DNA of 64,000 bases from Oscillospiraceae bacterium (lineage in GTDB: Bacteria > Bacillota > Clostridia > Oscillospirales > Ruminococcaceae). The position numbers and the translations under genes are program-made. The notes beneath the pieces are model-generated. The model was given only the letters and a program-made list of their open reading frames with translations, ran no database searches and was not told the DNA's origin. Location of the stretch: contig JAJQFI010000008.1 in NCBI GenBank assembly GCA_021201235.1, positions 62,001 through 126,000 of the forward strand, written 5' to 3'. Positions 1 to 64,000 of the stretch are shown one piece after another; position 1 is the stretch's first letter; every line of letters starts with the position of its first letter.

Positions 1-1
1 G

Positions 2-733
2 GGTCTTATCGGTACTGAGGAGTTCATGCAGGCTGACGCTGACGGCTATACCCTGGGACTTCTTAACTGCGACCTCGTTCTGAACTACGTCACCGGCGCC
101 ACCGAAATCAACCCGATGGAAGACATGATTGCCCTCGGATGCGTTGAGCAGGACCCCTATTTCCTCCTTGCCGCTCAGAATGACAAGTTCTCGACATTTG
201 CGGAGTTCATCTCCTATGCCGAGGCCAATCCCGGCGAGCTCGTTGTAGGCGTTACCGGCGTCGGAACCATCCCGAACCTCCTCGGAACTATCCTTACAAC
301 AGCAGGTCTTGACGTTCTCGTAGTTCCCTATGACTCTGCTCCCGACGCTATCGCCGCAGTATTAGCGGGCGAATCCGACATCTGCATCTCGGCTATGGCA
401 TCAGCCGCAGGTAACCTCGAATCGGGCGACCTCATCGCAATCGCCGCCACCTCTTCGGCACGCTCCGAGACCTTGCCCGACGTTCCCACAATGGCAGAGG
501 TTGATGACAGATTCGCGGATGTAAACCTCCTGAGCTGGATTATGATCGCCGTTCCCGCGGGAACCGACGACGAAATCGTCGATTTCTGGAAGTCGGCTAT
601 TGCGGACGCTGTCGCCTCCGACGACTATGCGGAAACAAGAGAGAGCTTCTATTTCGAGTCGATTACTCTTACCGCCGATGACCTTGACGACTTTGTAAAC
701 GAACAGGCTGATTACTACAGGACACTGACCTGA
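2..733 (+). CDS. tctC: Tripartite tricarboxylate transporter substrate-binding protein, TctC/Bug family (5' partial)
   Basis: The reading frame is open from the window edge, so the signal peptide and N-terminal lobe lie outside. The visible ~244 residues match the second half of a TctC/Bug solute-binding protein: the ADGYTLG stretch near the edge and the long alpha/beta lobe with the LPDVPTMAE motif typical of the family. These extracytoplasmic proteins deliver carboxylates (citrate, succinate and similar) to the TctAB membrane complex. One base separates its stop from tctB, and tctA follows, so this is the usual CBA order. The actual substrate cannot be read from the sequence. Confidence 0.9.
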   Translation, partial: GLIGTEEFMQADADGYTLGLLNCDLVLNYVTGATEINPMEDMIALGCVEQDPYFLLAAQNDKFSTFAEFISYAEANPGELVVGVTGVGTIPNLLGTILTTAGLDVLVVPYDSAPDAIAAVLAGESDICISAMASAAGNLESGDLIAIAATSSARSETLPDVPTMAEVDDRFADVNLLSWIMIAVPAGTDDEIVDFWKSAIADAVASDDYAETRESFYFESITLTADDLDDFVNEQADYYRTLT

Positions 734-734
734 T

Positions 735-1253
735 ATGAAAAAGTATGATATCGGTGTCTCGATAGTTCTGATTTTAATTTCGATATATATGATGGTGACC
801 GCCTCGGGCTATAACGAGGCGGTCAGCGGTACTGCTATGGGTCCCGGAGTGTGGGTTATCATCCTGTGTGTCATCATGATAATCCTTTCGGCGATTCTTC
901 TTTTGAGAGCTCTTTTCGGGGACAAGCTGAAAAGCATGATGCAGAAGAAGTCAGAAGCCGCCGAAGCTCCTGAAGCTACGGCAGAAGCCGTTCCCGAAAA
1001 AATTTTCGACTTCAAGTCCCCCGGCATGAAGAGGCTTTATGTGGCATTGGGAGTGCTGGCGGTATTTGTAGTTCTTCTCGAGCTCTTCGGATTCTACATT
1101 GCTGTTGCGTTTTTACTGCCGGCGATAATGGCCATCTTCGGAGAGAGAAGATGGTGGATGATGCTTGCAGTCACCGCAGGGTCGCTTGTGTTCATATATG
1201 TCGTATTTGTATTATTCTTAAGCATCCGCCTGCCGCAAGGCATCATCTTCTGA
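735..1253 (+). CDS. tctB: Tripartite tricarboxylate transporter small membrane subunit, TctB family
   Basis: A 172-aa protein with four hydrophobic segments (about residues 6-26, 34-58, 97-118 and 120-165) and a charged Ala/Glu-rich loop in the middle, as expected for the small TctB subunit that pairs with TctA. The start lies one base after the tctC stop, which suggests translational coupling. The identification rests on size, topology and position between tctC and tctA more than on any sharp motif. Confidence 0.88.
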   Translation: MKKYDIGVSIVLILISIYMMVTASGYNEAVSGTAMGPGVWVIILCVIMIILSAILLLRALFGDKLKSMMQKKSEAAEAPEATAEAVPEKIFDFKSPGMKRLYVALGVLAVFVVLLELFGFYIAVAFLLPAIMAIFGERRWWMMLAVTAGSLVFIYVVFVLFLSIRLPQGIIF

Positions 1254-1270
1254 ACGCGTGAGGTAACAAA

Positions 1271-2776
1271 ATGCTTTCATCTTTACTTTCAGCGATTTCA
1301 ACCGTCTTCACGCCATTCAATCTCCTGCTCACGTTTGCCGGAGCGTTTTTCGGAGTGTTTATAGGTGCGATGCCCGGGCTCACCTCGATTATGGGTCTGA
1401 GCCTTCTTTTGCCGCTTACCCTCACTTTTGAGGGGAACAGCGGAATCCTGATGCTACTCGGAGTCTTCTGCGGCTCCATCTACGGCGGTTCGATAACCGC
1501 CATTCTCATTAAAACTCCCGGAACGGCTAACTCAGCCGCAACCGTCCTAGACGGCTATCCATTGGCTCAGAAGGGCGAGGCGGCAAAGGCGCTCGGAGTT
1601 TCGACGTTCGCTTCAACCTTCGGAGGCATATTCAGCGCAATTATGCTCCTCTGGACGGCACCGCTTCTCTCAAAGGTTGCGCTGTCGTTCACGTCACCCG
1701 AATACTTTGCACTCGCCGTCTTCGGAATCAGTATGGTCACCTCTCTTTCGTCGAAGAATATTCTGAAAGGGCTTATCAGTGCGGTTATCGGGCTCATGCT
1801 TGCGACCGTCGGAATGGACAGCCTGACCGGTGCGAAGAGGTTCACTTTTGATTCTACATATCTCCTCGGCGGAATTGCGATGGTGCCGGTCCTGATTGGA
1901 CTTTACGCATTCTCGCAGGGGCTTTCGAATATTGTCGAGGGGAACAAGGTGCCCGTCAAGTCGAAGGAAAAGATCCGGCACACCTTCCCTACTCCGAAGA
2001 TCATCAAAAAGATTATGCCGACGGTTCTTCGGTCGAGCATTATCGGAACCGTGATTGGTGCCATCCCCGGCACCGGCGGCGACATCGCCTGCTGGACAGC
2101 CTATAACGAGACGAAGCGTTGGGACAAGAATCCCGAAGAATTCGGAACCGGCAGAGTCGAGGGCGTTGCGGCTCCCGAAGCGGCGAACAGCGCCATCTCG
2201 GGCGGCGCTCTGATTCCCCTTCTGACGCTCGGCATCCCCGGAGACGCCGGTACAGCGATTATGCTCGGAGCACTCATGATGCAGGGAATCGTCCCCGGAC
2301 CGCTTCTCTTCACTCAGGAACAGGAGAAGGTCTATATCATCATCGTCGGACTGTTCGTTGCGAACATCTTCATGGGGCTAATCGGCTTCAGTGGAATCCG
2401 GCTCTTTGCGAAGATTTCCGCCGTCAGCACCCGATTCTTAACGCCGATTGTCTTCGTCTTCTGCATTGTCGGAACCTATGCCCTCAATTCAAACGTAAAC
2501 GACATTTTCCTGATGTTTATTGTAGGAATACTTGCATACTTCCTGCAGAAGCTTGACTTCCCTATGCCGCCGATTGTCCTTGGGCTCATCCTCGGCAGTA
2601 CTCTTGAGAAGAATCTCCAGAGAACGCTTATCTTAAGCGACGGAGACTTCTCGATCTTCCTTCAGAGACCGATTGCGCTGTGCCTCCTCATCGCCGCCTT
2701 TGCGTCGATATTTGTCCCGCCGGTTATCAATCTTGTCAAGAAGAGAAGGGCGAAGAAAGTGGCTGTGGCGGAATAA
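1271..2776 (+). CDS. tctA: Tripartite tricarboxylate transporter large permease, TctA family
   Basis: A 501-aa polytopic membrane protein, the usual TctA length. Family hallmarks are visible: the GAMPGLTSIMGLSLLLPLT segment near residue 35, the YGGSITAILIKTPGT motif near residue 75 and the GAIPGTGGDIACW repeat near residue 263. It would carry the carboxylate across the membrane, driven by an ion gradient, after delivery by TctC. It starts 17 bases after tctB with an AGGT ribosome site, and a strong terminator follows at 2804-2833, so it closes the operon. Confidence 0.95.
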   Translation: MLSSLLSAISTVFTPFNLLLTFAGAFFGVFIGAMPGLTSIMGLSLLLPLTLTFEGNSGILMLLGVFCGSIYGGSITAILIKTPGTANSAATVLDGYPLAQKGEAAKALGVSTFASTFGGIFSAIMLLWTAPLLSKVALSFTSPEYFALAVFGISMVTSLSSKNILKGLISAVIGLMLATVGMDSLTGAKRFTFDSTYLLGGIAMVPVLIGLYAFSQGLSNIVEGNKVPVKSKEKIRHTFPTPKIIKKIMPTVLRSSIIGTVIGAIPGTGGDIACWTAYNETKRWDKNPEEFGTGRVEGVAAPEAANSAISGGALIPLLTLGIPGDAGTAIMLGALMMQGIVPGPLLFTQEQEKVYIIIVGLFVANIFMGLIGFSGIRLFAKISAVSTRFLTPIVFVFCIVGTYALNSNVNDIFLMFIVGILAYFLQKLDFPMPPIVLGLILGSTLEKNLQRTLILSDGDFSIFLQRPIALCLLIAAFASIFVPPVINLVKKRRAKKVAVAE

Positions 2777-2803
2777 AACCGACTATTATAATAAAGGAGA
2801 ACG

Positions 2804-2833
2804 CCGACCGGTTTTTAAAACCGGTCGGCTTTT
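2804..2833 (+). terminator. Intrinsic terminator of the tct operon
   Basis: CCGACCGG at 2804-2811 and CCGGTCGG at 2821-2828 form the GC part of a near-perfect stem, extended by the T-run and A-run between them, and CTTTTG follows. It lies 28 bases after the tctA stop. Confidence 0.85.
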
Positions 2834-2873
2834 GTGAAATGTGTATAAAAGTGGAGTGGCAATCGGTATTGAC

Positions 2874-2990
2874 TTAAGCCGTGCGGCTCTTCGCAAGAGC
2901 TCCCCGGCAGAGCCGTTTTACTGAGCTTGTTGCAAGCAGAATTGCAGTAGAAATCACTGCGGCGACTAATAGTTCTAAGATTGTAAGCAT
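2874..2990 (-). CDS. 38-aa single-span membrane peptide, unannotated class
   Basis: A short frame starting ATG at 2990 and stopping TAA at 2874 encodes 38 residues. Residues 2-23 are hydrophobic (MLTILELLVAAV at the start) and the tail is basic, with K25, R26, R29, K34 and R36. Support for it being real: an AAAGGAGAG ribosome site nine bases before the ATG, and a perfect TTGACA-17-TATACT promoter about 95 bases upstream with a stem-loop at the start of the transcript. The architecture resembles type I toxin peptides or small stress membrane peptides. I do not recognise the sequence, and no function can be assigned. Confidence 0.65.
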   Translation of the reverse strand: MLTILELLVAAVISTAILLATSSVKRLCRGALAKSRTA

Positions 2991-3010
2991 CAGTTTCGGC
3001 TCTCCTTTCG

Positions 3011-3076
3011 GTTAGCGTGGACTAACTTGATGGTTTTATAGTAGCAGAGGCTCAATTTGCGTTAGCCTCTGCTAAC
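3011..3076 (-). promoter_or_regulatory. Structured 5' leader with paired GTTAG-N6-CTAAC palindromes
   Basis: An 11-bp perfect inverted repeat (TAGCAGAGGCT at 3042-3052, AGCCTCTGCTA at 3064-3074) begins within a few bases of the predicted transcript start, so the mRNA would start with a stem-loop. Two further palindromes of the form GTTAG-N6-CTAAC lie at 3011-3026 and 3061-3076, 50 bp apart. They could be operators or alternative RNA pairings. Seen directly; the role is inferred. Confidence 0.6.
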
Positions 3077-3083
3077 TGCCTAT

Positions 3084-3112
3084 AGTATACACTATTTTGG
3101 AGAGCTTGTCAA
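3084..3112 (-). promoter_or_regulatory. Sigma-A promoter of the 38-aa peptide gene
   Basis: On the minus strand the -35 is TTGACA (3107-3112), the spacer is 17 bases and the -10 is TATACT (3084-3089). Predicted transcription start is near 3077. The region around the -10 reads AGTATACACTAT on the plus strand, identical over 12 bases to the -10 region of the toxin-antitoxin promoter at 15988-15999. Confidence 0.85.
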
Positions 3113-3153
3113 GGGGTTTGGAAGAGATTTTGAAAAAATTTTGAGAGCAGCCC

Positions 3154-3552
3154 TCATTCGGCTTTATCAAAATCCTTCGGCACGCAAATCAGGTATTGAT
3201 AGACGGTGAAGCTCTTGTAGCCACTGCCATCGAGCTCTTCATCATCACGGATGATATAGCCCTTCTCGACCATGCATGGACAGATATCTCCGTACACATC
3301 TTTCACCATGACACCAGCGATTTTTCCGTCTTTGACGATAATCGATTTTACGTCCTCGCTTTCGTCAATGGTACAACTGAAGTTATACTCGCTTTTCCTG
3401 CGCTCGTTCACAGGATGATTGACGTAAACGCCACAACCCATTCTGAAATAATCAAGCTGTTCAGAGACGGGCAGACCTTCGATAAGGCTTTCAAAGCCTT
3501 CGGGATAGTTGACAGCGCCGTAGCTGTCCTGATATGTTACTAACTCTTTCAT
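3154..3552 (-). CDS. Hypothetical protein, 132 aa
   Basis: Start ATG at 3552 is chosen because AAAGGAG lies eight bases upstream; the open frame extends further upstream into the GNAT gene but without a ribosome site. The protein is acidic and has two Cys in a CPCMV stretch near residue 90, no signal peptide and no membrane span. The gene follows the GNAT gene by 13 bases and is probably the last gene of the araD-GNAT operon. I do not recognise the family. Confidence 0.75.
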   Translation of the reverse strand: MKELVTYQDSYGAVNYPEGFESLIEGLPVSEQLDYFRMGCGVYVNHPVNERRKSEYNFSCTIDESEDVKSIIVKDGKIAGVMVKDVYGDICPCMVEKGYIIRDDEELDGSGYKSFTVYQYLICVPKDFDKAE

Positions 3553-3565
3553 TATATTCACTCCT

Positions 3566-4129
3566 TTATAGCACCTTGACCATCGAAATCTCATCAAGAA
3601 GCGTGCCGTCGACAAGCTTGACGGCGTTGGGGCGATGGGCGACTTCCTTGAAGCCCATCTTTGTGTAGAGACCGAGAGCCCGGGTGTTGCCCTCAAGATA
3701 GTCAAGCTCAATCTGCATGATGCCGCCACGCTCATAGGCGTTCTTGATAAGCTCGTTGAACATGGCAGTGCCGATGCCGAGACCCCAGTACTTTTTGATA
3801 AGACCGACGCCGACAGTGGCACGGTGAGCGGTTTTGAGGCGGGTGTTGTAGCTGATAGAGCAGTTTCCTGCAAGTTCGCCGTCAACGAAGCAACAAATCA
3901 TCAGCTTGTCGGGACTCGAGATATTGTCCCCGATAATCTCTTCCTCTCTCCGTAAGCCCTCCTCGCCTTCCCATCTTCCGGATTCCCTCGGGTCAGACAT
4001 GAGAAAATCGGTCTCGGTGGCGGTGGTGAGGAGATAGTTGATCAGAGCTGGGCAATCGGAGAGCTCGGGACTGCGGAAAATGGCTTCGCGACCGTCTTTA
4101 AGAGCAATTGTTTTGGGTGAGAATGTCAT
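3566..4129 (-). CDS. GNAT family N-acetyltransferase
   Basis: 187 aa with the GNAT fold in order: an N-terminal strand-helix region, the beta4 strand [19 protein letters not shown] holding the acetyl-CoA pyrophosphate loop (R/Q-x-x-G-x-G/A equivalent at GLGIGTAM, about residues 117-124), and the C-terminal [11 protein letters not shown] motif. It probably acetylates a small molecule or protein N-terminus; the substrate is unknown. Its ATG overlaps the araD stop by four bases, so the two are translationally coupled. Confidence 0.85.
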
Positions 4130-4824
4130 AGTTTTCCTTTCTGCCCGTAATAAGCATTCGCTCCATGTTTTCTTAAATAATGCTTATCAAGCAGTTCCTG
4201 TTGCATGGGTTCGAGATTCGGGTTTAGGGCGTAGGCGCGGATTGCCATCTTGGCGCATTCTTCGAGGATTACGGCGTGGTGAACCGAGTCGACGGCGTTC
4301 TTGCCCCAGGTGAACGGTCCGTGAGAATGGACGAGGACGGCGGGGATGGCGTCGGGGTCCTTGTCCTTGAAGGTCTCGATGATGACAAGACCGGTGTTCT
4401 TTTCGTATTCGCCGGCGATTTTCTCGGGGGTCATCTTCCTTGTGCAGGGGATTTCGCCATAGAAATAGTCACCGTGGGTGGTTCCGAGTGCAGGGATTCC
4501 CCTTCCCGCCTGTGCGAACGAGGTTGCATAGGACGAATGGGTGTGAGTGACGCCGCCGATGTTCGGGAAAGCCTTGTAGAATTCGACGTGAGTCGGAGTG
4601 TCGGACGACGGATTCAGGTCTCCCTCAACGACTTTGCCATTGAGATCTACAACGACCATGTCTTCCGGCTTCATCACGTCATACTCAACGCCAGACGGCT
4701 TGATGACGACGAGCCCGCTCTCACGGTCGATTCCCGAGACGTTGCCCCAGGTGAAGGTGACGAGTCCGTACTTCGGGAGGAGCATGTTTGCCTCCCAGAC
4801 CTCTTTTTTCAGTTGTTCCAGCAT
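4126..4824 (-). CDS. araD: L-ribulose-5-phosphate 4-epimerase (class II aldolase fold)
   Basis: 232 aa, matching AraD length. It interconverts L-ribulose 5-phosphate and D-xylulose 5-phosphate. Zinc ligands are visible in THTHSSYA (about residues 94-101) and HSHGPFTWG (about 168-176), and the N-terminal GNVSG substrate motif is present near residue 28. ATG at 4824 is preferred to a TTG 18 bases upstream because AGGAAG lies eight bases before the ATG. No araA, araB or sugar transporter is adjacent, so the upstream pathway is encoded elsewhere. A possible TTGACA-17-CAAAAT promoter overlaps the end of the yfcE gene. Confidence 0.9.
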
Positions 4825-4885
4825 AACTAATCTTCCTTTCAATGGTTTTTATAAGTCAACATTTTGCTTTGATTCTCATATACTG

Positions 4886-5371
4886 TCAATAGTCAACCGT
4901 TGCGACGAGTATGCCCTTTTCGTTCGGGAAAATGTCGATGGTCGCATAGGAAGCCGGGAGACCGTCCTTCGGGAGAGCGAGGCTTCCCGGATTGACATAG
5001 TAGATGCCGTTTATGTAGTCGACAGCTCTGCAATGGGTGTGACCGTAGACGACGACATCGGCACGGTTCTGGTACGCAAGTTCCTGCAGGCTCTCGAGCC
5101 CGTATTTGACATGGTGGAGATGTCCGTGCGTCAGGATTATCTTCTTGTTGGCGGCATGAACAACCTGAATCGGCAGGTCGCCGGAGGTATAGTCGCAGTT
5201 GCCGGGAACGGTGACGAGCTTGACATCCGGGAACATCTCGGGAATATTACGGACATCTTTCAGAACATCTCCGGCAAAAAGATAGATGTCGGTTGTGTCC
5301 TTGGTTCTATTTATCAGATCCTCGATCCGGGCATGGAGACCATGGGAGTCAGAGAAGGCTATCAGTCGCAT
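4886..5371 (-). CDS. yfcE: YfcE/MJ0936 family phosphodiesterase
   Basis: 161-aa calcineurin-like metallophosphoesterase. Metal-binding motifs are in order: FSDSHG (residues 6-11), FAGDV, PGNCD, LTHGHLHH and VYGHTH. Family members hydrolyse phosphodiesters with Mn2+; the physiological substrate is generally unknown. Start ATG at 5371 is chosen because AAGGAG lies nine bases upstream and the next residues begin the first beta strand; an upstream extension of the frame lacks homology. Confidence 0.9.
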   Translation of the reverse strand: MRLIAFSDSHGLHARIEDLINRTKDTTDIYLFAGDVLKDVRNIPEMFPDVKLVTVPGNCDYTSGDLPIQVVHAANKKIILTHGHLHHVKYGLESLQELAYQNRADVVVYGHTHCRAVDYINGIYYVNPGSLALPKDGLPASYATIDIFPNEKGILVATVDY

Positions 5372-5405
5372 ATATTTTCTCCTTAGATATTTTGCATTTA
5401 CTGAT

Positions 5406-5434
5406 ATAATAGCACAATAATGCGATTTACGCAA
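5406..5434 (-). promoter_or_regulatory. Promoter of the yfcE gene
   Basis: Minus strand TTGCGT (5429-5434), 17-base spacer, TATTAT (5406-5411), about 35 bases upstream of the start codon. Confidence 0.6.
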
Positions 5435-5460
5435 CATAAATTTTAGTATAGAGGTGGCTT

Positions 5461-5706
5461 ATGAATCTTAACGACAGGCAGATTGAATACTTGATTAAGA
5501 ACGCTTCGGCAAAATTGGGTGTGAGTGAGGAACAGCTTCGGACCGAGCTTAAGAACGGGACTTTTGACAGATTGCTCGGGTCTCTTCCGAAAAACGAGGC
5601 ACAAAGGCTGACGGCGGCTCTTTCGAGCCCGGCGACGGCTCAGGCGGTGCTCTCGAGCCCGCAGGCTAAGGAGCTTATGAAGAAGCTCTTTCCCGACAAC
5701 AAATAG
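5461..5706 (+). CDS. Small hypothetical protein, 81 aa (first of three-gene cluster)
   Basis: Starts ATG with AGAGGTGG just upstream. A soluble, helical, lysine- and leucine-rich protein with a repeated ALSSPATAQAVLSSP region in its C-terminal half and no Cys, signal or membrane segment. It is followed after 30 bases by another small gene and then an overlapping third one, so the three are one operon. I do not recognise the family. The divergent yfcE gene shares the upstream region. Confidence 0.7.
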   Translation: MNLNDRQIEYLIKNASAKLGVSEEQLRTELKNGTFDRLLGSLPKNEAQRLTAALSSPATAQAVLSSPQAKELMKKLFPDNK

Positions 5707-5736
5707 CATTTGAATTGAGCCAAAGGAGGTGGCGGC

Positions 5737-6090
5737 GTGGACGACTTTGCGGAGAAAATAAGTCAGGTGCTTTCGGACGAAGAGAGCATGAAGCAGATTG
5801 GCGAGCTTGCCGCCATGCTCGGGCTGTCGCCGGACGGGAATCCTCAACCGGAAGCTACGAAGGCTTCCGAAAATCTCGATATGAGCGCAATTTCGGGGCT
5901 TATGCAGAAGATGAAAGGCTTTCAGCCGGACGACGACAACACCCGATTCCTTCTAGCGCTCCGTCCGCTTCTTGGCGAGGAAAAGCAGAATAAAATCGAC
6001 CGTGCGGTGAAGGTTCTGAGGCTCTTGAATCTCCTGCCGCTCATCAGCGAAAGCGGTCTATTAGGAGGCGATTTCTTTGCCGGACTCTGA
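5737..6090 (+). CDS. Small hypothetical protein, 117 aa (second of three-gene cluster)
   Basis: Starts with GTG; the choice is supported by AAAGGAGGT at 5722-5730, seven bases upstream. Acidic N-terminal half (a run of Asp/Glu-rich helices), a MSAISGLMQKMKGF motif near residue 50, and a basic, leucine-rich C-terminal third with the pattern LLALRPLLGEEKQNKIDRAV, recalling small predicted membrane-surface proteins. Its last 14 bases overlap the next gene. No recognised function. Confidence 0.7.
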   Translation: MDDFAEKISQVLSDEESMKQIGELAAMLGLSPDGNPQPEATKASENLDMSAISGLMQKMKGFQPDDDNTRFLLALRPLLGEEKQNKIDRAVKVLRLLNLLPLISESGLLGGDFFAGL

Positions 6091-6388
6091 GTTTTCGAGG
6101 ATGCAACAGGAAGCCTTAGAGCGCATGCGGGAGATGCAACGCCGCTCACGAACGGTCGTGAATCCTCCGCCGGAGCCGTCTCCCGAGCCTCCGCCGACTC
6201 CTCCGCCTGCTCCTCCCCGACCGACATTTCAGCCAAACTTAAATGTCAACAACCTGTTTCAGAACATCTTGGGCGACGGCTTGAAACTCGATTCGGAGAA
6301 AGCGCTTATACTTATGATGCTGTTTGTGCTGTATAAAAATAAGGCGGATATAAAGTTGCTTATTGCGCTTGGGTATTTGCTACTGTAG
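6077..6388 (+). CDS. Small proline-linker membrane-associated protein, 103 aa (third of cluster)
   Basis: Start is TTG at 6077 with GGAGGCG seven bases before it, overlapping the end of the previous gene. Three parts: a charged helical N-terminus rich in Met/Arg/Glu (1-25), a Pro/Glu-rich linker (about 30-52) and a hydrophobic C-terminal segment interrupted by a Lys/Asp turn (about 76-103). The layout suggests an anchored protein with an extended tether. I do not recognise the family. Confidence 0.65.
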   Translation: MPDSEFSRMQQEALERMREMQRRSRTVVNPPPEPSPEPPPTPPPAPPRPTFQPNLNVNNLFQNILGDGLKLDSEKALILMMLFVLYKNKADIKLLIALGYLLL

Positions 6389-6390
6389 TG

Positions 6391-6419
6391 TTGACTTTTT
6401 CCTGATTTGAATGTACAAT
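6391..6419 (+). promoter_or_regulatory. Promoter of the FTR-like/thioredoxin pair
   Basis: TTGACT (6391-6396), 17-base spacer, TACAAT (6414-6419), placed directly after the stop of the preceding three-gene cluster. Confidence 0.7.
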
Positions 6420-6465
6420 ATCCTTAAGGGCAAACTAATATCACGAGCCCGAAAGGATGACTAAA

Positions 6466-6663
6466 ATGAAGCTGTACTACAACAAGGACGAGAAGATTGT
6501 CGAGGCTATCAGGAAGGGGCTTCTCAAGAAAGAGGGTCATTGCCCTTGCAAGCTCGAAATGAGCGAGGACACCATGTGCATGTGCAAGGAGTTTCGCGAG
6601 CAGGTCGCCGACCCGGAGTTTGAGGGCTACTGCCACTGCAGGCTCTACTATAAGGAAAAGTAA
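6466..6663 (+). CDS. Mini ferredoxin:thioredoxin reductase catalytic-subunit-like protein
   Basis: A 65-aa protein with three Cys-x-Cys pairs: C26-P-C28, C38-M-C40 and C56-H-C58. This is the pattern of the FTR catalytic (beta) subunit, in which a [4Fe-4S] cluster sits beside a redox disulfide formed by the second Cys of the CPC and CHC pairs. It is shorter than plant or cyanobacterial FTR and the first two pairs are closer together. Its probable role is passing electrons from ferredoxin to the thioredoxin encoded 18 bases downstream. ATG at 6466 is preferred to the ATG at 6457, which overlaps the AAAGGA ribosome site. Confidence 0.85.
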   Translation: MKLYYNKDEKIVEAIRKGLLKKEGHCPCKLEMSEDTMCMCKEFREQVADPEFEGYCHCRLYYKEK

Positions 6664-6681
6664 AAGAAAGGATGATTCAAA

Positions 6682-6990
6682 ATGCTGACTGTTCTGACAA
6701 ATGAAAATTTTGACGCTGAGGTTATGAGCTCCGAGAAGCCGGTTATTATCGACTTCTGGGCTGAATGGTGCGGACCGTGCAGAATGATGTCCCCAATCGT
6801 CGACGAAATCGCCGAGGAGCACGAGGAGTACAAAGTCTGCAAGTGCAACGTCGACGAGGCTGGCGAGCTTGCAAACAGGTTCAAAGTCACTGCCATTCCG
6901 ACCATCGTCATGATTAAAAACGGCGAACTTGCCGCAACTTCGGTTGGGTATATGGAAAAAGAAGGGCTTCTCCAACAGCTCACCAAGTAA
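6682..6990 (+). CDS. trxA: Thioredoxin
   Basis: 102 aa with the WCGPC active site (residues 29-33), the FxAxWC strand before it and the cis-proline loop AIPT near residue 74, all as in a standard thioredoxin. A small thiol-disulfide oxidoreductase of the cytoplasm. It lies directly after the FTR-like gene with its own AAAGGATG ribosome site, so its reductant is likely that protein rather than an NADPH-dependent reductase; none is encoded nearby. Confidence 0.95.
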   Translation: MLTVLTNENFDAEVMSSEKPVIIDFWAEWCGPCRMMSPIVDEIAEEHEEYKVCKCNVDEAGELANRFKVTAIPTIVMIKNGELAATSVGYMEKEGLLQQLTK

Positions 6991-7005
6991 AACCGCATTA
7001 AAAAA

Positions 7006-7032
7006 GCCGTCCCGATTGATTTCGGAACGGCG
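7006..7032. terminator. Bidirectional terminator between thioredoxin and EF-G-like genes
   Basis: GCCGT and CCGA pair with TCGG and ACGGC around a short loop; AAAAA precedes and GTTTTA follows, so the hairpin can end transcripts from both converging genes. Confidence 0.8.
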
Positions 7033-7050
7033 TTTTATTATGCTTAAATA

Positions 7051-9120
7051 TTACTCTTCATCCGTCTTGAACTCGGCGATTACTGCGTCGACGAGGTTCG
7101 CGGGGAGCTGGTCATAGCGGAGCTTTTCGAGGGTGAATTCGCCCATGCCTCTGGTCATCTGGCGGACAACCATGGCAAAGTCGTGGGTTTCAGACTCGGG
7201 AATCTCGGCGGTGATGGTCGTTAAGCCCTTCTTGCCGGCGGGGTTCATGCCGAGGACTCTGCCTCTTCTCTTATTGAGCTCGCCCATCATGTCGCCGGTG
7301 TTCTCATCGGGGACGGTGACCTCGAGGCTGTCAATCGGTTCGAGGAGAACGGGGTTTGCCTGCTTCATGCCTTCCTTGAAGGCGATGGAAGCCGCCATCT
7401 TGAAGGACATTTCAGAGGAGTCAACCGGGTGATAGGAGCCGTCGACCAAGGTAGCCTTGACGCCGACAACCGGGAATCCGGCAAGGACGCCCTTCTTCAT
7501 GCAGTCCTGAAGACCCTTCTCGACTGCCGGGAAGAAGTTACGCGGAACTGCGCCGCCGAAGACGTTCTCTTTGAAGACGAGCTCGTCGCTGTCGCAGGGC
7601 TCGAACTCAATCCAGACGTCGCCGTACTGACCGTGACCGCCGGACTGCTTCTTGTGTCTGCCCTGAACCTTGCACTTCTTGCGGATGGTTTCCTTATAGG
7701 AGACCTTCGGAACGGAGGTGATGACATCGACGCCGAAGCCGGTCTTGAGCTTCGAGAGTGTCGAATCTATATGTTGTTCTCCGAGACCGGAGAGAATCTG
7801 CTCGAATGTGGTGTCGTCCTGCTTGTAGGTGAGGGAGAGGTCTTCCTCAAGGAGTCTCTGCATAGCGCCGGAAATCTTCGACTCGTCGCCCTGGGTCTTT
7901 GCCTTGACGCAGACGGAATAGCAGGGCTTCGGGAAGGAAATCTTCGGGAAGGAGACAACACGGGAAGCGTCGCAGATGGTGTCGTTGGTGTTTATCGACA
8001 TCTTGGTTGCGACGACGATATCGCCCGCAGTTGCGAACTGGACTTCAACCTGCTTCTTGCCGACGAGATTGAGGAGCTTTCCGACCTTTTCGGTTCCGCC
8101 GGTGGTGGCGTTGACGATTTCCTTGCCGCTCTCAAGCTTGCCACTGATGACCTTGATGAAGGACATCTTTCCGACGAACGGGTCGGCAACGGTTTTGAAG
8201 ACGAATGCGGAAAGGGGTGCGTCGTTGTCGTGGGCAATGCTTACTTCGTTGCCGTCGGCATCGGTAGCCTTGACTTCGCCCAGCTCGTGAGGAGACGGGA
8301 GAAGCTTTGCGATATAGTCTATGAGGATATCCACGCCCGCGAGGTCAAGAGACGAAACGCAGGTAACAGGGGTGATCATGCCGCTTGCAATGCCGTTGTG
8401 AATGCCATCAACGAGCTCCTCGTGGGTGAACTTCTCACCATCGAGGAACTTCATCATCAGCTCTTCGTCGGTCTCGGCGACTGCCTCGCTCATAGCCTCG
8501 ATAAGACCGTCGATACGGTATGTAGGCTCGGGCTCGCCGGCATCCATAAGCTCGCCCTTGGGACCGTACTTATAATTTTTCATTGCGAGCAAATCATAGT
8601 AGGAAACAATCTTGTTGTCCTTGATGAGCGGAACGACAATCGGGCAGACGGTCGAGCCGAACTCTGTCTTCAGGTTTGTAAGGACGTTCGAGAAGTTTGC
8701 GTTCTCGTCGTCAATCTTTGTTACAACGAACATGTGCGGGGTCTTATGAGCCATTGCGTTGTCATAAGCCTTCTTTGTTCCGACATGGATACCGGACTTG
8801 GCGGATACCGTTATGAGCATACAATCAGCGGCATATGCGCCCTCAACAACTCCTCCGGCATAGTCGAAAAGACCGGGAGTATCAAGGATATTTACCTTCA
8901 CGCCGTCCTTCTCATAATAGGAAAGCGAAGTATAGATTGAGCACTTCTTGGAAATCTCTATTGGAGTATAGTCGGAGACTGTATTTCCATCGGCGACCTT
9001 TCCGAGTCTGTCGGTTACGCCTGCTTTGTAGAGAATTGCCTCGCAAAGTGCGGTCTTGCCCGAGCCGGAATGTCCTGCCAAGGTGATATTTTTGATATGT
9101 GCGCTGTCGTAGGTTTTCAA
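7051..9120 (-). CDS. EF-G-like translational GTPase (EF-G2-type paralogue)
   Basis: 689 aa with the domain order of EF-G: GTPase domain with P-loop AGHSGSGKT (residues 15-23), DTPG (80-83) and TKID as a variant G4, then domains II to V. It belongs to the bacterial EF-G-like subfamily rather than canonical FusA: the catalytic histidine after DTPG is Leu84, the switch I RGITI motif is KKCSIY, and G4 has Thr for Asn. Its role in translation is uncertain and it may lack normal ribosome-stimulated GTPase activity. It starts with TTG, supported by GGAGAG six bases upstream. Confidence 0.85.
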   Translation of the reverse strand: MKTYDSAHIKNITLAGHSGSGKTALCEAILYKAGVTDRLGKVADGNTVSDYTPIEISKKCSIYTSLSYYEKDGVKVNILDTPGLFDYAGGVVEGAYAADCMLITVSAKSGIHVGTKKAYDNAMAHKTPHMFVVTKIDDENANFSNVLTNLKTEFGSTVCPIVVPLIKDNKIVSYYDLLAMKNYKYGPKGELMDAGEPEPTYRIDGLIEAMSEAVAETDEELMMKFLDGEKFTHEELVDGIHNGIASGMITPVTCVSSLDLAGVDILIDYIAKLLPSPHELGEVKATDADGNEVSIAHDNDAPLSAFVFKTVADPFVGKMSFIKVISGKLESGKEIVNATTGGTEKVGKLLNLVGKKQVEVQFATAGDIVVATKMSINTNDTICDASRVVSFPKISFPKPCYSVCVKAKTQGDESKISGAMQRLLEEDLSLTYKQDDTTFEQILSGLGEQHIDSTLSKLKTGFGVDVITSVPKVSYKETIRKKCKVQGRHKKQSGGHGQYGDVWIEFEPCDSDELVFKENVFGGAVPRNFFPAVEKGLQDCMKKGVLAGFPVVGVKATLVDGSYHPVDSSEMSFKMAASIAFKEGMKQANPVLLEPIDSLEVTVPDENTGDMMGELNKRRGRVLGMNPAGKKGLTTITAEIPESETHDFAMVVRQMTRGMGEFTLEKLRYDQLPANLVDAVIAEFKTDEE

Positions 9121-9208
9121 GTTAATCTCTCCATTCTGTTATACTGTCGGCTGCACAATGTTCGCATCGGTTAGTTCGATTTGAACAATAAAAGCACGCT
9201 TCCCAACT

Positions 9209-9237
9209 ATTATATAACATTTTCGCACAAATAGCAA
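9209..9237 (-). promoter_or_regulatory. Promoter of the EF-G-like gene
   Basis: Minus strand TTGCTA (9232-9237), 17-base spacer, TATAAT (9209-9214), about 90 bases before the TTG start. Confidence 0.7.
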
Positions 9238-9240
9238 TAC

Positions 9241-9331
9241 CAAATTTCAGCTTTGAAATTTGTGCAACTTGCACAACTGTGCAAACAAGTTCGCCTATGG
9301 CGAACTTTGGGAGATTTGCTTCGCAAACTCC
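9241..9331. repeat. Cluster of short hairpins between SGNH and EF-G-like genes
   Basis: Inverted repeats follow one another: CAAATTTCA/TGAAATTTG, a GCACAACTGTGC unit, GTTCGCC-TAT-GGCGAAC (about 9290-9306) and GGGAGATTTGC-TTC-GCAAACTCCC (about 9308-9331). The GTTCGC-type unit recurs in the repeats at 10.5-10.7 and 11.9 kb. They probably act as the 3' end of the SGNH transcript. Confidence 0.6.
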
Positions 9332-9340
9332 CACTGGGGT

Positions 9341-10375
9341 TTACCTTCGCTTGCTCACAGTGATTATTGTAGCCGCTATTGCCATCGGCAGGAGCGCAAT
9401 GGCGACGCCGGTTGTCGGGTTTTCGGCAGCTTTAGCGTCTTCAGCGTCTTCAGCGTCTTTGGCGGTCTCCGCTTCGGTTTCGGTCTCTGCTTCGGACGGG
9501 GCGGCGACGGTTTCATAAGCGGACAGCATCGCCTCCGCAATGGTGGCGTGCCCGGTTGCGTTCGGGTGGAAGTCAAAGTTCATGGTGAGAAGATTGACAT
9601 TCGTGGCGACTCCGGCGGAGTATACGTCCACAACAACGACGTTGTCGCTCATGGAATCAACCTGAGCGAGAAGCGCATTGAACGCAGTCACGGCGGTGTC
9701 AAACAGGGTGCTCATCGCCGCATAGTCCTCAAGAACGGCAAGGGACGCATAGGGGTTGTACTGGTTCGCGAGAAGAATAATAGCGTCGCTGTTCACCGAA
9801 AGAATGTGGGTGATTATCGACTGGATATCCGCAATAGCGGTCGTTCCCGCTCCCGACACTGCGGCTACCGCCTCGGCGATTCCCTCGTCGGATGTCAGAA
9901 GCGACAAAACCGTCGAAATCTCTTCCTGATAGGAGGTACCGTCGGTGAACCATGTCTGGACGTCGGTGACGGTCAGATCCGTTCCGAAGGTGGCGTTATA
10001 GAGGTCCAAAAGATACTGATAGAAAGCGTGCAACAGGTCGTTGCCGCCGATGGTGATGGTCACGACGTCAACCATCGAAAGATACGAGTCATACTCCCCG
10101 GTCTCAAGTGTTTCCGCAAGAGTCGCGGCAGTCAGACCGGAAACGCCGTAGTTGATGGTGGTCGCGCCGATTTCCTCACCGAAAAGCGAGACAAAGCTCT
10201 CGGTGTCCGGGTCGGAGAGCCCGAAGCCCGCCGTGATACTGTCGCCGAGGGCGAGATATGTGGTCGTGTTCCGCGAGCTGATGAGCATATTCGACGCAAA
10301 AACTGTATTCGTCAGCATGCACCCGGCAAAGACCATCGCCAACGCTATGCTGAATATTCTTCTGATTGTTTTCAT
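9341..10375 (-). CDS. Secreted SGNH/GDSL-type esterase with sortase-like C-terminal signal
   Basis: 344 aa. A signal peptide covers about residues 1-27. SGNH blocks are visible: ALGDSITAGFG with the nucleophile Ser near residue 47, TIGGNDLL for the oxyanion Gly/Asn, and DFHPNATGHATIA holding the catalytic Asp/His. The protein probably cleaves an ester on a lipid or polysaccharide outside the cell. After a Glu/Ala/Thr-rich spacer the C-terminus is NPTTG, a hydrophobic stretch and KRR, as in cell-wall proteins anchored by sortases that recognise NPxTG. No sortase lies in the window. Confidence 0.85.
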   Translation of the reverse strand: MKTIRRIFSIALAMVFAGCMLTNTVFASNMLISSRNTTTYLALGDSITAGFGLSDPDTESFVSLFGEEIGATTINYGVSGLTAATLAETLETGEYDSYLSMVDVVTITIGGNDLLHAFYQYLLDLYNATFGTDLTVTDVQTWFTDGTSYQEEISTVLSLLTSDEGIAEAVAAVSGAGTTAIADIQSIITHILSVNSDAIILLANQYNPYASLAVLEDYAAMSTLFDTAVTAFNALLAQVDSMSDNVVVVDVYSAGVATNVNLLTMNFDFHPNATGHATIAEAMLSAYETVAAPSEAETETEAETAKDAEDAEDAKAAENPTTGVAIALLPMAIAATIITVSKRR

Positions 10376-10412
10376 TGAAGGTACCTCCCTTTAAATTTTG
10401 ATTTATCATTTA

Positions 10413-10441
10413 ATTGTGCCATACATTTGAGTATATATCAA
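10413..10441 (-). promoter_or_regulatory. Probable promoter of the SGNH gene
   Basis: Minus strand TTGATA (10436-10441), 17-base spacer, CACAAT (10413-10418). The -10 is weak. Confidence 0.45.
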
Positions 10442-10465
10442 GTGAAAAGATTGAAAAGTCTGTGA

Positions 10466-10775
10466 AATGAGAAAAAGGCTCCCCTGAGAGTAGGAGAGCC
10501 TGATTCAAAAAGCAGGGCGGGATATACAAGTTCGCTATGCGAAGTTATCCGTCCGAAAAAAGCATGTAAGAAAAGTACGAGCGGATGATATCCGCCCCTA
10601 CATATGTCGCTTTCAGTGACGCTCAGAAGTTCGCCAAAGACGAACTTCCGACTTTCAGCCCCGCTGAAAGTCAACCTCTCAGTCAGCTTCGCTGACAGCT
10701 CCCCTAAGCGTAGGGGAGCCATAATCACACCTACTAAGTAAAAAAAGTCCCCGCGATGAAGCGAGGACAAATAAA
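10466..10775. repeat. Composite intergenic repeat block
   Basis: About 300 bases with no credible gene. Units in order: a GGCTCCCCTGAGAGTAGGAGAGCC hairpin type (10469-10494); a ~91-bp element (10511-10602) ending GCGGATGATATCCGCCCCTACA; the hairpin GAAGTTCG-N7-CGAACTTC (about 10625-10647); GACTTTCAG-N5-CTGAAAGTC; and a 46-bp unit (10675-10720) with CAGCTTCGCTG and CTCCCCTAAGCGTAGGGGAG hairpins. Relatives of the ~91-bp and 46-bp units occur elsewhere in the window. Confidence 0.8.
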
Positions 10776-11648
10776 TCAATCTATGCGAGTCTGATATTCA
10801 AGTTTGTATAATGTTTCGTTTTTGGTTTCGGTAATTATGCGAGTTGTTACCTCGTCATTAGAATCATACTCGTACTCGTAACTATATTCATAAACAGTAT
10901 CTGTACTACCATCAGTGTTAAAATTGGTTTCTTTTAATTCGTTACCATCGGAATCATACTCAGCCTCATACCAATATTTCACGCTACCATCAGAATCGTA
11001 ATAGGTTGCCTTTACGACTAATCCGGTCGAATTATACTCATTTCTGTAACTAACTAATCCGTCAGAATCATAACTAACCAATGATGTTATTATTCCATTT
11101 TCATCGTACTCGTACTCATTTCTACTAATTTCACTACCACTTGAATTGCTTAACACAAGCTTCGTACAATTATTATCCTCGTTGTACTCATACTCATACA
11201 GTTGATACAAGCTACCATCTGTATTATACCATGTTGACTTAATCTTATTCCAATTTGAATCGTATGAGTTCTCATACATAACGACTCCTGCGGAATAGTA
11301 ACACCTATACTCCACTTCATTGCCATGAGAGTCATAAACGTAATCGAATGTTGTTTCTAACTCTAATTCGAAAATATGGTTGGTTTGCTTTATACAACTC
11401 CAATTAGAATTATATTCATATTCTGTCCAACTGGATATGCTTCCGTCATCGTCATATGTATACTTTACAGTAGTAACGAAAGTTGGCACATTAACTGCTT
11501 CTTCCTCCGTCTCAGCATCTTCACTTACCGTATCATTATCTACTTCTGCGTCAACATCATCCACAGAACTTGAGCCACAAGACACCAATGACAAAACCAT
11601 AACAAATGCAAGAAGCACTGACAATACCCGACATAGCTTATTTGACAT
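10776..11648 (-). CDS. Lipoprotein with YD-type repeats
   Basis: 290 aa. A signal peptide ends in the lipobox LVSC, giving lipidation at about Cys24, followed by an Asp/Glu-rich spacer and then roughly ten degenerate ~20-residue units built on YDSDG/YEYD/YNSTG, which resemble the beta-hairpin YD repeats of RHS and MORN-like surface proteins. It is probably a cell-surface beta-rich protein of unknown ligand. ATG at 11648 is chosen because GGAGG lies seven bases upstream, not the GTG 15 bases earlier. Flanked by repeats on both sides. Confidence 0.8.
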   Translation of the reverse strand: MSNKLCRVLSVLLAFVMVLSLVSCGSSSVDDVDAEVDNDTVSEDAETEEEAVNVPTFVTTVKYTYDDDGSISSWTEYEYNSNWSCIKQTNHIFELELETTFDYVYDSHGNEVEYRCYYSAGVVMYENSYDSNWNKIKSTWYNTDGSLYQLYEYEYNEDNNCTKLVLSNSSGSEISRNEYEYDENGIITSLVSYDSDGLVSYRNEYNSTGLVVKATYYDSDGSVKYWYEAEYDSDGNELKETNFNTDGSTDTVYEYSYEYEYDSNDEVTTRIITETKNETLYKLEYQTRID

Positions 11649-11733
11649 TGTTTTTTCCTCCAAAACACATAAAAATATAAAAGCCGTATGAGTTACAATA
11701 GCGTATAAATAAAAAAATCAAACGGCTAAATAT

Positions 11734-11763
11734 ATTGTACCCCCCTGCAAACCCATTTGTCAA
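11734..11763 (-). promoter_or_regulatory. Promoter of the YD-repeat lipoprotein gene
   Basis: Minus strand TTGACA (11758-11763), 18-base spacer containing a G-run, TACAAT (11734-11739), about 85 bases before the start. Confidence 0.65.
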
Positions 11764-11816
11764 TACTTTTTTCAACCTTTTTTAAACAAACGGTCGATTT
11801 TATTTGGGCACAAAAA

Positions 11817-11907
11817 AGTAGGGGCGGATATTATCCGCCCGCTATTCTTCGTCAGCTATTTTTCGGTCTGGATGTAGAAGTCCGCTGTGCGAACTTCTCC
11901 CACTACA
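11817..11907. repeat. ~91-bp MITE-like repeat, second copy
   Basis: Begins AGTAGGGGCGGATATTATCC and ends with a CCCACTACA relative of the inverted end, with an internal GAAGTCCGCTGTGCGAACTTC hairpin. It shares ends, length and the GCGGATATTATCCGC core with elements at 10511-10602 and 41296-41386. It lies just after the icd stop codon. Confidence 0.7.
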
Positions 11908-11909
11908 AT

Positions 11910-13124
11910 TTACGCCATAAGTTTGCTGAGATTCTCCGCTATCGCCCCGATGAACTCCTCGGTCGAGACCGACTGCTTGTTCTCGAGGGTCGAGAGTGCC
12001 GCCATGTCGCCGGTCATGATGCCGCTTTCGATGGTCGAGATGGTCGCTTTTTCAAGCTTGTCGGCATAGTCGCAGAGCTCCGGGATTTCGTCAAGCTCGC
12101 CGCGCTTGCGGAAGGCGCCGGACCATGCGAAGATGGTCGCAACGGGGTTGGTCGAGGTGCGCTCGCCCTTGAGGTACTTGTAGTAGTGCCTCTGCACGGT
12201 GCCGTGGGCGGCTTCATACTCATAGACTCCGTCGGGAGAGACGAGAACCGAGGTCATAAGCCCGAGGCTTCCGTAGGCTGTGGCAACCATGTCGCTCATG
12301 ACATCACCGTCGTAGTTCTTGCAAGCCCAGATAACTCCGCCATTTGAGCGAACGATTCTGGCGACAACGTCGTCGATGAGGGTGTAGAAATACTCGATGC
12401 CGGCGGCTTCGAACTTCTCCTTATATTCGGACTCGTAAATCTCCGCGAAGATGTCCTTGAAATGGTGGTCGTAGGTCTTCGAAATAGTGTCCTTCGCCGC
12501 AAACCAGACGTCCTGATGGGTATCTATGGCATAGGAAAGGCAGGAGCGGGCAAAGCTCGCAATCGACTTGTCGAGGTTGTGGACGCCCTGAATGATTCCG
12601 GCGCTATTCTTAAAGTCGTGGATGAGAGCTCTGGTCTCGTTGCCGTTTTCGTCGGTCACGACAAGCTCTGCTTTCGAACCCTGCGGAACGGCGAGCTCGG
12701 TGTTCTTGTAGATGTCGCCATAGGCGTGACGTGCGATGGTGATCGGCTTCGTCCATGTCGGGATGAAGGGCGTGATGCCCTTGACGATAATCGGGGTTCT
12801 GAAGACGGTGCCGTCGAGGATGGCACGGATTGTGCCGTTCGGGGACTTCCACATCTCCTTGAGGTGATACTCCTCAACTCTTGCGGCATTCGGAGTGATG
12901 GTGGCGCACTTGACTGCGACGCCATACTTCTTCGTAGCCTCGGCGCTGTCGATGGTGACCTGGTCGTCGGTTTCGTTTCTGTGAACAAGTCCCAGGTCGT
13001 AATATTCGGATTTCAGGTCGACGAACGGGGCGATGAGCTCGTCCTTGATCATCTGCCAGACAACCCTTGTCATCTCGTCGCCGTCCATTTCGACGAGCGG
13101 CGTTTTCATTTGAATTTTTGCCAT
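11910..13124 (-). CDS. icd: NADP-dependent isocitrate dehydrogenase (eukaryote-like type)
   Basis: 404 aa; oxidatively decarboxylates isocitrate to 2-oxoglutarate with NADP+. The N-terminus [11 protein letters not shown], the substrate segment [10 protein letters not shown] near residue 95, and the metal-site region [20 protein letters not shown] near 273-292 are those of the homodimeric, eukaryote-like IDH family, whose members also occur in Clostridia and Bacteroidetes. The acn stop lies 24 bases upstream and GGGAGG precedes the ATG, so acn and icd form an operon supplying 2-oxoglutarate for glutamate synthesis. Confidence 0.95.
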
Positions 13125-13148
13125 TTTCTTTGACCTCCCAACGTTGTA

Positions 13149-15080
13149 TCAGAGTTTCGATTTCGTGTAATCGAGAAGACCACCTGCAAGAATAATTTCT
13201 CTGTCACGGGCGGAGAGTTCAATCTTGAGTGTGATCGATTCGCCTGTGGTGAGATTCTTAAGCTCTACGGTGTCGCCGATGGAAACGGCTTCCTTAAGAC
13301 CTGTCAGGCTCAGCTTGTCGCCCTGAGAAATCTTTTCATAATCGGACTCGGTCTCGAAAGTAAGGGGCAGAATTCCGGCGTTGATAAGATTAGCCTTGTG
13401 AATTCGGGCGAACGACTGAACGACTACAGCCTTGATGCCAAGGTAGAGCGGTGCCAGAGCGGCATGCTCTCTTGAGGAGCCCTGACCATAGTTCGAACCG
13501 CCGACGATGATGCTTGTGCCGAGGCTGAGGGCTCTTGCCGGGAACTCCGGGTCGACAACCTCAAAGCAGTGCTTCGAGATTTCGGGGATGTTTGAGCGCA
13601 AAGGCAGAATCTTCGAGCCGGCAGGCATGATGTGGTCGGTCGTGATGTTGTCTCCAACTTTAAGTGAGCACTCTGCCTCGATTGAATCAGGAAGCGGAGA
13701 AGTCTTCGGGTAGCCCTTGATGTTCGGTCCCCTCTTGATTTCGACTGCCGGAGCGTCTTCCTTGGATGCCGGAAGCTCGACCATGTTGTCATTGATGACG
13801 AACTCCTCGGGCATCTTGAACTCAGGCATATCGCCCAAGGTTCTCGGGTCGGTGAGAACGCCCGTGAGAGCCGAAGCGGCGGCGGTTTCGGGAGAGATGA
13901 GATAAACCTGTGCGTCCTTGGTGCCACTTCTGCCGAGGAAGTTACGGTTGAATGTACGGAGCGAAACGCCCGCAGAGTTGGGCGACTGTCCCATGCCGAT
14001 GCAAGGACCGCAGGCGGACTCGAGGATTCTTGCGCCGCAGTCAATCATATCCGAAAGATACTCGCCCTTCGAAAGCATGTTGAGGACCTGCTTCGAGCCG
14101 GGAGCAATGGACAAAGAAACGTCCGGGTGAACGGTCTTGCCCTTCAAGATATAGGCGACCTTCATCATGTCGACAAACGAGGAGTTGGTACAGGAGCCGA
14201 TGCAGACCTGATTAATCTTCATCCCCGCAAGCTCGCTGACGGGCTTGACGTTGTCGGGAGAATGAGGGCAAGCCGCCAGAGGCTCGAGGGTGCTGAGGTC
14301 AATGACTAATTCTTCATCATAGACAGCATCGTCATCAGCCTTAAGTTCAGTCCAGTCAGCTTCTCTGTGCTGTGCCTTCATGAATTCATAGGTCTTCTCG
14401 TCCGACGGGAAAATGCTGGTGGTAGCGCCGAGCTCGGCTCCCATATTCGTAATAGTAGCGCGTTCGGGGACGCTGAGGGTCTTTACTCCCTCGCCAGTGT
14501 ATTCGATAATCTTGCCGACACCGCTCTTGACGGTAAGGCGTCTCAGGACTTCGAGAATTACGTCCTTTGCCGAAACCCAAGGGCTCAGCTTGCCGGTGAG
14601 CTCGACTTTTACCATTTTCGGATAAGTAATATAGAGCGGTCCGCCGCCCATTGCGACTGCGACGTCGAGACCTCCCGCACCGATTGCGAGCATTCCCAAA
14701 CCGCCACATGTGGGGGTATGTGAATCAGATCCGATGAGGGTCTTGCCGGGAATGCCGAAGCGTTCGAGGTGAACCTGATGGCAGATGCCGTTGCCCGGAC
14801 GGGAGAACGAAATCCCACGCTTTTTGGCGACCGAACCGATAAACAGGTGGTCGTCGGCGTTCTCGAAGCCGGACTGGAGAGTGTTGTGGTCGACATATGC
14901 GACGCTCTTCTCGGTCTTGACGGAAGGAATTTCCATCGCCTCAAGCTCGTTATACGCCATCGTGCCGGTGGCATCCTGAGTCAGAGTCTGGTCAATCTTA
15001 ATTCCGATTTCGGAACCCTTTTTGAACTCACCGTCAACGAGGTGAGCCTTTAAAATTTTTTCAGCTACGGTATAACCCAT
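13149..15080 (-). CDS. acn: Aconitate hydratase (monomeric ~640-aa type)
   Basis: 643 aa. Isomerises citrate to isocitrate with a [4Fe-4S] cluster. Cluster ligands are in GSCTNSS (near residue 300) and ACGPCIGMG (near 365); the DSHTPTCGGLGM motif near residue 120 and the swivel-domain motif YGQGSSREHAA near residue 540 are present. It is shorter than AcnA/AcnB and matches the mitochondrial-like aconitases of anaerobes. First gene of the acn-icd operon, with GGGGCG as ribosome site. Confidence 0.95.
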   Translation of the reverse strand: MGYTVAEKILKAHLVDGEFKKGSEIGIKIDQTLTQDATGTMAYNELEAMEIPSVKTEKSVAYVDHNTLQSGFENADDHLFIGSVAKKRGISFSRPGNGICHQVHLERFGIPGKTLIGSDSHTPTCGGLGMLAIGAGGLDVAVAMGGGPLYITYPKMVKVELTGKLSPWVSAKDVILEVLRRLTVKSGVGKIIEYTGEGVKTLSVPERATITNMGAELGATTSIFPSDEKTYEFMKAQHREADWTELKADDDAVYDEELVIDLSTLEPLAACPHSPDNVKPVSELAGMKINQVCIGSCTNSSFVDMMKVAYILKGKTVHPDVSLSIAPGSKQVLNMLSKGEYLSDMIDCGARILESACGPCIGMGQSPNSAGVSLRTFNRNFLGRSGTKDAQVYLISPETAAASALTGVLTDPRTLGDMPEFKMPEEFVINDNMVELPASKEDAPAVEIKRGPNIKGYPKTSPLPDSIEAECSLKVGDNITTDHIMPAGSKILPLRSNIPEISKHCFEVVDPEFPARALSLGTSIIVGGSNYGQGSSREHAALAPLYLGIKAVVVQSFARIHKANLINAGILPLTFETESDYEKISQGDKLSLTGLKEAVSIGDTVELKNLTTGESITLKIELSARDREIILAGGLLDYTKSKL

Positions 15081-15111
15081 GCTATCGCCCCTTTATTTTA
15101 GTGTTAGGTTT

Positions 15112-15140
15112 ATTTTAATACAGTAATGAGCCGATGTCAA
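15112..15140 (-). promoter_or_regulatory. Promoter of acn-icd
   Basis: Minus strand TTGACA (15135-15140), 17-base spacer, TAAAAT (15112-15117), about 30 bases before the acn start. Confidence 0.8.
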
Positions 15141-15192
15141 TAGCACTCCCTCATCTTTGGATATTTTGCCGAATCGGACATCAAATATTTGC

Positions 15193-15217
15193 AAAAAAGG
15201 CGACATAAAGCCGCCCT
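15193..15217 (-). terminator. Probable terminator after the PIN toxin gene
   Basis: On the minus strand a GGCG/CGCC stem is followed by TTTTTT. The stem is short, so confidence is moderate. Confidence 0.5.
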
Positions 15218-15253
15218 TGATTTGAAAAATGAATTTTTTGGAATGGGAATCCG

Positions 15254-15649
15254 TCATGTTGCGAAATACGAGTTATAGAAATCAGCCACCGTAAATATGC
15301 ACTTGTCCTCGGGATAATGCTTGATATTGCCGGTGACAAGAGTTGCATTGCAGAATTTTGTGACTTCGTAAAACTTGCGGTCGCTTTCATCGGTGAACCT
15401 GACATCCGGCAACGGATTCGCTATAACCGAGATGCCTGACAGCGTCAGCTCCTCCAAAAGCCAATCAACCTGCCATTTATCAAACTTAAACTTCGGTCTT
15501 GACAGAACCGAACGATATTCTTCGAGAAGCCGATAATCATAGCACAGTTTGAAGCGCCCCGCCAGGGTTGCAGAAACTATTGCCGACGGCTTGCTCCCCT
15601 GCGACCAGAGAGCGGAGACGAGTACGTTGGTATCCAGAACAATAAACAC
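15254..15649 (-). CDS. PIN-domain ribonuclease toxin
   Basis: 131 aa of the putative toxin PIN family. The first acidic residue is in LDTNVLVSAL (residues 4-13), further conserved acids lie in the central LEEYRSVLSRP region, and the C-terminal FTDESDRKFYEVTKFCNATLVTGNIKHYP segment carries the Asp cluster. It would cleave RNA when freed from its antitoxin. It begins with GTG five bases after the antitoxin stop, with GAGGAG nine bases before it, so the pair is translationally coupled. Confidence 0.85.
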   Translation of the reverse strand: MFIVLDTNVLVSALWSQGSKPSAIVSATLAGRFKLCYDYRLLEEYRSVLSRPKFKFDKWQVDWLLEELTLSGISVIANPLPDVRFTDESDRKFYEVTKFCNATLVTGNIKHYPEDKCIFTVADFYNSYFAT

Positions 15650-15653
15650 TTCC

Positions 15654-15929
15654 CTATTCTCCTCTTCTTGCCGCCTGAATTTCAGCCTCTATTTCTTCAT
15701 CGGACATATAACCTTCGGAAGCCGCCCGGGAACGCATGCTGTTGAAGGCAATCATGGCTTTAGCCTGTCTGACTGCCTGAAGCATCAAGTCAAGGTTGTC
15801 GCCGGAAACATCCATCATCAGTGCGGCGGGCTTGCCGTTGTTTGTGATGACAACCTCATTACCTTTGGCAAGATTGTCCCACATGCTCTTCGATTCGGTT
15901 CTCAGATCTCTTACTGAATAGAAATTCAT
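15654..15929 (-). CDS. Phd/YefM-family antitoxin
   Basis: 91 aa. The N-terminal half is a Phd/YefM DNA-binding fold with the NGKPAALMMDVSGDNL motif; the acidic C-terminal tail (MSDEEIEAEIQAARRGE) is the part expected to wrap the toxin. It lies directly upstream of the PIN gene and just downstream of a promoter overlaid by tandem repeats, the normal arrangement for autoregulated toxin-antitoxin pairs. AAGGAGG precedes the ATG. Confidence 0.88.
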   Translation of the reverse strand: MNFYSVRDLRTESKSMWDNLAKGNEVVITNNGKPAALMMDVSGDNLDLMLQAVRQAKAMIAFNSMRSRAASEGYMSDEEIEAEIQAARRGE

Positions 15930-15957
15930 TTACAGCACCTCCTTGGTGTTCTTTCAA

Positions 15958-16016
15958 TATTAGTGTACACTATTAGTGCACACTATTAGTATACACTATC
16001 GTGTCCGTTTTGTCAA
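15958..16016 (-). promoter_or_regulatory. Toxin-antitoxin promoter with three tandem 13-bp repeats
   Basis: Minus strand TTGACA (16011-16016), 17-base spacer, TATACT (15988-15993). Three tandem 13-bp units, TATTAGTGTACAC, TATTAGTGCACAC and TATTAGTATACAC, fill 15958-15996 and cover the -10 and start site. Each unit has a small dyad (GTGTACAC, GTGCACAC and GTATACAC). These are probably the autoregulatory operators of the antitoxin. Confidence 0.8.
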
Positions 16017-16039
16017 CACATTTATGTGCACAAAAAAGA

Positions 16040-16065
16040 AAAGCCGAGCAAACCCGCTCGGCTTT
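16040..16065 (-). terminator. Terminator of the plsC-yitT operon
   Basis: AAAGCCGAGC and GCTCGGCTTT form a 10-bp perfect stem with a six-base loop; on the minus strand TTTTCTTTTTT follows, eight bases beyond the yitT stop codon. Confidence 0.9.
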
Positions 16066-16072
16066 ATCTTCA

Positions 16073-16978
16073 TTATTCATCCACCGCGTCCGGGACTTTT
16101 CTCCTACTCTTGAAATACCCTACCGTGCTCGAGACGGTGGAGATGGTGGCGAAGGTGCCGGGGTACTTTTCGAGGATGTCCTTGAGCTTTACCATCTGGT
16201 CTTTATTTACGACGCAGAAGAGGACGCTTCTGTCTTCGTGGGTATAGCCGCCCTTGCCCTCGACGATTGTCGCCGAATGTCCGAGCTTGGTGATGATTTC
16301 CTCGGAGATTTCCTTCGGGGAGTTGGTGATAATCTCGAACTTCACCGCCTCGCGGTTGCCCTTGAGGATTCTGTCGCTCAGGGTGCTTGAGAAGTAACTG
16401 TAGACGATGCAGAGGAGCACCGGCTCGATTTTGTAGTCATAGACAAAGTAGGAGGATATCGCAACAACGGTGTTTAACGCGAACATGACCCACGCAAGGT
16501 TATATGCCGGGTGCTTCTTGTGGATGATGACGGCGATGAGGTCGGTTCCTCCGGAACAGCAATTCGACATCATCGCATAACCGAGGATTCCGCCGTTAAA
16601 GATTCCCGAGACGACAGGTCCCAGAATGGTACTTGTGCCGGTGTCGGTCTGATAGATGAACCTCGAAAGGTCGACATATGACGACTGCAGAACGATAAGC
16701 ATCACCGAGAAAGTAGATATGTAAACGAGGGTCCGAACGGCGAACTGCTTGTCGACATAGAAAAATACTATTATTATAAGCGGGATGTTGATGAGGAGTG
16801 AAAGATATCCTACGTTGATGCCCAAAACGTACTGGATCATGGTTGCGATGCCGTTGACTCCCGACGGTGCGAAGCTGTTCGGGAAGATGAACAGAACATA
16901 CACGAGGGCACATGCGCTCGCCAATAAGGCTATGAAAACGTAGCTCCAGATTTTTCTCAATACTGTGACGAATGACAT
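16073..16978 (-). CDS. YitT family membrane protein (DUF161/DUF2179)
   Basis: 301 aa. Five or six transmembrane segments occupy about residues 10-200, including the family motif GGTDLIAVIIHKKH near residue 142 and FNGGILGYAMMSNCCSGG. A soluble C-terminal DUF2179 domain (about 210-290) carries the GGYTHEDRSVLFCVVNK motif. These proteins are widespread in Firmicutes; their transport substrate is not established. It is 16 bases downstream of plsC in the same operon. Confidence 0.9.
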   Translation of the reverse strand: MSFVTVLRKIWSYVFIALLASACALVYVLFIFPNSFAPSGVNGIATMIQYVLGINVGYLSLLINIPLIIIVFFYVDKQFAVRTLVYISTFSVMLIVLQSSYVDLSRFIYQTDTGTSTILGPVVSGIFNGGILGYAMMSNCCSGGTDLIAVIIHKKHPAYNLAWVMFALNTVVAISSYFVYDYKIEPVLLCIVYSYFSSTLSDRILKGNREAVKFEIITNSPKEISEEIITKLGHSATIVEGKGGYTHEDRSVLFCVVNKDQMVKLKDILEKYPGTFATISTVSSTVGYFKSRRKVPDAVDE

Positions 16979-16994
16979 TTTTTATCTGCCTTTC

Positions 16995-18167
16995 TTATTT
17001 GCTTGCCGCATCTATAATATTGACATATTTCACGATTCTTCGCTTGTCAGGCGGAACGAGATAGAAGAGTCTCTTCTCGTAGTAGAGGTTGAACCAGCCG
17101 TTCGGCGTGTAGGGTGCACCGCCGATGTCACGGGTCTTTTTGTGGAGCTCGACCGGCTCACCGTAAACAGAACCGACAAGGTCGAAGCTCTCCATGTCCA
17201 CCCGCAAATGCGCTTCACCGGCTTCCATATCCATGTGCCCGTGCTTATTCACGGCGCCGATTTTTATGTCGTCCTCCATAACGGTGTCCAAAGGAAGCAG
17301 TCCCCTCTGGAGGTAGTACCAAGCATTCACGGAGCGGACATACTCGTTGTCGAAGCGATAGTCGTCAGAAAGCGTCGTTCTGAATCCGCACGCCTCGCAA
17401 CGGACTTCATTGCCCTCGGCTTTGATTTGGTACTCTTCGCCGCACTCGGGGCACTTATATAAAATTGAGTCGAGACCCTCGGCGGTTTTGCTTGTCTTAT
17501 AGTGGCAGCCTTTCATTTTCCACTCGTCATCGTGGAAGATGGCTTTGTCGATTACTTCGGAAATCTCGGCAACCGAGAGCTTTGCGACCTCTTGGGCGGA
17601 GAAAAGCTGTTTGGTTTCGACCTTTATGTCGCCCTTGCGGTACCTCTTGCCCCACTTCGGGAAGACAAGTGCCGAGCCGTTGCCGGCTATAGTGTAGACC
17701 GGGAGCCCCAGCTTTTTGACGAGCTCGGGTGTGCCCTTTGTCACCTTCTGAGAATGTGCCACGGCGTTAAGCCTGCCCTCGGGGAAGAGGATGATTATGT
17801 TGCCCTCGTTCTTGGCTCTTAAGATTCCCCGGATGGTGCCGGTGTCGGGGCAGAACATCTTCTTTGTGACGGCGTGCCCGAATCTTCTTATGAACCAGCC
17901 TATCACCGGGCTATACATGAAGTGCTCGCTCAGGACAAATGTCGGTCGGTACGGAAGAAGCGTCAGCCCGACTATTATGTGGTCCTTAAGGGAGATGTGC
18001 GGCGCTAAGATGAGCGACGGCTCTTTGATGCCATCTAATCCCGTGCGGTCGATGGTGAGGTGCACGCCTTTGATTTTGAAGATGAGAGCGGAAATCCAGA
18101 GGTAGATATGATAGATTCCCCACGTCGGCTTGCCAAGCTTTTTCGATTTATTTTTTTCTGATGCCAT
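16995..18167 (-). CDS. PlsC-like 1-acyl-glycerol-3-phosphate acyltransferase with C-terminal zinc-ribbon domain
   Basis: 390 aa. The acyltransferase core holds HISLKD (HX4D, near residue 58) and FPEGR (near residue 121), the catalytic and phosphate-binding motifs. Unlike ordinary PlsC (~240 aa), it has a ~170-residue C-terminal extension with a zinc-ribbon, CPECG and CEACG (about residues 232-255), then a beta-rich region. It probably acylates lysophosphatidate or a related lipid at the membrane; the extension may bind protein or RNA. It has a weak ribosome site and starts ATG. Confidence 0.88.
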   Translation of the reverse strand: MASEKNKSKKLGKPTWGIYHIYLWISALIFKIKGVHLTIDRTGLDGIKEPSLILAPHISLKDHIIVGLTLLPYRPTFVLSEHFMYSPVIGWFIRRFGHAVTKKMFCPDTGTIRGILRAKNEGNIIILFPEGRLNAVAHSQKVTKGTPELVKKLGLPVYTIAGNGSALVFPKWGKRYRKGDIKVETKQLFSAQEVAKLSVAEISEVIDKAIFHDDEWKMKGCHYKTSKTAEGLDSILYKCPECGEEYQIKAEGNEVRCEACGFRTTLSDDYRFDNEYVRSVNAWYYLQRGLLPLDTVMEDDIKIGAVNKHGHMDMEAGEAHLRVDMESFDLVGSVYGEPVELHKKTRDIGGAPYTPNGWFNLYYEKRLFYLVPPDKRRIVKYVNIIDAASK

Positions 18168-18197
18168 TTTATATTTTCACCGCCAACAGGTTGTCTA

Positions 18198-18284
18198 GCA
18201 GACAAATGTCTGCGACTGAAAGACACTTATATATTAAATGTCCTTCCGGTAAACTATTGTAGCATATAATAATCAAAATAGCAA
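18198..18284 (-). promoter_or_regulatory. Promoter and leader palindrome of plsC-yitT
   Basis: Minus strand TTGCTA (18279-18284), 17-base spacer, TACAAT (18256-18261). The leader contains GCAGACA-AA-TGTCTGC (18198-18213), a 16-bp near-perfect palindrome that could be an operator or a small hairpin. Confidence 0.55.
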
Positions 18285-18329
18285 CAGGATTTTGCGCGCA
18301 TTTTGGTAAAATTTAAACCGCATCAAAAC

Positions 18330-18358
18330 TTGACACTTTGACTTTAACATGATATAAT
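18330..18358 (+). promoter_or_regulatory. Consensus promoter of the glutamate synthase/nucleotide gene run
   Basis: TTGACA (18330-18335), 17-base spacer, TATAAT (18353-18358): perfect sigma-A consensus. The predicted start near 18365 puts a terminator hairpin within the first ten bases of the transcript. Confidence 0.9.
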
Positions 18359-18364
18359 TTTTCG

Positions 18365-18430
18365 TAATGAGCAAAGGCGTTCATATAGGGGATAGTCTAC
18401 CCTCTTGAAGGAAACGTCTTTGCTTTTTTT
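18365..18430 (+). promoter_or_regulatory. Leader attenuator, probable ANTAR-antitermination target
   Basis: AGCAAAGGCGTT (18370-18381) pairs over 12 bp with AACGTCTTTGCT (18413-18424), followed by seven T: a full intrinsic terminator ahead of the first gene. Inside it GGG/CCC (18388-18390, 18400-18402) can close around the hexamer ATAGTC (18392-18397), with A at loop position 1 and G at position 4, as ANTAR proteins prefer. An ANTAR gene is the seventh gene of the same run (24727-25332). The closing pair is imperfect and a clear second hexaloop hairpin is not seen, so the ANTAR link is inference. Confidence 0.7.
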
Positions 18431-18453
18431 CTTAAACGAAAGGAAGAGAAGTC

Positions 18454-19545
18454 ATGAAGTTGGAAGGTCAGGTACGCATACCTTCGGGCTGTGCAATATC
18501 CGCCGTAATTTCAAAGGACGGCAGAAAGATGAGCGGAGACGCCATTATCAAGAGCATGGTACCTATGCACGACCGCTCAAACGGTCTGGGAGGCGGATTT
18601 GCCGCATACGGTATTTATCCGGAATATAAGGAGTTCTTCGCCCTGCATATTTTCTACAACGACAATAACGTCAGGATGGAATGCGAGAATTTACTCAAGG
18701 ATGGATTCGAGATTATCAAATTTGAGAGCATCCCGATAAGAAAGACTCCGAAAATCTCGGATGTTCCGCTTATCTGGAGATACTTTGTCGCTCCGATGTC
18801 GTCGGTTCTGTCGAGATTGCATGTCGACGAGAAGGAATATGTTGCGGAAACGGTCATGAAGATTAACTCCCAGATTAACGGCGCATATGTCTTCTCATCC
18901 GGAAAGAATATGGGCGTATTCAAGGCTGTCGGTTACCCCGAGGATGTCGGCTATTTCTACAGGCTCGACGAATACGAGGGTTACTGCTGGACGGCTCACG
19001 GAAGATATCCGACGAACACCCCCGGCTGGTGGGGCGGCGCTCACCCGTTTGCACTCCTTGATTACACTATCGTCCACAACGGCGAGATTTCCTCATACGA
19101 CGCTAACCGCCGGTATATAGAAATGTACGGCTACAAGTGCACACTGCAGACCGATACCGAGGTCATCACATATATTGCCGATTATCTTCTTCGCAAGCAG
19201 GGCTTGACCCTCGAGGAGACCGCCTCGGTTATTGCGGCTCCCTTCTGGTCGACCATTGAGTCGAAGCCTGAAGAAGAAAAGAAGAAGCTGAGCTATTTAA
19301 GAACCGTTTACTCGAGCCTACTGGTCACGGGACCGTTTTCGATTGTTCTCGGATTCGAGGGCGGACTGATGGCTCTTAATGACAGACTGAAGCTCAGGTC
19401 TATGGTAACGGCAGAGAAGGACGATCTCGTGTTTGTAGCAAGCGAGGAATCGGCGATAAGGGTTATGTGCCCCGATGCGGAGAATGTTTATGCTCCGTCG
19501 GGCGGCGAGCCGATTATCGTCAGAGTTGAGGAGGGGAAATACTGA
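18454..19545 (+). CDS. Glutamate synthase glutaminase (GATase class II) subunit
   Basis: 363 aa. Corresponds to the N-terminal amidotransferase domain of bacterial GltB, here a separate polypeptide. The nucleophile would be Cys13 (PSGCAISA), exposed by removing a 12-residue propeptide; WTAHGRYPTNTPG and HNGEI provide the ammonia-site and oxyanion residues. It releases ammonia from glutamine for the FMN-containing synthase subunit encoded next. The stop overlaps the next start by one base. First gene after the leader attenuator. Confidence 0.9.
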   Translation: MKLEGQVRIPSGCAISAVISKDGRKMSGDAIIKSMVPMHDRSNGLGGGFAAYGIYPEYKEFFALHIFYNDNNVRMECENLLKDGFEIIKFESIPIRKTPKISDVPLIWRYFVAPMSSVLSRLHVDEKEYVAETVMKINSQINGAYVFSSGKNMGVFKAVGYPEDVGYFYRLDEYEGYCWTAHGRYPTNTPGWWGGAHPFALLDYTIVHNGEISSYDANRRYIEMYGYKCTLQTDTEVITYIADYLLRKQGLTLEETASVIAAPFWSTIESKPEEEKKKLSYLRTVYSSLLVTGPFSIVLGFEGGLMALNDRLKLRSMVTAEKDDLVFVASEESAIRVMCPDAENVYAPSGGEPIIVRVEEGKY

Positions 19546-21050
19546 TGGCTATAAATTATGTAAACCCCGAATTTGAGGTAGTAAGGAATCCCAACCGCTG
19601 TATAGCGTGCAGGGTCTGCGAGCGTCAGTGCTCAAACGGCGTTCACAGCTTCGACCCCGAAACGGGTACAATGATGTCGGACGAGACAAAGTGCGTCGAC
19701 TGTCAGAGATGCGTGGCACTTTGCCCGACAAGAGCTCTGAAAATCGTCAAGAACGAGTGTCAGCTCCGCGAAAACGCCAACTGGCAACAGGACACAATAT
19801 ACGAAATCTACAAGCAGGCGGGAAGCGGAGGAGTTCTTCTTTCTTCAATGGGCAACCCGAAGCCGCTCCCCGTTTACTGGGACAAGATTCTTATAAACGC
19901 TTCGCAGGTTACGAATCCCCCTATCGACCCGCTTCGTGAGCCAATGGAGACGAAGGTATTCCTCGGCAAGAAGCCGACAATGCCCGATAGAAATCCCGAC
20001 GGAAGCTTAAAGACAGACCTGGCTCCTCAGCTCGAGCTTTCGATGCCGGTCATGTTCTCGGCGATGAGCTACGGCTCAATCAGCTACAATGCACACGAGA
20101 GCCTTGCAAGAGCCGCAGAAGCCTTGGGTATCTACTACAACACCGGTGAGGGCGGACTTCACGAGGACTTCTATAAGTACGGCGCCAACACCATCGTTCA
20201 GGTTGCATCCGGTCGTTTCGGCGTTCATGAGGATTACCTCAGCGCAGGCGCCGCAATCGAGATTAAGATGGGTCAGGGCGCAAAGCCGGGCATCGGCGGA
20301 CATCTGCCGGGCAAGAAGATTGTCGGCGACGTCTCGAGAACAAGAATGATTCCCGAGGGCTCGGACGCTATCTCCCCTGCTCCACACCATGATATTTACT
20401 CCATCGAGGATTTAAGACAGCTTGTCTACTCCCTGAAAGAGGCTACTCAGTACACAAAGCCGGTTATCGTCAAGGTTGCTGCTGTACATAACATTGCTGC
20501 CATCGCAAGTGGTATTGCAAGAAGCGGTGCCGACATCATCGCAATCGACGGCTTCAGAGGAGGAACCGGTGCGGCTCCGACAAGAATAAGAGACAACGTC
20601 GGTATCCCGATTGAGCTTGCACTGGCTTCTGTCGACCAGAGGCTCCGTGACGAGGGCATCAGAAACAACGTATCCCTCGTTGTCGGCGGAAGTATCCGCT
20701 CGGCTTCGGACGTTGTAAAGGCTGTAGCTCTCGGCGCAGACGCCTGCTATGTCGCGACCGCCGCACTTCTGGCTCTCGGCTGCCACCTCTGCCGCACATG
20801 TCACACCGGCAACTGCAACTGGGGCATTGCAACCCAGAAGCCGGAGCTCGTCAAGAGACTTAACCCGGATATCGGCTCACAGAGGCTTATCAATCTTATG
20901 ACCGCATGGCAGCACGAAATTAAGGAGCTCATGGGCGGTATGGGTATAAACTCGATTGAGGCTCTGAGAGGAAACAGACTTATGCTCAGAGGCGTAAACC
21001 TCAACGAGAAGGAACTCGAGATACTCGGTATCTCGCATGCGGGAGAGTGA
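19545..21050 (+). CDS. gltB: Glutamate synthase FMN-binding large domain with N-terminal ferredoxin domain
   Basis: 501 aa. Residues 17-70 hold two 4Fe-4S motifs, CIACRVCERQC and CVDCQRCVALCP. The rest is the FMN-binding TIM barrel of glutamate synthase, with GGLHEDFYKYG, GQGAKPGIGGHLPG and the 3Fe-4S motif CHLCRTCHTGNCNWG near residue 416. It converts 2-oxoglutarate plus ammonia to glutamate using electrons from the ferredoxin and FAD subunits that follow. The GATase and GXGXG domains are separate genes, an archaeal-type split. Confidence 0.93.
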   Translation: MAINYVNPEFEVVRNPNRCIACRVCERQCSNGVHSFDPETGTMMSDETKCVDCQRCVALCPTRALKIVKNECQLRENANWQQDTIYEIYKQAGSGGVLLSSMGNPKPLPVYWDKILINASQVTNPPIDPLREPMETKVFLGKKPTMPDRNPDGSLKTDLAPQLELSMPVMFSAMSYGSISYNAHESLARAAEALGIYYNTGEGGLHEDFYKYGANTIVQVASGRFGVHEDYLSAGAAIEIKMGQGAKPGIGGHLPGKKIVGDVSRTRMIPEGSDAISPAPHHDIYSIEDLRQLVYSLKEATQYTKPVIVKVAAVHNIAAIASGIARSGADIIAIDGFRGGTGAAPTRIRDNVGIPIELALASVDQRLRDEGIRNNVSLVVGGSIRSASDVVKAVALGADACYVATAALLALGCHLCRTCHTGNCNWGIATQKPELVKRLNPDIGSQRLINLMTAWQHEIKELMGGMGINSIEALRGNRLMLRGVNLNEKELEILGISHAGE

Positions 21051-21055
21051 CGGAT

Positions 21056-21484
21056 ATGAAAAGAGTTTATGTAAACGAAAAATGGTGCCTTGGGTGTCAT
21101 CTCTGCGAGTATAACTGCGCTTTTGCAAACTCGGGGCTAAAGGATATGGCAAAGCTCAAGGGCAGGGAAATCTACCCGAGAATCAGGGTTGAGGGCGACG
21201 ACAAGATTACTTTCGCAATCTCCTGCCGCCACTGCGAGGACCCCATCTGCATCAAGAGCTGTATTTCGGGAGCTCTCTCGAAGACCCCCGACGGCATGGT
21301 CGAAATCGACAAGTCAAGATGCGTCGGATGTCTGACCTGCGTCCTCGTCTGCCCTTATGGCGCAGTCATTCAGGACGGCGACGGAGCGGTTCAGAAGTGC
21401 GAGCTCTGCCTTAAGAACTCATCGGGCGCCCCGGCATGCGTTGCCGGTTGCCCGAACAATGCGATTGTTTACGAAGAGAGGTGA
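21056..21484 (+). CDS. Polyferredoxin electron-transfer subunit (HycB/DMSO reductase B-like)
   Basis: 142 aa with four Cys clusters arranged for several 4Fe-4S centres: CLGCHLCEYNC, CRHCEDPICIKSC, CVGCLTCVLVCP and CELC...CVAGCP. It probably passes electrons between the FAD oxidoreductase downstream and the glutamate synthase barrel upstream. ATG at 21056 is preferred to a GTG at 21047 because GGGAGAG lies eight bases before the ATG. Confidence 0.88.
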   Translation: MKRVYVNEKWCLGCHLCEYNCAFANSGLKDMAKLKGREIYPRIRVEGDDKITFAISCRHCEDPICIKSCISGALSKTPDGMVEIDKSRCVGCLTCVLVCPYGAVIQDGDGAVQKCELCLKNSSGAPACVAGCPNNAIVYEER

Positions 21485-21489
21485 GCGAA

Positions 21490-22725
21490 ATGGCAAAGAA
21501 GTATGTTATCATCGGCAACGGAACCGCCGCTGTCGGCTGTATAGAGGGTATAAGAGCTAACGACAAAGAAGGCTCCATCACCGTTATTTCAGCTGAGAAG
21601 CACCCCGCTTATTGCCGTCCGCTTATCTCCTATTACCTTGAAGGCAAGGCTGTTCCCGAAAGAATGAGCTATCGCCCCGACGATTTCTATGACAGAAACG
21701 GCGTCAAGGTCATCTATGGCGAGAGTGCCGAGAAGATTGATACTGACAAGAAGCAGGTAGTTCTCGGAAACGGAGAAAAAGTCGCCTACGACAGCGTATG
21801 TGTTGCCGCAGGCTCGAGACCGCTCGTGCCGCCTTTCGAAGGGCTCGACACGGTTCCAAAGAAGTTTCCCTTCATGACGCTTGACGACGCACAGAACCTC
21901 GAGAGTGCAATCTCCGAAGACAGCGACGTCTTCATCGTCGGTGCCGGACTTATCGGGCTCAAGTGTGCCGAGGGTCTTTACGGAAGAGTAAAGTCTATAA
22001 CCGTCTGCGATTTAGCGGACAGGGTTATGCCGAGTATTCTCGATGCCGAAACCGCCGAAATGATGAAAAAGCGCCTCGAAGACAACGGTCTTAAGCTGAT
22101 GCTTTCCGACACCGCCACCAAATTTGACGGCAATACGGCTTACATGAAGAGTGGAGCTGAAGTCAAGTTTGACGTTCTCGTTCTGGCTGTCGGTGTAAGA
22201 GCCAACATCTCGCTCGTAAAAGATGCCGGCGGCGACTGCGGAAGAGGCATCACCGTTGACAACCACATGGCGACGAGCCTCCCCGACATCTATGCCGCAG
22301 GAGACTGCACGGAATCAATGGACTATTCCAGCGGAACTGTAAAAGTAATGGCAATCATGCCGAACGCCTATATGCAGGGGCACTGCGCCGGCGAGAATAT
22401 GGCTGGCGAAAGCGTCACATTCGACAACGGCATTCCGATGAATGCAATCGGGTTCTTCGGATTCCATGTCATGAGCGCCGGCACCCCCGACGGAGAACTC
22501 TATGAGGAGAAAACCGAATCGACCTCGAAGAAGCTCTTTACGAAGGACGACCGACTTGTCGGCTTTATTCTGGCGGGCGACACGACCCGTGCCGGAATTT
22601 ATACAGATTTGATAAGAAACGGTATTTCTCTTAGCTCTATTGACTTTGATACCATAAAAACAGCTCCAAATATCTTTTCTTTTGGTCAAGAATACTGTAG
22701 AAATTCTCTCGGAGGTGTGGTATAA
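21490..22725 (+). CDS. NAD(P)H/FAD oxidoreductase (rubredoxin-reductase-like), glutamate synthase partner
   Basis: 411 aa. Two Rossmann folds: FAD-binding GNGTAAVGCIEGIRAND near the N-terminus and NAD(P)-binding VGAGLIGLKCAEGL near residue 155; the FAD motif YAAGDCTE lies near residue 272. Pyridine-nucleotide-disulfide oxidoreductase class I without the redox CxxxxC pair. It probably oxidises NAD(P)H and feeds the ferredoxin subunit. ATG at 21490 has AGAGGTGAG before it; an in-frame start further upstream overlaps the previous gene and is less likely. Confidence 0.88.
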   Translation: MAKKYVIIGNGTAAVGCIEGIRANDKEGSITVISAEKHPAYCRPLISYYLEGKAVPERMSYRPDDFYDRNGVKVIYGESAEKIDTDKKQVVLGNGEKVAYDSVCVAAGSRPLVPPFEGLDTVPKKFPFMTLDDAQNLESAISEDSDVFIVGAGLIGLKCAEGLYGRVKSITVCDLADRVMPSILDAETAEMMKKRLEDNGLKLMLSDTATKFDGNTAYMKSGAEVKFDVLVLAVGVRANISLVKDAGGDCGRGITVDNHMATSLPDIYAAGDCTESMDYSSGTVKVMAIMPNAYMQGHCAGENMAGESVTFDNGIPMNAIGFFGFHVMSAGTPDGELYEEKTESTSKKLFTKDDRLVGFILAGDTTRAGIYTDLIRNGISLSSIDFDTIKTAPNIFSFGQEYCRNSLGGVV

Positions 22726-22726
22726 T

Positions 22727-23443
22727 ATGTTGATAGATGTTTCAGGCTTGGGATTCAGCGAAATAAATTCCCTGATTCGCGCTCAGGGCGAGAGCTGTCA
22801 CCTCACCGGTTGCCTCAGCCAGAGGTTCATCGGTGCCGGTATGTCATACCGCGAAATCACGATTGACGGCACTCCCGGAAACGCACTTGGTGCTTACCTC
22901 AACGGTGGCGAAATCACCGTCAACGGCAACGCTCAGGATGCAGTCGGCGACACAATGAACGACGGCAAGATTATAATCAACGGTCACGTCGGCGACGCCG
23001 TAGGCTATGCGATGCGTGGCGGCGAGATTTACGTCAGGGACAGTGCAGGCTACCGTGCGGGAATACACATGAAGCAATACAAGGAAAAGAGACCGGTTAT
23101 GGTCATTGGTGGAAGAACCGGAAGCTTCCTCGGCGAATATCAGGCAGGCGGCTTGATAATCGTTCTGGGGCTTCACAAGGACGGCAAGCCGATCGTCGGC
23201 AACTTCCCGGGCACGGGAATGCACGGCGGCAAGCTGTTTTTTAGAAATGCAGAGGGTCTTTCGTTCCCGGCACAGGTCAATGTGAACGAAGCCACAGACG
23301 AGGACATGGCGGAGATTACGCCGTATGTCGAGAACTACTGCAAGTACTTCGGTGCGGACATCTCGGAGATAATGGGCTCCTCGTTCACGGTTGTAACTCC
23401 GAACTCGAAGAACCCATACAAGCAGCTTTACGTTAATAACTGA
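22727..23443 (+). CDS. Glutamate synthase GXGXG-domain subunit
   Basis: 238 aa right-handed beta-helix corresponding to the GltB C-terminal GXGXG domain: repeats GNALGAYLNGG, GNAQDAVGDTMNDG and GHVGDAVGYAMRGG, followed by GGRTGSFLGEYQAGG. In the fused enzyme this domain is structural and sits between GATase and synthase domains. One base separates it from the oxidoreductase gene. GGAGGTG precedes ATG at 22727. Confidence 0.9.
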   Translation: MLIDVSGLGFSEINSLIRAQGESCHLTGCLSQRFIGAGMSYREITIDGTPGNALGAYLNGGEITVNGNAQDAVGDTMNDGKIIINGHVGDAVGYAMRGGEIYVRDSAGYRAGIHMKQYKEKRPVMVIGGRTGSFLGEYQAGGLIIVLGLHKDGKPIVGNFPGTGMHGGKLFFRNAEGLSFPAQVNVNEATDEDMAEITPYVENYCKYFGADISEIMGSSFTVVTPNSKNPYKQLYVNN

Positions 23444-23469
23444 TTGGCATAGATAAAGGACGGTGCAAA

Positions 23470-24678
23470 ATGAGCTATACTCCCGACGAAATTCTCCAGT
23501 ATATCGAGGAAGAGGATGTTAAGTTCATCCGCTTGGCGTTCTGCGATGTTTTCGGAACACCGAAAAACATTTCCATCATGCCGAACGAGATGAGACGTGC
23601 CTTCGAGCAGGGTATCTCGATAGATTCCTCCGCAATCGCCGGCTTCGGCGACGAAAGCCGCTCGGACATGCTCCTTATCCCCGACCCTTCGGAGATATCC
23701 ATTCTCCCCTGGAGACCGGAGCACGGAAGAGTCGTAAGAATGTTTTGCACCGTTTGCAATCCCGACAAAACAGTCTTTGAAGCGGACACAAGAAGCTTGC
23801 TCAAGAAGACTGCGGAGGAGCTCAAAGCCGAAGGATTCGAATTCAATTTCGGTCCCGAGACGGAGTTTTATCTCTTCAAGCGTGACGAAAACGGCGAGCC
23901 CACGAAGATTCCCTATGACCATGCGGGCTATATGGATATAGCGCCCGAGGACAAGGGCGAAAACGTCCGCCGTGAAATCTGCTTGACGCTTGAGCAGATG
24001 GGCATCGTGCCGGAATCCTCCCACCACGAGGAGGGTCCGAGCCAGAATAAAATCAGCTTCAGATATTCGGACGCCCTCAAAGCCGCAGACCATGCGATTA
24101 CATTCCGCTCGGTTGTAAAGACCATCGCCGCAAGGAACGGACTTGTTGCGGACTTCTCACCGAAGCCGCTCGACGGTTTTCCCGGCAACGGCATGCACAT
24201 AAATATCTCCGCCGTCTGTAACGGCGAGGATGTCCTTTCCTATGCCACGGCAGGTATACTAAAACACATTTCCGAAATAACGCTGTTTTTAAATTCCCAT
24301 CCCGATTCATACAAAAGATTCGGTGCAAACAAAGCACCCCTCTATATATCATGGTCGGAGCAGAACCGCTCCCAGCTCATAAGAATTCCCGCAACCAAGT
24401 GTGAATACAAGAGAGCGGAGCTAAGGTCTCCCGACCCGATGTGCAACCCTTATCTCGCACTTTTACTTCTCATGAAGGCTATGGCGGACGGAATCAGGAA
24501 CAAGCTTCCCCTCTGTCCTCCGACCGACATAAATCTCTTCAAGGCGGCACTGAAGGAGCTTTCGGGCTTCGAAATGCTCCCAAGAAGCCTCGGTGAAGCC
24601 GTTACTGCGGCTCAGGACTCCGATTTCGTCAGAGCCTCGGTTCCGCAGTCGATAATCGACAACTACTCTTCAAGGTAA
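23470..24678 (+). CDS. Glutamine synthetase type I homologue with altered active site
   Basis: 402 aa, about 40 shorter than typical GlnA. Fold and many landmarks are intact: GPETEF (E130, E132), SHHE (E187), GMH (H243), NRS (R300) and RAELRSPDP (E317, R319). Two acidic residues are lost: the family motif GPGQNEI is GPSQNKI (K194 in place of the n1 metal-ligand Glu), and the flap Glu that binds and deprotonates ammonium is K288 in GANKAP. Catalysis is therefore doubtful, and a regulatory or scaffold role beside the ANTAR gene is possible. Codons are AAA at both places. Confidence 0.85.
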   Translation: MSYTPDEILQYIEEEDVKFIRLAFCDVFGTPKNISIMPNEMRRAFEQGISIDSSAIAGFGDESRSDMLLIPDPSEISILPWRPEHGRVVRMFCTVCNPDKTVFEADTRSLLKKTAEELKAEGFEFNFGPETEFYLFKRDENGEPTKIPYDHAGYMDIAPEDKGENVRREICLTLEQMGIVPESSHHEEGPSQNKISFRYSDALKAADHAITFRSVVKTIAARNGLVADFSPKPLDGFPGNGMHINISAVCNGEDVLSYATAGILKHISEITLFLNSHPDSYKRFGANKAPLYISWSEQNRSQLIRIPATKCEYKRAELRSPDPMCNPYLALLLLMKAMADGIRNKLPLCPPTDINLFKAALKELSGFEMLPRSLGEAVTAAQDSDFVRASVPQSIIDNYSSR

Positions 24679-24726
24679 ACCAATCCATATAGTCTCTAAC
24701 GCCATATTAAACCGGGGGTCGTGAAA

Positions 24727-26960
<2,234 letters not shown>

Positions 26961-26966
26961 TATAAG

Positions 26967-28421
26967 ATGAATGAAATTCACGAGGAGTGCGGGATTTTCG
27001 GGGTTTATGCTCCGGATACAAGACGACTCTCGGATATGGTTTACTATGGGTTGTATGCTCTGCAACACCGTGGGCAGGAAAGCTGCGGCATGGTTGTTTG
27101 CGACGACGGGCTTTTCTATTCCCATAAGGACCTTGGACTTGTGGGCGAAGTGTTTACAAAAGAGGCTATCGCTTCGCTCCCCTCGGGACAGATGGCTGTC
27201 GGGCACGTCCGTTACGGCACCACCGGCGGCACCAGCAGGCAGAATTGCCAGCCTATCGAAGTAAACCACTGCAAGGGCAGACTTGCTCTTGCACATAACG
27301 GAAATTTAACGAACGCCTATGAGCTTCGGGCTCGCCTCGAGCTCTCGGGCGCCATATTCCACACAACCAGCGACACCGAAACCATAGCTTATATTGTCAC
27401 GCAGGAGCGATTGACCGCACCCTCAATTGAGGAAGCGGTGAACCGCGCCGCTTGGCGTTTGGAGGGTGCATATTCCCTCGTATTCATGTCGGCAACGAAG
27501 CTGATTGCCATGAGAGATGCGCACGGCTTCCGTCCCCTTTGTTACGGCAAAACGCCCGACGGATGCTATATCGTCACGTCGGAAAGCTGTGCCTTGGCGG
27601 CTGTTGGAGCTGAATTCATAAGAGACATTCTCCCCGGCGAAATCGTCGTCTTCGACGAGAACGGTGTCTACTCAATCACCGACCACTGCGGCAAGAAGCC
27701 GGAAAGGCTCTGCGTTTTCGAGTATATCTACTTTGCACGCTCTGATTCCGTGATAAACGGCGTTTCGGTTCATGCGGCAAGGAGAAAAGCAGGCGAGCTT
27801 CTCGCCAAGAGTCACCCCGTCGAGGCAGATGTCGTCATCGGCGTGCCCGATTCTGGACTCGATGCGGCACTCGGCTATTCGATGGCTTCGGGGATTCCGT
27901 ATGAATTAGGATTCATCAAAAATAAATACGTCGGCAGGACATTTATCTCGCCGACACAGAGCGACAGGCTCGATCAGGTCAGAATCAAGCTGAGCCCGAT
28001 AAGTGAAGCGGTCACGGGGAAGCGCGTTATAATGATTGACGACTCAATCGTCAGAGGCACGACGAGTGCGCAGATTGTGAAGCTTCTCCGCAATGCCGGC
28101 GCAACCGAGGTTCACGTCAGGATTTCGTCGCCGCCGTTCCTGAATCCCTGCTACTACGGCACGGACATTGATTCCGAAAACGGGCTGATTGCATGCAGTC
28201 ACACGGTCGATGAAATCGCCGAAATCATCGGTGCGGACAGTCTCGGATATCTCCCGACGGAGGATTTAAAAGTTCTCGCCGAGAGCGAAAACATCTGCAC
28301 ATCCTGCTTCACGGGAGATTATCCGACAGGGATTCCCGTCCACACGGACAAGGGTCGCTTCGAGGGAAAATTATCCGAAGCGAAGCCGCAAAAATCCAGA
28401 GTTTATAAATCCAAAAACTAA
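26967..28421 (+). CDS. purF: Amidophosphoribosyltransferase
   Basis: 484 aa. N-terminal nucleophile glutaminase starting at Cys8 after a seven-residue propeptide (MNEIHEE), as in the Bacillus-type enzyme. The PRPP motif VIMIDDSIVRGTT lies near residue 353, and Cys residues near positions 250, 393 and 446-449 (CTSC) fit the 4Fe-4S cluster of this type. First committed step of purine synthesis, consuming glutamine. Six bases after pyrG. Confidence 0.97.
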   Translation: MNEIHEECGIFGVYAPDTRRLSDMVYYGLYALQHRGQESCGMVVCDDGLFYSHKDLGLVGEVFTKEAIASLPSGQMAVGHVRYGTTGGTSRQNCQPIEVNHCKGRLALAHNGNLTNAYELRARLELSGAIFHTTSDTETIAYIVTQERLTAPSIEEAVNRAAWRLEGAYSLVFMSATKLIAMRDAHGFRPLCYGKTPDGCYIVTSESCALAAVGAEFIRDILPGEIVVFDENGVYSITDHCGKKPERLCVFEYIYFARSDSVINGVSVHAARRKAGELLAKSHPVEADVVIGVPDSGLDAALGYSMASGIPYELGFIKNKYVGRTFISPTQSDRLDQVRIKLSPISEAVTGKRVIMIDDSIVRGTTSAQIVKLLRNAGATEVHVRISSPPFLNPCYYGTDIDSENGLIACSHTVDEIAEIIGADSLGYLPTEDLKVLAESENICTSCFTGDYPTGIPVHTDKGRFEGKLSEAKPQKSRVYKSKN

Positions 28422-28452
28422 TATATTCAAACACTTTTAGGAGGACATTATC

Positions 28453-29154
28453 ATGAACAAGCTTTATGAAGGAAAGTCGAAAATCGTCTATGAGGGCATA
28501 GAGCCCGGCACTTGTGTAATCAAGTACAAGGACACCGCAACCGCAGGAAACGGCATCAAGAAGGAAGATCTCCCCGGCAAGGGAATCCTCAACGCCAAGA
28601 TTTCGAACCTCATCTTCGAGTATCTTGCAAAGAACGGCGTAAAGACCCATCTTATCGAAGTGCTCAGTGAGACTGAGGTTTTGGTCAAGAAAGCCGACAT
28701 CGTTATGGTCGAGGTTATTGTAAGAAACGTTGCCGCAGGAAGCTTCTCGAAGAAGTACGGCGTTCCGGAGGGCACTAAGCTCCTTAACACCGTCACCGAA
28801 TTCAGCCTCAAGAGCGACGAATTGGGCGACCCGATGATCAACGACTGCCAGATTACCGCTCTCGGCGTTGCTACTCAGGCTGAGCTTGACGAGCTCAAGG
28901 CAGTTTCCCTGAAGGTTGACGAGCTCATGACTGAGCTGTTCCTTAAGTGCGGCATCAAGCTTATCGACTTCAAGCTCGAATTCGGCAGAGTTGACGGCGA
29001 ACTCCTCCTCTGCGACGAAATCTCCCCCGACTCCTGCAGACTCTGGGATGCCGAGACAGACGAGAAGCTTGACAAAGACCGCTTCCGCAGAGACCTCGGT
29101 AACGTCCTCGACGGCTACAGAGATGTTCTTGCAAGACTTGAAAACGCAATCTAA
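28453..29154 (+). CDS. purC: SAICAR synthetase
   Basis: 233 aa, matching bacterial PurC. N-terminal YEGKSKIVYE motif, RNVAAGSF near residue 91 and the LIDFKLEFG / DEISPDSCRLWD signature near residues 173-200. Joins aspartate to CAIR in purine synthesis. 31 bases after purF with GGAGG upstream. Confidence 0.97.
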   Translation: MNKLYEGKSKIVYEGIEPGTCVIKYKDTATAGNGIKKEDLPGKGILNAKISNLIFEYLAKNGVKTHLIEVLSETEVLVKKADIVMVEVIVRNVAAGSFSKKYGVPEGTKLLNTVTEFSLKSDELGDPMINDCQITALGVATQAELDELKAVSLKVDELMTELFLKCGIKLIDFKLEFGRVDGELLLCDEISPDSCRLWDAETDEKLDKDRFRRDLGNVLDGYRDVLARLENAI

Positions 29155-29177
29155 AATAATCGGAGGTTTAAACCCCT

Positions 29178-30602
29178 ATGACAGATAAATACGAAAACCC
29201 GCTTTGCAAGCGGTATGCGGGCGAGAAGATGCAGAAAATCTTCTCCGACGACACCAAGTTCTCGACATGGCGCAAGCTCTGGGTTGCTCTTGCGGAGAGC
29301 GAAAAGGAGCTCGGGCTCGACATCACGGACGAACAGATCGCCGAAATGAAAGAGCACATCTACGACATTGACTATGAAGCGGCGGCGGCAAGAGAAAAAG
29401 TCGTCCGTCACGACGTCATGGCGCATATCTACGCCTATGGCTTGGTCTGCCCGAAGGCGAAGCCGATAATCCACCTCGGTGCGACAAGCTGTTATGTCGG
29501 AGACAACACGGATATCATCTTGCAGAGAGATGCTCTGCTTCGAATCAGAAGCCTGCTCGTGACCGCTATCTCGGCGCTTTGCGACTTTGCGGAGAAGTAT
29601 AAGGATCTCCCCTGCTTGGCATACACCCACTTCCAGGCGGCACAGCCGACAACCCTCGGCAAACGCGCAACGCTCTGGCTTCAGGACCTCGTTATGGATC
29701 TTGAGAGGCTCGACTTTACACTCTCGAATCTCAAGCTCCTCGGTTGCAGAGGCACAACCGGAACGGGCGCAAGCTTCCTTAAGCTCTTCGGCGGGGACAA
29801 GGAAAAGGTTCGTAAGCTTGAACAGCTTATTGCTGAGAAGATGGGCTTTGAGGCTGCTTATTCCGTAAGCGGACAAACTTATACCAGAAAAGTGGACTAT
29901 TACTCGCTGTCGGTTCTTTCGGGAATCGCTCAGAGTGCCCACAAGTTCTCGAACGATATAAGACTTCTGTCGCACCTCAAGGAAGTCGACGAGCCCTTCG
30001 AGGCGGGACAGGTCGGTTCCTCGGCTATGGCTTATAAGCGTAATCCGATGCGTTCGGAGAGAATTGCTTCCCTTGCGAGATACGTCACCGTCGATGCCCT
30101 GAATCCGGCACTCACCGCAAGTGAGCAGTGGTTCGAGAGAACCCTTGACGACTCGGCAAACCGCAGAATCAGCATTCCCGAAGCCTTCCTGGCTACCGAC
30201 GGAATCCTGAGCCTCTATATAAACATTATCAGCGGCTTGAAGGTCTATCCGAAGATAATTGCGAGACACTTGCAGAGCGAGCTTCCGTTCATGGCGACCG
30301 AGAACATCCTTATGTACTGCGTCAAGAAGGGCGGCGACCGCCAGACCCTCCACGAGGCTATCAGAACCCATTCTGTTGCCGCGGCGACCGACATCAAGGA
30401 AGGCGGAGACGGAAATCTTATCTCGAGAATCGCAAGCGACCCGATTTTTGGGTTGACAGAAGACGAAATCCAGAGTATTATAGATGAAGGCGGTTTCACA
30501 GGTCTTGCTTCCGACCAGGCAGCGGAGTATGTCAACTACGTCAGAACAGAGATACTTCCCAACGAGGGAAAAAAAGCCGACGACGTCACTATAAACGTTT
30601 AA
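29178..30602 (+). CDS. purB: Adenylosuccinate lyase
   Basis: 474 aa, fumarase/aspartase superfamily. The signature loop SSAMAYKRNPMRSE (near residue 277) carries the catalytic Ser; HLGATSCYVGDN and TTGTGASFL are further substrate motifs. Splits SAICAR and adenylosuccinate to release fumarate, acting twice in purine synthesis. 23 bases after purC. Confidence 0.97.
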   Translation: MTDKYENPLCKRYAGEKMQKIFSDDTKFSTWRKLWVALAESEKELGLDITDEQIAEMKEHIYDIDYEAAAAREKVVRHDVMAHIYAYGLVCPKAKPIIHLGATSCYVGDNTDIILQRDALLRIRSLLVTAISALCDFAEKYKDLPCLAYTHFQAAQPTTLGKRATLWLQDLVMDLERLDFTLSNLKLLGCRGTTGTGASFLKLFGGDKEKVRKLEQLIAEKMGFEAAYSVSGQTYTRKVDYYSLSVLSGIAQSAHKFSNDIRLLSHLKEVDEPFEAGQVGSSAMAYKRNPMRSERIASLARYVTVDALNPALTASEQWFERTLDDSANRRISIPEAFLATDGILSLYINIISGLKVYPKIIARHLQSELPFMATENILMYCVKKGGDRQTLHEAIRTHSVAAATDIKEGGDGNLISRIASDPIFGLTEDEIQSIIDEGGFTGLASDQAAEYVNYVRTEILPNEGKKADDVTINV

Positions 30603-30645
30603 AAGCGTTTTCAGCAAAAGCTTTAAAATAGAAAGGAAAAGGCAT

Positions 30646-31914
30646 ATGCTTACAGCAATAGTTGGAATCAACTGGGGCGACGAAGGAAAAGGCAGAATGG
30701 TTGACCTTCTGTCGAAGGACTTCGACATCATCTGCCGCTATCAGGGCGGCAACAACGCGGGACACACCGTTATCAACGAGAGAGGAAGCTTCGTTCTGAA
30801 TCTTCTCCCTTCGGGAATCTTCCACGAGACGGCTGTCAACGTCATGGGCGGAGGAATGGTCGTTGACCTTGAGCACCTTTGCCACGAAATGGCTTCCCTG
30901 CGTGAAAAAAGGATTGAAATCACTCCCGAAAACCTCAAAATCAGCGACAAAGCTACCATATGCCTGCCCTATCACAAGGAGCTCGACATCATGGAGGAGG
31001 ATCGCCTCAAGGACAAGAAGTTCGGCTCGACCCGCAGAGGCATTGCTCCCGTCTATGCGGACAAGTACATGAAGAAGAGCTTAAGAATGAGCGACCTCCA
31101 GAACCCCGACACCCTTGAAGAAAAGGTAAAAGATATCGTCGAGTGGAAGAACTTAACCTTCAAGGGCTACGGTCACGAGCTCATAAATGCCGATGAGATT
31201 TTAGCATGGCTCAAGAAGTACGGCGACGAGATTCTCCCGTATATCACCGACGTTTCCTCTTACCTCGAGAAGGCGGCTGACGACGGAAAGAATATCATGT
31301 TCGAGGCACAGCTTGGAGCTCTTCGCGACATCGACTACGGAATTTACCCCTACACCTCTTCTTCGCAGACCCTTGCCCACTATGCACCCATCGGCGCCGG
31401 AATCCCCGGGAGAAAGCTTGACTGCTCCATCGGCATCATGAAGGCATATTCGACCTGCGTCGGCGAAGGACCGTTCACATGCGAAATGTTCGGCGAAGAG
31501 GCTGAGGCTTTAAGAGCCGCAGGCGGAGAATACGGTGCCGCTACCGGAAGACCCCGTAGAGTCGGGCCCTTCGACGTTTCCGCTTCGAAGTACGGAGTAA
31601 GAGTTCAGGGAGCTGACTGCCTCGTTCTTACCAAGTTAGACGTTCTTTCCTATATGGACAAGATTCCCGTTTGCGTTCACTACGAGGTTGACGGCGAAAT
31701 CACCGACACCTTCCCGACAGGCGACAAGCTTGAGCGTGCAAAGCCGGTTGTAGAATATGTCAAGGGCTTCGGCGACGTTTCAAAGTGCCGCAAAAAGGAA
31801 GACCTCCCCGAGGACGCTCTTAACTACATTCGCCTTATCGAGCACGCAGTCGGTTGCCCGATAAAGTACGTTTCCGTAGGTGCGGAAAGAGACGAATACA
31901 TTACAATGTTCTGA
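30646..31914 (+). CDS. purA: Adenylosuccinate synthetase
   Basis: 422 aa. GTP-binding start WGDEGKGRMVD (residues 9-19) and GGNNAGHT (near 37-44); the KLDVLS and TKLDVL nucleotide-base motif is near residue 327. Joins IMP and aspartate toward AMP. 43 bases after purB; a stem-loop follows. Confidence 0.97.
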   Translation: MLTAIVGINWGDEGKGRMVDLLSKDFDIICRYQGGNNAGHTVINERGSFVLNLLPSGIFHETAVNVMGGGMVVDLEHLCHEMASLREKRIEITPENLKISDKATICLPYHKELDIMEEDRLKDKKFGSTRRGIAPVYADKYMKKSLRMSDLQNPDTLEEKVKDIVEWKNLTFKGYGHELINADEILAWLKKYGDEILPYITDVSSYLEKAADDGKNIMFEAQLGALRDIDYGIYPYTSSSQTLAHYAPIGAGIPGRKLDCSIGIMKAYSTCVGEGPFTCEMFGEEAEALRAAGGEYGAATGRPRRVGPFDVSASKYGVRVQGADCLVLTKLDVLSYMDKIPVCVHYEVDGEITDTFPTGDKLERAKPVVEYVKGFGDVSKCRKKEDLPEDALNYIRLIEHAVGCPIKYVSVGAERDEYITMF

Positions 31915-31927
31915 TAAATCACAGCAA

Positions 31928-31957
31928 GCGTTTATCGGCTTTATTGCCGGTAAACGC
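31928..31957 (+). promoter_or_regulatory. Stem-loop between purA and carA
   Basis: GCGTTTA and CGGC pair with GCCG and TAAACGC around a short T-rich loop. No T-run follows, so it is not a standard terminator; more likely an mRNA-processing or stability element in the 76-base gap. Confidence 0.6.
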
Positions 31958-31990
31958 CTAACTGAAACATAAGGAGGCAAACTCTAAAAA

Positions 31991-33094
31991 ATGAGAGAGT
32001 ATGACCGCAAGCTAATTACGGAGGACGGAAGCGAGTACCTCGGGTACGGTTTCGGAAGCTCGGACGAACGAGTGCTGGAGCTTGTATTCAACACTTCCAT
32101 GGTCGGCTATCAGGAGATAGTATCAGATCCGTCCTATACCGATCAGATGGTCGTTATGACCTATCCGATTATCGGAAGCTACGGAATTAACGACGACGAC
32201 TTCGAGACGAAGTACCCGTCAATCGGGGCTTTGGTCGTGAGAGATTACAACGATATGCCGTCGAATTTCCGTTATATAAAGACACTTTCGGAGCTTCTGG
32301 AAGAGAACAATATTCCCGGTATCAGCGGAGTTGACACCCGTAAACTCACCCGCAGTATCCGCGATTTTGGCTCCCGCAGGGCTCTTATTACTGATATTTC
32401 CACAACCCTTGAAGATGGTCTTGAAATCATCAGGAACACCCCCGTTCCACACGATGCCGTTTCGAGAGTCAGCACAAAGAAGCGCTGGTATTCGAGAACC
32501 TCGAACCCGCAGTATAACGTCGTTGCTCTTGACTGCGGAATCAAACTCAACATTGTTCGCTCCCTCAACCGTAAGGGCTGCAACGTTACCATTGTCCCCT
32601 ACGACATCACTGCCGAAGAGGTCATTTTCATGAAGCCCGACGGAGTCTTCCTTTCAAACGGTCCCGGCGACCCGGAGGATGTCACCCCGGCGGTCGAGCT
32701 CGTCAAGGGGCTTCGGGGCAAATATCCGATATTCGGCATCTGCCTCGGGCATCAGGTTATATCGCTAGCATACGGTGCGAAGACATATAAACTCAAGTTC
32801 GGGCACCGCGGCGGAAACCACCCGGTCAAGAACCTTTCGACCGGAAAGCTTGAAATCACTTCACAGAACCACAGCTACGCCGTCGACCCGAGTAGCCTTG
32901 AGGGCACTGGGCTTGAAGTCACGCACATAAATCTTCTTGACAACACCATCGAGGGCGTTGAATGCAAGGAAGACAGAGTTTTCAGCGTTCAGTATCACCC
33001 GGAAAGTGCGCCCGGTCCCGAGGATTCCGGGTACCTGTTCGATAAATTCCTTGATTACATGAAGGAGGCGAAGCTAAATGCCGAAGAGAACTGA
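31991..33094 (+). CDS. carA: Carbamoyl-phosphate synthase small (glutaminase) subunit
   Basis: 367 aa. N-terminal CPSase_sm domain and class I glutaminase with FGICLGHQ (Cys near residue 250), HRGGNHPV and [10 protein letters not shown]. Supplies ammonia from glutamine to CarB for pyrimidine and arginine synthesis. AAGGAGG upstream; the 3' end overlaps carB by 17 bases. Confidence 0.97.
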
Positions 33095-36000
33095 TATAAA
33101 GAAGGTTCTGGTTATAGGCTCGGGACCGATTGTAATCGGACAAGCCGCGGAATTTGACTACGCCGGAACTCAGGCGTGCCTGGCTCTCAAAGAAGAGGGC
33201 TATGAAGTAGTGCTTGCCAACTCGAACCCCGCCACCATCATGACCGACACCCTGATTGCGGACAAGGTTTATATGGAGCCACTGACGCTCGAATACCTCG
33301 CCCGAATCTGCCGCTATGAAAGACCCGACGCTATCGTCCCCGGAATCGGCGGACAGACGGGACTTAACCTTGCGATGCAGCTTGCCAAGAAGGGCGTTTT
33401 GCAGGAATGCGAAATCGAGCTCTTGGGCACTGACGCCGAAAGCATCGAGTGCGCCGAGGACAGAGAAAAGTTCAAAGAGCTATGCGAGAGCATCGGCGAG
33501 CCGGTCGTCCCCTCCGAGATTACATATTCAATCGAAGAGGGCTTGAAAGCCGCCGAGGATATCGGTTACCCCGTAATCTTAAGACCCGCATTCACACTCG
33601 GAGGCACAGGCGGAGGATTTGTCAATAACCCCGAAGAGATGAAGGTTATGATGAAGAACGCTCTGGCGCTTTCCCCCGTCCATCAAGTTCTTGTCGAGAA
33701 GAGCATCAAGGGCTACAAAGAGATTGAATACGAGGTCATGCACGACGCAAACGACACCGCCATTACTGTTTGTAACATGGAAAACCTCGACCCTGTCGGA
33801 ATCCATACCGGCGACTCAATCGTTGTGGCACCGAGCCAGACTCTCACGAATAAAGAGTACCATATGCTCAGAAACAGCGCTCTCAAGATTATAAGAGCCC
33901 TGAAGGTCAAGGGCGGATGCAACGTCCAGTTTGCACTCGATCCTCAGTCATTCAGATATTACGTTATAGAAGTAAACCCGAGAGTTTCGCGCTCTTCTGC
34001 TCTTGCTTCCAAGGCGAGCGGCTACCCGATTGCGAGAGTTTCGGCGAAGATTGCCGTTGGCATGAACCTTGACGAGATTCAGCTTGTCAACACTCCCGCA
34101 TGCTTCGAGCCGTCGCTCGACTATGTCGTCACGAAGATGCCCCGCTTCCCGTTTGATAAGTTCGCAAGCGCTTCGAACGTCCTTTCAACTCAGATGAAGG
34201 CGACCGGAGAGGTCATGAGCGTCGGAAGAACGATGGAGGAAAGCTTACTCAAGGCGATTCGTTCGCTCGAGGACGGCAAGAACCACATCCACATGGCGAA
34301 GTTCGACTCGGAGCATATGACTACCGACGAGCTCTTAGCCTACATCCGCGAGGGCACCGACGACAGAATCTATGCCATTTCACAGCTGATGTGGATGGGC
34401 GTCGACCACTCGAGAATCTGCAACATCACCGGAATCGACATGTTCTTCTTGGACAAAATCAAGAATATTGTCGACTTCGAGAAAGAGCTCGAGGCTTCTC
34501 CTCACTCCGAAAAGCTCTTGAGAGAGGCGAAGAAGATGGGCTTCTCCGACTCCTACATTGCGGAGCTCTGGAAGACCACCGAGGACGATGTTTACGAAGA
34601 GCGTTGCAATGCGGATATCTATCCCGTCTACAAGATGATAGACACCTGCGCGAGCGAGTTCGACAGCTATGTCCCCTACTTCTATTCGACCTACGAGGAC
34701 GAGGAAGAGTCGATAGTTTCCGACAGAAAGAAGATTATAGTCCTCGGCTCCGGTCCTATCCGAATCGGTCAGGGCGTTGAGTTCGACTATTCAACCGTTC
34801 ACGCTATCAAGACCATCCGTGAAGCAGGATATGAGGCTATCGTAATAAACAACAACCCCGAGACCGTTTCTACAGATTATACCACAGCGGACAAGCTCTA
34901 TTTCGAGCCGCTGACCGTTGAGGACGTTATGAGCGTCATCCACCATGAGAACCCGATTGGAGTTATCGCGACCCTCGGAGGTCAGACGGCGGTAAACCTG
35001 GCGGCTCCTCTTGCGAAGAGGGGCGTTAAGATTATCGGAACCGACTGCGACGCCATCGAAAAGGCGGAGAACAGAGACGCATTCGACGCGGTCATCCGTA
35101 GCTTAGGAATCCCGAACCCGACGGGAGATGCTGTTACCAATATTGAGGACGGTGTAAAGGTTGCCGAGAGAATCGGCTATCCCGTTCTTGTCAGACCGTC
35201 GTTTGTTCTCGGCGGAAGGGCGATGGAGATTGTCGCTACAGAGGAAATGCTCCGGCACTACCTCAAGAACGCCGTTGAGGTCGACGTTGACAAGCCGGTG
35301 CTCGTTGACAAATACGTCATGGGCAAGGAGGTCGAGGTCGACGCTATCTGCGACGGCGAGGAGGTCTTCATCCCCGGAATCATGGAGCTGGTCGAGAGAA
35401 CCGGCGTCCACTCGGGCGACAGCATGAGCGTATACCCGCCGTTCAGCATTTCGCAGGCTGTAAAGGACACCATCAACGATTACACGACCCAGCTCGGCTT
35501 GGGCATCGGCATAAAGGGACTCTTCAACATCCAGTTCATAGTCGACAAGGAGGACAACGTTTCGGTCATCGAAGTAAACCCGAGAGCATCAAGAAGCGTG
35601 CCGTTCCTCTCGAAGTCGACCGGCATCAATCTCGTAAGCGTTGCGACGAAGGTTATGCTCGGGCAGAGCCTCAAGGAACAGGGCATCACCGACATGACTC
35701 CGAAGGAAAAGAACCGTTGGTACGTCAAGGCTCCGGCGTTCTCCTTCGAGAAGCTCACCGGCATGGATTCCTACCTCTCGCCTGAGATGAAGTCGACCGG
35801 CGAAGCTATCGGCTACGACGACAAGCTCAACCGTGCCGTTTATAAGGCTCTTCAGGCTTCAGGCATCAAGATGAAGGAATACGGCACCGTTATCGTGACG
35901 GTTGCCGACGAGGATAAAGAAGAAGCTTTGCCGCTCATCAGAAGATTCTATAACCTCGGTTATAACATCGAAGCTACGGCAGGCACCGCGAAATTCCTGA

Positions 36001-36263
36001 AAGAGCACGGCATCAGAACCCGTGTCAAGGGCAAGATAAGCGAAGGAAGCGACGAGATTCTCGACTCAATCCGTGCCGGCTACGTCAGCTACATCATCAA
36101 CACCCGTGCGGTTCTCTCCGGCGTCCACTATGAGGACGGCATCGAGATAAGACGTTGCGCCATCCAGAACGGCGTTACGACGTTTACGTCTCTTGATACG
36201 GTAAGGATTCTATTGGATGTTCTTGAGGACATGATTCCGCCGATTTCGACGATAGATGCTTAA
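33078..36263 (+). CDS. carB: Carbamoyl-phosphate synthase large subunit
   Basis: 1061 aa with the duplicated ATP-grasp architecture: the first half begins [19 protein letters not shown] and the second [17 protein letters not shown] near residue 556, with an MGS-like allosteric domain at the C-terminus (about 930-1055). Makes carbamoyl phosphate from bicarbonate, ATP and ammonia. Last gene of the glutamine-centred run; its stop codon is the first three bases of a dispersed repeat. Confidence 0.98.
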
Positions 36264-36312
36264 ACCCCTCCACCATGCTGCGCATGGTCCCCCTCCCCTT
36301 TCAGGGGAGGCT
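36261..36312 (+). repeat. 52-bp dispersed palindromic repeat, copy 1
   Basis: Starts TAAACCCCTCCACCATGC at the carB stop codon and contains two hairpins, ACCATG-N5-CATGGT and CCTCCCC-TTTCA-GGGGAGG. Identical in 51 of 52 positions to 60823-60874, which also begins on a stop codon. Confidence 0.9.
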
Positions 36313-36318
36313 TTTTTT
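36292..36318 (+). terminator. Terminator of the glutamine/nucleotide run, formed by the repeat
   Basis: CCTCCCC (36292-36298) pairs with GGGGAGG (36304-36310) and is followed by CTTTTTTT. The repeat itself therefore provides the transcript end for carB. Confidence 0.85.
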
Positions 36319-36345
36319 GCTCTCATAAAAGTTTGTGCAGAATAC

Positions 36346-36397
36346 AAAAAGGCTCCCCTGAAAGGGGAGCTGGCGCCGAAGGCGACTGAGGGGTTTC
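36346..36397 (-). repeat. Dispersed palindromic repeat, related unit in reverse orientation
   Basis: AGGCTCCCCTGAAAGGGGAGC followed by GGCGCCGAAGGCG and GACTGAGGGG. Read on the minus strand it matches the plan of the 46-bp unit at 10675-10720 (CCTCAGTC, a GCTTCGGC-type hairpin, then a CTCCCC/GGGGAG hairpin). Confidence 0.75.
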
Positions 36398-36410
36398 CGA
36401 TATTTGCCTA

Positions 36411-36480
36411 TTGCATTTCCCGACACAGTGTGGTATAATGATATAGTAAAAATGGGTATTGTCTGAAAATGACTATACCC
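36411..36480 (+). promoter_or_regulatory. Promoter and leader palindrome of the activase gene
   Basis: TTGCAT (36411-36416), 17-base spacer, TATAAT (36434-36439). Just downstream, GGGTAT-T-GTC (36454-36463) pairs with GAC-T-ATACCC (36471-36480), an interrupted inverted repeat near +10 to +35 that could be an operator or hairpin. Confidence 0.65.
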
Positions 36481-36520
36481 TATTAAAATGACACTTTTTA
36501 CTTGGAGGAGTCCAACGGAA

Positions 36521-39500
36521 ATGAATATCTATCGTGCAGGTATAGACATTGGCAGCACGACCATAAAACTGGTCATTTTGGATGATGACAATAAGATTAT
36601 TTTCGGCGAATACCGTCGCCATCAGGCACGGATTCAGCCTGCAATGAGCGAGCTTTTGACTGAGGCGAAAGAAAGGCTTGGCGATTTCAAACTTCGGCTC
36701 AAGATTACCGGCTCGGGCTCAATAAATCTCGGCAAAGCGCTTAATATCGGTTTCGTTCAGGAGGTCGCGGCGGTCGCTTCGGCGCTCGAGCTTGTGGCAC
36801 CCCAGACTGACGTCGCAATCGAGCTCGGCGGCGAGGACGCAAAAATTATCTACTTCAAGGGCGGACTCGAGGAGAGAATGAACGGCGTTTGTGCCGGCGG
36901 AACCGGCTCGTTTATAGATCAGATGGCGGCGCTTCTGCAAACCGATGCGGAGGGTCTTAATAATCTCGCCGCAAATTACCAGAGGCTCTACCCCATCGCC
37001 GCCCGATGCGGAGTTTTTGCGAAGACGGACATTCAGCCTCTTATTAACGAAGGTGCGGCGAAGGAGGATCTGGCGGCTTCGATTTTCCAAGCGGTTGTTA
37101 CTCAGACCATCTCGGGTCTTGCATGCGGCAAGCCTATAAGAGGATGCGTGGCGTTCCTCGGCGGTCCTCTTCACTTCCTTCCGGAGCTCAAAAAGGCGTT
37201 TATAAGAACCTTGAAGCTCACGCCCGAAAACGTCGTCGACCCGGACAATTCGCACTTATTTGCCGCTATGGGAGCGGCACTGGAAGCCGGTGACGAAGTC
37301 TTAACCGACCCGGACGTTTTAATCGAGCGTCTGAAATCGGGAATCGAGATGGCGTTTGAGCTCAAGAGGCTCGACCCGCTATTCAAGGACGAAGAGGATT
37401 TCAGAGAATTCACCGAAAGACATGCGAAAGCAGTCGTCAAGAAAGAGAAGCTTGAAGACTACAAAGGAAATTGCTACTTGGGAATAGACGCCGGCTCGAC
37501 CACGACGAAAATTGCCCTTATCGGCGAAGAGGGTCAGCTCCTCTATTCATACTATACATCAAATCAGGGTTCGCCCGTCAAAAGCTCGATAGAAGCCGTT
37601 TCGGATATGGGAAAGCACATGCCGAAAGGGGCAAAGATTGTAAGAGCCTGCTCGACCGGCTACGGCGAATCGCTCTTAAAGTCGGCATTCAACCTTGACG
37701 ACGGCGAAGTCGAGACCATTGCACACACCACCGCGGCGGCGTTCTTTAACCCGAACGTCGACTGCGTCCTCGACATTGGCGGGCAGGACATGAAGTGCAT
37801 CAAGCTAAAGGACGGCTCGGTCGATACTATCTTACTCAACGAAGCCTGCTCCTCCGGTTGCGGCTCGTTTATCGAGAACTTCGCGCAGTCCCTCGGGTAT
37901 ACGGCGCAGGAATTCGCCGAGAAGGCACTTTATGCGAAGCACCCGATTGACTTGGGCACTCGGTGCACCGTCTTCATGAACTCGAACGTAAAGCAAGCCC
38001 AGAAGGAGGGCGCAACGGTCGAGGACATCTCGGCGGGGCTCGCCTATTCCGTCATCAAAAACGCTCTCTTCAAGGTTATCAAGCTTTCGAGCGCTCAGGA
38101 ACTCGGTTCCTCAGTCGTCGTTCAGGGCGGAACGTTCATGAACAAGGCGGTTTTAAGAGCCTTTGAGAAGATTTCCGGAGCGGACGCAATCTGCCCGGAT
38201 ATTGCAGGAATCATGGGCGCATTCGGCGCGGCTCTTATCGCTAAAGACAGATACGACGGCACGCCTAGCTCGATGCTTCCTATCTCAGAAATCGAGAATC
38301 TGACATATAAGACCGTCACGACCCACTGCCGTGGATGCTCGAACAGCTGTATGCTCACTATCAACACCTTCTCGGGCGGACGTCGGCACATAACCGGCAA
38401 CCGTTGCGAAAAGGGTCTCGGGAACACCGCGTCAACCGACAAGGGTCCCAACATGATGGAATATAAATACGAGCGCATCTTCGGCTATGAACCGCTTGAA
38501 AACCCGACCCGTGGCGTCATCGGCATCCCGAGAGTACTCAATATGTACGAAAACTACCCGTTCTGGGCAACGTTCTTCACAAAGCTCGGATTCAGGGTTG
38601 AGCTTTCGCCGAAATCGAGTCACAAGATTTATGAGCTCGGAATGGAGAGCATCCCCTCGGAATCGGAGTGCTACCCGGCGAAGCTGTCGCACGGGCACGT
38701 CCAGTGGCTGATAGATCACGGCATCAAGACCATCTTCCACCCCTGCGTGTTCTATGAGCACATGGAGTCGAAGACGGCGCAGAACCACTATAACTGCCCT
38801 ATCGTCATCTCGTATCCCGAGAACCTGAAGAACAACGTTGAGGGAGTTATCGACGGAGACGTCCGGCTCATCCGTCCGTTCATCGCTTTCACGAGCGAGA
38901 AAACCGCCGCTGACAGACTTGTAGCAGTTTGTAAGGAAGAATGGAATATCTCCGAAAAAGAAGTAAGAGCCGCCGTTCACGAGGCTTGGGAGGAACAGCA
39001 CAAGGCGAAAGCCGATATAAGAGCCAAGGGCGCTGAGATACTTAAGTGGATGGAGGACAACCACCGCAAGGGAATTGTTCTTGCCGGAAGACCATATCAC
39101 GTCGACCCGGAAATCAACCACGGAATCCCCGAGATGATTGCTTCCTATGGGCTTGCGGTTCTGACGGAAGACAGCCTCCCGAACGACTTCATGACCGACA
39201 GCCCGCTCCGCTCGAACGACCAGTGGGTGTTCCACTCGAGGCTCTATGCCGCCGCCGAGTACATAAGAAACCGCGACGACCTCGAGCTCATCCAGCTCAA
39301 CTCGTTCGGTTGCGGACTTGATGCGGTCACGACAGACCAGGTTCAGGAAATCCTCAACGGCTCGAACAAGCTTTATACTGTATTGAAAATAGACGAGGTC
39401 TCCAATCTGGGAGCCGCCCGAATCAGAATCCGCAGTCTTCTTTCGGCAATGAATCAGCGCGACAGAAGCGGAATCAAGGCTATTCCACGCACTGCCGCCT

Positions 39501-40768
39501 ACAACAGGGCTACATTCACGAAGAAGATGCGCGACGAGGGCTACACCATCATCGCCCCGCAGATGAGCCCGATTCACTTCGACATAATTGAGCCGGTTGC
39601 GAAGAAGCACGGCTATAACCTCGTCGTCCTTGACAACGACAACCGCTCGGCTATCGACATGGGCTTGAAGTTCGTCAACAACGACGCCTGCTTCCCGTCC
39701 ATCACCGTTGTCGGGCAGATTATGGAGGCGGTGCTTTCGGGGAAATACGACACCGACCACCTCGCCATCATCATGACCCAGACGGGCGGATGTTGCAGAG
39801 CGAGCAACTACGTCGGATTTATAAGGCGTGCTCTTGAGAAGGTAAACCTCGGGCACATCCCTGTTATCTCGCTCAACGCGAATGGCATGGAGACGAACGA
39901 GGGCTTCAAGATGACGATTCCGTTTGTCCTCGACATGGCGAAGGCTATCGTCTATGGCGACCTGTTCATGAGGTGCTTATACCGCACAAGACCGTATGAG
40001 CTCGAGGAGGGCTCGGCGAACAAGCTCCACAAAAAGTGGCAGAAGATTGCCATTGACTCCCTCATCGACAACGAAAACGGAATGTCATATAAGAAGGTCT
40101 GCCAGGGCATTGTCGATGCCTTCGACAACCTGCCGCTCGACCCGACTATCGTCAAGCCGAGGGTCGGCATTGTCGGCGAGATTCTTGTAAAATACATGCC
40201 GCTTGCCAACAATCACTTGGTCGATCTCCTCGAAAGCGAAGGCGCAGAGGCGGTTGTCCCCGACCTCATGGACTTCATGAACTACAGCCTCTATAATGCT
40301 GTTTACAAGCACAAGTACCTCGGCACACCCTATCGTTCGCAGTTTGCGAACGAAGCGGGCATCAAGGCGATTAAAATGCTCCGCAAGCCCGCGACCGATG
40401 CGCTTGAGAAGAGCAAGCGGTTCGAGGCTCCGAGTGACATAAGGCACGTTGCCGAGCTTGCGAAGCCGGTTATCTCAATCGGCAACCAGTACGGCGAGGG
40501 CTGGCTCCTGACCGGCGAAATGGCGGAGCTCATCGAGATGGGCGTCCCGAACATCATCTGCATTCAACCGTTCGCATGTCTGCCGAACCACGTCGTCGGC
40601 AAGGGTGCCATCAAAGCCCTTAAAAAGCATTATCCTGAAGCAAACATAGTCGCAGTTGACTATGACCCCGGAGCTTCGGAGGTCAACCAGTTCAACCGCA
40701 TCAAGCTGATGCTGACGTCTGCGCAGAAAGAAGTAGCGAAGAAGCAAACCGAAAAAATCAAGGCATAA
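36521..40768 (+). CDS. 2-hydroxyacyl-CoA dehydratase activase fusion (BadF/BcrD-type ATPase, DUF2229, HgdB-like)
   Basis: 1415 aa. Two ASKHA ATPase domains (GIDIGSTTIKLV near residue 6 and GIDAGSTTTKIAL near 320) each carry a cluster-ligand Cys motif, CAGGTGSFIDQMA and ACSSGCGSFIENFA. They are followed by a DUF2229 domain (about 650-870) and a region related to the dehydratase D component (about 900-1400, with CCRASNYVGFIRRAL). Small activators use ATP to push one low-potential electron into radical dehydratases; the role of this giant fusion, common in Clostridia, is not established. ATG at 36521 follows GGAGGAG. Confidence 0.9.
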   Translation: MNIYRAGIDIGSTTIKLVILDDDNKIIFGEYRRHQARIQPAMSELLTEAKERLGDFKLRLKITGSGSINLGKALNIGFVQEVAAVASALELVAPQTDVAIELGGEDAKIIYFKGGLEERMNGVCAGGTGSFIDQMAALLQTDAEGLNNLAANYQRLYPIAARCGVFAKTDIQPLINEGAAKEDLAASIFQAVVTQTISGLACGKPIRGCVAFLGGPLHFLPELKKAFIRTLKLTPENVVDPDNSHLFAAMGAALEAGDEVLTDPDVLIERLKSGIEMAFELKRLDPLFKDEEDFREFTERHAKAVVKKEKLEDYKGNCYLGIDAGSTTTKIALIGEEGQLLYSYYTSNQGSPVKSSIEAVSDMGKHMPKGAKIVRACSTGYGESLLKSAFNLDDGEVETIAHTTAAAFFNPNVDCVLDIGGQDMKCIKLKDGSVDTILLNEACSSGCGSFIENFAQSLGYTAQEFAEKALYAKHPIDLGTRCTVFMNSNVKQAQKEGATVEDISAGLAYSVIKNALFKVIKLSSAQELGSSVVVQGGTFMNKAVLRAFEKISGADAICPDIAGIMGAFGAALIAKDRYDGTPSSMLPISEIENLTYKTVTTHCRGCSNSCMLTINTFSGGRRHITGNRCEKGLGNTASTDKGPNMMEYKYERIFGYEPLENPTRGVIGIPRVLNMYENYPFWATFFTKLGFRVELSPKSSHKIYELGMESIPSESECYPAKLSHGHVQWLIDHGIKTIFHPCVFYEHMESKTAQNHYNCPIVISYPENLKNNVEGVIDGDVRLIRPFIAFTSEKTAADRLVAVCKEEWNISEKEVRAAVHEAWEEQHKAKADIRAKGAEILKWMEDNHRKGIVLAGRPYHVDPEINHGIPEMIASYGLAVLTEDSLPNDFMTDSPLRSNDQWVFHSRLYAAAEYIRNRDDLELIQLNSFGCGLDAVTTDQVQEILNGSNKLYTVLKIDEVSNLGAARIRIRSLLSAMNQRDRSGIKAIPRTAAYNRATFTKKMRDEGYTIIAPQMSPIHFDIIEPVAKKHGYNLVVLDNDNRSAIDMGLKFVNNDACFPSITVVGQIMEAVLSGKYDTDHLAIIMTQTGGCCRASNYVGFIRRALEKVNLGHIPVISLNANGMETNEGFKMTIPFVLDMAKAIVYGDLFMRCLYRTRPYELEEGSANKLHKKWQKIAIDSLIDNENGMSYKKVCQGIVDAFDNLPLDPTIVKPRVGIVGEILVKYMPLANNHLVDLLESEGAEAVVPDLMDFMNYSLYNAVYKHKYLGTPYRSQFANEAGIKAIKMLRKPATDALEKSKRFEAPSDIRHVAELAKPVISIGNQYGEGWLLTGEMAELIEMGVPNIICIQPFACLPNHVVGKGAIKALKKHYPEANIVAVDYDPGASEVNQFNRIKLMLTSAQKEVAKKQTEKIKA

Positions 40769-40773
40769 TAAAA

Positions 40774-40809
40774 CAACCGTAAGGATTTGCCCTTACGGTT
40801 GATTTTTTT
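40774..40809 (+). terminator. Terminator of the activase gene
   Basis: CAACCGTAAGG and CCTTACGGTTG form an 11-bp stem with a short loop, followed by ATTTTTTT. The T-run touches the end of the convergent lipoprotein gene. Confidence 0.92.
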
Positions 40810-41278
40810 ACTCTGTCTCTATCTCGTAATGATTCCCGATTACGGTTATCAGCAGTTCGGCGAGGTCTTCGCTGTAGGATTCGTGCTGTAGGGTGTAGCC
40901 GGAATCGTCGAGGAGCCCGAGTAGCGACTCGTCCGTCGGGTCTGAAACTATCTCGTTTATCGAGCCGGCAACCGAATTCCAGCTCTCCTCCAAGTCCTCA
41001 TAATCCCAGTCGTAACCGTCCCACTCCGCAAGAAGCTCTTCGAGAGTTTCTTCGGTGAGCATGTCGCTGTGGTTCTCTGCCCAGTCGAGGAGGCTTCCCG
41101 CCGCCGAAACCGACCGAAGCGAGCTCCCCGCAGACCCGGGACCGACACCGAAGCAGGCATCCATCAGGTCGCAGAACTCGGAGATTTCGGCATCAGTAAA
41201 CTCAATCTTTTCACTGCCGCAAGCCGCAAGGCTCAGAACAACTGCGACGCAGGTTAAAATCAGTAGAAATTTCTTCAT
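40808..41278 (-). CDS. Small acidic lipoprotein, 156 aa
   Basis: Signal peptide with lipobox LAAC (lipidation at about Cys20), then a very acidic, helical protein with two further Cys near residues 35 and 42. ATG at 41278 has AAAGGAG eight bases upstream and is preferred to a TTG-type start further out. Surface-anchored, function unknown. Its upstream region is occupied by the MITE-like repeat at 41296-41386. Confidence 0.75.
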   Translation of the reverse strand: MKKFLLILTCVAVVLSLAACGSEKIEFTDAEISEFCDLMDACFGVGPGSAGSSLRSVSAAGSLLDWAENHSDMLTEETLEELLAEWDGYDWDYEDLEESWNSVAGSINEIVSDPTDESLLGLLDDSGYTLQHESYSEDLAELLITVIGNHYEIETE

Positions 41279-41295
41279 TAAAAGTGCTCCTTTCA

Positions 41296-41386
41296 TGTAG
41301 GGGCTGGATATACGTTAGCTTTGCTAAACTTCCCGCCCCTTGTGGTGCTGATGTCTTTGTTCGGGCGGATAATATCCGCCCCTACA
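41296..41386. repeat. 91-bp MITE-like repeat, third copy
   Basis: Ends are a 9-bp perfect inverted repeat, TGTAGGGGC (41296-41304) and GCCCCTACA (41378-41386). The inner GGGCGGATAATATCCGCCC palindrome is shared with copies at 10511-10602 and 11817-11907. No coding capacity. Confidence 0.8.
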
Positions 41387-41428
41387 CTGCTTCTACTTAC
41401 AATACAATTTACGCTCCAATATTATTGC

Positions 41429-41456
41429 AAAAATCCCGCAAAAATTTTCTTGCGGG
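41429..41456 (-). terminator. Terminator of the atp operon
   Basis: On the minus strand CCCGCAA and TTGCGGG (41435-41456) form the stem, followed by ATTTTT. It lies eight bases after the atpC stop. Confidence 0.88.
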
Positions 41457-41463
41457 ACTTTTT

Positions 41464-43319
<1,856 letters not shown>

Positions 43320-44165
43320 TCAGGACGTTGATCCCGCTACTATTTCAATAATCTCGTTGGTGATTGCCGTCTGTCTTATCTGGTTGTACTTGAGGCTCAG
43401 GTCGTCTATCATTTCCTCGGCGTTCTGTGTGGCGGAATCCATCGCGGTTCTTCGTGCCGCTTGCTCTGCCGCTCTGCTCTCGCAGAGGCAACCATAGAGG
43501 ACTCCCCCGAGATATTCGGGGATAATAGCATCGAACGCCTCGGCACTGCTCGGTTCATAAAGTATATCCGACTGGGTGGTCTTGCCCTTCTCGTAGCCTT
43601 TAAGAGGCAGAAGAGGAAGCACCGCCGGAGTCTGCGACAGAACGGAAACGAAGTTCGTATATCCGACGCAGATTTCGTCATACTCGCCGTTACGGAATCC
43701 CTTGCAGAGGGTCTTCGCAATCGAGAAGCAGTCGCCCACTCCGACGCCCTCGGCAAGAGTATAGTTCTCGGTGAGGATGTTGGCGCCCCGAAGTTTGAAG
43801 TACTCGACCGCCTTGTTGCCAATCGGGAGAACTATCGCGTTCTTCGCCTCGATTTCGGCTTGGCACATCTTGAGGATATTGTGGTTATATCCTCCCGCAA
43901 GCCCTCGGTCGCCGGCAATGACGACATAGACCGACTTCTTCACGTCTCTCTTTTTGAGATAGGGCGAAGATAAATCGCTTTCGGAAGCGGCAATATTACT
44001 TATCGTCGAGAAGAGAATCTCAAAGTATGGGCGGGAATTCAGAACCTGAGCCTGTGCGTGGTTGAGCTTTGACGCCGCAACCATCTCCATCGCCTTGGTT
44101 ATCTGCTCCGTCTTTTTTAGGCTGTTGATTCGGGTTTTTATGCCCTTTGCCGTTGCTGATGACAT
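43320..44165 (-). CDS. atpG: ATP synthase gamma subunit
   Basis: 281 aa. N-terminal GIKTRINSLKKTEQITKAMEMVAASK helix and C-terminal DNAxxNA-like helix ending NQIRQTAITNEIIEIVAGS form the rotor coiled coil; the central GDRGLAGGYN motif is conserved. 45 bases separate it from atpD. Confidence 0.97.
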   Translation of the reverse strand: MSSATAKGIKTRINSLKKTEQITKAMEMVAASKLNHAQAQVLNSRPYFEILFSTISNIAASESDLSSPYLKKRDVKKSVYVVIAGDRGLAGGYNHNILKMCQAEIEAKNAIVLPIGNKAVEYFKLRGANILTENYTLAEGVGVGDCFSIAKTLCKGFRNGEYDEICVGYTNFVSVLSQTPAVLPLLPLKGYEKGKTTQSDILYEPSSAEAFDAIIPEYLGGVLYGCLCESRAAEQAARRTAMDSATQNAEEMIDDLSLKYNQIRQTAITNEIIEIVAGSTS

Positions 44166-44176
44166 TAAGAGTCTCC

Positions 44177-45688
44177 TTATTCAGCAGAATATCTCACTGC
44201 AATCTCTTCAAGTGCTGTCTTTAGCTCGCTCTCGGTTTCCGGCTCAAGCTTTCCGGTGCTTCTGATTGCTTCAAGAACACCGTTATGATGATTCAGCATA
44301 TGCTCCTGCAAATCTGCCTCATAGTCGGGAATCTTCCCGACGGGAACGTTCTTCAGGTAGCCGTTGGTGGTGGCATAGAAGATGCAGACCTGCTGAACTA
44401 CGTCGATAGGCGAGTTGTTCTTCTGCTTCAAGACTGCGACAATTCTCTTGCCCAGATCGAGCTGAGCCTTCGTATCGGCATCAAGGTCCGAGCTGAACTG
44501 TGCGAAGCTCTGGAGCTCGCGATATTGCGAATAGATGAGCTTCAAAGATCCCGAAACCTTCTTCATCGCCTTGATCTGAGCATTGCCGCCGACACGGGAT
44601 ACCGAAATACCCGGGTTGATAGCCGGCATTACGCCTGCGTTGAAGAGCTCGGTCTCGAGGTATATCTGACCGTCTGTGATTGAAATTACATTTGTCGGTA
44701 TATATGCGGAAACGTCTCCCGCCTGTGTTTCGATTATCGGAAGAGCTGTCATGCTTCCTCCGCCTTTTTCTTTGGAAAGATGCGCCGCTCTCTCAAGAAG
44801 TCTTGAGTGGAGATAGAAGACATCACCGGGGTATGCTTCACGTCCCGGCGGACGACGGATGAGGAGCGATATTGTTCTGTAGGCAACAGCGTGCTTACTG
44901 AGGTCGTCATACACTACGAGAACATCCTTGCCGTTATACATGAAGTACTCGCCCATGGCACAGCCGCTGTAGGGTGCGATATACTGCATTGTCGGGAGCT
45001 CCGAAGCGGTTGCCGAAACAACTATTGTATAATCCATGGCTCCGCCGTCGGTGAGGTTCTTTACGACCTGCGCAACGGTCGAACGCTTCAAGCCGATTGC
45101 GACATAGACGCAGATAACGCCCTTGCCCTTCTGGTTGAGGATGGTGTCGGTCGCTATTGTGGTCTTACCAGTCTGGCGGTCGCCGATGATGAGCTCACGC
45201 TGACCACGTCCGATAGGAATCATCGAGTCGATGGCTTTTATACCCGTCTGAAGCGGCACCGTTACCGGCTCACGGTCGATAATGCCCGGTGCGGGAGATT
45301 CGATGGGTCTTGTTTCGGTGGTCTCAATCGGTCCCTTGCCGTCAATCGGCTGTCCGAGGGCGTTTACAACTCTTCCGATAAGAGCTTCGCCGACGGGAAC
45401 GGAGACGACATTGCCGGTAATCTTTACCGAGTCGCCCTCTTTTATTCCCTGGTCGTTATCCATTATAACGATGGAGACGGTGTCCTCTTCGAGGTTCTGC
45501 GCCATTCCGTGAGCGCCGTTCTCGAACTCGACAAGCTCGCCGTACATAACGCCGTCGAGACCCGTTGCCTTGGCTATGCCGTCACCAACCGAAACCACGG
45601 TTCCGACATTGACCTGTTCAAGCTTCGTTTCGTAGTTCTTGATCCGGTCGCTGATTATTTTTACAATTTCATCAGATTTTATATCCAT
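44177..45688 (-). CDS. atpA: ATP synthase alpha subunit
   Basis: 503 aa, non-catalytic nucleotide-binding F1 subunit. Walker A GDRQTGKT (near residue 169), the signature [14 protein letters not shown] near 363, and the beta-barrel N-terminal domain. Eleven bases before atpG. Confidence 0.99.
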
Positions 45689-45706
45689 TGGCTTCTTCCT
45701 TTTAAA

Positions 45707-46255
45707 TCATGTCGTCCCCGAAGCGTCTTGCTTCAGGAGCTCCGAGACCTCTTTAAGACGGTGTGAAACGGTGCCGTCAATCTGCTTCGAGTCGTAGCTT
45801 AATTTAACTCCTCCGAGGCAGGACGGGTCGACCTTATTCGTGAGAATTATCTTCTTGCCGCTAAGCGACGCTATCTTCTCCGTGAGCTTCTTCGACTGGG
45901 AATCGCTCAGGGGCACAGCCGTAACCGCAGTTACAGGCATGATGCCGTTGTCGAAATAGTATCTCTCGCGATAAGCCTTGACGCAGTCGCCGTAGTGAGT
46001 GGCGATTGACTTCTCCGCCAAAAGCTTCATAAAGTTCAGAACGTAGGGGTGAACCTTGCCGCCGAGGCAATCGTCAACAAGCTTGAGCCTCTCCTCTTTT
46101 GCAACATTCGCCGCAGATAGGAACTTCAAATATTGGGGCTCTTTTGCAAACACATCTTCAAGCACAGTCAGCTCGTTATAAATCCGCTCCGTAAGGTTCT
46201 CGCTCATCGCCGCCGAATAGAGAGCCGAGCCGTAGTCACCTGCAAGCCCGCTCAT
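45707..46255 (-). CDS. atpH: ATP synthase delta subunit
   Basis: 182 aa. N-terminal helical OSCP/delta domain (YGSALYSAAMSENL) and C-terminal KIILTNKVDPSCLGGVKLSYDSKQIDGT signature. Connects the stator to F1. Overlaps atpF by four bases. Confidence 0.95.
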   Translation of the reverse strand: MSGLAGDYGSALYSAAMSENLTERIYNELTVLEDVFAKEPQYLKFLSAANVAKEERLKLVDDCLGGKVHPYVLNFMKLLAEKSIATHYGDCVKAYRERYYFDNGIMPVTAVTAVPLSDSQSKKLTEKIASLSGKKIILTNKVDPSCLGGVKLSYDSKQIDGTVSHRLKEVSELLKQDASGTT

Positions 46256-46752
46256 GACAAATCACCAAGGTCGTCGATAAAGCTGTCGACAAGGCGGCTC
46301 TGGTCAGCCAAAGTGAGTTCCCTTTCAACAACTCTGCCGGCAATGCTCACTGCGATTACGGAGATGTTGTCCTTGACCTCGCCCATGGCTTTCTTCTTTT
46401 CGAGAGCGATGTCCTCCTGAGCCTTCTCAAGGATTGCGCTCGCCTCTTTGTTAGCCTTCGAGACGATTTCTTCCTCTCTGCCCTGGGCTCTGGTTACGGC
46501 ATCCGAGATAATCTTGTCGCCGGTTTCACGGGCTTCTTCGAGCTTCTTCTGATACTCGTCGCGCATCTCGTTTGCCTCAGCCTTGGCTGTGTCGGCACTG
46601 TTATAGAGGTCATCTATTTCCTTCTGCCTGTCGTCGATTATTTTCATAACCGGCTTGAACAGAAATTTCTTCAGGACAAAGAACAAAAGAAGAGTGTTGG
46701 CGAGCGTGAACAGAGCCGTCCACACGTTGACGCCCAGAATCTCCTCGTACAT
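46252..46752 (-). CDS. atpF: ATP synthase b subunit
   Basis: 166 aa: one N-terminal membrane helix (about residues 8-30) then a long charged helix that forms the peripheral stalk. ATG at 46752 is preferred to a TTG six bases upstream because GGGAGG is eight bases before the ATG but only two before the TTG. Confidence 0.95.
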   Translation of the reverse strand: MYEEILGVNVWTALFTLANTLLLFFVLKKFLFKPVMKIIDDRQKEIDDLYNSADTAKAEANEMRDEYQKKLEEARETGDKIISDAVTRAQGREEEIVSKANKEASAILEKAQEDIALEKKKAMGEVKDNISVIAVSIAGRVVERELTLADQSRLVDSFIDDLGDLS

Positions 46753-46788
46753 TGTCAATTCCTCCCTTCGGAAATATCGGTACCCGTC

Positions 46789-47055
<267 letters not shown>

Positions 47056-47091
47056 TTAAATATTTTTTGTCAGAATGAAGTTCTGACGTGT

Positions 47092-48000
47092 TTACTTAGT
47101 TTCGACTGCCGTCTCGGGAGGCGGGCAAGCCTGTCCAATATATATCATGCTAAGCAGGCTGAATACGAACGCCTGAACAAAGCCTGAAAACAAATCAAAG
47201 TACACTGATAACAGTGCGGGTATACCTAAAGACAATATCGGGATGCCCGATAATAATCCGAGAGCTTCCAAGATTCCGCAAACTCCGAATGCTATGAAGA
47301 TTCCAAGAAGAATCCCCTTGAAAACGCCGATTTTCTTCTTTTTCAGCTTCTGATAAATCAAGATTCCCGCACCCAACAAGACAATCACAATCGGGATTAT
47401 GACGGTGCCGGAAACAAGGTTCAGAAGCATAGAAGAAAGAAGGCTCAGTGCGGTGTAGACAATAGCCGTGATGATGCCGCCACCGAAGACGTTGCCGAAG
47501 TGACGGAACGCCATGGAAATCGGCTGTGCAATCTCGGAAATGATATTCATCGGAGTCATGATGAAGACCGGCTCTGTAAAGCCCTTGAGCCACTTGAGAA
47601 CGCCCATATGCTTGATGTTGTTGTACCAGATAATCGCCGTCGTCATCAGTGCCCATGTCAGAACGACGCTTAGATCCGCAGTTGACGAGCGGAAGAAGCC
47701 GAACATGCCGATAAGTGAGCCGCAAATCGAGGACAGGAAAATTGTCCCGATATACGGGGTCCAACCGACGTTGTGCTCGCCCATTGAGGATGTGACGAGG
47801 TTACGGAGCATCTCGACGCCCTTTTCGACCAGAACCTGCAGTTTTCCGGGATGGGTTTTAAGATTCCTTCCAAGCAGAACCCCGGCAACACACAAAAATA
47901 TCGTCACAAGAAGAAGTGACAGAGTTGTTTGTGTCACGTTGATTCCGCCGAAAATCGGAATCGTGAAGTATATATACGCGCCGTTTATTTCTATGTCCAT
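47092..48000 (-). CDS. atpB: ATP synthase a subunit
   Basis: 302 aa with five or six membrane helices. The essential Arg is in PISMAFRHFGNVFGG (near residue 174), facing the c ring; a long C-terminal helix region and KKKK loop near residue 222 are present. Forms the ion half-channels. Starts one base before the atpI-like stop ends, so it is coupled to that gene. Confidence 0.95.
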   Translation of the reverse strand: MDIEINGAYIYFTIPIFGGINVTQTTLSLLLVTIFLCVAGVLLGRNLKTHPGKLQVLVEKGVEMLRNLVTSSMGEHNVGWTPYIGTIFLSSICGSLIGMFGFFRSSTADLSVVLTWALMTTAIIWYNNIKHMGVLKWLKGFTEPVFIMTPMNIISEIAQPISMAFRHFGNVFGGGIITAIVYTALSLLSSMLLNLVSGTVIIPIVIVLLGAGILIYQKLKKKKIGVFKGILLGIFIAFGVCGILEALGLLSGIPILSLGIPALLSVYFDLFSGFVQAFVFSLLSMIYIGQACPPPETAVETK

Positions 48001-48461
48001 CAGGTTTCACCTTCTTCTTTGGGCTCTTCTTCGGAAGGCGTTTCCGCAGTCGTCTCAACGACCGCAGGCGTTTCCTTCTTGCGGAAGAATTCCCAGACCG
48101 TTATCGTCGGTCTTACAAACACTATCGGGAGGACAAGCGCAAAGACATTGCAAAGCCCGCTCACGGCTCCCGCTACCCATACTATGAATATGACTGCGTA
48201 ACGAAGAACCATCGAGAAGGTCATGAGGCTTTTGCCGCCCTTGACGTCCTGAGCGACTGCTCTGTCGGATGCCACGCAGACCGAGATTGCCATGAACAGG
48301 AAGTTCAGGATTGCTAAGATTCCGCCAAGAATGCCGCCGAAAACCACGGTGCTGTCGAAAAGCTCGAGCAAGGCGAAGATTCCGAACATTGCGGCGATGC
48401 AGATGACCTGCCCTATTGTTATAATCAAGGTTTCGTGCAAAACTTCCTTACGGGAATCCAT
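48000..48461 (-). CDS. ATP synthase protein I-like (AtpI family)
   Basis: 153 aa with four predicted membrane helices and a Glu/Thr/Pro-rich cytoplasmic tail (about 128-153). Position before atpB and topology fit AtpI, which assists c-ring assembly or Mg2+ handling. Sequence identity to AtpI is not obvious by eye. Confidence 0.75.
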   Translation of the reverse strand: MDSRKEVLHETLIITIGQVICIAAMFGIFALLELFDSTVVFGGILGGILAILNFLFMAISVCVASDRAVAQDVKGGKSLMTFSMVLRYAVIFIVWVAGAVSGLCNVFALVLPIVFVRPTITVWEFFRKKETPAVVETTAETPSEEEPKEEGET

Positions 48462-48473
48462 TTCTTCTCCTAT

Positions 48474-48734
48474 TTAATCGTGATTATTGAAGCCGGTTAC
48501 GGGAGGCTTCTTATCCTTGTCGTCCTTATTCGTGATGTCTTCCATCGTTTTGAGAGTCGAGCGGAAGCCGCTGATTGCAAGAATGCCACCTAAAATAGCT
48601 CCCACGAAAATCACCCAGATGCCGAGTGAGAACTTGTTCTTGAGCCAAGCCGCAAGGATTATGCAACCGGCAAGCGGGACAGCAACCGAAAGCCCGAGCT
48701 GCCCTATCATAACAAAAAGGCTCACGTCTTTCAT
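48474..48734 (-). CDS. AtpZ/AtpI family F0F1-ATPase accessory protein
   Basis: 86 aa with two membrane helices separated by a short basic loop, and the GFRSTLKTMEDI segment at the end of the second helix, typical of the small AtpZ family encoded at the head of atp operons. ATG at 48734 is chosen over a TTG nine bases upstream, since GAGG lies ten bases before the ATG. Confidence 0.8.
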   Translation of the reverse strand: MKDVSLFVMIGQLGLSVAVPLAGCIILAAWLKNKFSLGIWVIFVGAILGGILAISGFRSTLKTMEDITNKDDKDKKPPVTGFNNHD

Positions 48735-48776
48735 TAGCTTCAATCCTCGCTTCCGCAGTTTGCTTATACAAACTCA

Positions 48777-48805
48777 ATTCTACCATGATTATAGCAGAAA
48801 GTCAA
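48777..48805 (-). promoter_or_regulatory. Promoter of the atp operon
   Basis: Minus strand TTGACT (48800-48805), 17-base spacer, TAGAAT (48777-48782), about 43 bases before the first gene. Confidence 0.7.
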
Positions 48806-48865
48806 ATCAAATTCTACCGCAAAGATTTTAAAATGTCCCACAAAAAATTGCGAAATATGAGAATA

Positions 48866-50221
48866 TTATCTCTCGGTAATATCCTGATAAACCTTCGGCT
48901 TGCCGACCGCCTTGTATGCGGGACGGATGATTCTGCCGCCGGTGACCTTCTCCTCGAATCTGTGAGCAGACCAGCCCGCCATTCTTGCGGTTGCGAAGAG
49001 TGCGGTTGCCAGCTCCTCGGGGATTCCAAGCATACGATAGCAAAGTCCCGAGTACATATCGACATTTGCGCAGAGAGCCTTTTCGAGACCGGTTTCACGG
49101 TGGAAGACCTCGGGCGCAAGCCTTTCGATGGAGTTAAGGAGCGAGAACTGGGATTCATACTCCGTGCCCTTCACCATCTGGAGTGCGGTTTTCTTGAGAA
49201 TTACGGCCCTCGGGTCGGAAAGAGTATAGACAGCGTGACCCATGCCATAGATAAGACCGGTTCTGTCGGAGGCTTCCTTGCGGACAATCTTCGTCAGCAT
49301 GTCCGCAACCTCGCCGTCGTCATCCCAGTTCTTTACATTCGCCTCGATATAATCGAGCTGTTCAAGAACCTTGAGGTTGGCGCCGCCGTGACGGGGACCC
49401 TTGAGGGAGCCTACAGCCGCCGCATATGCGGAATAGGGGTCGGTGCCGGAAGAGGTCAGAACTCTGCACGCAAATGTGGAGTTATTACCGCCGCCGTGCT
49501 CTGCGTGCAAAAGCAGAATCAAGTCAAGAAGCTTTGCTTCGTCATATGTGTATTCTCTGTCAGGTCTCAGGAGGGAAAGAATCGTCTCGGCGGTGCGCTC
49601 CTCGGGGCGAACCTGGTGCATATACATGCTTCCGCCGTCATAAGCTCTGCGCTTGACCTGATAGGCAGACGTCATGATGACAGGCATCTTCGCAAGGATT
49701 GAAAGAGCGCAATAAAGCTCATCCTCGGGGGTCTTAGCCTCGGGGTCCTCCTCATAAGAATAGAGCGCGAGAATCGAGCGTGAAATCTTGTTCATGATGT
49801 TCTTCGAGGGAGCCTTGAGAATCATGTCCTCAAAGAAGCCGGAAGGAAGCTCACGGTTTTTCGAAAGAAGCCTCTCGAAGTCCGCCAATTCGTCCATCGA
49901 CGGAAGCTTGCCCACTATAAGAAGGTAGGCAACCTCCTCATAGCCGAAGCGGTCTGCGCCCTGAATACCGGCGACGATGTCCTTGACGTTATAGCCGCGA
50001 TAGTAGAGCTCGCCCTCGATGTTCTGCTTTTCGCCTTCGTTCATGACGTAGCCGTGAACGTTACATATATTCGTAAGTCCAGCCAGAACGCCGGTGCCGT
50101 CGGCATTACGGAGTCCCCTCTTTATGTCGTAGCGGTTATAATACTTCGGGTCAATCCGGTTATTCTCCAAAAATGTTTGCCTGAACCGATCCCTTGTTAT
50201 GTCATCAATTTTTAATCTCAT
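48866..50221 (-). CDS. gltA: Citrate synthase
   Basis: 451 aa. Active-site residues are in the LHAEHGGGNNSTF region (His near residue 240), the GPRHGGAN segment (His near 287) and the VDMYSGLCYRMLGIP region (Asp near 395). Condenses oxaloacetate with acetyl-CoA. The N-terminus carries an extra ~45-residue region, as in many clostridial enzymes. ATG at 50221 has GAGGAG seven bases upstream. Together with acn and icd it gives the oxidative branch to 2-oxoglutarate. Confidence 0.95.
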   Translation of the reverse strand: MRLKIDDITRDRFRQTFLENNRIDPKYYNRYDIKRGLRNADGTGVLAGLTNICNVHGYVMNEGEKQNIEGELYYRGYNVKDIVAGIQGADRFGYEEVAYLLIVGKLPSMDELADFERLLSKNRELPSGFFEDMILKAPSKNIMNKISRSILALYSYEEDPEAKTPEDELYCALSILAKMPVIMTSAYQVKRRAYDGGSMYMHQVRPEERTAETILSLLRPDREYTYDEAKLLDLILLLHAEHGGGNNSTFACRVLTSSGTDPYSAYAAAVGSLKGPRHGGANLKVLEQLDYIEANVKNWDDDGEVADMLTKIVRKEASDRTGLIYGMGHAVYTLSDPRAVILKKTALQMVKGTEYESQFSLLNSIERLAPEVFHRETGLEKALCANVDMYSGLCYRMLGIPEELATALFATARMAGWSAHRFEEKVTGGRIIRPAYKAVGKPKVYQDITER

Positions 50222-50267
50222 GATAATCTCCTCTATTCTGAAAGTTGTCCTGACTCTAAAATCTATT

Positions 50268-50309
50268 ATTACACAGTGTAATTTTAGCACATGAAATATT
50301 GAAAGTCAA
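50268..50309 (-). promoter_or_regulatory. Promoter and 15-bp operator palindrome of citrate synthase gene
   Basis: Minus strand TTGACT (50304-50309), 17-base spacer, TAAAAT (50281-50286). ATTACACAGTGTAAT (50268-50282) is a perfect palindrome abutting the -10 and covering the transcription start, ideal for repression. The regulator is unknown. Confidence 0.75.
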
Positions 50310-50470
50310 CCAAAATGAAGCTTTTGAAAGCCCAAAATTTCATTTTTCGTCCTTTTGCACTGAACATCGAAGTTTTTGAGAAGAAAAATTGAAGCTCTTG
50401 ACGAAGAAAAAATGCAGTTTTTTGTTGAAAATTGAGGACAGAATGACGTGGATTTGTTGAGGAAAAGAAA

Positions 50471-50493
50471 AAAGCACCCGGAGTGGGTGCTTT
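50471..50493 (-). terminator. Terminator of the tRNA-Lys gene
   Basis: AAAGCACCC/GGGTGCTTT hairpin; on the minus strand TTTTTT follows, 13 bases after the tRNA end. The 180 bases between this and the citrate synthase promoter are AT-rich with no gene seen. Confidence 0.88.
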
Positions 50494-50505
50494 CTGAAGT
50501 TATGG

Positions 50506-50578
50506 TGAGCCATTGGAGAATCGAACTCCAGACCCTTTCATTAAAAGTGAAATGCTCTGCCAGCTGAGCTAATGGCTC
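50506..50578 (-). tRNA. tRNA-Lys (anticodon UUU)
   Basis: 73-nt cloverleaf on the minus strand: acceptor GAGCCAT/ATGGCTC with discriminator A, D arm GCTCAGCTGGCAGAGC, anticodon stem TTTCA/TGAAA with loop CTTTTAA (anticodon TTT) and T arm TGGAG-TTCGATT-CTCCA. CCA is not encoded. Confidence 0.97.
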
Positions 50579-50594
50579 GGTTCACAACTACGTT

Positions 50595-50623
50595 ATTATA
50601 GCAAACACGAGCGTATTTGTCAA
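50595..50623 (-). promoter_or_regulatory. Promoter of tRNA-Lys
   Basis: Minus strand TTGACA (50618-50623), 17-base spacer, TATAAT (50595-50600): perfect consensus. Confidence 0.9.
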
Positions 50624-50650
50624 TATCTAAAATCGAAATTTTCACAGATA

Positions 50651-51670
50651 TTATTCAATTTCCAGCTTGATATCCCCAATCTCCACGGTAGCCCGGCAGA
50701 TGCCGCCGGAGATGGTTTCGGGAACCGAGATATCGCCAAGTTCTGTGCTGACTACGAAAATCTTTCCCGAGAGAATGGTGCCTTCAATATCTCCTAACGT
50801 GGTTTCAAGGCTCATTTCTCCGGCGTCACTCCCATCAAGGCATATATCGCCAGTATCTGTACTTGCTGAAAGAACTTCGGTTGCAATGACACTTTCAAGA
50901 GAAATATCTCCCATAGTGGCTGTTGCGACTAAATTGTCACAGGTTATTTTATCAAATGTTACGTCACCAGTATCTGTCGTTGCTGAGAGAGTTTCGTTTA
51001 CGATAACGTTTCCAAGAGCTATATCTCCCATAATGACTGTTGCAGTCAGATTTTCACAAGTAATTGCTTCAAGTGTGATGTCACCGGTGTCTGTAACTCC
51101 TGAAAGATCCTCATTTACGACAACATTACTAAGTGATATATCGCCCATAGTGACTGTTGCAGTCAAACTTTCGCAAGTAATTTCCTCAAGTATGACATCA
51201 CCGGTGTCTACCTCAAAAGTTATGACTTCGAAATCAAAAGAACTAAGCTCAATATCTCCCATTTCCTCGGTTACAGTAAGCGAGACGTAAGCCTCTTTTG
51301 GAAGATAAACCGTCACGGATGGGCTTCCAGTAAAGATGCCAATATAGTTGTACCATTTGCGAGTACTGACTGACATAATGGAAAGAGTATCGTTTTCAAC
51401 TTCGACGGTGTGCTTGAGGGTGTCGTCATCGTAACACACAACCTTGCAAATACCATCATCAGACGGAAGAATAATCACCTCGGATATTTCTGTATCAATA
51501 AGTATATTCTCGACATCATCAGTTATTTCGTATATACTGGTCTCATACTGCCAAGTGCTAAGATTGGAGACATCGAATCCGACTGCCGCCAATGCTCCGA
51601 GGAAAATTACCCCACCGACTGCGACAAGAATTGCCGCCGCAATAATCCATTTTTTTGTTCTGCTCATCAT
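50651..51670 (-). CDS. DUF4097-type membrane-anchored beta-repeat protein
   Basis: 339 aa. One N-terminal membrane helix (about residues 9-31), then an extracytoplasmic beta-rich domain with recurring T-x-x-G-D-I/V motifs. Three ~39-residue units starting TDTGD (about residues 180-300) are also near-identical at the DNA level, indicating recent internal duplication. DUF4097 proteins usually follow PadR and DUF1700 genes, as here. ATG at 51670 overlaps the upstream stop (ATGA); a second ATG follows immediately. Function unknown; probably envelope-stress related. Confidence 0.85.
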   Translation of the reverse strand: MMSRTKKWIIAAAILVAVGGVIFLGALAAVGFDVSNLSTWQYETSIYEITDDVENILIDTEISEVIILPSDDGICKVVCYDDDTLKHTVEVENDTLSIMSVSTRKWYNYIGIFTGSPSVTVYLPKEAYVSLTVTEEMGDIELSSFDFEVITFEVDTGDVILEEITCESLTATVTMGDISLSNVVVNEDLSGVTDTGDITLEAITCENLTATVIMGDIALGNVIVNETLSATTDTGDVTFDKITCDNLVATATMGDISLESVIATEVLSASTDTGDICLDGSDAGEMSLETTLGDIEGTILSGKIFVVSTELGDISVPETISGGICRATVEIGDIKLEIE

Positions 51671-52266
51671 GCTGTTTCCTTTCTTATTAAACCGGATTTG
51701 ATTTTTAAGAATACCCATTTTGTCGCCCAGATAATCGCCTTAGTCACCCAAAGGCAGATTAAGAAGCCGAGAATTGTGATTCCCACAAAGGCGATTCCCA
51801 CGCCGAGCATGGCGATACCGGAGACGACTTTTCCCATTGCCGAGAACACGAAGAGTGAGAATATCCCGCTGACTGCGACAACTGCAAACGAGAAGTCGAC
51901 CGCCCAGATGGCGACAATCACGCTCCAAATTGTGACATACACAGAAACAATCACCGCAAAAAGCGCTAATAGTAGTGACAACCAAATCGGCGAGCCGAGA
52001 ATTAACAGGATGATTTCGCCAAGGCGAAGCGCCCGATTCGGCTTGACCTTTTCTTTGACGATAGCCGTAAGCGGGACTTCCGAAAGAATCTGAGTGGCGA
52101 TTTCGTCAACACTCCCAAGCTCTGCAACAGCTTGCTCTTCTGTAAGACCCTCTTCGATTCTGTCGTCAATCATCTCGCTATAGAAGCTCACACGCTCGTC
52201 AGCGTCGACCTGCGGAATCCCCGAAAGCCGTAGCCGAAGCTTCTCCAAAAATTCATTATTCCCCAT
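51667..52266 (-). CDS. DUF1700 (HAAS-domain) membrane protein
   Basis: 199 aa. N-terminal HAAS-like helical domain (about 1-60, with ERVSFYSEMIDDRIEEGLTEEQAV) followed by four membrane helices. Such proteins accompany PadR regulators and DUF4097 proteins in Firmicutes. ATG at 52266 is nine bases after GGAGG; an in-frame ATG six bases upstream is too close. Overlaps the padR stop by 11 bases. Confidence 0.85.
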   Translation of the reverse strand: MGNNEFLEKLRLRLSGIPQVDADERVSFYSEMIDDRIEEGLTEEQAVAELGSVDEIATQILSEVPLTAIVKEKVKPNRALRLGEIILLILGSPIWLSLLLALFAVIVSVYVTIWSVIVAIWAVDFSFAVVAVSGIFSLFVFSAMGKVVSGIAMLGVGIAFVGITILGFLICLWVTKAIIWATKWVFLKIKSGLIRKETA

Positions 52267-52579
52267 TAACATTATCCTCCCTGGTTATAAATTGATAGAT
52301 TGCGAAGATTTCTACCCACTCGACCTTGAACTTGTCGATGCGCTTAAGCCCGGCTTCGGTGATGTGGTAGTACTTGCGGAGCCTGCCGTCGTGCTCGACG
52401 TTTCTGACTGTCAACATTCCTGCCGATTCAAGGCGTTTGAGAATGGTATAGAGAGTGGACTCGGACAGCCTGATGTAGGGGCTGAGGTCTTTGATAATCT
52501 TGTACCCATAGGAGTCCTCGCCCTTGATTGCCGCCAGCACGCAGACGTCCAGAAGCCCTCGTTTAAGTTGTGTGTCCAT
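52256..52579 (-). CDS. PadR family transcriptional regulator
   Basis: 107 aa winged-helix protein: LKRGLLDVCVLAAIKGEDSYGYKI, LSESTLYTILKRLESAGMLTV (recognition helix) and the wing RLRKYYHITEAG. Likely represses its own three-gene operon in response to envelope stress. AAGGAGG precedes ATG at 52579; longer upstream starts would overlap the promoter. Confidence 0.93.
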   Translation of the reverse strand: MDTQLKRGLLDVCVLAAIKGEDSYGYKIIKDLSPYIRLSESTLYTILKRLESAGMLTVRNVEHDGRLRKYYHITEAGLKRIDKFKVEWVEIFAIYQFITREDNVNGE

Positions 52580-52595
52580 AGAAGTCCTCCTTAGA

Positions 52596-52645
52596 ATACC
52601 TCTTGTTATGGTATACATCATATCACGAAGTATTGTGATTGTCAA
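52596..52645 (-). promoter_or_regulatory. Promoter and likely PadR operator
   Basis: Minus strand TTGACA (52640-52645), 17-base spacer, TATGAT (52617-52622). ATACC-N9-GGTAT (52596-52614), an inverted repeat just downstream of the -10, is a plausible autoregulatory PadR site. Confidence 0.7.
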
Positions 52646-52713
52646 GAGGGAAATTATAAAAATTTTCGGGAAAATAAAAAATCCCGAACCGAAACTCAGG
52701 ATTCATTAAAAGA

Positions 52714-52737
52714 GCACCCGGGTTCGGATGCTTTTTT
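52714..52737 (+). terminator. Hairpin with T-run between padR promoter and tRNA-Ala
   Basis: GCACCCG and CGGATGC pair with one mismatch, followed by TTTTTT. There is no plus-strand gene upstream; it may back up the tRNA terminator on the other strand, where TCTTTT follows. Confidence 0.5.
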
Positions 52738-52761
52738 AAATACTTTTTTGGGAATACAAAA

Positions 52762-52787
52762 AATCCGAACCACGAAAGGTTCGGATT
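52762..52787 (-). terminator. Terminator of tRNA-Ala
   Basis: AATCCGAACC/GGTTCGGATT, a 10-bp perfect stem; on the minus strand TTTTTTG follows, ten bases after the tRNA end. Confidence 0.9.
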
Positions 52788-52796
52788 ATTTCGATG

Positions 52797-52872
52797 TGGT
52801 GGAGCATACGGGATTCGAACCCGTGACCTCCACACTGCCAGTGTGGCGCGCTCCCAACTGCGCTAATACCCC
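52797..52872 (-). tRNA. tRNA-Ala (anticodon GGC), CCA encoded
   Basis: 76 nt on the minus strand: acceptor GGGGTAT/ATGCTCC with the G3-U70 pair diagnostic of alanine, anticodon stem CCACA/TGTGG with loop CTGGCAG (anticodon GGC), T arm with GGTTCGAATCC, and encoded CCA end. Confidence 0.97.
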
Positions 52873-52884
52873 AGTACTTCGGAT

Positions 52885-52913
52885 ATAATAGCACAACTTA
52901 CGAAAAAAATCAA
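52885..52913 (-). promoter_or_regulatory. Promoter of tRNA-Ala
   Basis: Minus strand TTGATT (52908-52913), 17-base spacer, TATTAT (52885-52890). Confidence 0.7.
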
Positions 52914-52952
52914 GTCTTTTTTACGAGAAATTTCAGCGGGGCGGAAAAACTT

Positions 52953-53822
52953 TTACAGGAGCTTCCCCAGCACCCTCCCGATATCATCATCAATGCATAC
53001 CGATTGCTTCTCAATCTGCGACGGGCAGGCGGCATCGCCGTAGTTTATGCAGACATAGGTCGCTTTCGGGTTCTTCACGGTCATCTGCCAGAAGGGGTAT
53101 TTGATGATGGCGGGGGTATTAAACCCGACCCCGAGCTCGAGGTAAAGGGTCGCCAAGCCCTCGTGCCTCCGATTGAACTCGGAATACCTCTCCGCCGCCT
53201 GATGCCAGCCCTCGTCCTCGACGAAAGTGTCATCACACCTAAGATTTGTGTTCATCGGCTTGCCGCAGACGGGGCATCTCGGGACGAGCTCCGACGGGAT
53301 TCGCATGTTTTCCTGCGTCTCCATCATCTTTTTGATAACTTCTTCGTTATCGTAGGTTTTCCGATGGCAGGGCTCGGAGCACTGGAAGAGACCGTAGTCG
53401 CCCTGAGTATAGAATAGTCGCTTTTTGTCGAAGCCCGCCTTCTGGAAGCAGTGGTCGACATTGGTCGTGAGGACAAAGTAGTCTTTATCCTTCACCAACT
53501 CAAGCAATTCCTGATAGACCGGCTTCGGGGCGTCGGTGTAGCGGTTCAGCCAGATATTTCTGCTCCAGAAGCCCCAGAATTCCTCGAGGGTTTCATATGG
53601 GTAGAAGCCACCCGAGTACATGTCGTGGAAGCCGTACTTTTCCTCAAAGTCGGAGAAATTCTCCTCGAACCTCTTGCCTGAGTAGCTGAAGCCCGCAGAG
53701 GTCGAGAGCCCCGCTCCCGCACCGATTACGACTGCGTCGGCGGTGTCGAGCGCTTCCCTAAGCCGCTCAATCTGCTCGGAGGAGCTTCTCATAAATTTCG
53801 AGGTCGGCATCTTTAAATACAT
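52953..53822 (-). CDS. Class M sirtuin (SirTM), probable protein ADP-ribosyltransferase
   Basis: 289 aa. NAD-binding GAGAGLSTSAGF (residues 34-45), NVDH (121-124) and a C-x3-C/C-x2-C zinc site (C148, C152, C183, C186). The position of the catalytic His of deacetylase sirtuins is Gln140 (YTQGDYG), the SirTM hallmark; characterised SirTMs ADP-ribosylate lipoylated GcvH-L and are undone by a linked macrodomain. Here the macrodomain is present but GcvH-L and LplA2 are not, so the target may differ. ATG at 53822 has AAAGGTGA upstream and overlaps the macrodomain gene by 56 bases; ATG at 53792 is an alternative. Confidence 0.88.
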   Translation of the reverse strand: MYLKMPTSKFMRSSSEQIERLREALDTADAVVIGAGAGLSTSAGFSYSGKRFEENFSDFEEKYGFHDMYSGGFYPYETLEEFWGFWSRNIWLNRYTDAPKPVYQELLELVKDKDYFVLTTNVDHCFQKAGFDKKRLFYTQGDYGLFQCSEPCHRKTYDNEEVIKKMMETQENMRIPSELVPRCPVCGKPMNTNLRCDDTFVEDEGWHQAAERYSEFNRRHEGLATLYLELGVGFNTPAIIKYPFWQMTVKNPKATYVCINYGDAACPSQIEKQSVCIDDDIGRVLGKLL

Positions 53823-54546
53823 TGAATATCACCTTTATTTCGCTGTGGGTTTCTTTCTTATAATCTGAAACTGTTCTGAGAGCAATCTCTGCCGCCTTGC
53901 CGTTCGGGAAGTGGAACTCGCCGGTCGAGATGCAACAGAACGCGATGCTCGGAGCGCCGTTTTTATCTGCAAGCTCCAGACACGAACGGTAACACGAGGC
54001 GAGGAGCTTCTTGTCCCTCTCCGTAAGCCTCCAACCGACAATCGGTCCGACCGAGTGGATGACGTGGTCGCACGGGAGGTTGAATGCGGGAGTGATTTTG
54101 GCGGTGCCCGTCTCCTCCTCGTGACCCTGCTTCTGCATAATCTCGTTGCACGCAAGCCGAAGCTGGACGCCGGCATAGGTGTGGATGGCGTTGTCGATGC
54201 ACCCGTGATTCGGGACGAAGCAACCGAGGAGCGCCGAGTTCGCCGCGTTGACGATAGCTCCGCACCGAAGCGTCGTTATGTCTTCCTGCCAGAGATAAAT
54301 GTCGTCGCGGACAGGCGCAAGGTCAGATATATCCGTAATTCCCTTCCCCATGGTCTCTTCGCGAAGATACTCGTCCTGAATTTTCAAAAATTCGTCGCTA
54401 ATCGGCTTCAGAAGACGGACGTTGAACAGTGCCCTGAGAAGCCGCTTTTGCGAGTATTCGTCGTCGGGGATTTCATAGTCCCGATACTGCGGTTCTTCGG
54501 CAAGAAGCTCTTTTATTAGGTAGATTCTGCGGTCGGATTGGGTCAT
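53767..54546 (-). CDS. Zinc-dependent macrodomain (ADP-ribosyl hydrolase)
   Basis: 259 aa. An N-terminal ~75-residue helical extension precedes a macrodomain with AIVNAANSALLGC (residues 97-109) and the zinc-type signature C109, H114, C116 in GCFVPNHGCIDNAIH; the HSVGPIV and ISTGEFHFPNGKAAEIA loops complete the ADP-ribose pocket. Zn-macrodomains linked to SirTM remove its modification. Two bases separate it from the upstream PPOX gene. ATG at 54546 is chosen; an upstream extension overlaps the PPOX gene. Confidence 0.9.
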   Translation of the reverse strand: MTQSDRRIYLIKELLAEEPQYRDYEIPDDEYSQKRLLRALFNVRLLKPISDEFLKIQDEYLREETMGKGITDISDLAPVRDDIYLWQEDITTLRCGAIVNAANSALLGCFVPNHGCIDNAIHTYAGVQLRLACNEIMQKQGHEEETGTAKITPAFNLPCDHVIHSVGPIVGWRLTERDKKLLASCYRSCLELADKNGAPSIAFCCISTGEFHFPNGKAAEIALRTVSDYKKETHSEIKVIFNVFKDADLEIYEKLLRAD

Positions 54547-54548
54547 CC

Positions 54549-55157
54549 TTATCCCCTCTTTTTGATGGTCTGCTTCGGACAGATTTCGGCACAGCGTCCG
54601 CAATGAAGGCAACGGCTCTGGTCGATGACGACGGGCTTTTTGGTGATGTCAATACACTTCTGTGGGCAGACGGAATAGCAGAGCTTGCACCCGATGCAGG
54701 CATCCCCGACGAAGTAGCCGGTCTTAGTTTCCTCAGGCTCACCGATTGTGATGCTCTCGCGTGAAACATGCCCGGGATCGCTTATGTCAAAATACTCGCC
54801 GGTGGCTTCGTAAAGACGGAACACCTCGAGAGCAGTTCTTGTGTTGTCTGGGTAAATCCCCTGCATATATGTATTCTTTTCGAAAATCTCGTCAAGCTTC
54901 TCCGAGCCGATATTCTCGATTTTTCCACGGAGTGAAACCGACTTTTTGTCCTTAGTGGCGGACAGAGCGATAAACTTCTGCTCCATAAGTTGGCTATAGA
55001 AAGCCTTGCCCTTCGCCGTCAGGAAGTACACTCCCTCGTCGTCCCAGAGCATCATGTCGATTGTTCTGGTCACGGGGTGCCCATCCTCGCCGATTGTCGC
55101 AACCGTTGCGGAGTGGAGCTCCTCAACGAGCATCTTCAAATAATTCTGTTTGGACAT
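54549..55157 (-). CDS. Pyridoxamine-5'-phosphate-oxidase-like flavoprotein fused to 2x[4Fe-4S] ferredoxin
   Basis: 202 aa. Residues 1-135 are a split-barrel FMN-binding fold (ATVATIGEDGHPVTRTIDMM, FLTAKGKAFYSQL). Residues 150-200 hold CIGCKLCYSVCPQKC and CLHCGRCAEICP, two 4Fe-4S clusters. It probably moves electrons between ferredoxin-type carriers and a flavin-bound substrate; the substrate is unknown. It sits between a predicted flavin transporter gene and the ADP-ribosylation pair, eleven bases after the former. Confidence 0.88.
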   Translation of the reverse strand: MSKQNYLKMLVEELHSATVATIGEDGHPVTRTIDMMLWDDEGVYFLTAKGKAFYSQLMEQKFIALSATKDKKSVSLRGKIENIGSEKLDEIFEKNTYMQGIYPDNTRTALEVFRLYEATGEYFDISDPGHVSRESITIGEPEETKTGYFVGDACIGCKLCYSVCPQKCIDITKKPVVIDQSRCLHCGRCAEICPKQTIKKRG

Positions 55158-55168
55158 TTCTCTCTCCC

Positions 55169-55786
55169 TCAGTGTTTTCCCTTCAGAATCGGGCTCAGGT
55201 GCTTATAAATCATCATCGTGAACACTCCGATGACAAGCCCCTTGAGAAGATTAAAGGGAAATGCGTTAAAAATAATAACGTCAAGCTTTGTATGAATAAA
55301 CGGTATAAACTCCTCAAAAGAGGCGATAAGCTCATCCACCGGCATGAAATTTTCGAACAATGGCAGAAGTATGAAGTAGTTTGTGAACGCCGCAACAATT
55401 CCCATCACGACGCTTCCGACAATACATGAAATCCACGCCATCGCCTTTGTCTTATGAAATTTATAGATGGTTCCGGCTGTGAATACATACGACGCACCCA
55501 TAAGGAAGTTTGCGAGCTCGCCGACACCGCCGGTTGATGTTGCGAAGAGCCTGAGTGCGTTCTTTATCAGCTCGATAAGAACTCCGACCAACGGTCCGAA
55601 TGCAAAAGCGCCTATAAGCGCCGGGAAATCGGACAAATCCATCTTTGCGAAGGACGGTGAAAGCGGAACCGGAAAGTCCAAAAACGCAAGAATGTATGAT
55701 ATTGCCGCAAGTATCGCCGTCATTGTCATCGTTCTTGTGTTCATAGCGCCTGATTTGGTTTTCTTGGCTGTTGTCTCTTGATTCAT
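55169..55786 (-). CDS. ECF transporter S component, RibU-like (riboflavin)
   Basis: 205 aa with five or six membrane helices. The DLSDFPALIGAFAFGPLVGVLIELIKNALR segment is typical of RibU-type S components, which take up riboflavin with a shared energising module. No EcfA/T genes are adjacent. The downstream flavoprotein supports a flavin substrate. AAAGGAG precedes ATG at 55786. The operon probably starts here. Confidence 0.85.
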   Translation of the reverse strand: MNQETTAKKTKSGAMNTRTMTMTAILAAISYILAFLDFPVPLSPSFAKMDLSDFPALIGAFAFGPLVGVLIELIKNALRLFATSTGGVGELANFLMGASYVFTAGTIYKFHKTKAMAWISCIVGSVVMGIVAAFTNYFILLPLFENFMPVDELIASFEEFIPFIHTKLDVIIFNAFPFNLLKGLVIGVFTMMIYKHLSPILKGKH

Positions 55787-55800
55787 GAATCTCCTTTGGA

Positions 55801-55860
55801 GATATGATTTGGATTAAGCGTTGCCTTGGGGAAGTCATTCAAGGCAACGCTTATCATATC
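55801..55860 (-). promoter_or_regulatory. 60-base long-hairpin element between PPOX and RibU genes
   Basis: GATATGAT (55801-55808) and AAGCGTTGCCTTG (55816-55828) pair with CAAGGCAACGCTT (55840-55852) and ATCATATC (55853-55860), a 21-bp stem with a seven-base bulge on one side. It fills the whole gap between two genes and has no T-run. No FMN riboswitch core is present. Role unknown: attenuator, processing site or repeat. Confidence 0.65.
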
Positions 55861-55863
55861 TTC

Positions 55864-56259
55864 TCAGAACTCGTAAGGCGGGTTGCCGGAGAAGTCAGCG
55901 ATAACGCCGTGAGGAGCTTCGAGATAGAATACCTCAAAAATCGGGTTGTCGGCGGTCTGATACTGACCCTTTACGATGGGGTTCTTGATGCACATTTCCT
56001 TGGCAGCCATGTTGTTCTCGAAAACAGCCTTGCCATGAAGTCTGATCCAAGCATAAGCGGGGCTGGAAACGGAAATTTCAACCTCGGGATTAGCAAGCAT
56101 ATCCTTGTAGACATCCTTGGTGTTGTTGGTGCAAAACCAGAGCTTGCCCTCAAGCTCGCCTGCAAACATGAACGGGCGGCACTTAGCCTTTCCGTCGCGA
56201 CCGACTGTTGCCAGATACTGAATAGGGTTCTCGTTCAAGAATTCGATTACTTTCTCCAT
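55864..56259 (-). CDS. Pyridoxamine-5'-phosphate-oxidase family protein
   Basis: 131 aa, split-barrel flavin-binding fold: YLATVGRDGKAKCRPFMF (residues 15-32), LWFCTNNTKDVYKDMLANP and SSPAYAWIRLHGKAVF. A small FMN- or F420-type binding protein of unknown substrate. GGAGGT before ATG at 56259. Its promoter carries two Rrf2-type operators, so it is probably controlled by the adjacent regulator. Confidence 0.88.
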   Translation of the reverse strand: MEKVIEFLNENPIQYLATVGRDGKAKCRPFMFAGELEGKLWFCTNNTKDVYKDMLANPEVEISVSSPAYAWIRLHGKAVFENNMAAKEMCIKNPIVKGQYQTADNPIFEVFYLEAPHGVIADFSGNPPYEF

Positions 56260-56288
56260 TTTAGATTACCTCCGAAAAATTAAATATT

Positions 56289-56353
56289 GTTGTAACCTTT
56301 TCGATTACAACATGAGTATAACACATCGTAGTTGTAATGTCAAGAGTTACAAC
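56289..56353 (-). promoter_or_regulatory. Promoter with two GTTGTAA-N9-TTACAAC operators
   Basis: Minus strand TTGACA (56338-56343), 17-base spacer, TATACT (56315-56320). Two identical perfect palindromes, GTTGTAA-N9-TTACAAC, lie at 56289-56311 (over the start site) and 56331-56353 (the -35 occupies the first six bases of its N9). Same geometry as the rrf2 promoter. Confidence 0.88.
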
Positions 56354-56393
56354 TAAAATTTTTGAAGTAGTATAAAATCGACTATGTCATTAA

Positions 56394-56424
56394 AAGAAAA
56401 GTCCGAAGCTTCAGCTTTCGGACT
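56394..56424 (-). terminator. Terminator overlapping the 3' end of the rrf2 gene
   Basis: AGTCCGAAGC and GCTTTCGGACT form a stem with one bulge; on the minus strand TTTTCTTTT follows. The stem includes the last coding bases of the regulator gene, separating it from the PPOX transcript. Confidence 0.8.
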
Positions 56425-56857
56425 CTTTTTCTATGCAAATTTTGGTGTCATTTACGACATCGGCGACGGTTATCTCACGCATTTTGTCCTCCATCGCCTG
56501 CTGAATCGTCATCAGCTTGTCGTCAAGGGCGGCGTGGATATTCCTGCCGACGGGACAAGCCTGACTCGGGTTTTCGTGGAAATGGAAGAGCTCGCCGCTC
56601 TCGACGCACTCAACAGCGTTGTAGACGTCAAGGAAGGTGATTTCGTCAAGAGGCTTCGCCGTCGACGCTCCCCCGCTCCCCCGAGCCACGGTGATGAGCC
56701 CTGCGGCTTTGAGCTGTTGTAAGATACGGCGGATTATGACCGGATTGACATTGATGCTCCCCGCCAGAAACTCGCTCGTGATTTTGTATTGGTCCTTGAA
56801 CGTCTCGATACAGGTGAGGATGTGAATGGCTATTGTAAATCTGCTTGAAATCTGCAT
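56411..56857 (-). CDS. Rrf2 family transcriptional regulator
   Basis: 148 aa. Winged helix: FTIAIHILTCIE, SEFLAGSINVNPVIIRRILQQLKAAGLI (recognition helix) and the wing ARGSGGASTAKP. Cys residues at about 17, 85, 102 and 142 are not in the CX5CX7C cluster pattern of NsrR or the IscR pattern, so this is closer to YwnA-type members. Its own promoter and that of the downstream PPOX gene carry TGTAA-N9-TTACA sites, implying autoregulation and control of the PPOX gene. ATG at 56857 has AAGGAG upstream. Confidence 0.92.
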   Translation of the reverse strand: MQISSRFTIAIHILTCIETFKDQYKITSEFLAGSINVNPVIIRRILQQLKAAGLITVARGSGGASTAKPLDEITFLDVYNAVECVESGELFHFHENPSQACPVGRNIHAALDDKLMTIQQAMEDKMREITVADVVNDTKICIEKESES

Positions 56858-56890
56858 TCTGGATTTGCGCTCCTTAATGGTTATGGGAAT

Positions 56891-56927
56891 ATTATAGCAC
56901 GAGTCGGGTGTAAATTCAAGGGTTACA
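56891..56927 (-). promoter_or_regulatory. rrf2 promoter with TGTAA-N9-TTACA operator on the -35
   Basis: Minus strand TTGAAT (56914-56919), 17-base spacer, TATAAT (56891-56896). TGTAA (56909-56913) and TTACA (56923-56927) flank a nine-base spacer whose first six bases are the -35 hexamer. Confidence 0.82.
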
Positions 56928-56972
56928 ATCAAGTCAAGCCTTTTCTTTACCCAAATTTTCCTTATCACCCTA

Positions 56973-57001
56973 TTGCAAATAAAATCTCAATGTAGTACAA
57001 T
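56973..57001 (+). promoter_or_regulatory. Promoter of the MATE transporter gene
   Basis: TTGCAA (56973-56978), 17-base spacer, TACAAT (56996-57001), about 55 bases before the start codon. Confidence 0.65.
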
Positions 57002-57055
57002 ATCTCTGCTCACAACTCTGTTTTTAAAATATGGGTGGGCAGAAGGACAGTTTTT

Positions 57056-58387
57056 ATGGCTATACAGCTTTCGGATAGATTCAATTTCAGGCGACTTCTT
57101 CGGTTCACTTTGCCGTCTATCATAATGATGATTTTCACGTCTATTTACGGCGTGGTGGACGGGTTCTTCGTCTCGAACTTTGCGGGGAAGACGCCGTTCA
57201 CGGCAATCAATCTCATCATGCCGTTCTTAATGGTATTGGGAGCGCTCGGGTTCATGATGGGCACCGGCGGCAGTGCGATTATTGCGAAGACGATGGGCGA
57301 GGGCGACAAGGCGAAGGCAAACAGCCTCTTTTCCCTCTTCATCTATATATCGGTTCTTGCGGGAATTGTCGTTGCGGCAATCGGAATTGCGGTTCTGCGA
57401 CCGGTTGCGATACTCCTCGGCGCAGAGGGCGAAATCCTCGAGAACTGCGTCATCCACGGAAGAATTATACTCATGGCGCTTCCGGCGTATATGCTTCAAT
57501 ACGAGTTCCAGAGCCTGTTTGTGACGGCTGAGAAGCCGAACCTCGGGCTTATCGTGACCATTGCGGCGGGATGCACAAATATAGTTCTTGATGCCGTAAT
57601 GGTCGGAGCTTTGTCCCTCGGACTTGTGGGAGCCGCAGTAGCAACGGCGATGAGCCAGTGCGTCGGCGGACTGGTGCCGATTATATACTTCGCTCTTCCG
57701 AACAAAAGCCTTTTAAGGCTCGGTAAAACGAAATTTGACGGCAGGTCACTCCTGAAGGCCTGCACCAACGGCTCGTCGGAGCTTATGAGCAATATTGCGA
57801 TGTCGACCGTTTCGATGCTCTATAACTATCAGCTTCTTCAGTATGCCGGAAACGACGGGGTCGCCGCCTATGGCGTTCTTATGTATGTCAACATGATTTT
57901 TATTGCAGTGTTTATCGGCTACTCGGTCGGCTCGGCGCCGATTGTCAGCTATCACTACGGTGCCGGAAACAAAGACGAGCTCAAGGGTCTGCTCCGAAAA
58001 AGCGTTACCATCATTCTGTGCTTCTCGGTTTCGATGCTCGTATGTGCCGAGCTATTGGCAAAACCGCTTTCAATGCTGTTTGTCGGGTATGACGAAGGGC
58101 TTCTTGAGCTCACGCTCGGCGGATTCAGGATATATTCCTTCTCGTTCCTGTTTGCGGGATTCGCGATTTACGGCTCGTCCTTTTTCACGGCTCTCAACAA
58201 CGGCGTGATTTCGGCGATTATTTCATTCTTGAGAACCCTTGTATTTCAGATTGCGGCGGTGCTCACCTTCCCTCTCATCTGGGGCATAGACGGAATCTGG
58301 TTCTCACTCGTCGCCGCAGAGATAATGGCGGTCGCGACGACTTCGGTGTTCATATTCGCGAAGAGGAAGAAATACGGCTATATGTAA
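57056..58387 (+). CDS. MATE family efflux transporter
   Basis: 443 aa with twelve hydrophobic segments in two six-helix halves. Family features: SIIMMIFTSIYGVVDGFFVS in helix 1 and GFMMGTGGSAIIAKTMGEGDKAKA after helix 2, with the matching YSVGSAPIVSYHYGAGNKDELK region in the second half. Exports drugs or metabolites using Na+ or H+. ATG at 57056 follows GAAGGA; the upstream GTG frame extension lacks support. Divergent from rrf2. Confidence 0.93.
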   Translation: MAIQLSDRFNFRRLLRFTLPSIIMMIFTSIYGVVDGFFVSNFAGKTPFTAINLIMPFLMVLGALGFMMGTGGSAIIAKTMGEGDKAKANSLFSLFIYISVLAGIVVAAIGIAVLRPVAILLGAEGEILENCVIHGRIILMALPAYMLQYEFQSLFVTAEKPNLGLIVTIAAGCTNIVLDAVMVGALSLGLVGAAVATAMSQCVGGLVPIIYFALPNKSLLRLGKTKFDGRSLLKACTNGSSELMSNIAMSTVSMLYNYQLLQYAGNDGVAAYGVLMYVNMIFIAVFIGYSVGSAPIVSYHYGAGNKDELKGLLRKSVTIILCFSVSMLVCAELLAKPLSMLFVGYDEGLLELTLGGFRIYSFSFLFAGFAIYGSSFFTALNNGVISAIISFLRTLVFQIAAVLTFPLIWGIDGIWFSLVAAEIMAVATTSVFIFAKRKKYGYM

Positions 58388-58404
58388 TTACAAAGTGATA
58401 ATAA

Positions 58405-58435
58405 AGCGCAGTCGTTTGATGACTGCGCTGTTTTT
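58405..58435. terminator. Bidirectional terminator between MATE and spoVAE genes
   Basis: AGCGCAGTC/GACTGCGCT, a 9-bp perfect stem with a seven-base loop, followed by GTTTTT on one side and TTTATT on the other. Confidence 0.88.
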
Positions 58436-58793
58436 ATGCCGATTTCGGCTTCGGTTTGAAAATAAGTGCCGCCAGAAGAGAAAAGACCATTGCGGCGGTG
58501 ATGCCGCCTGCACAAGCAGTAAGACCGCCTGTGAAGATTCCTAAGAAGCCCTTTTCGTCGACGGCTTCTCTTATTCCCTTGGCGATGGAATTGCCGAAGC
58601 CGGTCAGGGGCACCGTTGCGCCCGCTCCGGCAAAGTCGGCGAGATACTGATACATCCCCACTCCGCTCAGGATTACTCCCACGACAACGTAGAGCGTCAG
58701 GATTCTTGCGGGTGTAAGCTTCGTGAAGTCGATGAGAAGCTGACCGATGGCGCAGATGATTCCGCCGACCAGAAATGCCCATAAATATTGCAT
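58434..58793 (-). CDS. spoVAE: Stage V sporulation protein AE (SpoVAEb)
   Basis: 119 aa with four hydrophobic segments and the conserved LTPARILTLYVVVGVIL and PLTGFGNSIAKG motifs. Part of the SpoVA channel that loads dipicolinic acid into forespores. AGGAGG precedes ATG at 58793. Eleven bases after spoVAD. Confidence 0.93.
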   Translation of the reverse strand: MQYLWAFLVGGIICAIGQLLIDFTKLTPARILTLYVVVGVILSGVGMYQYLADFAGAGATVPLTGFGNSIAKGIREAVDEKGFLGIFTGGLTACAGGITAAMVFSLLAALIFKPKPKSA

Positions 58794-58804
58794 GCTATCA
58801 CCTC

Positions 58805-59824
58805 CTATAGTCCGATTTCGCTTGAAAGCCAGATGAGGTGCGAGATTCCCGGGATAGTCATCCCCTGCTGACTTGAAGTGGTCGAGAGAAGCGCACCCGT
58901 AGCGGCGAAAAGAACATTTTTGAGCTTTCCTCTCCTCAATTCCGGCAGGAAGTGCCCGGCTAAGATGCTTGCCGAGCAACCGCAACCCGAGCCGCCGGCA
59001 TGGACGTCCTGATTCTCGGAGTCAAAAAGCATACAGCCGCAGTCGAAGTGCCTGTCCGAAATTTCGATGCCGTCGCGGTGCAACAGCTCCACCAGAATCC
59101 TTGAGCCCACGCTCCCCAGATCTCCCGTCACGATATGGTCGAATTCGTCGGGGGATTTTTTCGTGTCCGAAAGAAACTGCTTTATCGTCGAGTATGCCGC
59201 CGGCGCCATTGCAGTGCCCATGTTGTTGGCATCCTTGATGCCCTTGTCCTCAATCCTGCCGATGGTGACCGCTCGGACGAACGGCGAAGCGTTGCCTCTT
59301 TCGAGAATTACGGCTCCCGAGGCGGTCGCAGTCCACTGGGAAGTAGGCGTGCGCTGACCGCCGTATTCGAGTGGGAATCTGTACTGCCTTTCCGCAGTGC
59401 AGAAGTGAGATGAAGTCACCGCCGCTACTATGTCTCCGGCACCCGAGTCGACAGCCAAAGCCGACAAGAGAATCCCCTCGGCGATAGTCGAGCATGCGCC
59501 GTATATGCCTAAAAAGGGCACATTGAAGTCGCCGATGCCGAAGCTCGTGCCGATGCACTGATTGAGGAGGTCTCCGCCGAACATGAAGGACAAATCGTCC
59601 GGCTTGAGGTGGCACTTTTCGAGCGCCGTCTGCACGGCGAGCCCCTGCATTGCGCTTTCTGCCTTCTCAAAGCTCTCCTGACCGAAACGGTCGTCCTTGT
59701 CGACATAGTCGAAGCAGTCGCCGAAGGGTCCTTCACCCTCCTTCTTTCCAACGACCGACGCCCAGCTTTTTATTGAAACGGCGTTATCCATCATGATTGT
59801 TGCCCGACCTAAACTTTGCGGCAT
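58805..59824 (-). CDS. spoVAD: Stage V sporulation protein AD
   Basis: 339 aa, thiolase-like fold, the dipicolinate-binding cytosolic-side component of SpoVA. Conserved GDLLNQCIGTSFGIGDFNVPFLGIYGACSTIAEGILL and DFDHIVTGDLGSVG-type segments are present. GGGGAG precedes ATG at 59824. SpoVAC, usually directly upstream, is missing: the next gene is divergent. Confidence 0.95.
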   Translation of the reverse strand: MPQSLGRATIMMDNAVSIKSWASVVGKKEGEGPFGDCFDYVDKDDRFGQESFEKAESAMQGLAVQTALEKCHLKPDDLSFMFGGDLLNQCIGTSFGIGDFNVPFLGIYGACSTIAEGILLSALAVDSGAGDIVAAVTSSHFCTAERQYRFPLEYGGQRTPTSQWTATASGAVILERGNASPFVRAVTIGRIEDKGIKDANNMGTAMAPAAYSTIKQFLSDTKKSPDEFDHIVTGDLGSVGSRILVELLHRDGIEISDRHFDCGCMLFDSENQDVHAGGSGCGCSASILAGHFLPELRRGKLKNVLFAATGALLSTTSSQQGMTIPGISHLIWLSSEIGL

Positions 59825-59854
59825 AAAACCAACTCCCCTATATTTATTTGCTTC

Positions 59855-59883
59855 TATCTTCCCAAGAAAAGTTTAATTTATGC
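59855..59883 (-). promoter_or_regulatory. Possible forespore (SigF/SigG) promoter of spoVAD-spoVAE
   Basis: Minus strand GCATA (59879-59883) and GGGAAGATA (59855-59863) with a 15-base spacer partly match forespore sigma sites. Fit is imperfect; proposed mainly because spoVA operons are forespore-expressed. Confidence 0.35.
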
Positions 59884-59901
59884 GTTTTGAAATATGAAAG
59901 C

Positions 59902-59930
59902 TTGAATTATTGGAGAGACTGTGATATAAT
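59902..59930 (+). promoter_or_regulatory. Promoter of the acidic lipoprotein gene
   Basis: TTGAAT (59902-59907), 17-base spacer, TATAAT (59925-59930), about 52 bases before the start codon. Confidence 0.75.
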
Positions 59931-59982
59931 AAGCTTGGTATTTTGTGTAACCGGATATCTCCTGTGCGAAAGGACGGTTTTT

Positions 59983-60825
59983 ATGAGAAGAACACTTGCA
60001 TTTTTGATGGCATTTTGTATGCTGATTACCATGTGCTCCTGCGGCAACGCCGAGGAAAACAGCACCGACAGCGAAGTCACCACATCCTATAACGGAGTTC
60101 CCGACAATGTTGTGACATCTTCAGCCGAAAGCGTTACCGAAGCCACAACCTCCGCTACAAGTGCAACAAGCGTTGCGAGCTTGGAAGAAGAGCCAGAAGC
60201 TACGACTACGGAAGAAAGCTCTTCAAGCGAAGTTACAACAACTGCCGATGAAGAAGACTCTGTCGACTTAGTCGAAGAAGAAGTCACCTATATTCCCGAC
60301 ACGATTGCGATGGACTATCTGACGCTTCTTAATTCCACCCAAGTCCACGCCAAGCTCACCGAGGCTGTTTCCTACGACGGCGAGACGGTCGTCATGTACG
60401 AACGGGAATACTATATAAACGGCGTCGACAAAGTCTACATCAACAACTCACAGAAGATAGTCATGACGGCTGATACCGTCACGGTTATAGACCTCGACGC
60501 TTATACTTACTATTCGTACGCAAGAACCTCAATGGCTTCGGAGATTGAATTTGGATATAGCAAAGAGTACTATACTCTTGTTTCGATGAGCGAGGAGAGC
60601 GAGGAGAGCGACTGTGTTATTGAAGTGTACAATGTCGTATCACATGGAAGCACTATTACGTCCACATGGACGTTCTACACGGACGGCACTTTCGACGTTG
60701 TCGACGAGAACCCCGACTCCGGCTCGTTCACAAAGTATTACTTTGATGTTGCCGAGAGCGATGTGAGCGGGATGGATATGAGCATACCTGAGGGTTTGAC
60801 GGAGACGGAAGCAAGTGAGTTTTAA
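59983..60825 (+). CDS. Lipoprotein with Ser/Thr/Glu-rich spacer, 280 aa
   Basis: Signal peptide with a Met-Cys-Ser-Cys lipobox (lipidation at about Cys20), then a ~75-residue Ser/Thr/Glu/Ala spacer and a C-terminal domain (about 105-275) rich in Tyr and Val with alternating beta strands. No recognised family; the fold resembles LolA/LppX-type lipoprotein carriers only in general terms. ATG at 59983 follows AAAGGACGG; longer upstream starts are not supported. The stop codon is the start of a dispersed repeat. Confidence 0.75.
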   Translation: MRRTLAFLMAFCMLITMCSCGNAEENSTDSEVTTSYNGVPDNVVTSSAESVTEATTSATSATSVASLEEEPEATTTEESSSSEVTTTADEEDSVDLVEEEVTYIPDTIAMDYLTLLNSTQVHAKLTEAVSYDGETVVMYEREYYINGVDKVYINNSQKIVMTADTVTVIDLDAYTYYSYARTSMASEIEFGYSKEYYTLVSMSEESEESDCVIEVYNVVSHGSTITSTWTFYTDGTFDVVDENPDSGSFTKYYFDVAESDVSGMDMSIPEGLTETEASEF

Positions 60826-60874
60826 ACCCCTCCACCATGCTTCGCATGGTCCCCCTCCCCTTTCAGGGGAGGCT
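60823..60874 (+). repeat. 52-bp dispersed palindromic repeat, copy 2
   Basis: 51 of 52 bases match 36261-36312 (CTTCG for CTGCG in the first loop). It begins on the lipoprotein stop codon and ends 30 bases before the cyclophilin start. Lacks the T-run of the first copy. Confidence 0.9.
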
Positions 60875-60904
60875 AATACAGATTTATCAAAGGAGACGAT
60901 TATA

Positions 60905-61390
60905 ATGGTAGTAATTGAAATGGAAGACGGCGGGAAGATTAAGATTGAGCTTTGCCCTAAGGAGGCGCCCCTGACGGTTGCCAATTTCGAGAAGCTTGTT
61001 AATGAGCATTTTTATGACGGACTTATCTTCCATAGAGTCATCAAAAACTTTATGATTCAGGGCGGCGACCCGACAGGCACCGGCGCAGGCGGCTCGAGCG
61101 AAAATATCCGCGGCGAGTTCAAGCTGAACGGTGTCAACAACACGCTTAAGCACACAAGAGGAACCATCTCGATGGCGAGGGCTCAGGATCCGAACTCGGC
61201 TTCGTCGCAGTTCTTCATCGTCCACAAGGATTCACTCTACCTTGACGGCTCCTATGCCGCTTTCGGCACGGTTGTCGAGGGAATGGACGTTGTCGACAGG
61301 ATTGCTTCGGTCAAGACCGACATAAACGACCGCCCCACCGTTCCCCAGAGAATCAAGACTATAAGAATTGTGAACTATTTCGATCAATGA
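60905..61390 (+). CDS. Cyclophilin-type peptidyl-prolyl cis-trans isomerase
   Basis: 161 aa. FHRVIKNFMIQGGDPTGTGAGG (split here as FHRVIKNFMIQGG and DPTGTGAGG, residues 40-62) with the catalytic Arg, and SMARAQDPNSASSQFFI near residue 99. Cytoplasmic, no signal peptide. ATG at 60905 has AAAGGAG ten bases upstream; the longer frame only reads through the repeat. Confidence 0.95.
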   Translation: MVVIEMEDGGKIKIELCPKEAPLTVANFEKLVNEHFYDGLIFHRVIKNFMIQGGDPTGTGAGGSSENIRGEFKLNGVNNTLKHTRGTISMARAQDPNSASSQFFIVHKDSLYLDGSYAAFGTVVEGMDVVDRIASVKTDINDRPTVPQRIKTIRIVNYFDQ

Positions 61391-61416
61391 TTTTTGCAAG
61401 GAGACCATGAAGTCAG

Positions 61417-63267
61417 ATGCGCGTTACCATAGAGGATAACCCCCGGCTTGAATACCTCCGGGAGAAGACCCGAGGGCTTACCACTTCGCCCGGATGCTAT
61501 ATCATGAAGAACCATGCCGGCACCATCATATACATCGGCAAGGCGAAAAACCTTCGTAACCGCGTCTCTACCTATTTCCACGACAACGACCATCTGCCGA
61601 AGGTTGCGAAAATGGTCTCGAATGTCTGGGATTACGACTTCGTCTGCACCTCCTCCGACTATGAGGCTCTTGTCCTCGAGGCGTCGCTGATAAAACAGCA
61701 CAAGCCGAAATATAATATCCTTCTGAAGGACGACAAGGGCTATTCCTACATCAAGATTTCGGACGAGGATTACCCGAGGATTACCCGCGAGATGCAGAAA
61801 AAGGGTCCGGGCACATTTATCGGTCCCTACACAAGCGGATTCACCTCGAGCCAGGCTGTCGAAGAGGTCAACCGGGTTTTCATGCTCCCAACCTGCAAAA
61901 AAGTCTTTCCGAGGGACTTCGGCAAAGAGCGCCCCTGCCTCAACTTCCAGATTAAGCGGTGCATCGGGCTTTGCAGAGGGTGCTTTTCGAAAGAGGACTA
62001 CGCCGAGATTATCAATCAGGCGGTGGACTATATAAAGAGCGGAAGCAAGCAGTCGGTCGAAGAGCTGACAGACGAGATGAACCGGCTTTCGGAGAACCTT
62101 GAGTTCGAGAAGGCTGCGGTCATCCGAGACCGCATCGCCGCTATCAATCGTTCTGCCGACACGCAGAAGATTTTCGAGGAGAACATGCCCGACACGGACA
62201 TCTTCGCCCTCGCAAAGAACGGCGGCATCACCTGCATTTCTGTGCTCAACTATCGCATGGGGCGGCTCTATGACAAGCAGGATTTCATCCTGGGCGAGAC
62301 CACAGATGATATCTCCACCCGTGAAGAGTTTCTGATTCAGTATTACGACCGAGCCGTGAAGATTCCCCGCGAGATTTATATCGACGAGGAGTTAAGAGAG
62401 ACCGACAACATAAGGCGATTTCTCGCCGAGAAGTCGGGGCACGCAGTCAGCATTGCGAACCCGAAGCGCGGCGAGATGAAGGGACTCCTCGACCTTGCCG
62501 AAAAGAATGCCGTCGAACAGCTTTCCGTGAGAATCGGAAGAACCGGCAAAGAAGTTGCTGTGCTCGAAGAATTGGGCGAGCTCTTGGGGCTCACGAAAAC
62601 GCCGAACTATATCGAATGCTACGACATCTCGAACTTAGGCTCGACCGACATGGTTGCCGGAATGGTCGTCATGGACAAGTGCCGGTTCGCGAAGAAATAT
62701 TACAAGAAATTCAACATAAAGACCGTCGTGGAGCAGAACGACTACGCCAGCATGCGCGAGGTTATCTCCCGAAGGCTTGAGAACTATCTCGACCCGGAGT
62801 GCAGAGATGAGGGCTTCAAGAGGCTTCCCGACGTCATATTCCTTGACGGCGGAAAGGGGCACGTTTCGGCGGTTCTGCCTCTACTTGAAGAGTATCATGT
62901 CGACATCCCACTCTTCGGACTCGTCAAGGACAACAAGCACCACACCCGTGCCGTCGTCACCGCCGACGGGAGCGAAATCCAGATTTCAAAATCACGCTCT
63001 GTATTCGCACTCCTGACGAAGCTTCAGGACGAGGTGCACAGATATACAATCACATTCCAGAAGCAGAAGCGCTCGACCCACACCCACGAAACCGAGCTCA
63101 CGAAAATTTACGGCATCGGCGAGAAGAAAGCGCAGGCATTACTTAACGAATTCAAAACCAAGCAACAGCTCAAGTCGGCGACAATCGAAGACATCGCCGC
63201 AGTAATGAAAATCAGCCCCGAAAAGGCGCAGGAAGTCAAGGAGAAGTTTATCGACCAGTTACAATAA
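61417..63267 (+). CDS. uvrC: Excinuclease ABC subunit C
   Basis: 616 aa. GIY-YIG nuclease domain at the N-terminus (SPGCYIM, IYIGKAKNLRNRV), UVR domain binding UvrB (about 205-235, NRLSENLEFEKAAVIRDRI), RNase H-like second nuclease domain (ECYDISN, FLDGGKGHV) and C-terminal helix-hairpin-helix (IYGIGEKKAQALL). Makes both cuts in nucleotide excision repair. Confidence 0.98.
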   Translation: MRVTIEDNPRLEYLREKTRGLTTSPGCYIMKNHAGTIIYIGKAKNLRNRVSTYFHDNDHLPKVAKMVSNVWDYDFVCTSSDYEALVLEASLIKQHKPKYNILLKDDKGYSYIKISDEDYPRITREMQKKGPGTFIGPYTSGFTSSQAVEEVNRVFMLPTCKKVFPRDFGKERPCLNFQIKRCIGLCRGCFSKEDYAEIINQAVDYIKSGSKQSVEELTDEMNRLSENLEFEKAAVIRDRIAAINRSADTQKIFEENMPDTDIFALAKNGGITCISVLNYRMGRLYDKQDFILGETTDDISTREEFLIQYYDRAVKIPREIYIDEELRETDNIRRFLAEKSGHAVSIANPKRGEMKGLLDLAEKNAVEQLSVRIGRTGKEVAVLEELGELLGLTKTPNYIECYDISNLGSTDMVAGMVVMDKCRFAKKYYKKFNIKTVVEQNDYASMREVISRRLENYLDPECRDEGFKRLPDVIFLDGGKGHVSAVLPLLEEYHVDIPLFGLVKDNKHHTRAVVTADGSEIQISKSRSVFALLTKLQDEVHRYTITFQKQKRSTHTHETELTKIYGIGEKKAQALLNEFKTKQQLKSATIEDIAAVMKISPEKAQEVKEKFIDQLQ

Positions 63268-63292
63268 AGTTATACTACAGAAAGGATTCAAA

Positions 63293-63973
63293 ATGCAAAA
63301 AAAGATACCCGAATACTCAGGCGTTTTAAGAAGTCATACACTCAGCGTGCCGGATGCAATTTACCAGAGTTTGGGAATAGTGATATTCGGCAAGCGAATC
63401 AAGTCGCTTGTCTTCTCGACGGACGTTGCAATCATCAACAATATCAATGCGGACGCCGTCCTCGCGGTTTATCCGTTCACCCCACAGCCGGTTATCTCTC
63501 AGGCGATAATAGAAGTCTCTAACGTTCCGGTGTTTGTCGGCGTCGGAGGCGGAGTTACCGGCGGCGAGCGCTCCGTTCGGCTTGCCGAGACCGCCGAGAA
63601 TCAGGGAGCCTTTGCGGTCGTAGTGAATGCACCGATTGACCCGCAGATTATCACTCAGATTAAGACGAAGATAGATATTCCCGTCGTCGCGACCATCGTC
63701 TCCGAAAAGCAGGACATCGACCGGCGTATTCAGGCGGGTGCCGATATCCTCAATGTTGCGGCATCGACGAAGACCCCGGAACTTGTTAGAATGATTCGGG
63801 AGAAATACCCCGACTTCCCGATTATCGCAACCGGTGGTCCGACGGATGAATCAATCTCCAAAACCATCGCGGCGGGAGCGAACGCAATCACCTATACTCC
63901 TCCGTCGAGCGGCGAGGTCTTTGCGGAATCCATGAGGAAATACCGCGAAAGATATAACACAGGAAACCAATAA
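63293..63973 (+). CDS. TIM-barrel protein of unknown function (hydrolase-like)
   Basis: 226 aa. Alternating beta/alpha units with glycine-rich phosphate-site-like loops: VFVGVGGGVTGG (near residue 82) and IIATGGPTDESI (near residue 179). The pattern fits a phosphate-binding TIM barrel. Highly conserved homologues are often labelled only hydrolase. AGAAAGG precedes ATG at 63293. Another ribosome site (AGAAAGGCGG) lies near 63981, so a further gene starts beyond the window. Confidence 0.8.
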   Translation: MQKKIPEYSGVLRSHTLSVPDAIYQSLGIVIFGKRIKSLVFSTDVAIINNINADAVLAVYPFTPQPVISQAIIEVSNVPVFVGVGGGVTGGERSVRLAETAENQGAFAVVVNAPIDPQIITQIKTKIDIPVVATIVSEKQDIDRRIQAGADILNVAASTKTPELVRMIREKYPDFPIIATGGPTDESISKTIAAGANAITYTPPSSGEVFAESMRKYRERYNTGNQ

Positions 63974-64000
63974 GTAATACAGAAAGGCGGCTCCCAGTAT

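Follow-up and report, generated by a model that had tools for sequence, protein, structure and literature searches.

A sirtuin–macrodomain pair coupled to a ferredoxin-type flavoprotein in a clostridial operon: a candidate target for reversible ADP-ribosylation

Introduction

Which protein is modified by a SirTM/Zn-macrodomain (Zn-Macro) pair in a clostridial bacterium that encodes no lipoate carrier? According to the sections of a 2024 Zn-Macro paper used here (PMC11490716), GcvH-L is the only known target of SirTM, and the targets of other SirTM/Zn-Macro pairs are unknown. A 2015 paper (PMC4518038), in the parts cited here, describes independent SirTM/Zn-Macro pairs and, in Lactobacillales and Staphylococcaceae, a GcvH-L-type extended operon; Clostridiaceae and Lachnospiraceae are among its listed SirTM carriers. 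We analysed a window of 64,000 nucleotides from an Oscillospiraceae bacterium (contig JAJQFI010000008.1) in which this known writer/eraser pair is coupled to an Fe-S flavoprotein, PPOX-Fd, instead of the usual lipoate carrier, which yields a concrete candidate target. As the locus points to a candidate target and to an inducer class, and the same PPOX-Fd–Macro–SirTM unit occurs in relatives, the question of what the pair modifies becomes directly testable.

Results

Layout and identity of the genes

The features of the locus, in the direction of transcription, are:

56411..56857, minus strand: Rrf2-family regulator of predicted SifR/HypR type, 148 aa (PF02082, 111.2 bits)
56331..56353, no strand: operator 1, GTTGTAA-N9-TTACAAC, overlapping the -35 box
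56315..56343, minus strand: sigma-70-like promoter TTGACA-N17-TATACT with extended -10 (consensus match only)
56289..56311, no strand: operator 2, GTTGTAA-N9-TTACAAC, directly past the -10 box
55864..56259, minus strand: PPOX2, small pyridoxamine-phosphate-oxidase-like protein, 131 aa (PF01243, 45.6 bits)
55169..55786, minus strand: RibU-like ECF S component, 205 aa (PF12822, 122.5 bits; 3p5n match)
54549..55157, minus strand: PPOX-Fd, PNPOx-type split barrel plus 2x[4Fe-4S] ferredoxin domain, 202 aa, clade A (PF01243, Fer4, tree)
53767..54546, minus strand: Zn-macrodomain, predicted protein-ADP-ribose hydrolase, 259 aa (NF003163, motifs, solved relatives)
52953..53822, minus strand: SirTM, class M sirtuin, predicted ADP-ribosyltransferase, 289 aa (5a3a match, motifs)
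52762..52787, minus strand: terminator-like hairpin past tRNA-Ala (52797-52872), 10-pair stem plus T-run

A preliminary description had reported four consecutive genes separated by eleven bases or less, or overlapping. The gene coordinates bear this out: on the minus strand, RibU-like is separated from PPOX-Fd by 11 nt and PPOX-Fd from Zn-Macro by 2 nt, and Zn-Macro overlaps the SirTM gene that comes next by 56 nt; an AGGGG lies within the 3' end of the PPOX-Fd gene, ahead of Zn-Macro. The unit reaches further upstream than described there and includes PPOX2, a promoter with two operators and the Rrf2 regulator. The terminator-like hairpin counts for little, since the scan found 6 such sites where 5.2 are expected.

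SirTM has SpySirTM (5a3a, E 2.9e-72) as its closest solved protein. It carries QG at 140-141 in place of the catalytic HG and GVGFNTP at 231-237, corresponding to the GVGx[NT]TP motif, and its conserved N121, Q140 and R195 align with the catalytic Asn118, Gln137 and Arg192 of SpySirTM. Together with the overlap that links it to Zn-Macro, these features place it in class M; the Pfam SIR2 score lies slightly below cut-off (21.7 versus 24 bits). We rejected an ordinary deacylase on account of the QG and of five listed NCBIfam deacylase models scoring far under cut-off. Zn-Macro scores above the cut-off of NF003163 (354.9 versus 272 bits) and has the Cx4HxC zinc loop (CFVPNHGC at 109) and NAAN at 100. 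Its best solved relatives are 8rsi, 5kiv and 8rsl, of which 8rsi and 5kiv also align across an N-terminal extension of ~80-100 residues ahead of the macro-only model matches.

PPOX-Fd matches PNPOx_N (PF01243, 36.7 bits, cut-off 28.1) and Fer4, contains two CxxCxxCxxxC motifs, falls into clade A of our tree and, judging from its family, probably binds FMN. The RibU-like protein is homologous to S. aureus RibU (3p5n, E 3.1e-31) and is predicted to serve a riboflavin-type substrate; the riboflavin-family model PF07155 scores slightly under cut-off (26.2 versus 26.7). An FMN riboswitch ahead of the RibU-like gene was rejected, the window containing no Rfam riboswitch at gathering thresholds.

The regulator and its operators

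The Rrf2 regulator matches 1ylf (E 3.4e-37). With 58.6 bits against NF041852 (HypR), under the equivalog cut-off of 180, we did not file it as HypR itself. It has cysteines at 16, 84, 101 and 141; Cys101 is, by position number, near the sensing cysteine expected of SifR/HypR (~102). The promoter matches the consensus at 11 of 12 positions and is the best of 8 found in the scan (4.4 expected). Both operators are perfect, whereas chance would give a mean of 0.01 per window at one mismatch; they are the only TGTAA-N9-TTACA sites in the entire genome at up to one mismatch, and both are also present in the close relative L117. TGTAA-N9-TTACA is the published SifR/HypR operator in the sections of PMC9218516 used here; at the level of sequence, a SifR/HypR-type Rrf2 regulator stands ahead of a promoter with two perfect copies. 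The quinone and HOCl regulons of SifR/HypR described there share the combination of Rrf2 regulator and matching operator with the window, and in loci related to ours a neighbouring gene encodes a YwnB-like quinone reductase (for the protein of L107, 4r01 at E 4.7e-71). In the window, by contrast, the regulator stands ahead of an ADP-ribosylation module, and the cited part of PMC9218516 names no such module as a SifR target.

Absence of lipoate carrier genes

The genome is listed as 100% complete (32 contigs). Profile searches found no GcvH-L in the window or the genome, the sole GCV_H match being a biotin-type carrier, and no LplA in either, the sole BPL/LplA/LipB match being BirA (TIGR00121 above cut-off); with these as the only matches, we rejected a GcvH-L or LplA hidden elsewhere in the genome. 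The operon itself contains neither a GcvH-L nor an LplA2 gene, as the preliminary description had said, and the genome search it proposed extends this absence to the whole genome. Its premise that SirTM operons in Firmicutes normally include both genes went too far, since the literature already contains SirTM/Zn-Macro pairs that lack lipoate genes (PMC4518038, in the part cited). In our own sample, GcvH at E < 1e-30 occurred in 11 of 42 SirTM genomes tested, and in none of these 11 was it within 150 kb of SirTM on one contig (judged by coordinates, so that neighbours across contig breaks are possible). The absence of GcvH-L is therefore ordinary in this clostridial group. Since the genome encodes none, a GcvH-L-type lipoyl carrier is very unlikely to be the target of this SirTM.

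Linkage of PPOX-Fd to the writer/eraser pair

The PPOX-Fd-centred search of 197 family genomes gave 34 with a match, of which 30 remained after dropping 4 partial matches. SirTM is present in 25 of these 30 genomes, compared to 49 of 197 overall (Fisher 1.4e-13, a test that ignores relatedness); the other 5 have PPOX-Fd without SirTM. Among 398 phylum genomes, 22 carry SirTM, 11 PPOX-Fd and 7 both, in all 7 cases within one gene cluster; L242 was left out of the phylum count of SirTM loci because a contig end cuts its SirTM. The survey of SirTM neighbourhoods suggested in the preliminary description thus shows the PPOX-Fd–Macro–SirTM arrangement recurring in other genomes well above chance, including Gemmiger formicilis (L154) and Ruminococcus flavefaciens (L156, L163). 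The linkage, whose lack was to have counted against the proposal, is conserved: 22 of 27 clade A/B PPOX-Fd loci in the PPOX-Fd-centred family sample adjoin Macro–SirTM, and the PPOX-Fd-to-Macro gap is at most 20 nt in 46 of 52 cases (median 1 nt). Strict inspection places PPOX-Fd beside SirTM at 22 family loci, a looser script at 24 of 44. A further set of named loci comprises the best 80 of at least 595 confirmed matches and is a biased sample, as these are closest to the SirTM of the window; its PPOX-Fd rows are linked by construction. Family and named sets may overlap in genomes, and no SirTM proteins are identical among the 56 linked loci.

Gaps of at most 20 nt are found in 1 of 10 cases for MBL-like-to-Macro, 0 of 17 for nitroreductase-to-PPOX-Fd and 1 of 4 for nitroreductase-to-Macro. 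With 6 of 8 cases, DUF1848-to-Macro is as tight as PPOX-Fd-to-Macro; where a nitroreductase-like gene immediately precedes SirTM, the spacing is tight in 3 of 3 cases. Taken together, PPOX-Fd–Macro–SirTM is likely a real, conserved and tightly coupled unit, and a linkage that is both conserved and unusually tight makes PPOX-Fd the best candidate for a partner of Macro–SirTM. Of the earlier suggestion that the target differs from GcvH-L and is perhaps PPOX-Fd itself, this part stands along with the dismissal of a GcvH-L-type carrier; the premise of normal GcvH-L/LplA2 linkage does not.

No PPOX-Fd was detected near SirTM at 20 of 44 family, 15 of 19 phylum and 48 of 74 named loci (the latter from the best 80 of at least 595 confirmed matches), and PPOX-Fd presence shows no clustering across the SirTM tree (39 changes, against a mean of ~42 after shuffling). 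The pair therefore does not need PPOX-Fd, and a stable ancestral partnership was rejected as a simple account, given this scatter.

Exchange of cassettes and other neighbours

In L117, the stretch with Rrf2, promoter and operators matches the window at 90%, and Macro plus SirTM match at 94%. The intervening genes are replaced by an ACGX peptide, rSAM_ACGX, a nitroreductase and a clade-B PPOX-Fd; both cassettes end in PPOX-Fd. L117 is one of several relatives in which this ACGX radical-SAM peptide system (TIGR04340) precedes PPOX-Fd–Macro–SirTM; in the genome of the window, only two weak matches were found, both below the family cut-off.

Other recurrent SirTM neighbours are a 264-aa MBL-like protein, the ACGX cassette, nitroreductase, quinone oxidoreductase (QOR) and DUF1848, which often stand behind regulators of the same kinds (HxlR or Rrf2). 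Neighbours were labelled MBL-like, QOR, nitroreductase or YwnB-like by tblastn against one example each; the term MBL-like was itself chosen by eye, since neither Pfam nor NCBIfam has a model that matches this protein at E 1e-3. Association with SirTM was seen in 13 of 14 genomes for rSAM_ACGX and in 8 of 12 for the MBL-like protein. An HxlR-like gene lies in the examined stretch at 23 of 44 family, 5 of 19 phylum and 46 of 74 named SirTM loci (from the best 80 of at least 595). Away from SirTM, 8 of 11 MBL-like/ACGX loci adjoin HxlR or Rrf2 (L115, L258, L264, L265, L266, L268, L269, L270); neither was seen at L114, L267 and L271, the last of which starts inside the MBL-like or ACGX gene itself.

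Discussion

We tentatively favour, while rating it somewhat short of probable, an electrophile-stress operon in which SirTM/Zn-Macro would reversibly ADP-ribosylate PPOX-Fd. The operon would be inducible by electrophile or oxidant: quinones or HOCl-like oxidants may react with Cys101 of the Rrf2 regulator, whereupon the repressor would leave and the operon be made. RibU could supply the flavin precursor, and PPOX-Fd, as an FMN + 2x[4Fe-4S] electron-transfer protein, would reduce the electrophile or repair damage. With NAD+, SirTM would place ADP-ribose on an acidic PPOX-Fd residue and stop electron flow, and Zn-Macro would strip it off again; PPOX-Fd would thus stand in the place held by GcvH-L in the S. 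aureus/S. pyogenes operon. We lean towards this reading because of the linkage, the tight coupling, the cassette exchange ending in PPOX-Fd, the operators, the absence of GcvH-L and lipoate ligase, and the precedent of nitrogenase, which is reportedly regulated by ADP-ribosylation. The target in that case is its Fe-S Fe protein, modified by DraT/DraG on an arginine acceptor: as in our proposal for PPOX-Fd, an Fe-S electron-transfer protein is reversibly mono-ADP-ribosylated, although these enzymes are unrelated to SirTM/Zn-Macro and the analogy is one of function only. If the proposal holds, reversible ADP-ribosylation of Fe-S electron carriers, to our knowledge familiar from nitrogenase only, would extend to clostridial stress control. 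As to the acceptor, the alignment shows no conserved acidic residue that separates the linked clades from the unlinked outgroup; E121 and the acid at 39 are conserved, yet both positions are mostly acidic in the outgroup as well, and they were rejected as linked-clade-specific acceptors.

Taken by itself, a role of PPOX-Fd as the direct target is possible but not quite probable, because SirTM is likewise associated with further modules of this redox regulon. Also counting against the proposal are the SirTM loci at which no PPOX-Fd was detected, the family genomes with PPOX-Fd but no SirTM, the equally tight DUF1848-to-Macro spacing, the lack of an acidic residue specific to the linked clades, and a PPOX-Fd that is broken or split next to an intact SirTM/Macro pair in L088 and L081. 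Since those other neighbours often share the HxlR/Rrf2 kinds of regulator, PPOX-Fd may be co-regulated with the pair and not modified by it, a rival to be taken seriously and one that we consider quite conceivable if somewhat doubtful. SirTM–Macro would then be one module of HxlR/Rrf2 redox-stress operons, with PPOX-Fd, MBL-like, ACGX cassette, quinone oxidoreductase, DUF1848 and YwnB as fellow stress genes and a target encoded elsewhere or dependent on the host. The frequent HxlR-like genes at SirTM loci, the regulators kept by MBL-like/ACGX loci away from SirTM, the common PPOX-Fd-less loci and the scatter on the SirTM tree all agree with it. However, it leaves unexplained why start-stop coupling with Macro is seen for PPOX-Fd and not for the MBL-like gene or nitroreductase, and why both exchanged cassettes end in PPOX-Fd.

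By analogy with OYE, which binds lipoylated GcvH-L in extended operons where the flavoenzymes OYE and LLM accompany writer and eraser (PMC4518038, in the part cited), PPOX-Fd might instead work with the pair by reducing or repairing its true target; the role of the flavoenzymes would fall to PPOX-Fd and nitroreductase, but the operon of the window encodes no carrier protein to act on, and we regard this as unlikely. A non-protein substrate arising from electrophile stress (nucleic acid, small-molecule thiol or flavin) would fit the unknown targets beyond the extended operon, yet nothing at the locus points there and the only SirTM target named in the cited sections of PMC11490716 is a protein, which makes it highly improbable.

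The extended operon of S. aureus and S. pyogenes, GcvH-L–Zn-Macro–SirTM–LplA2 with OYE and LLM, resembles the window in its QG class M sirtuin writer, Cx4HxC Zn-Macro eraser, overlapping genes, nearby flavoenzymes and link to oxidative stress. It differs in that our operon and genome lack GcvH-L and LplA2, the coupled upstream gene is PPOX-Fd, and RibU, PPOX2 and a SifR/HypR-type regulator with operators stand in front. Having no lipoate genes, the locus belongs with the lone SirTM/Zn-Macro pairs (PMC4518038 and PMC11490716, in the parts cited), from which it differs by the coupling of PPOX-Fd to Macro–SirTM in many clostridial loci; we found no description of this coupling in the literature searched. 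What is new is thus PPOX-Fd–Macro–SirTM as a conserved, tightly coupled unit, pairs without lipoate genes being already known.

More speculatively, and on balance rather unlikely, SirTM–Zn-Macro may be a writer–eraser cassette that is portable and whose clients can be exchanged. The clostridial slot directly upstream of Macro would take PPOX-Fd of clade A/B or DUF1848, not lipoyl-GcvH-L, with many loci also joining the radical-SAM ACGX cysteine-repeat peptide system, and the pair would be a general on/off switch for redox-repair proteins of anaerobes under quinone stress, client cassettes being swapped under one promoter.

Operon genes and family assignment

The preliminary description placed four genes in a row at this locus, and their positions, all on the minus strand, were confirmed; a fifth gene, PPOX2, is probably on the same RibU-like–PPOX-Fd–Macro–SirTM transcript.

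Operon genes in the order of transcription (window coordinates)
56259..55864, minus strand: PPOX2, fifth gene, 77 nt upstream of RibU
55786..55169, minus strand: RibU-like protein (S. aureus RibU, E 3.1e-31)
55157..54549, minus strand: PPOX-Fd (PNPOx_N and two ferredoxin clusters)
54546..53767, minus strand: Zn-Macro (NF003163 above cut-off; Cx4HxC zinc loop and NAAN motif)
53822..52953, minus strand: SirTM (SpySirTM 5a3a at E 2.9e-72; QG and GVGFNTP motifs)

Along the transcript an 11-nt gap separates RibU-like from PPOX-Fd and a 2-nt gap PPOX-Fd from Zn-Macro, which overlaps SirTM by 56 nt. The zinc loop and NAAN motif are published Zn-Macro features (PMC11490716). The SirTM has the matching residues (N121, Q140, R195) at the positions of the catalytic Asn118, Gln137 and Arg192 of SpySirTM, and its Pfam SIR2 score (21.7) falls marginally below the cut-off of 24. 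A tRNA-Ala (52797-52872, same strand) lies directly 3' of SirTM, with a terminator-like hairpin beyond.

Lipoate genes and published SirTM pairs

The lack of lipoate carrier genes, first noted for the operon, holds for the whole genome (2.06 Mb; completeness given as 100%): neither GcvH-L nor LplA is present, because the single GCV_H match is short and lies within a biotin-type carrier, and the single match of the BPL/LplA/LipB search is BirA (TIGR00121 above cut-off). Their absence is normal among SirTM-bearing relatives. The GCV_H search covered 42 SirTM-bearing genomes, made up of the complete set of 22 from the phylum sample plus 20 of the remaining 47 from the family sample. It gave a match in 26 at E 1e-3; the 11 genomes that still matched at E below 1e-30 had no such match within 150 kb of SirTM on its contig.

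The premise that SirTM operons normally include GcvH-L and LplA2 proved too broad, since independent SirTM/Macro pairs have been published; the target question is real. Such pairs were already described in 2015 together with one extended-operon type, carrying GcvH-L and LplA2, in Lactobacillales and Staphylococcaceae (PMC4518038), and in 2024 SirTM/Zn-Macro pairs were reported outside the extended operon, with targets stated to be unknown and with the Zn-Macros tested unable to strip ADP-ribose from GcvH-L (PMC11490716).

Linkage of PPOX-Fd with SirTM and Zn-Macro

PPOX-Fd–Macro–SirTM is a real, conserved variant unit of the SirTM/Zn-Macro system. SirTM was found in 49 of 197 genomes of the family. 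The PPOX-Fd search at E 1e-10 gave 34 genomes, reduced to 30 by dropping four partial matches near E 1e-11 (genomes G051, G146, G177 and G181). Twenty-five of these 30 also have SirTM (Fisher 1.4e-13; 1.8e-12 excluding the own genus; both uncorrected for relatedness). Among 398 genomes of the phylum, 22 contain SirTM, 11 PPOX-Fd and 7 both (Fisher 1.6e-7). With the own family set aside, SirTM is present in 5 of the 9 genomes that have PPOX-Fd (Fisher 2.2e-5). Both genes share one cluster in 7/7 cases, with altered order in two; in genome G340 the order is PPOX-Fd–SirTM–Macro and the gap is 464 nt, and in G511 QOR and DUF1848 genes intervene.

Of 63 PPOX-Fd proteins placed on a tree, 33 form clade A, 30 of them linked; 23 form clade B, of which 19 were scored as linked, mostly beside ACGX genes; and 7 form an unlinked outgroup. 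The 31 PPOX-Fd-centred family loci consist of 4 outgroup loci (L110-L113) and 27 of clade A or B, 22 of which adjoin Macro–SirTM. For the five others, SirTM is encoded elsewhere in four genomes (G045, G091, G116, G179) and is missing only from G140. Within the own genus, one genome (G148) has a clade-B PPOX-Fd adjoining Macro–SirTM (L067), and another (G044) has neither PPOX-Fd nor SirTM.

Counted from SirTM, and taking only loci with 1450 nt or more of upstream sequence, PPOX-Fd is nearby in 24/44 family loci, 26/74 named loci (from the best 80 of at least 595 matches) and 4/19 phylum loci. The link is therefore asymmetric: PPOX-Fd mostly accompanies the pair, yet the pair is frequently without PPOX-Fd. 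On a SirTM tree of 134 rows, the 53 with PPOX-Fd are scattered (39 changes versus a shuffled mean of about 42). A locus from another family of the order (L243) reads PPOX2–RibU–SirTM–Macro, with no PPOX-Fd detected. PPOX-Fd is broken or split next to Macro–SirTM in two loci (L088 and L081), which suggests that its loss is tolerable there.

Gene junctions and cassette exchange

In 56 loci with PPOX-Fd near SirTM, the next member of the pair is Macro in 53 and SirTM in 3. The PPOX-Fd-to-Macro gap is at most 20 nt in 46/52 (median 1 nt); gaps this short were found for DUF1848-to-Macro in 6/8, RibU-to-PPOX-Fd in 5/5, rSAM-to-nitroreductase in 19/21, MBL-like-to-Macro in 1/10, nitroreductase-to-Macro in 1/4, nitroreductase-to-PPOX-Fd in 0/17 and MBL-like-to-PPOX-Fd in 0/4. 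Nitroreductase-like-to-SirTM is tight in 3/3 loci without intervening Macro. The operons look modular, with ACGX–rSAM–nitroreductase, MBL-like, PPOX2 and YwnB modules ahead of a coupled unit that is PPOX-Fd–Macro–SirTM or, more rarely, DUF1848–Macro–SirTM; the DUF1848 protein, upstream of the pair in L068, L086, L125, L136, L149 and others, is a second candidate client. The recurrent MBL-like neighbour (264 aa, L064:10211-11005) was named by eye; Pfam and NCBIfam searches at E 1e-3 returned nothing for it.

Locus L117 (a MAG titled Oscillospiraceae bacterium U.9_1), whose SirTM is 96% identical to the window's, aligns to the window in two blocks: 54534-52797, which takes in Macro, SirTM and the tRNA, at 94%, and 56933-56262, which takes in the Rrf2 gene and the promoter, at 90%. 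Blastn gave no match between the two. Both operators and the leader as far as the first start codon are in common, and the swapped stretch reaches almost exactly from there to the opening codons of Macro. The window has PPOX2, RibU and a clade-A PPOX-Fd here, and L117 an ACGX repeat peptide, rSAM, nitroreductase (ACGX part L117:2634-5272) and a clade-B PPOX-Fd; PPOX-Fd is the sole gene kind common to both. The assignment to the rSAM family TIGR04340 comes from the relative L084. A 450-aa ORF beyond Rrf2 (57035-58387, plus strand), presumably a MATE-type transporter, is absent at the matching place in L117, and the region therefore varies at more than one place. An ACGX peptide with rSAM_ACGX, mostly with nitroreductase, is joined to SirTM–Macro in L117, L063, L074, L079, L084 and L101.

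Regulator and operators

The intergenic region contains a promoter with 11/12 consensus matches and, in two perfect copies where 0.01 is expected, the palindrome GTTGTAA-N9-TTACAAC; these are the genome's only copies at up to one mismatch. They contain TGTAA-N9-TTACA, the published operator of SifR, which senses quinones, and of HypR, which senses HOCl (PMC9218516). In 169 loci scanned, the site at up to one mismatch occurs in 13/15 with an Rrf2-like gene (window included) versus 1/154 without; the two exceptions, L104 and L105, have distant Rrf2 genes. The window Rrf2 has a cysteine at 101, close in numbering to Cys102 of SifR, but the protein's HypR score (58.6) is well short of the cut-off of 180. 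Related loci encode an adjacent YwnB-like NAD(P)H-binding protein (4r01, E 4.7e-71), and YwnB is reported as a quinone reductase and SifR target (PMC9218516). An HxlR-like gene, in most cases on the other strand, occurs within the retrieved sequence of 46/74 named (from the best 80 of at least 595), 23/44 family and 5/19 phylum loci; the one protein scanned matches the redox regulator RrpB beneath cut-off (145.8 versus 175). From these features, the predicted induction of the operon by electrophiles or oxidants is well supported by sequence.

PPOX-Fd as a candidate target

Judged by their families, electrophiles would derepress the operon, the RibU-like protein would take up riboflavin, PPOX-Fd would hold FMN and Fe-S cofactors, SirTM would transfer ADP-ribose from NAD, and Zn-Macro would hydrolyse the mark. 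We read the asymmetric linkage as a client-to-switch relation. Regulon membership alone could yield the same picture, and the frequent lack of PPOX-Fd beside the pair is compatible with it. The strongest evidence against the client reading comes from other neighbours of the pair: rSAM_ACGX occurs in 14/197 family genomes (12 above the family cut-off), 13 with SirTM and 9 adjacent (Fisher 4.2e-8), and the MBL-like family in 12/197, 8 with SirTM (Fisher 0.0019) and 7 adjacent. Since 8/11 ACGX or MBL-like loci away from SirTM adjoin HxlR or Rrf2, a regulon suffices for association, and linkage is no proof of PPOX-Fd modification. PPOX-Fd is tighter to Macro (46/52) than the MBL-like and nitroreductase neighbours, an excess that a mere regulon does not predict. 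Acidic residues conserved in PPOX-Fd fail to discriminate between its linked and unlinked clades. The proposal of PPOX-Fd as target is plausible and now better motivated, if unproven; that PPOX-Fd is the ADP-ribose acceptor is speculative, in our estimate somewhat short of an even chance, and that the modification would halt its electron transfer is likewise speculative. The open-access literature searched yielded no description of PPOX-Fd or ACGX genes with SirTM/Zn-Macro; the supplementary gene-context tables of PMC4518038 and PMC11490716 may list the arrangement.

SirTM variants without a detected macrodomain

Three tandem SirTM-like genes (about 32-37% identity to the window SirTM) lie next to an Rrf2-like gene in L104:8227-10796 and L105:7780-10322, and no macrodomain was detected in the sequence retrieved around them; in L105, QG is kept in two copies and the third has EG. 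In L137:5501-6840, SirTM is downstream of a cupin gene, examined in this locus only, and a divergent HxlR regulator, and no Macro was detected at the locus. Similar HxlR-to-SirTM spacing is seen in L144, L147, L152, L196 and L130.
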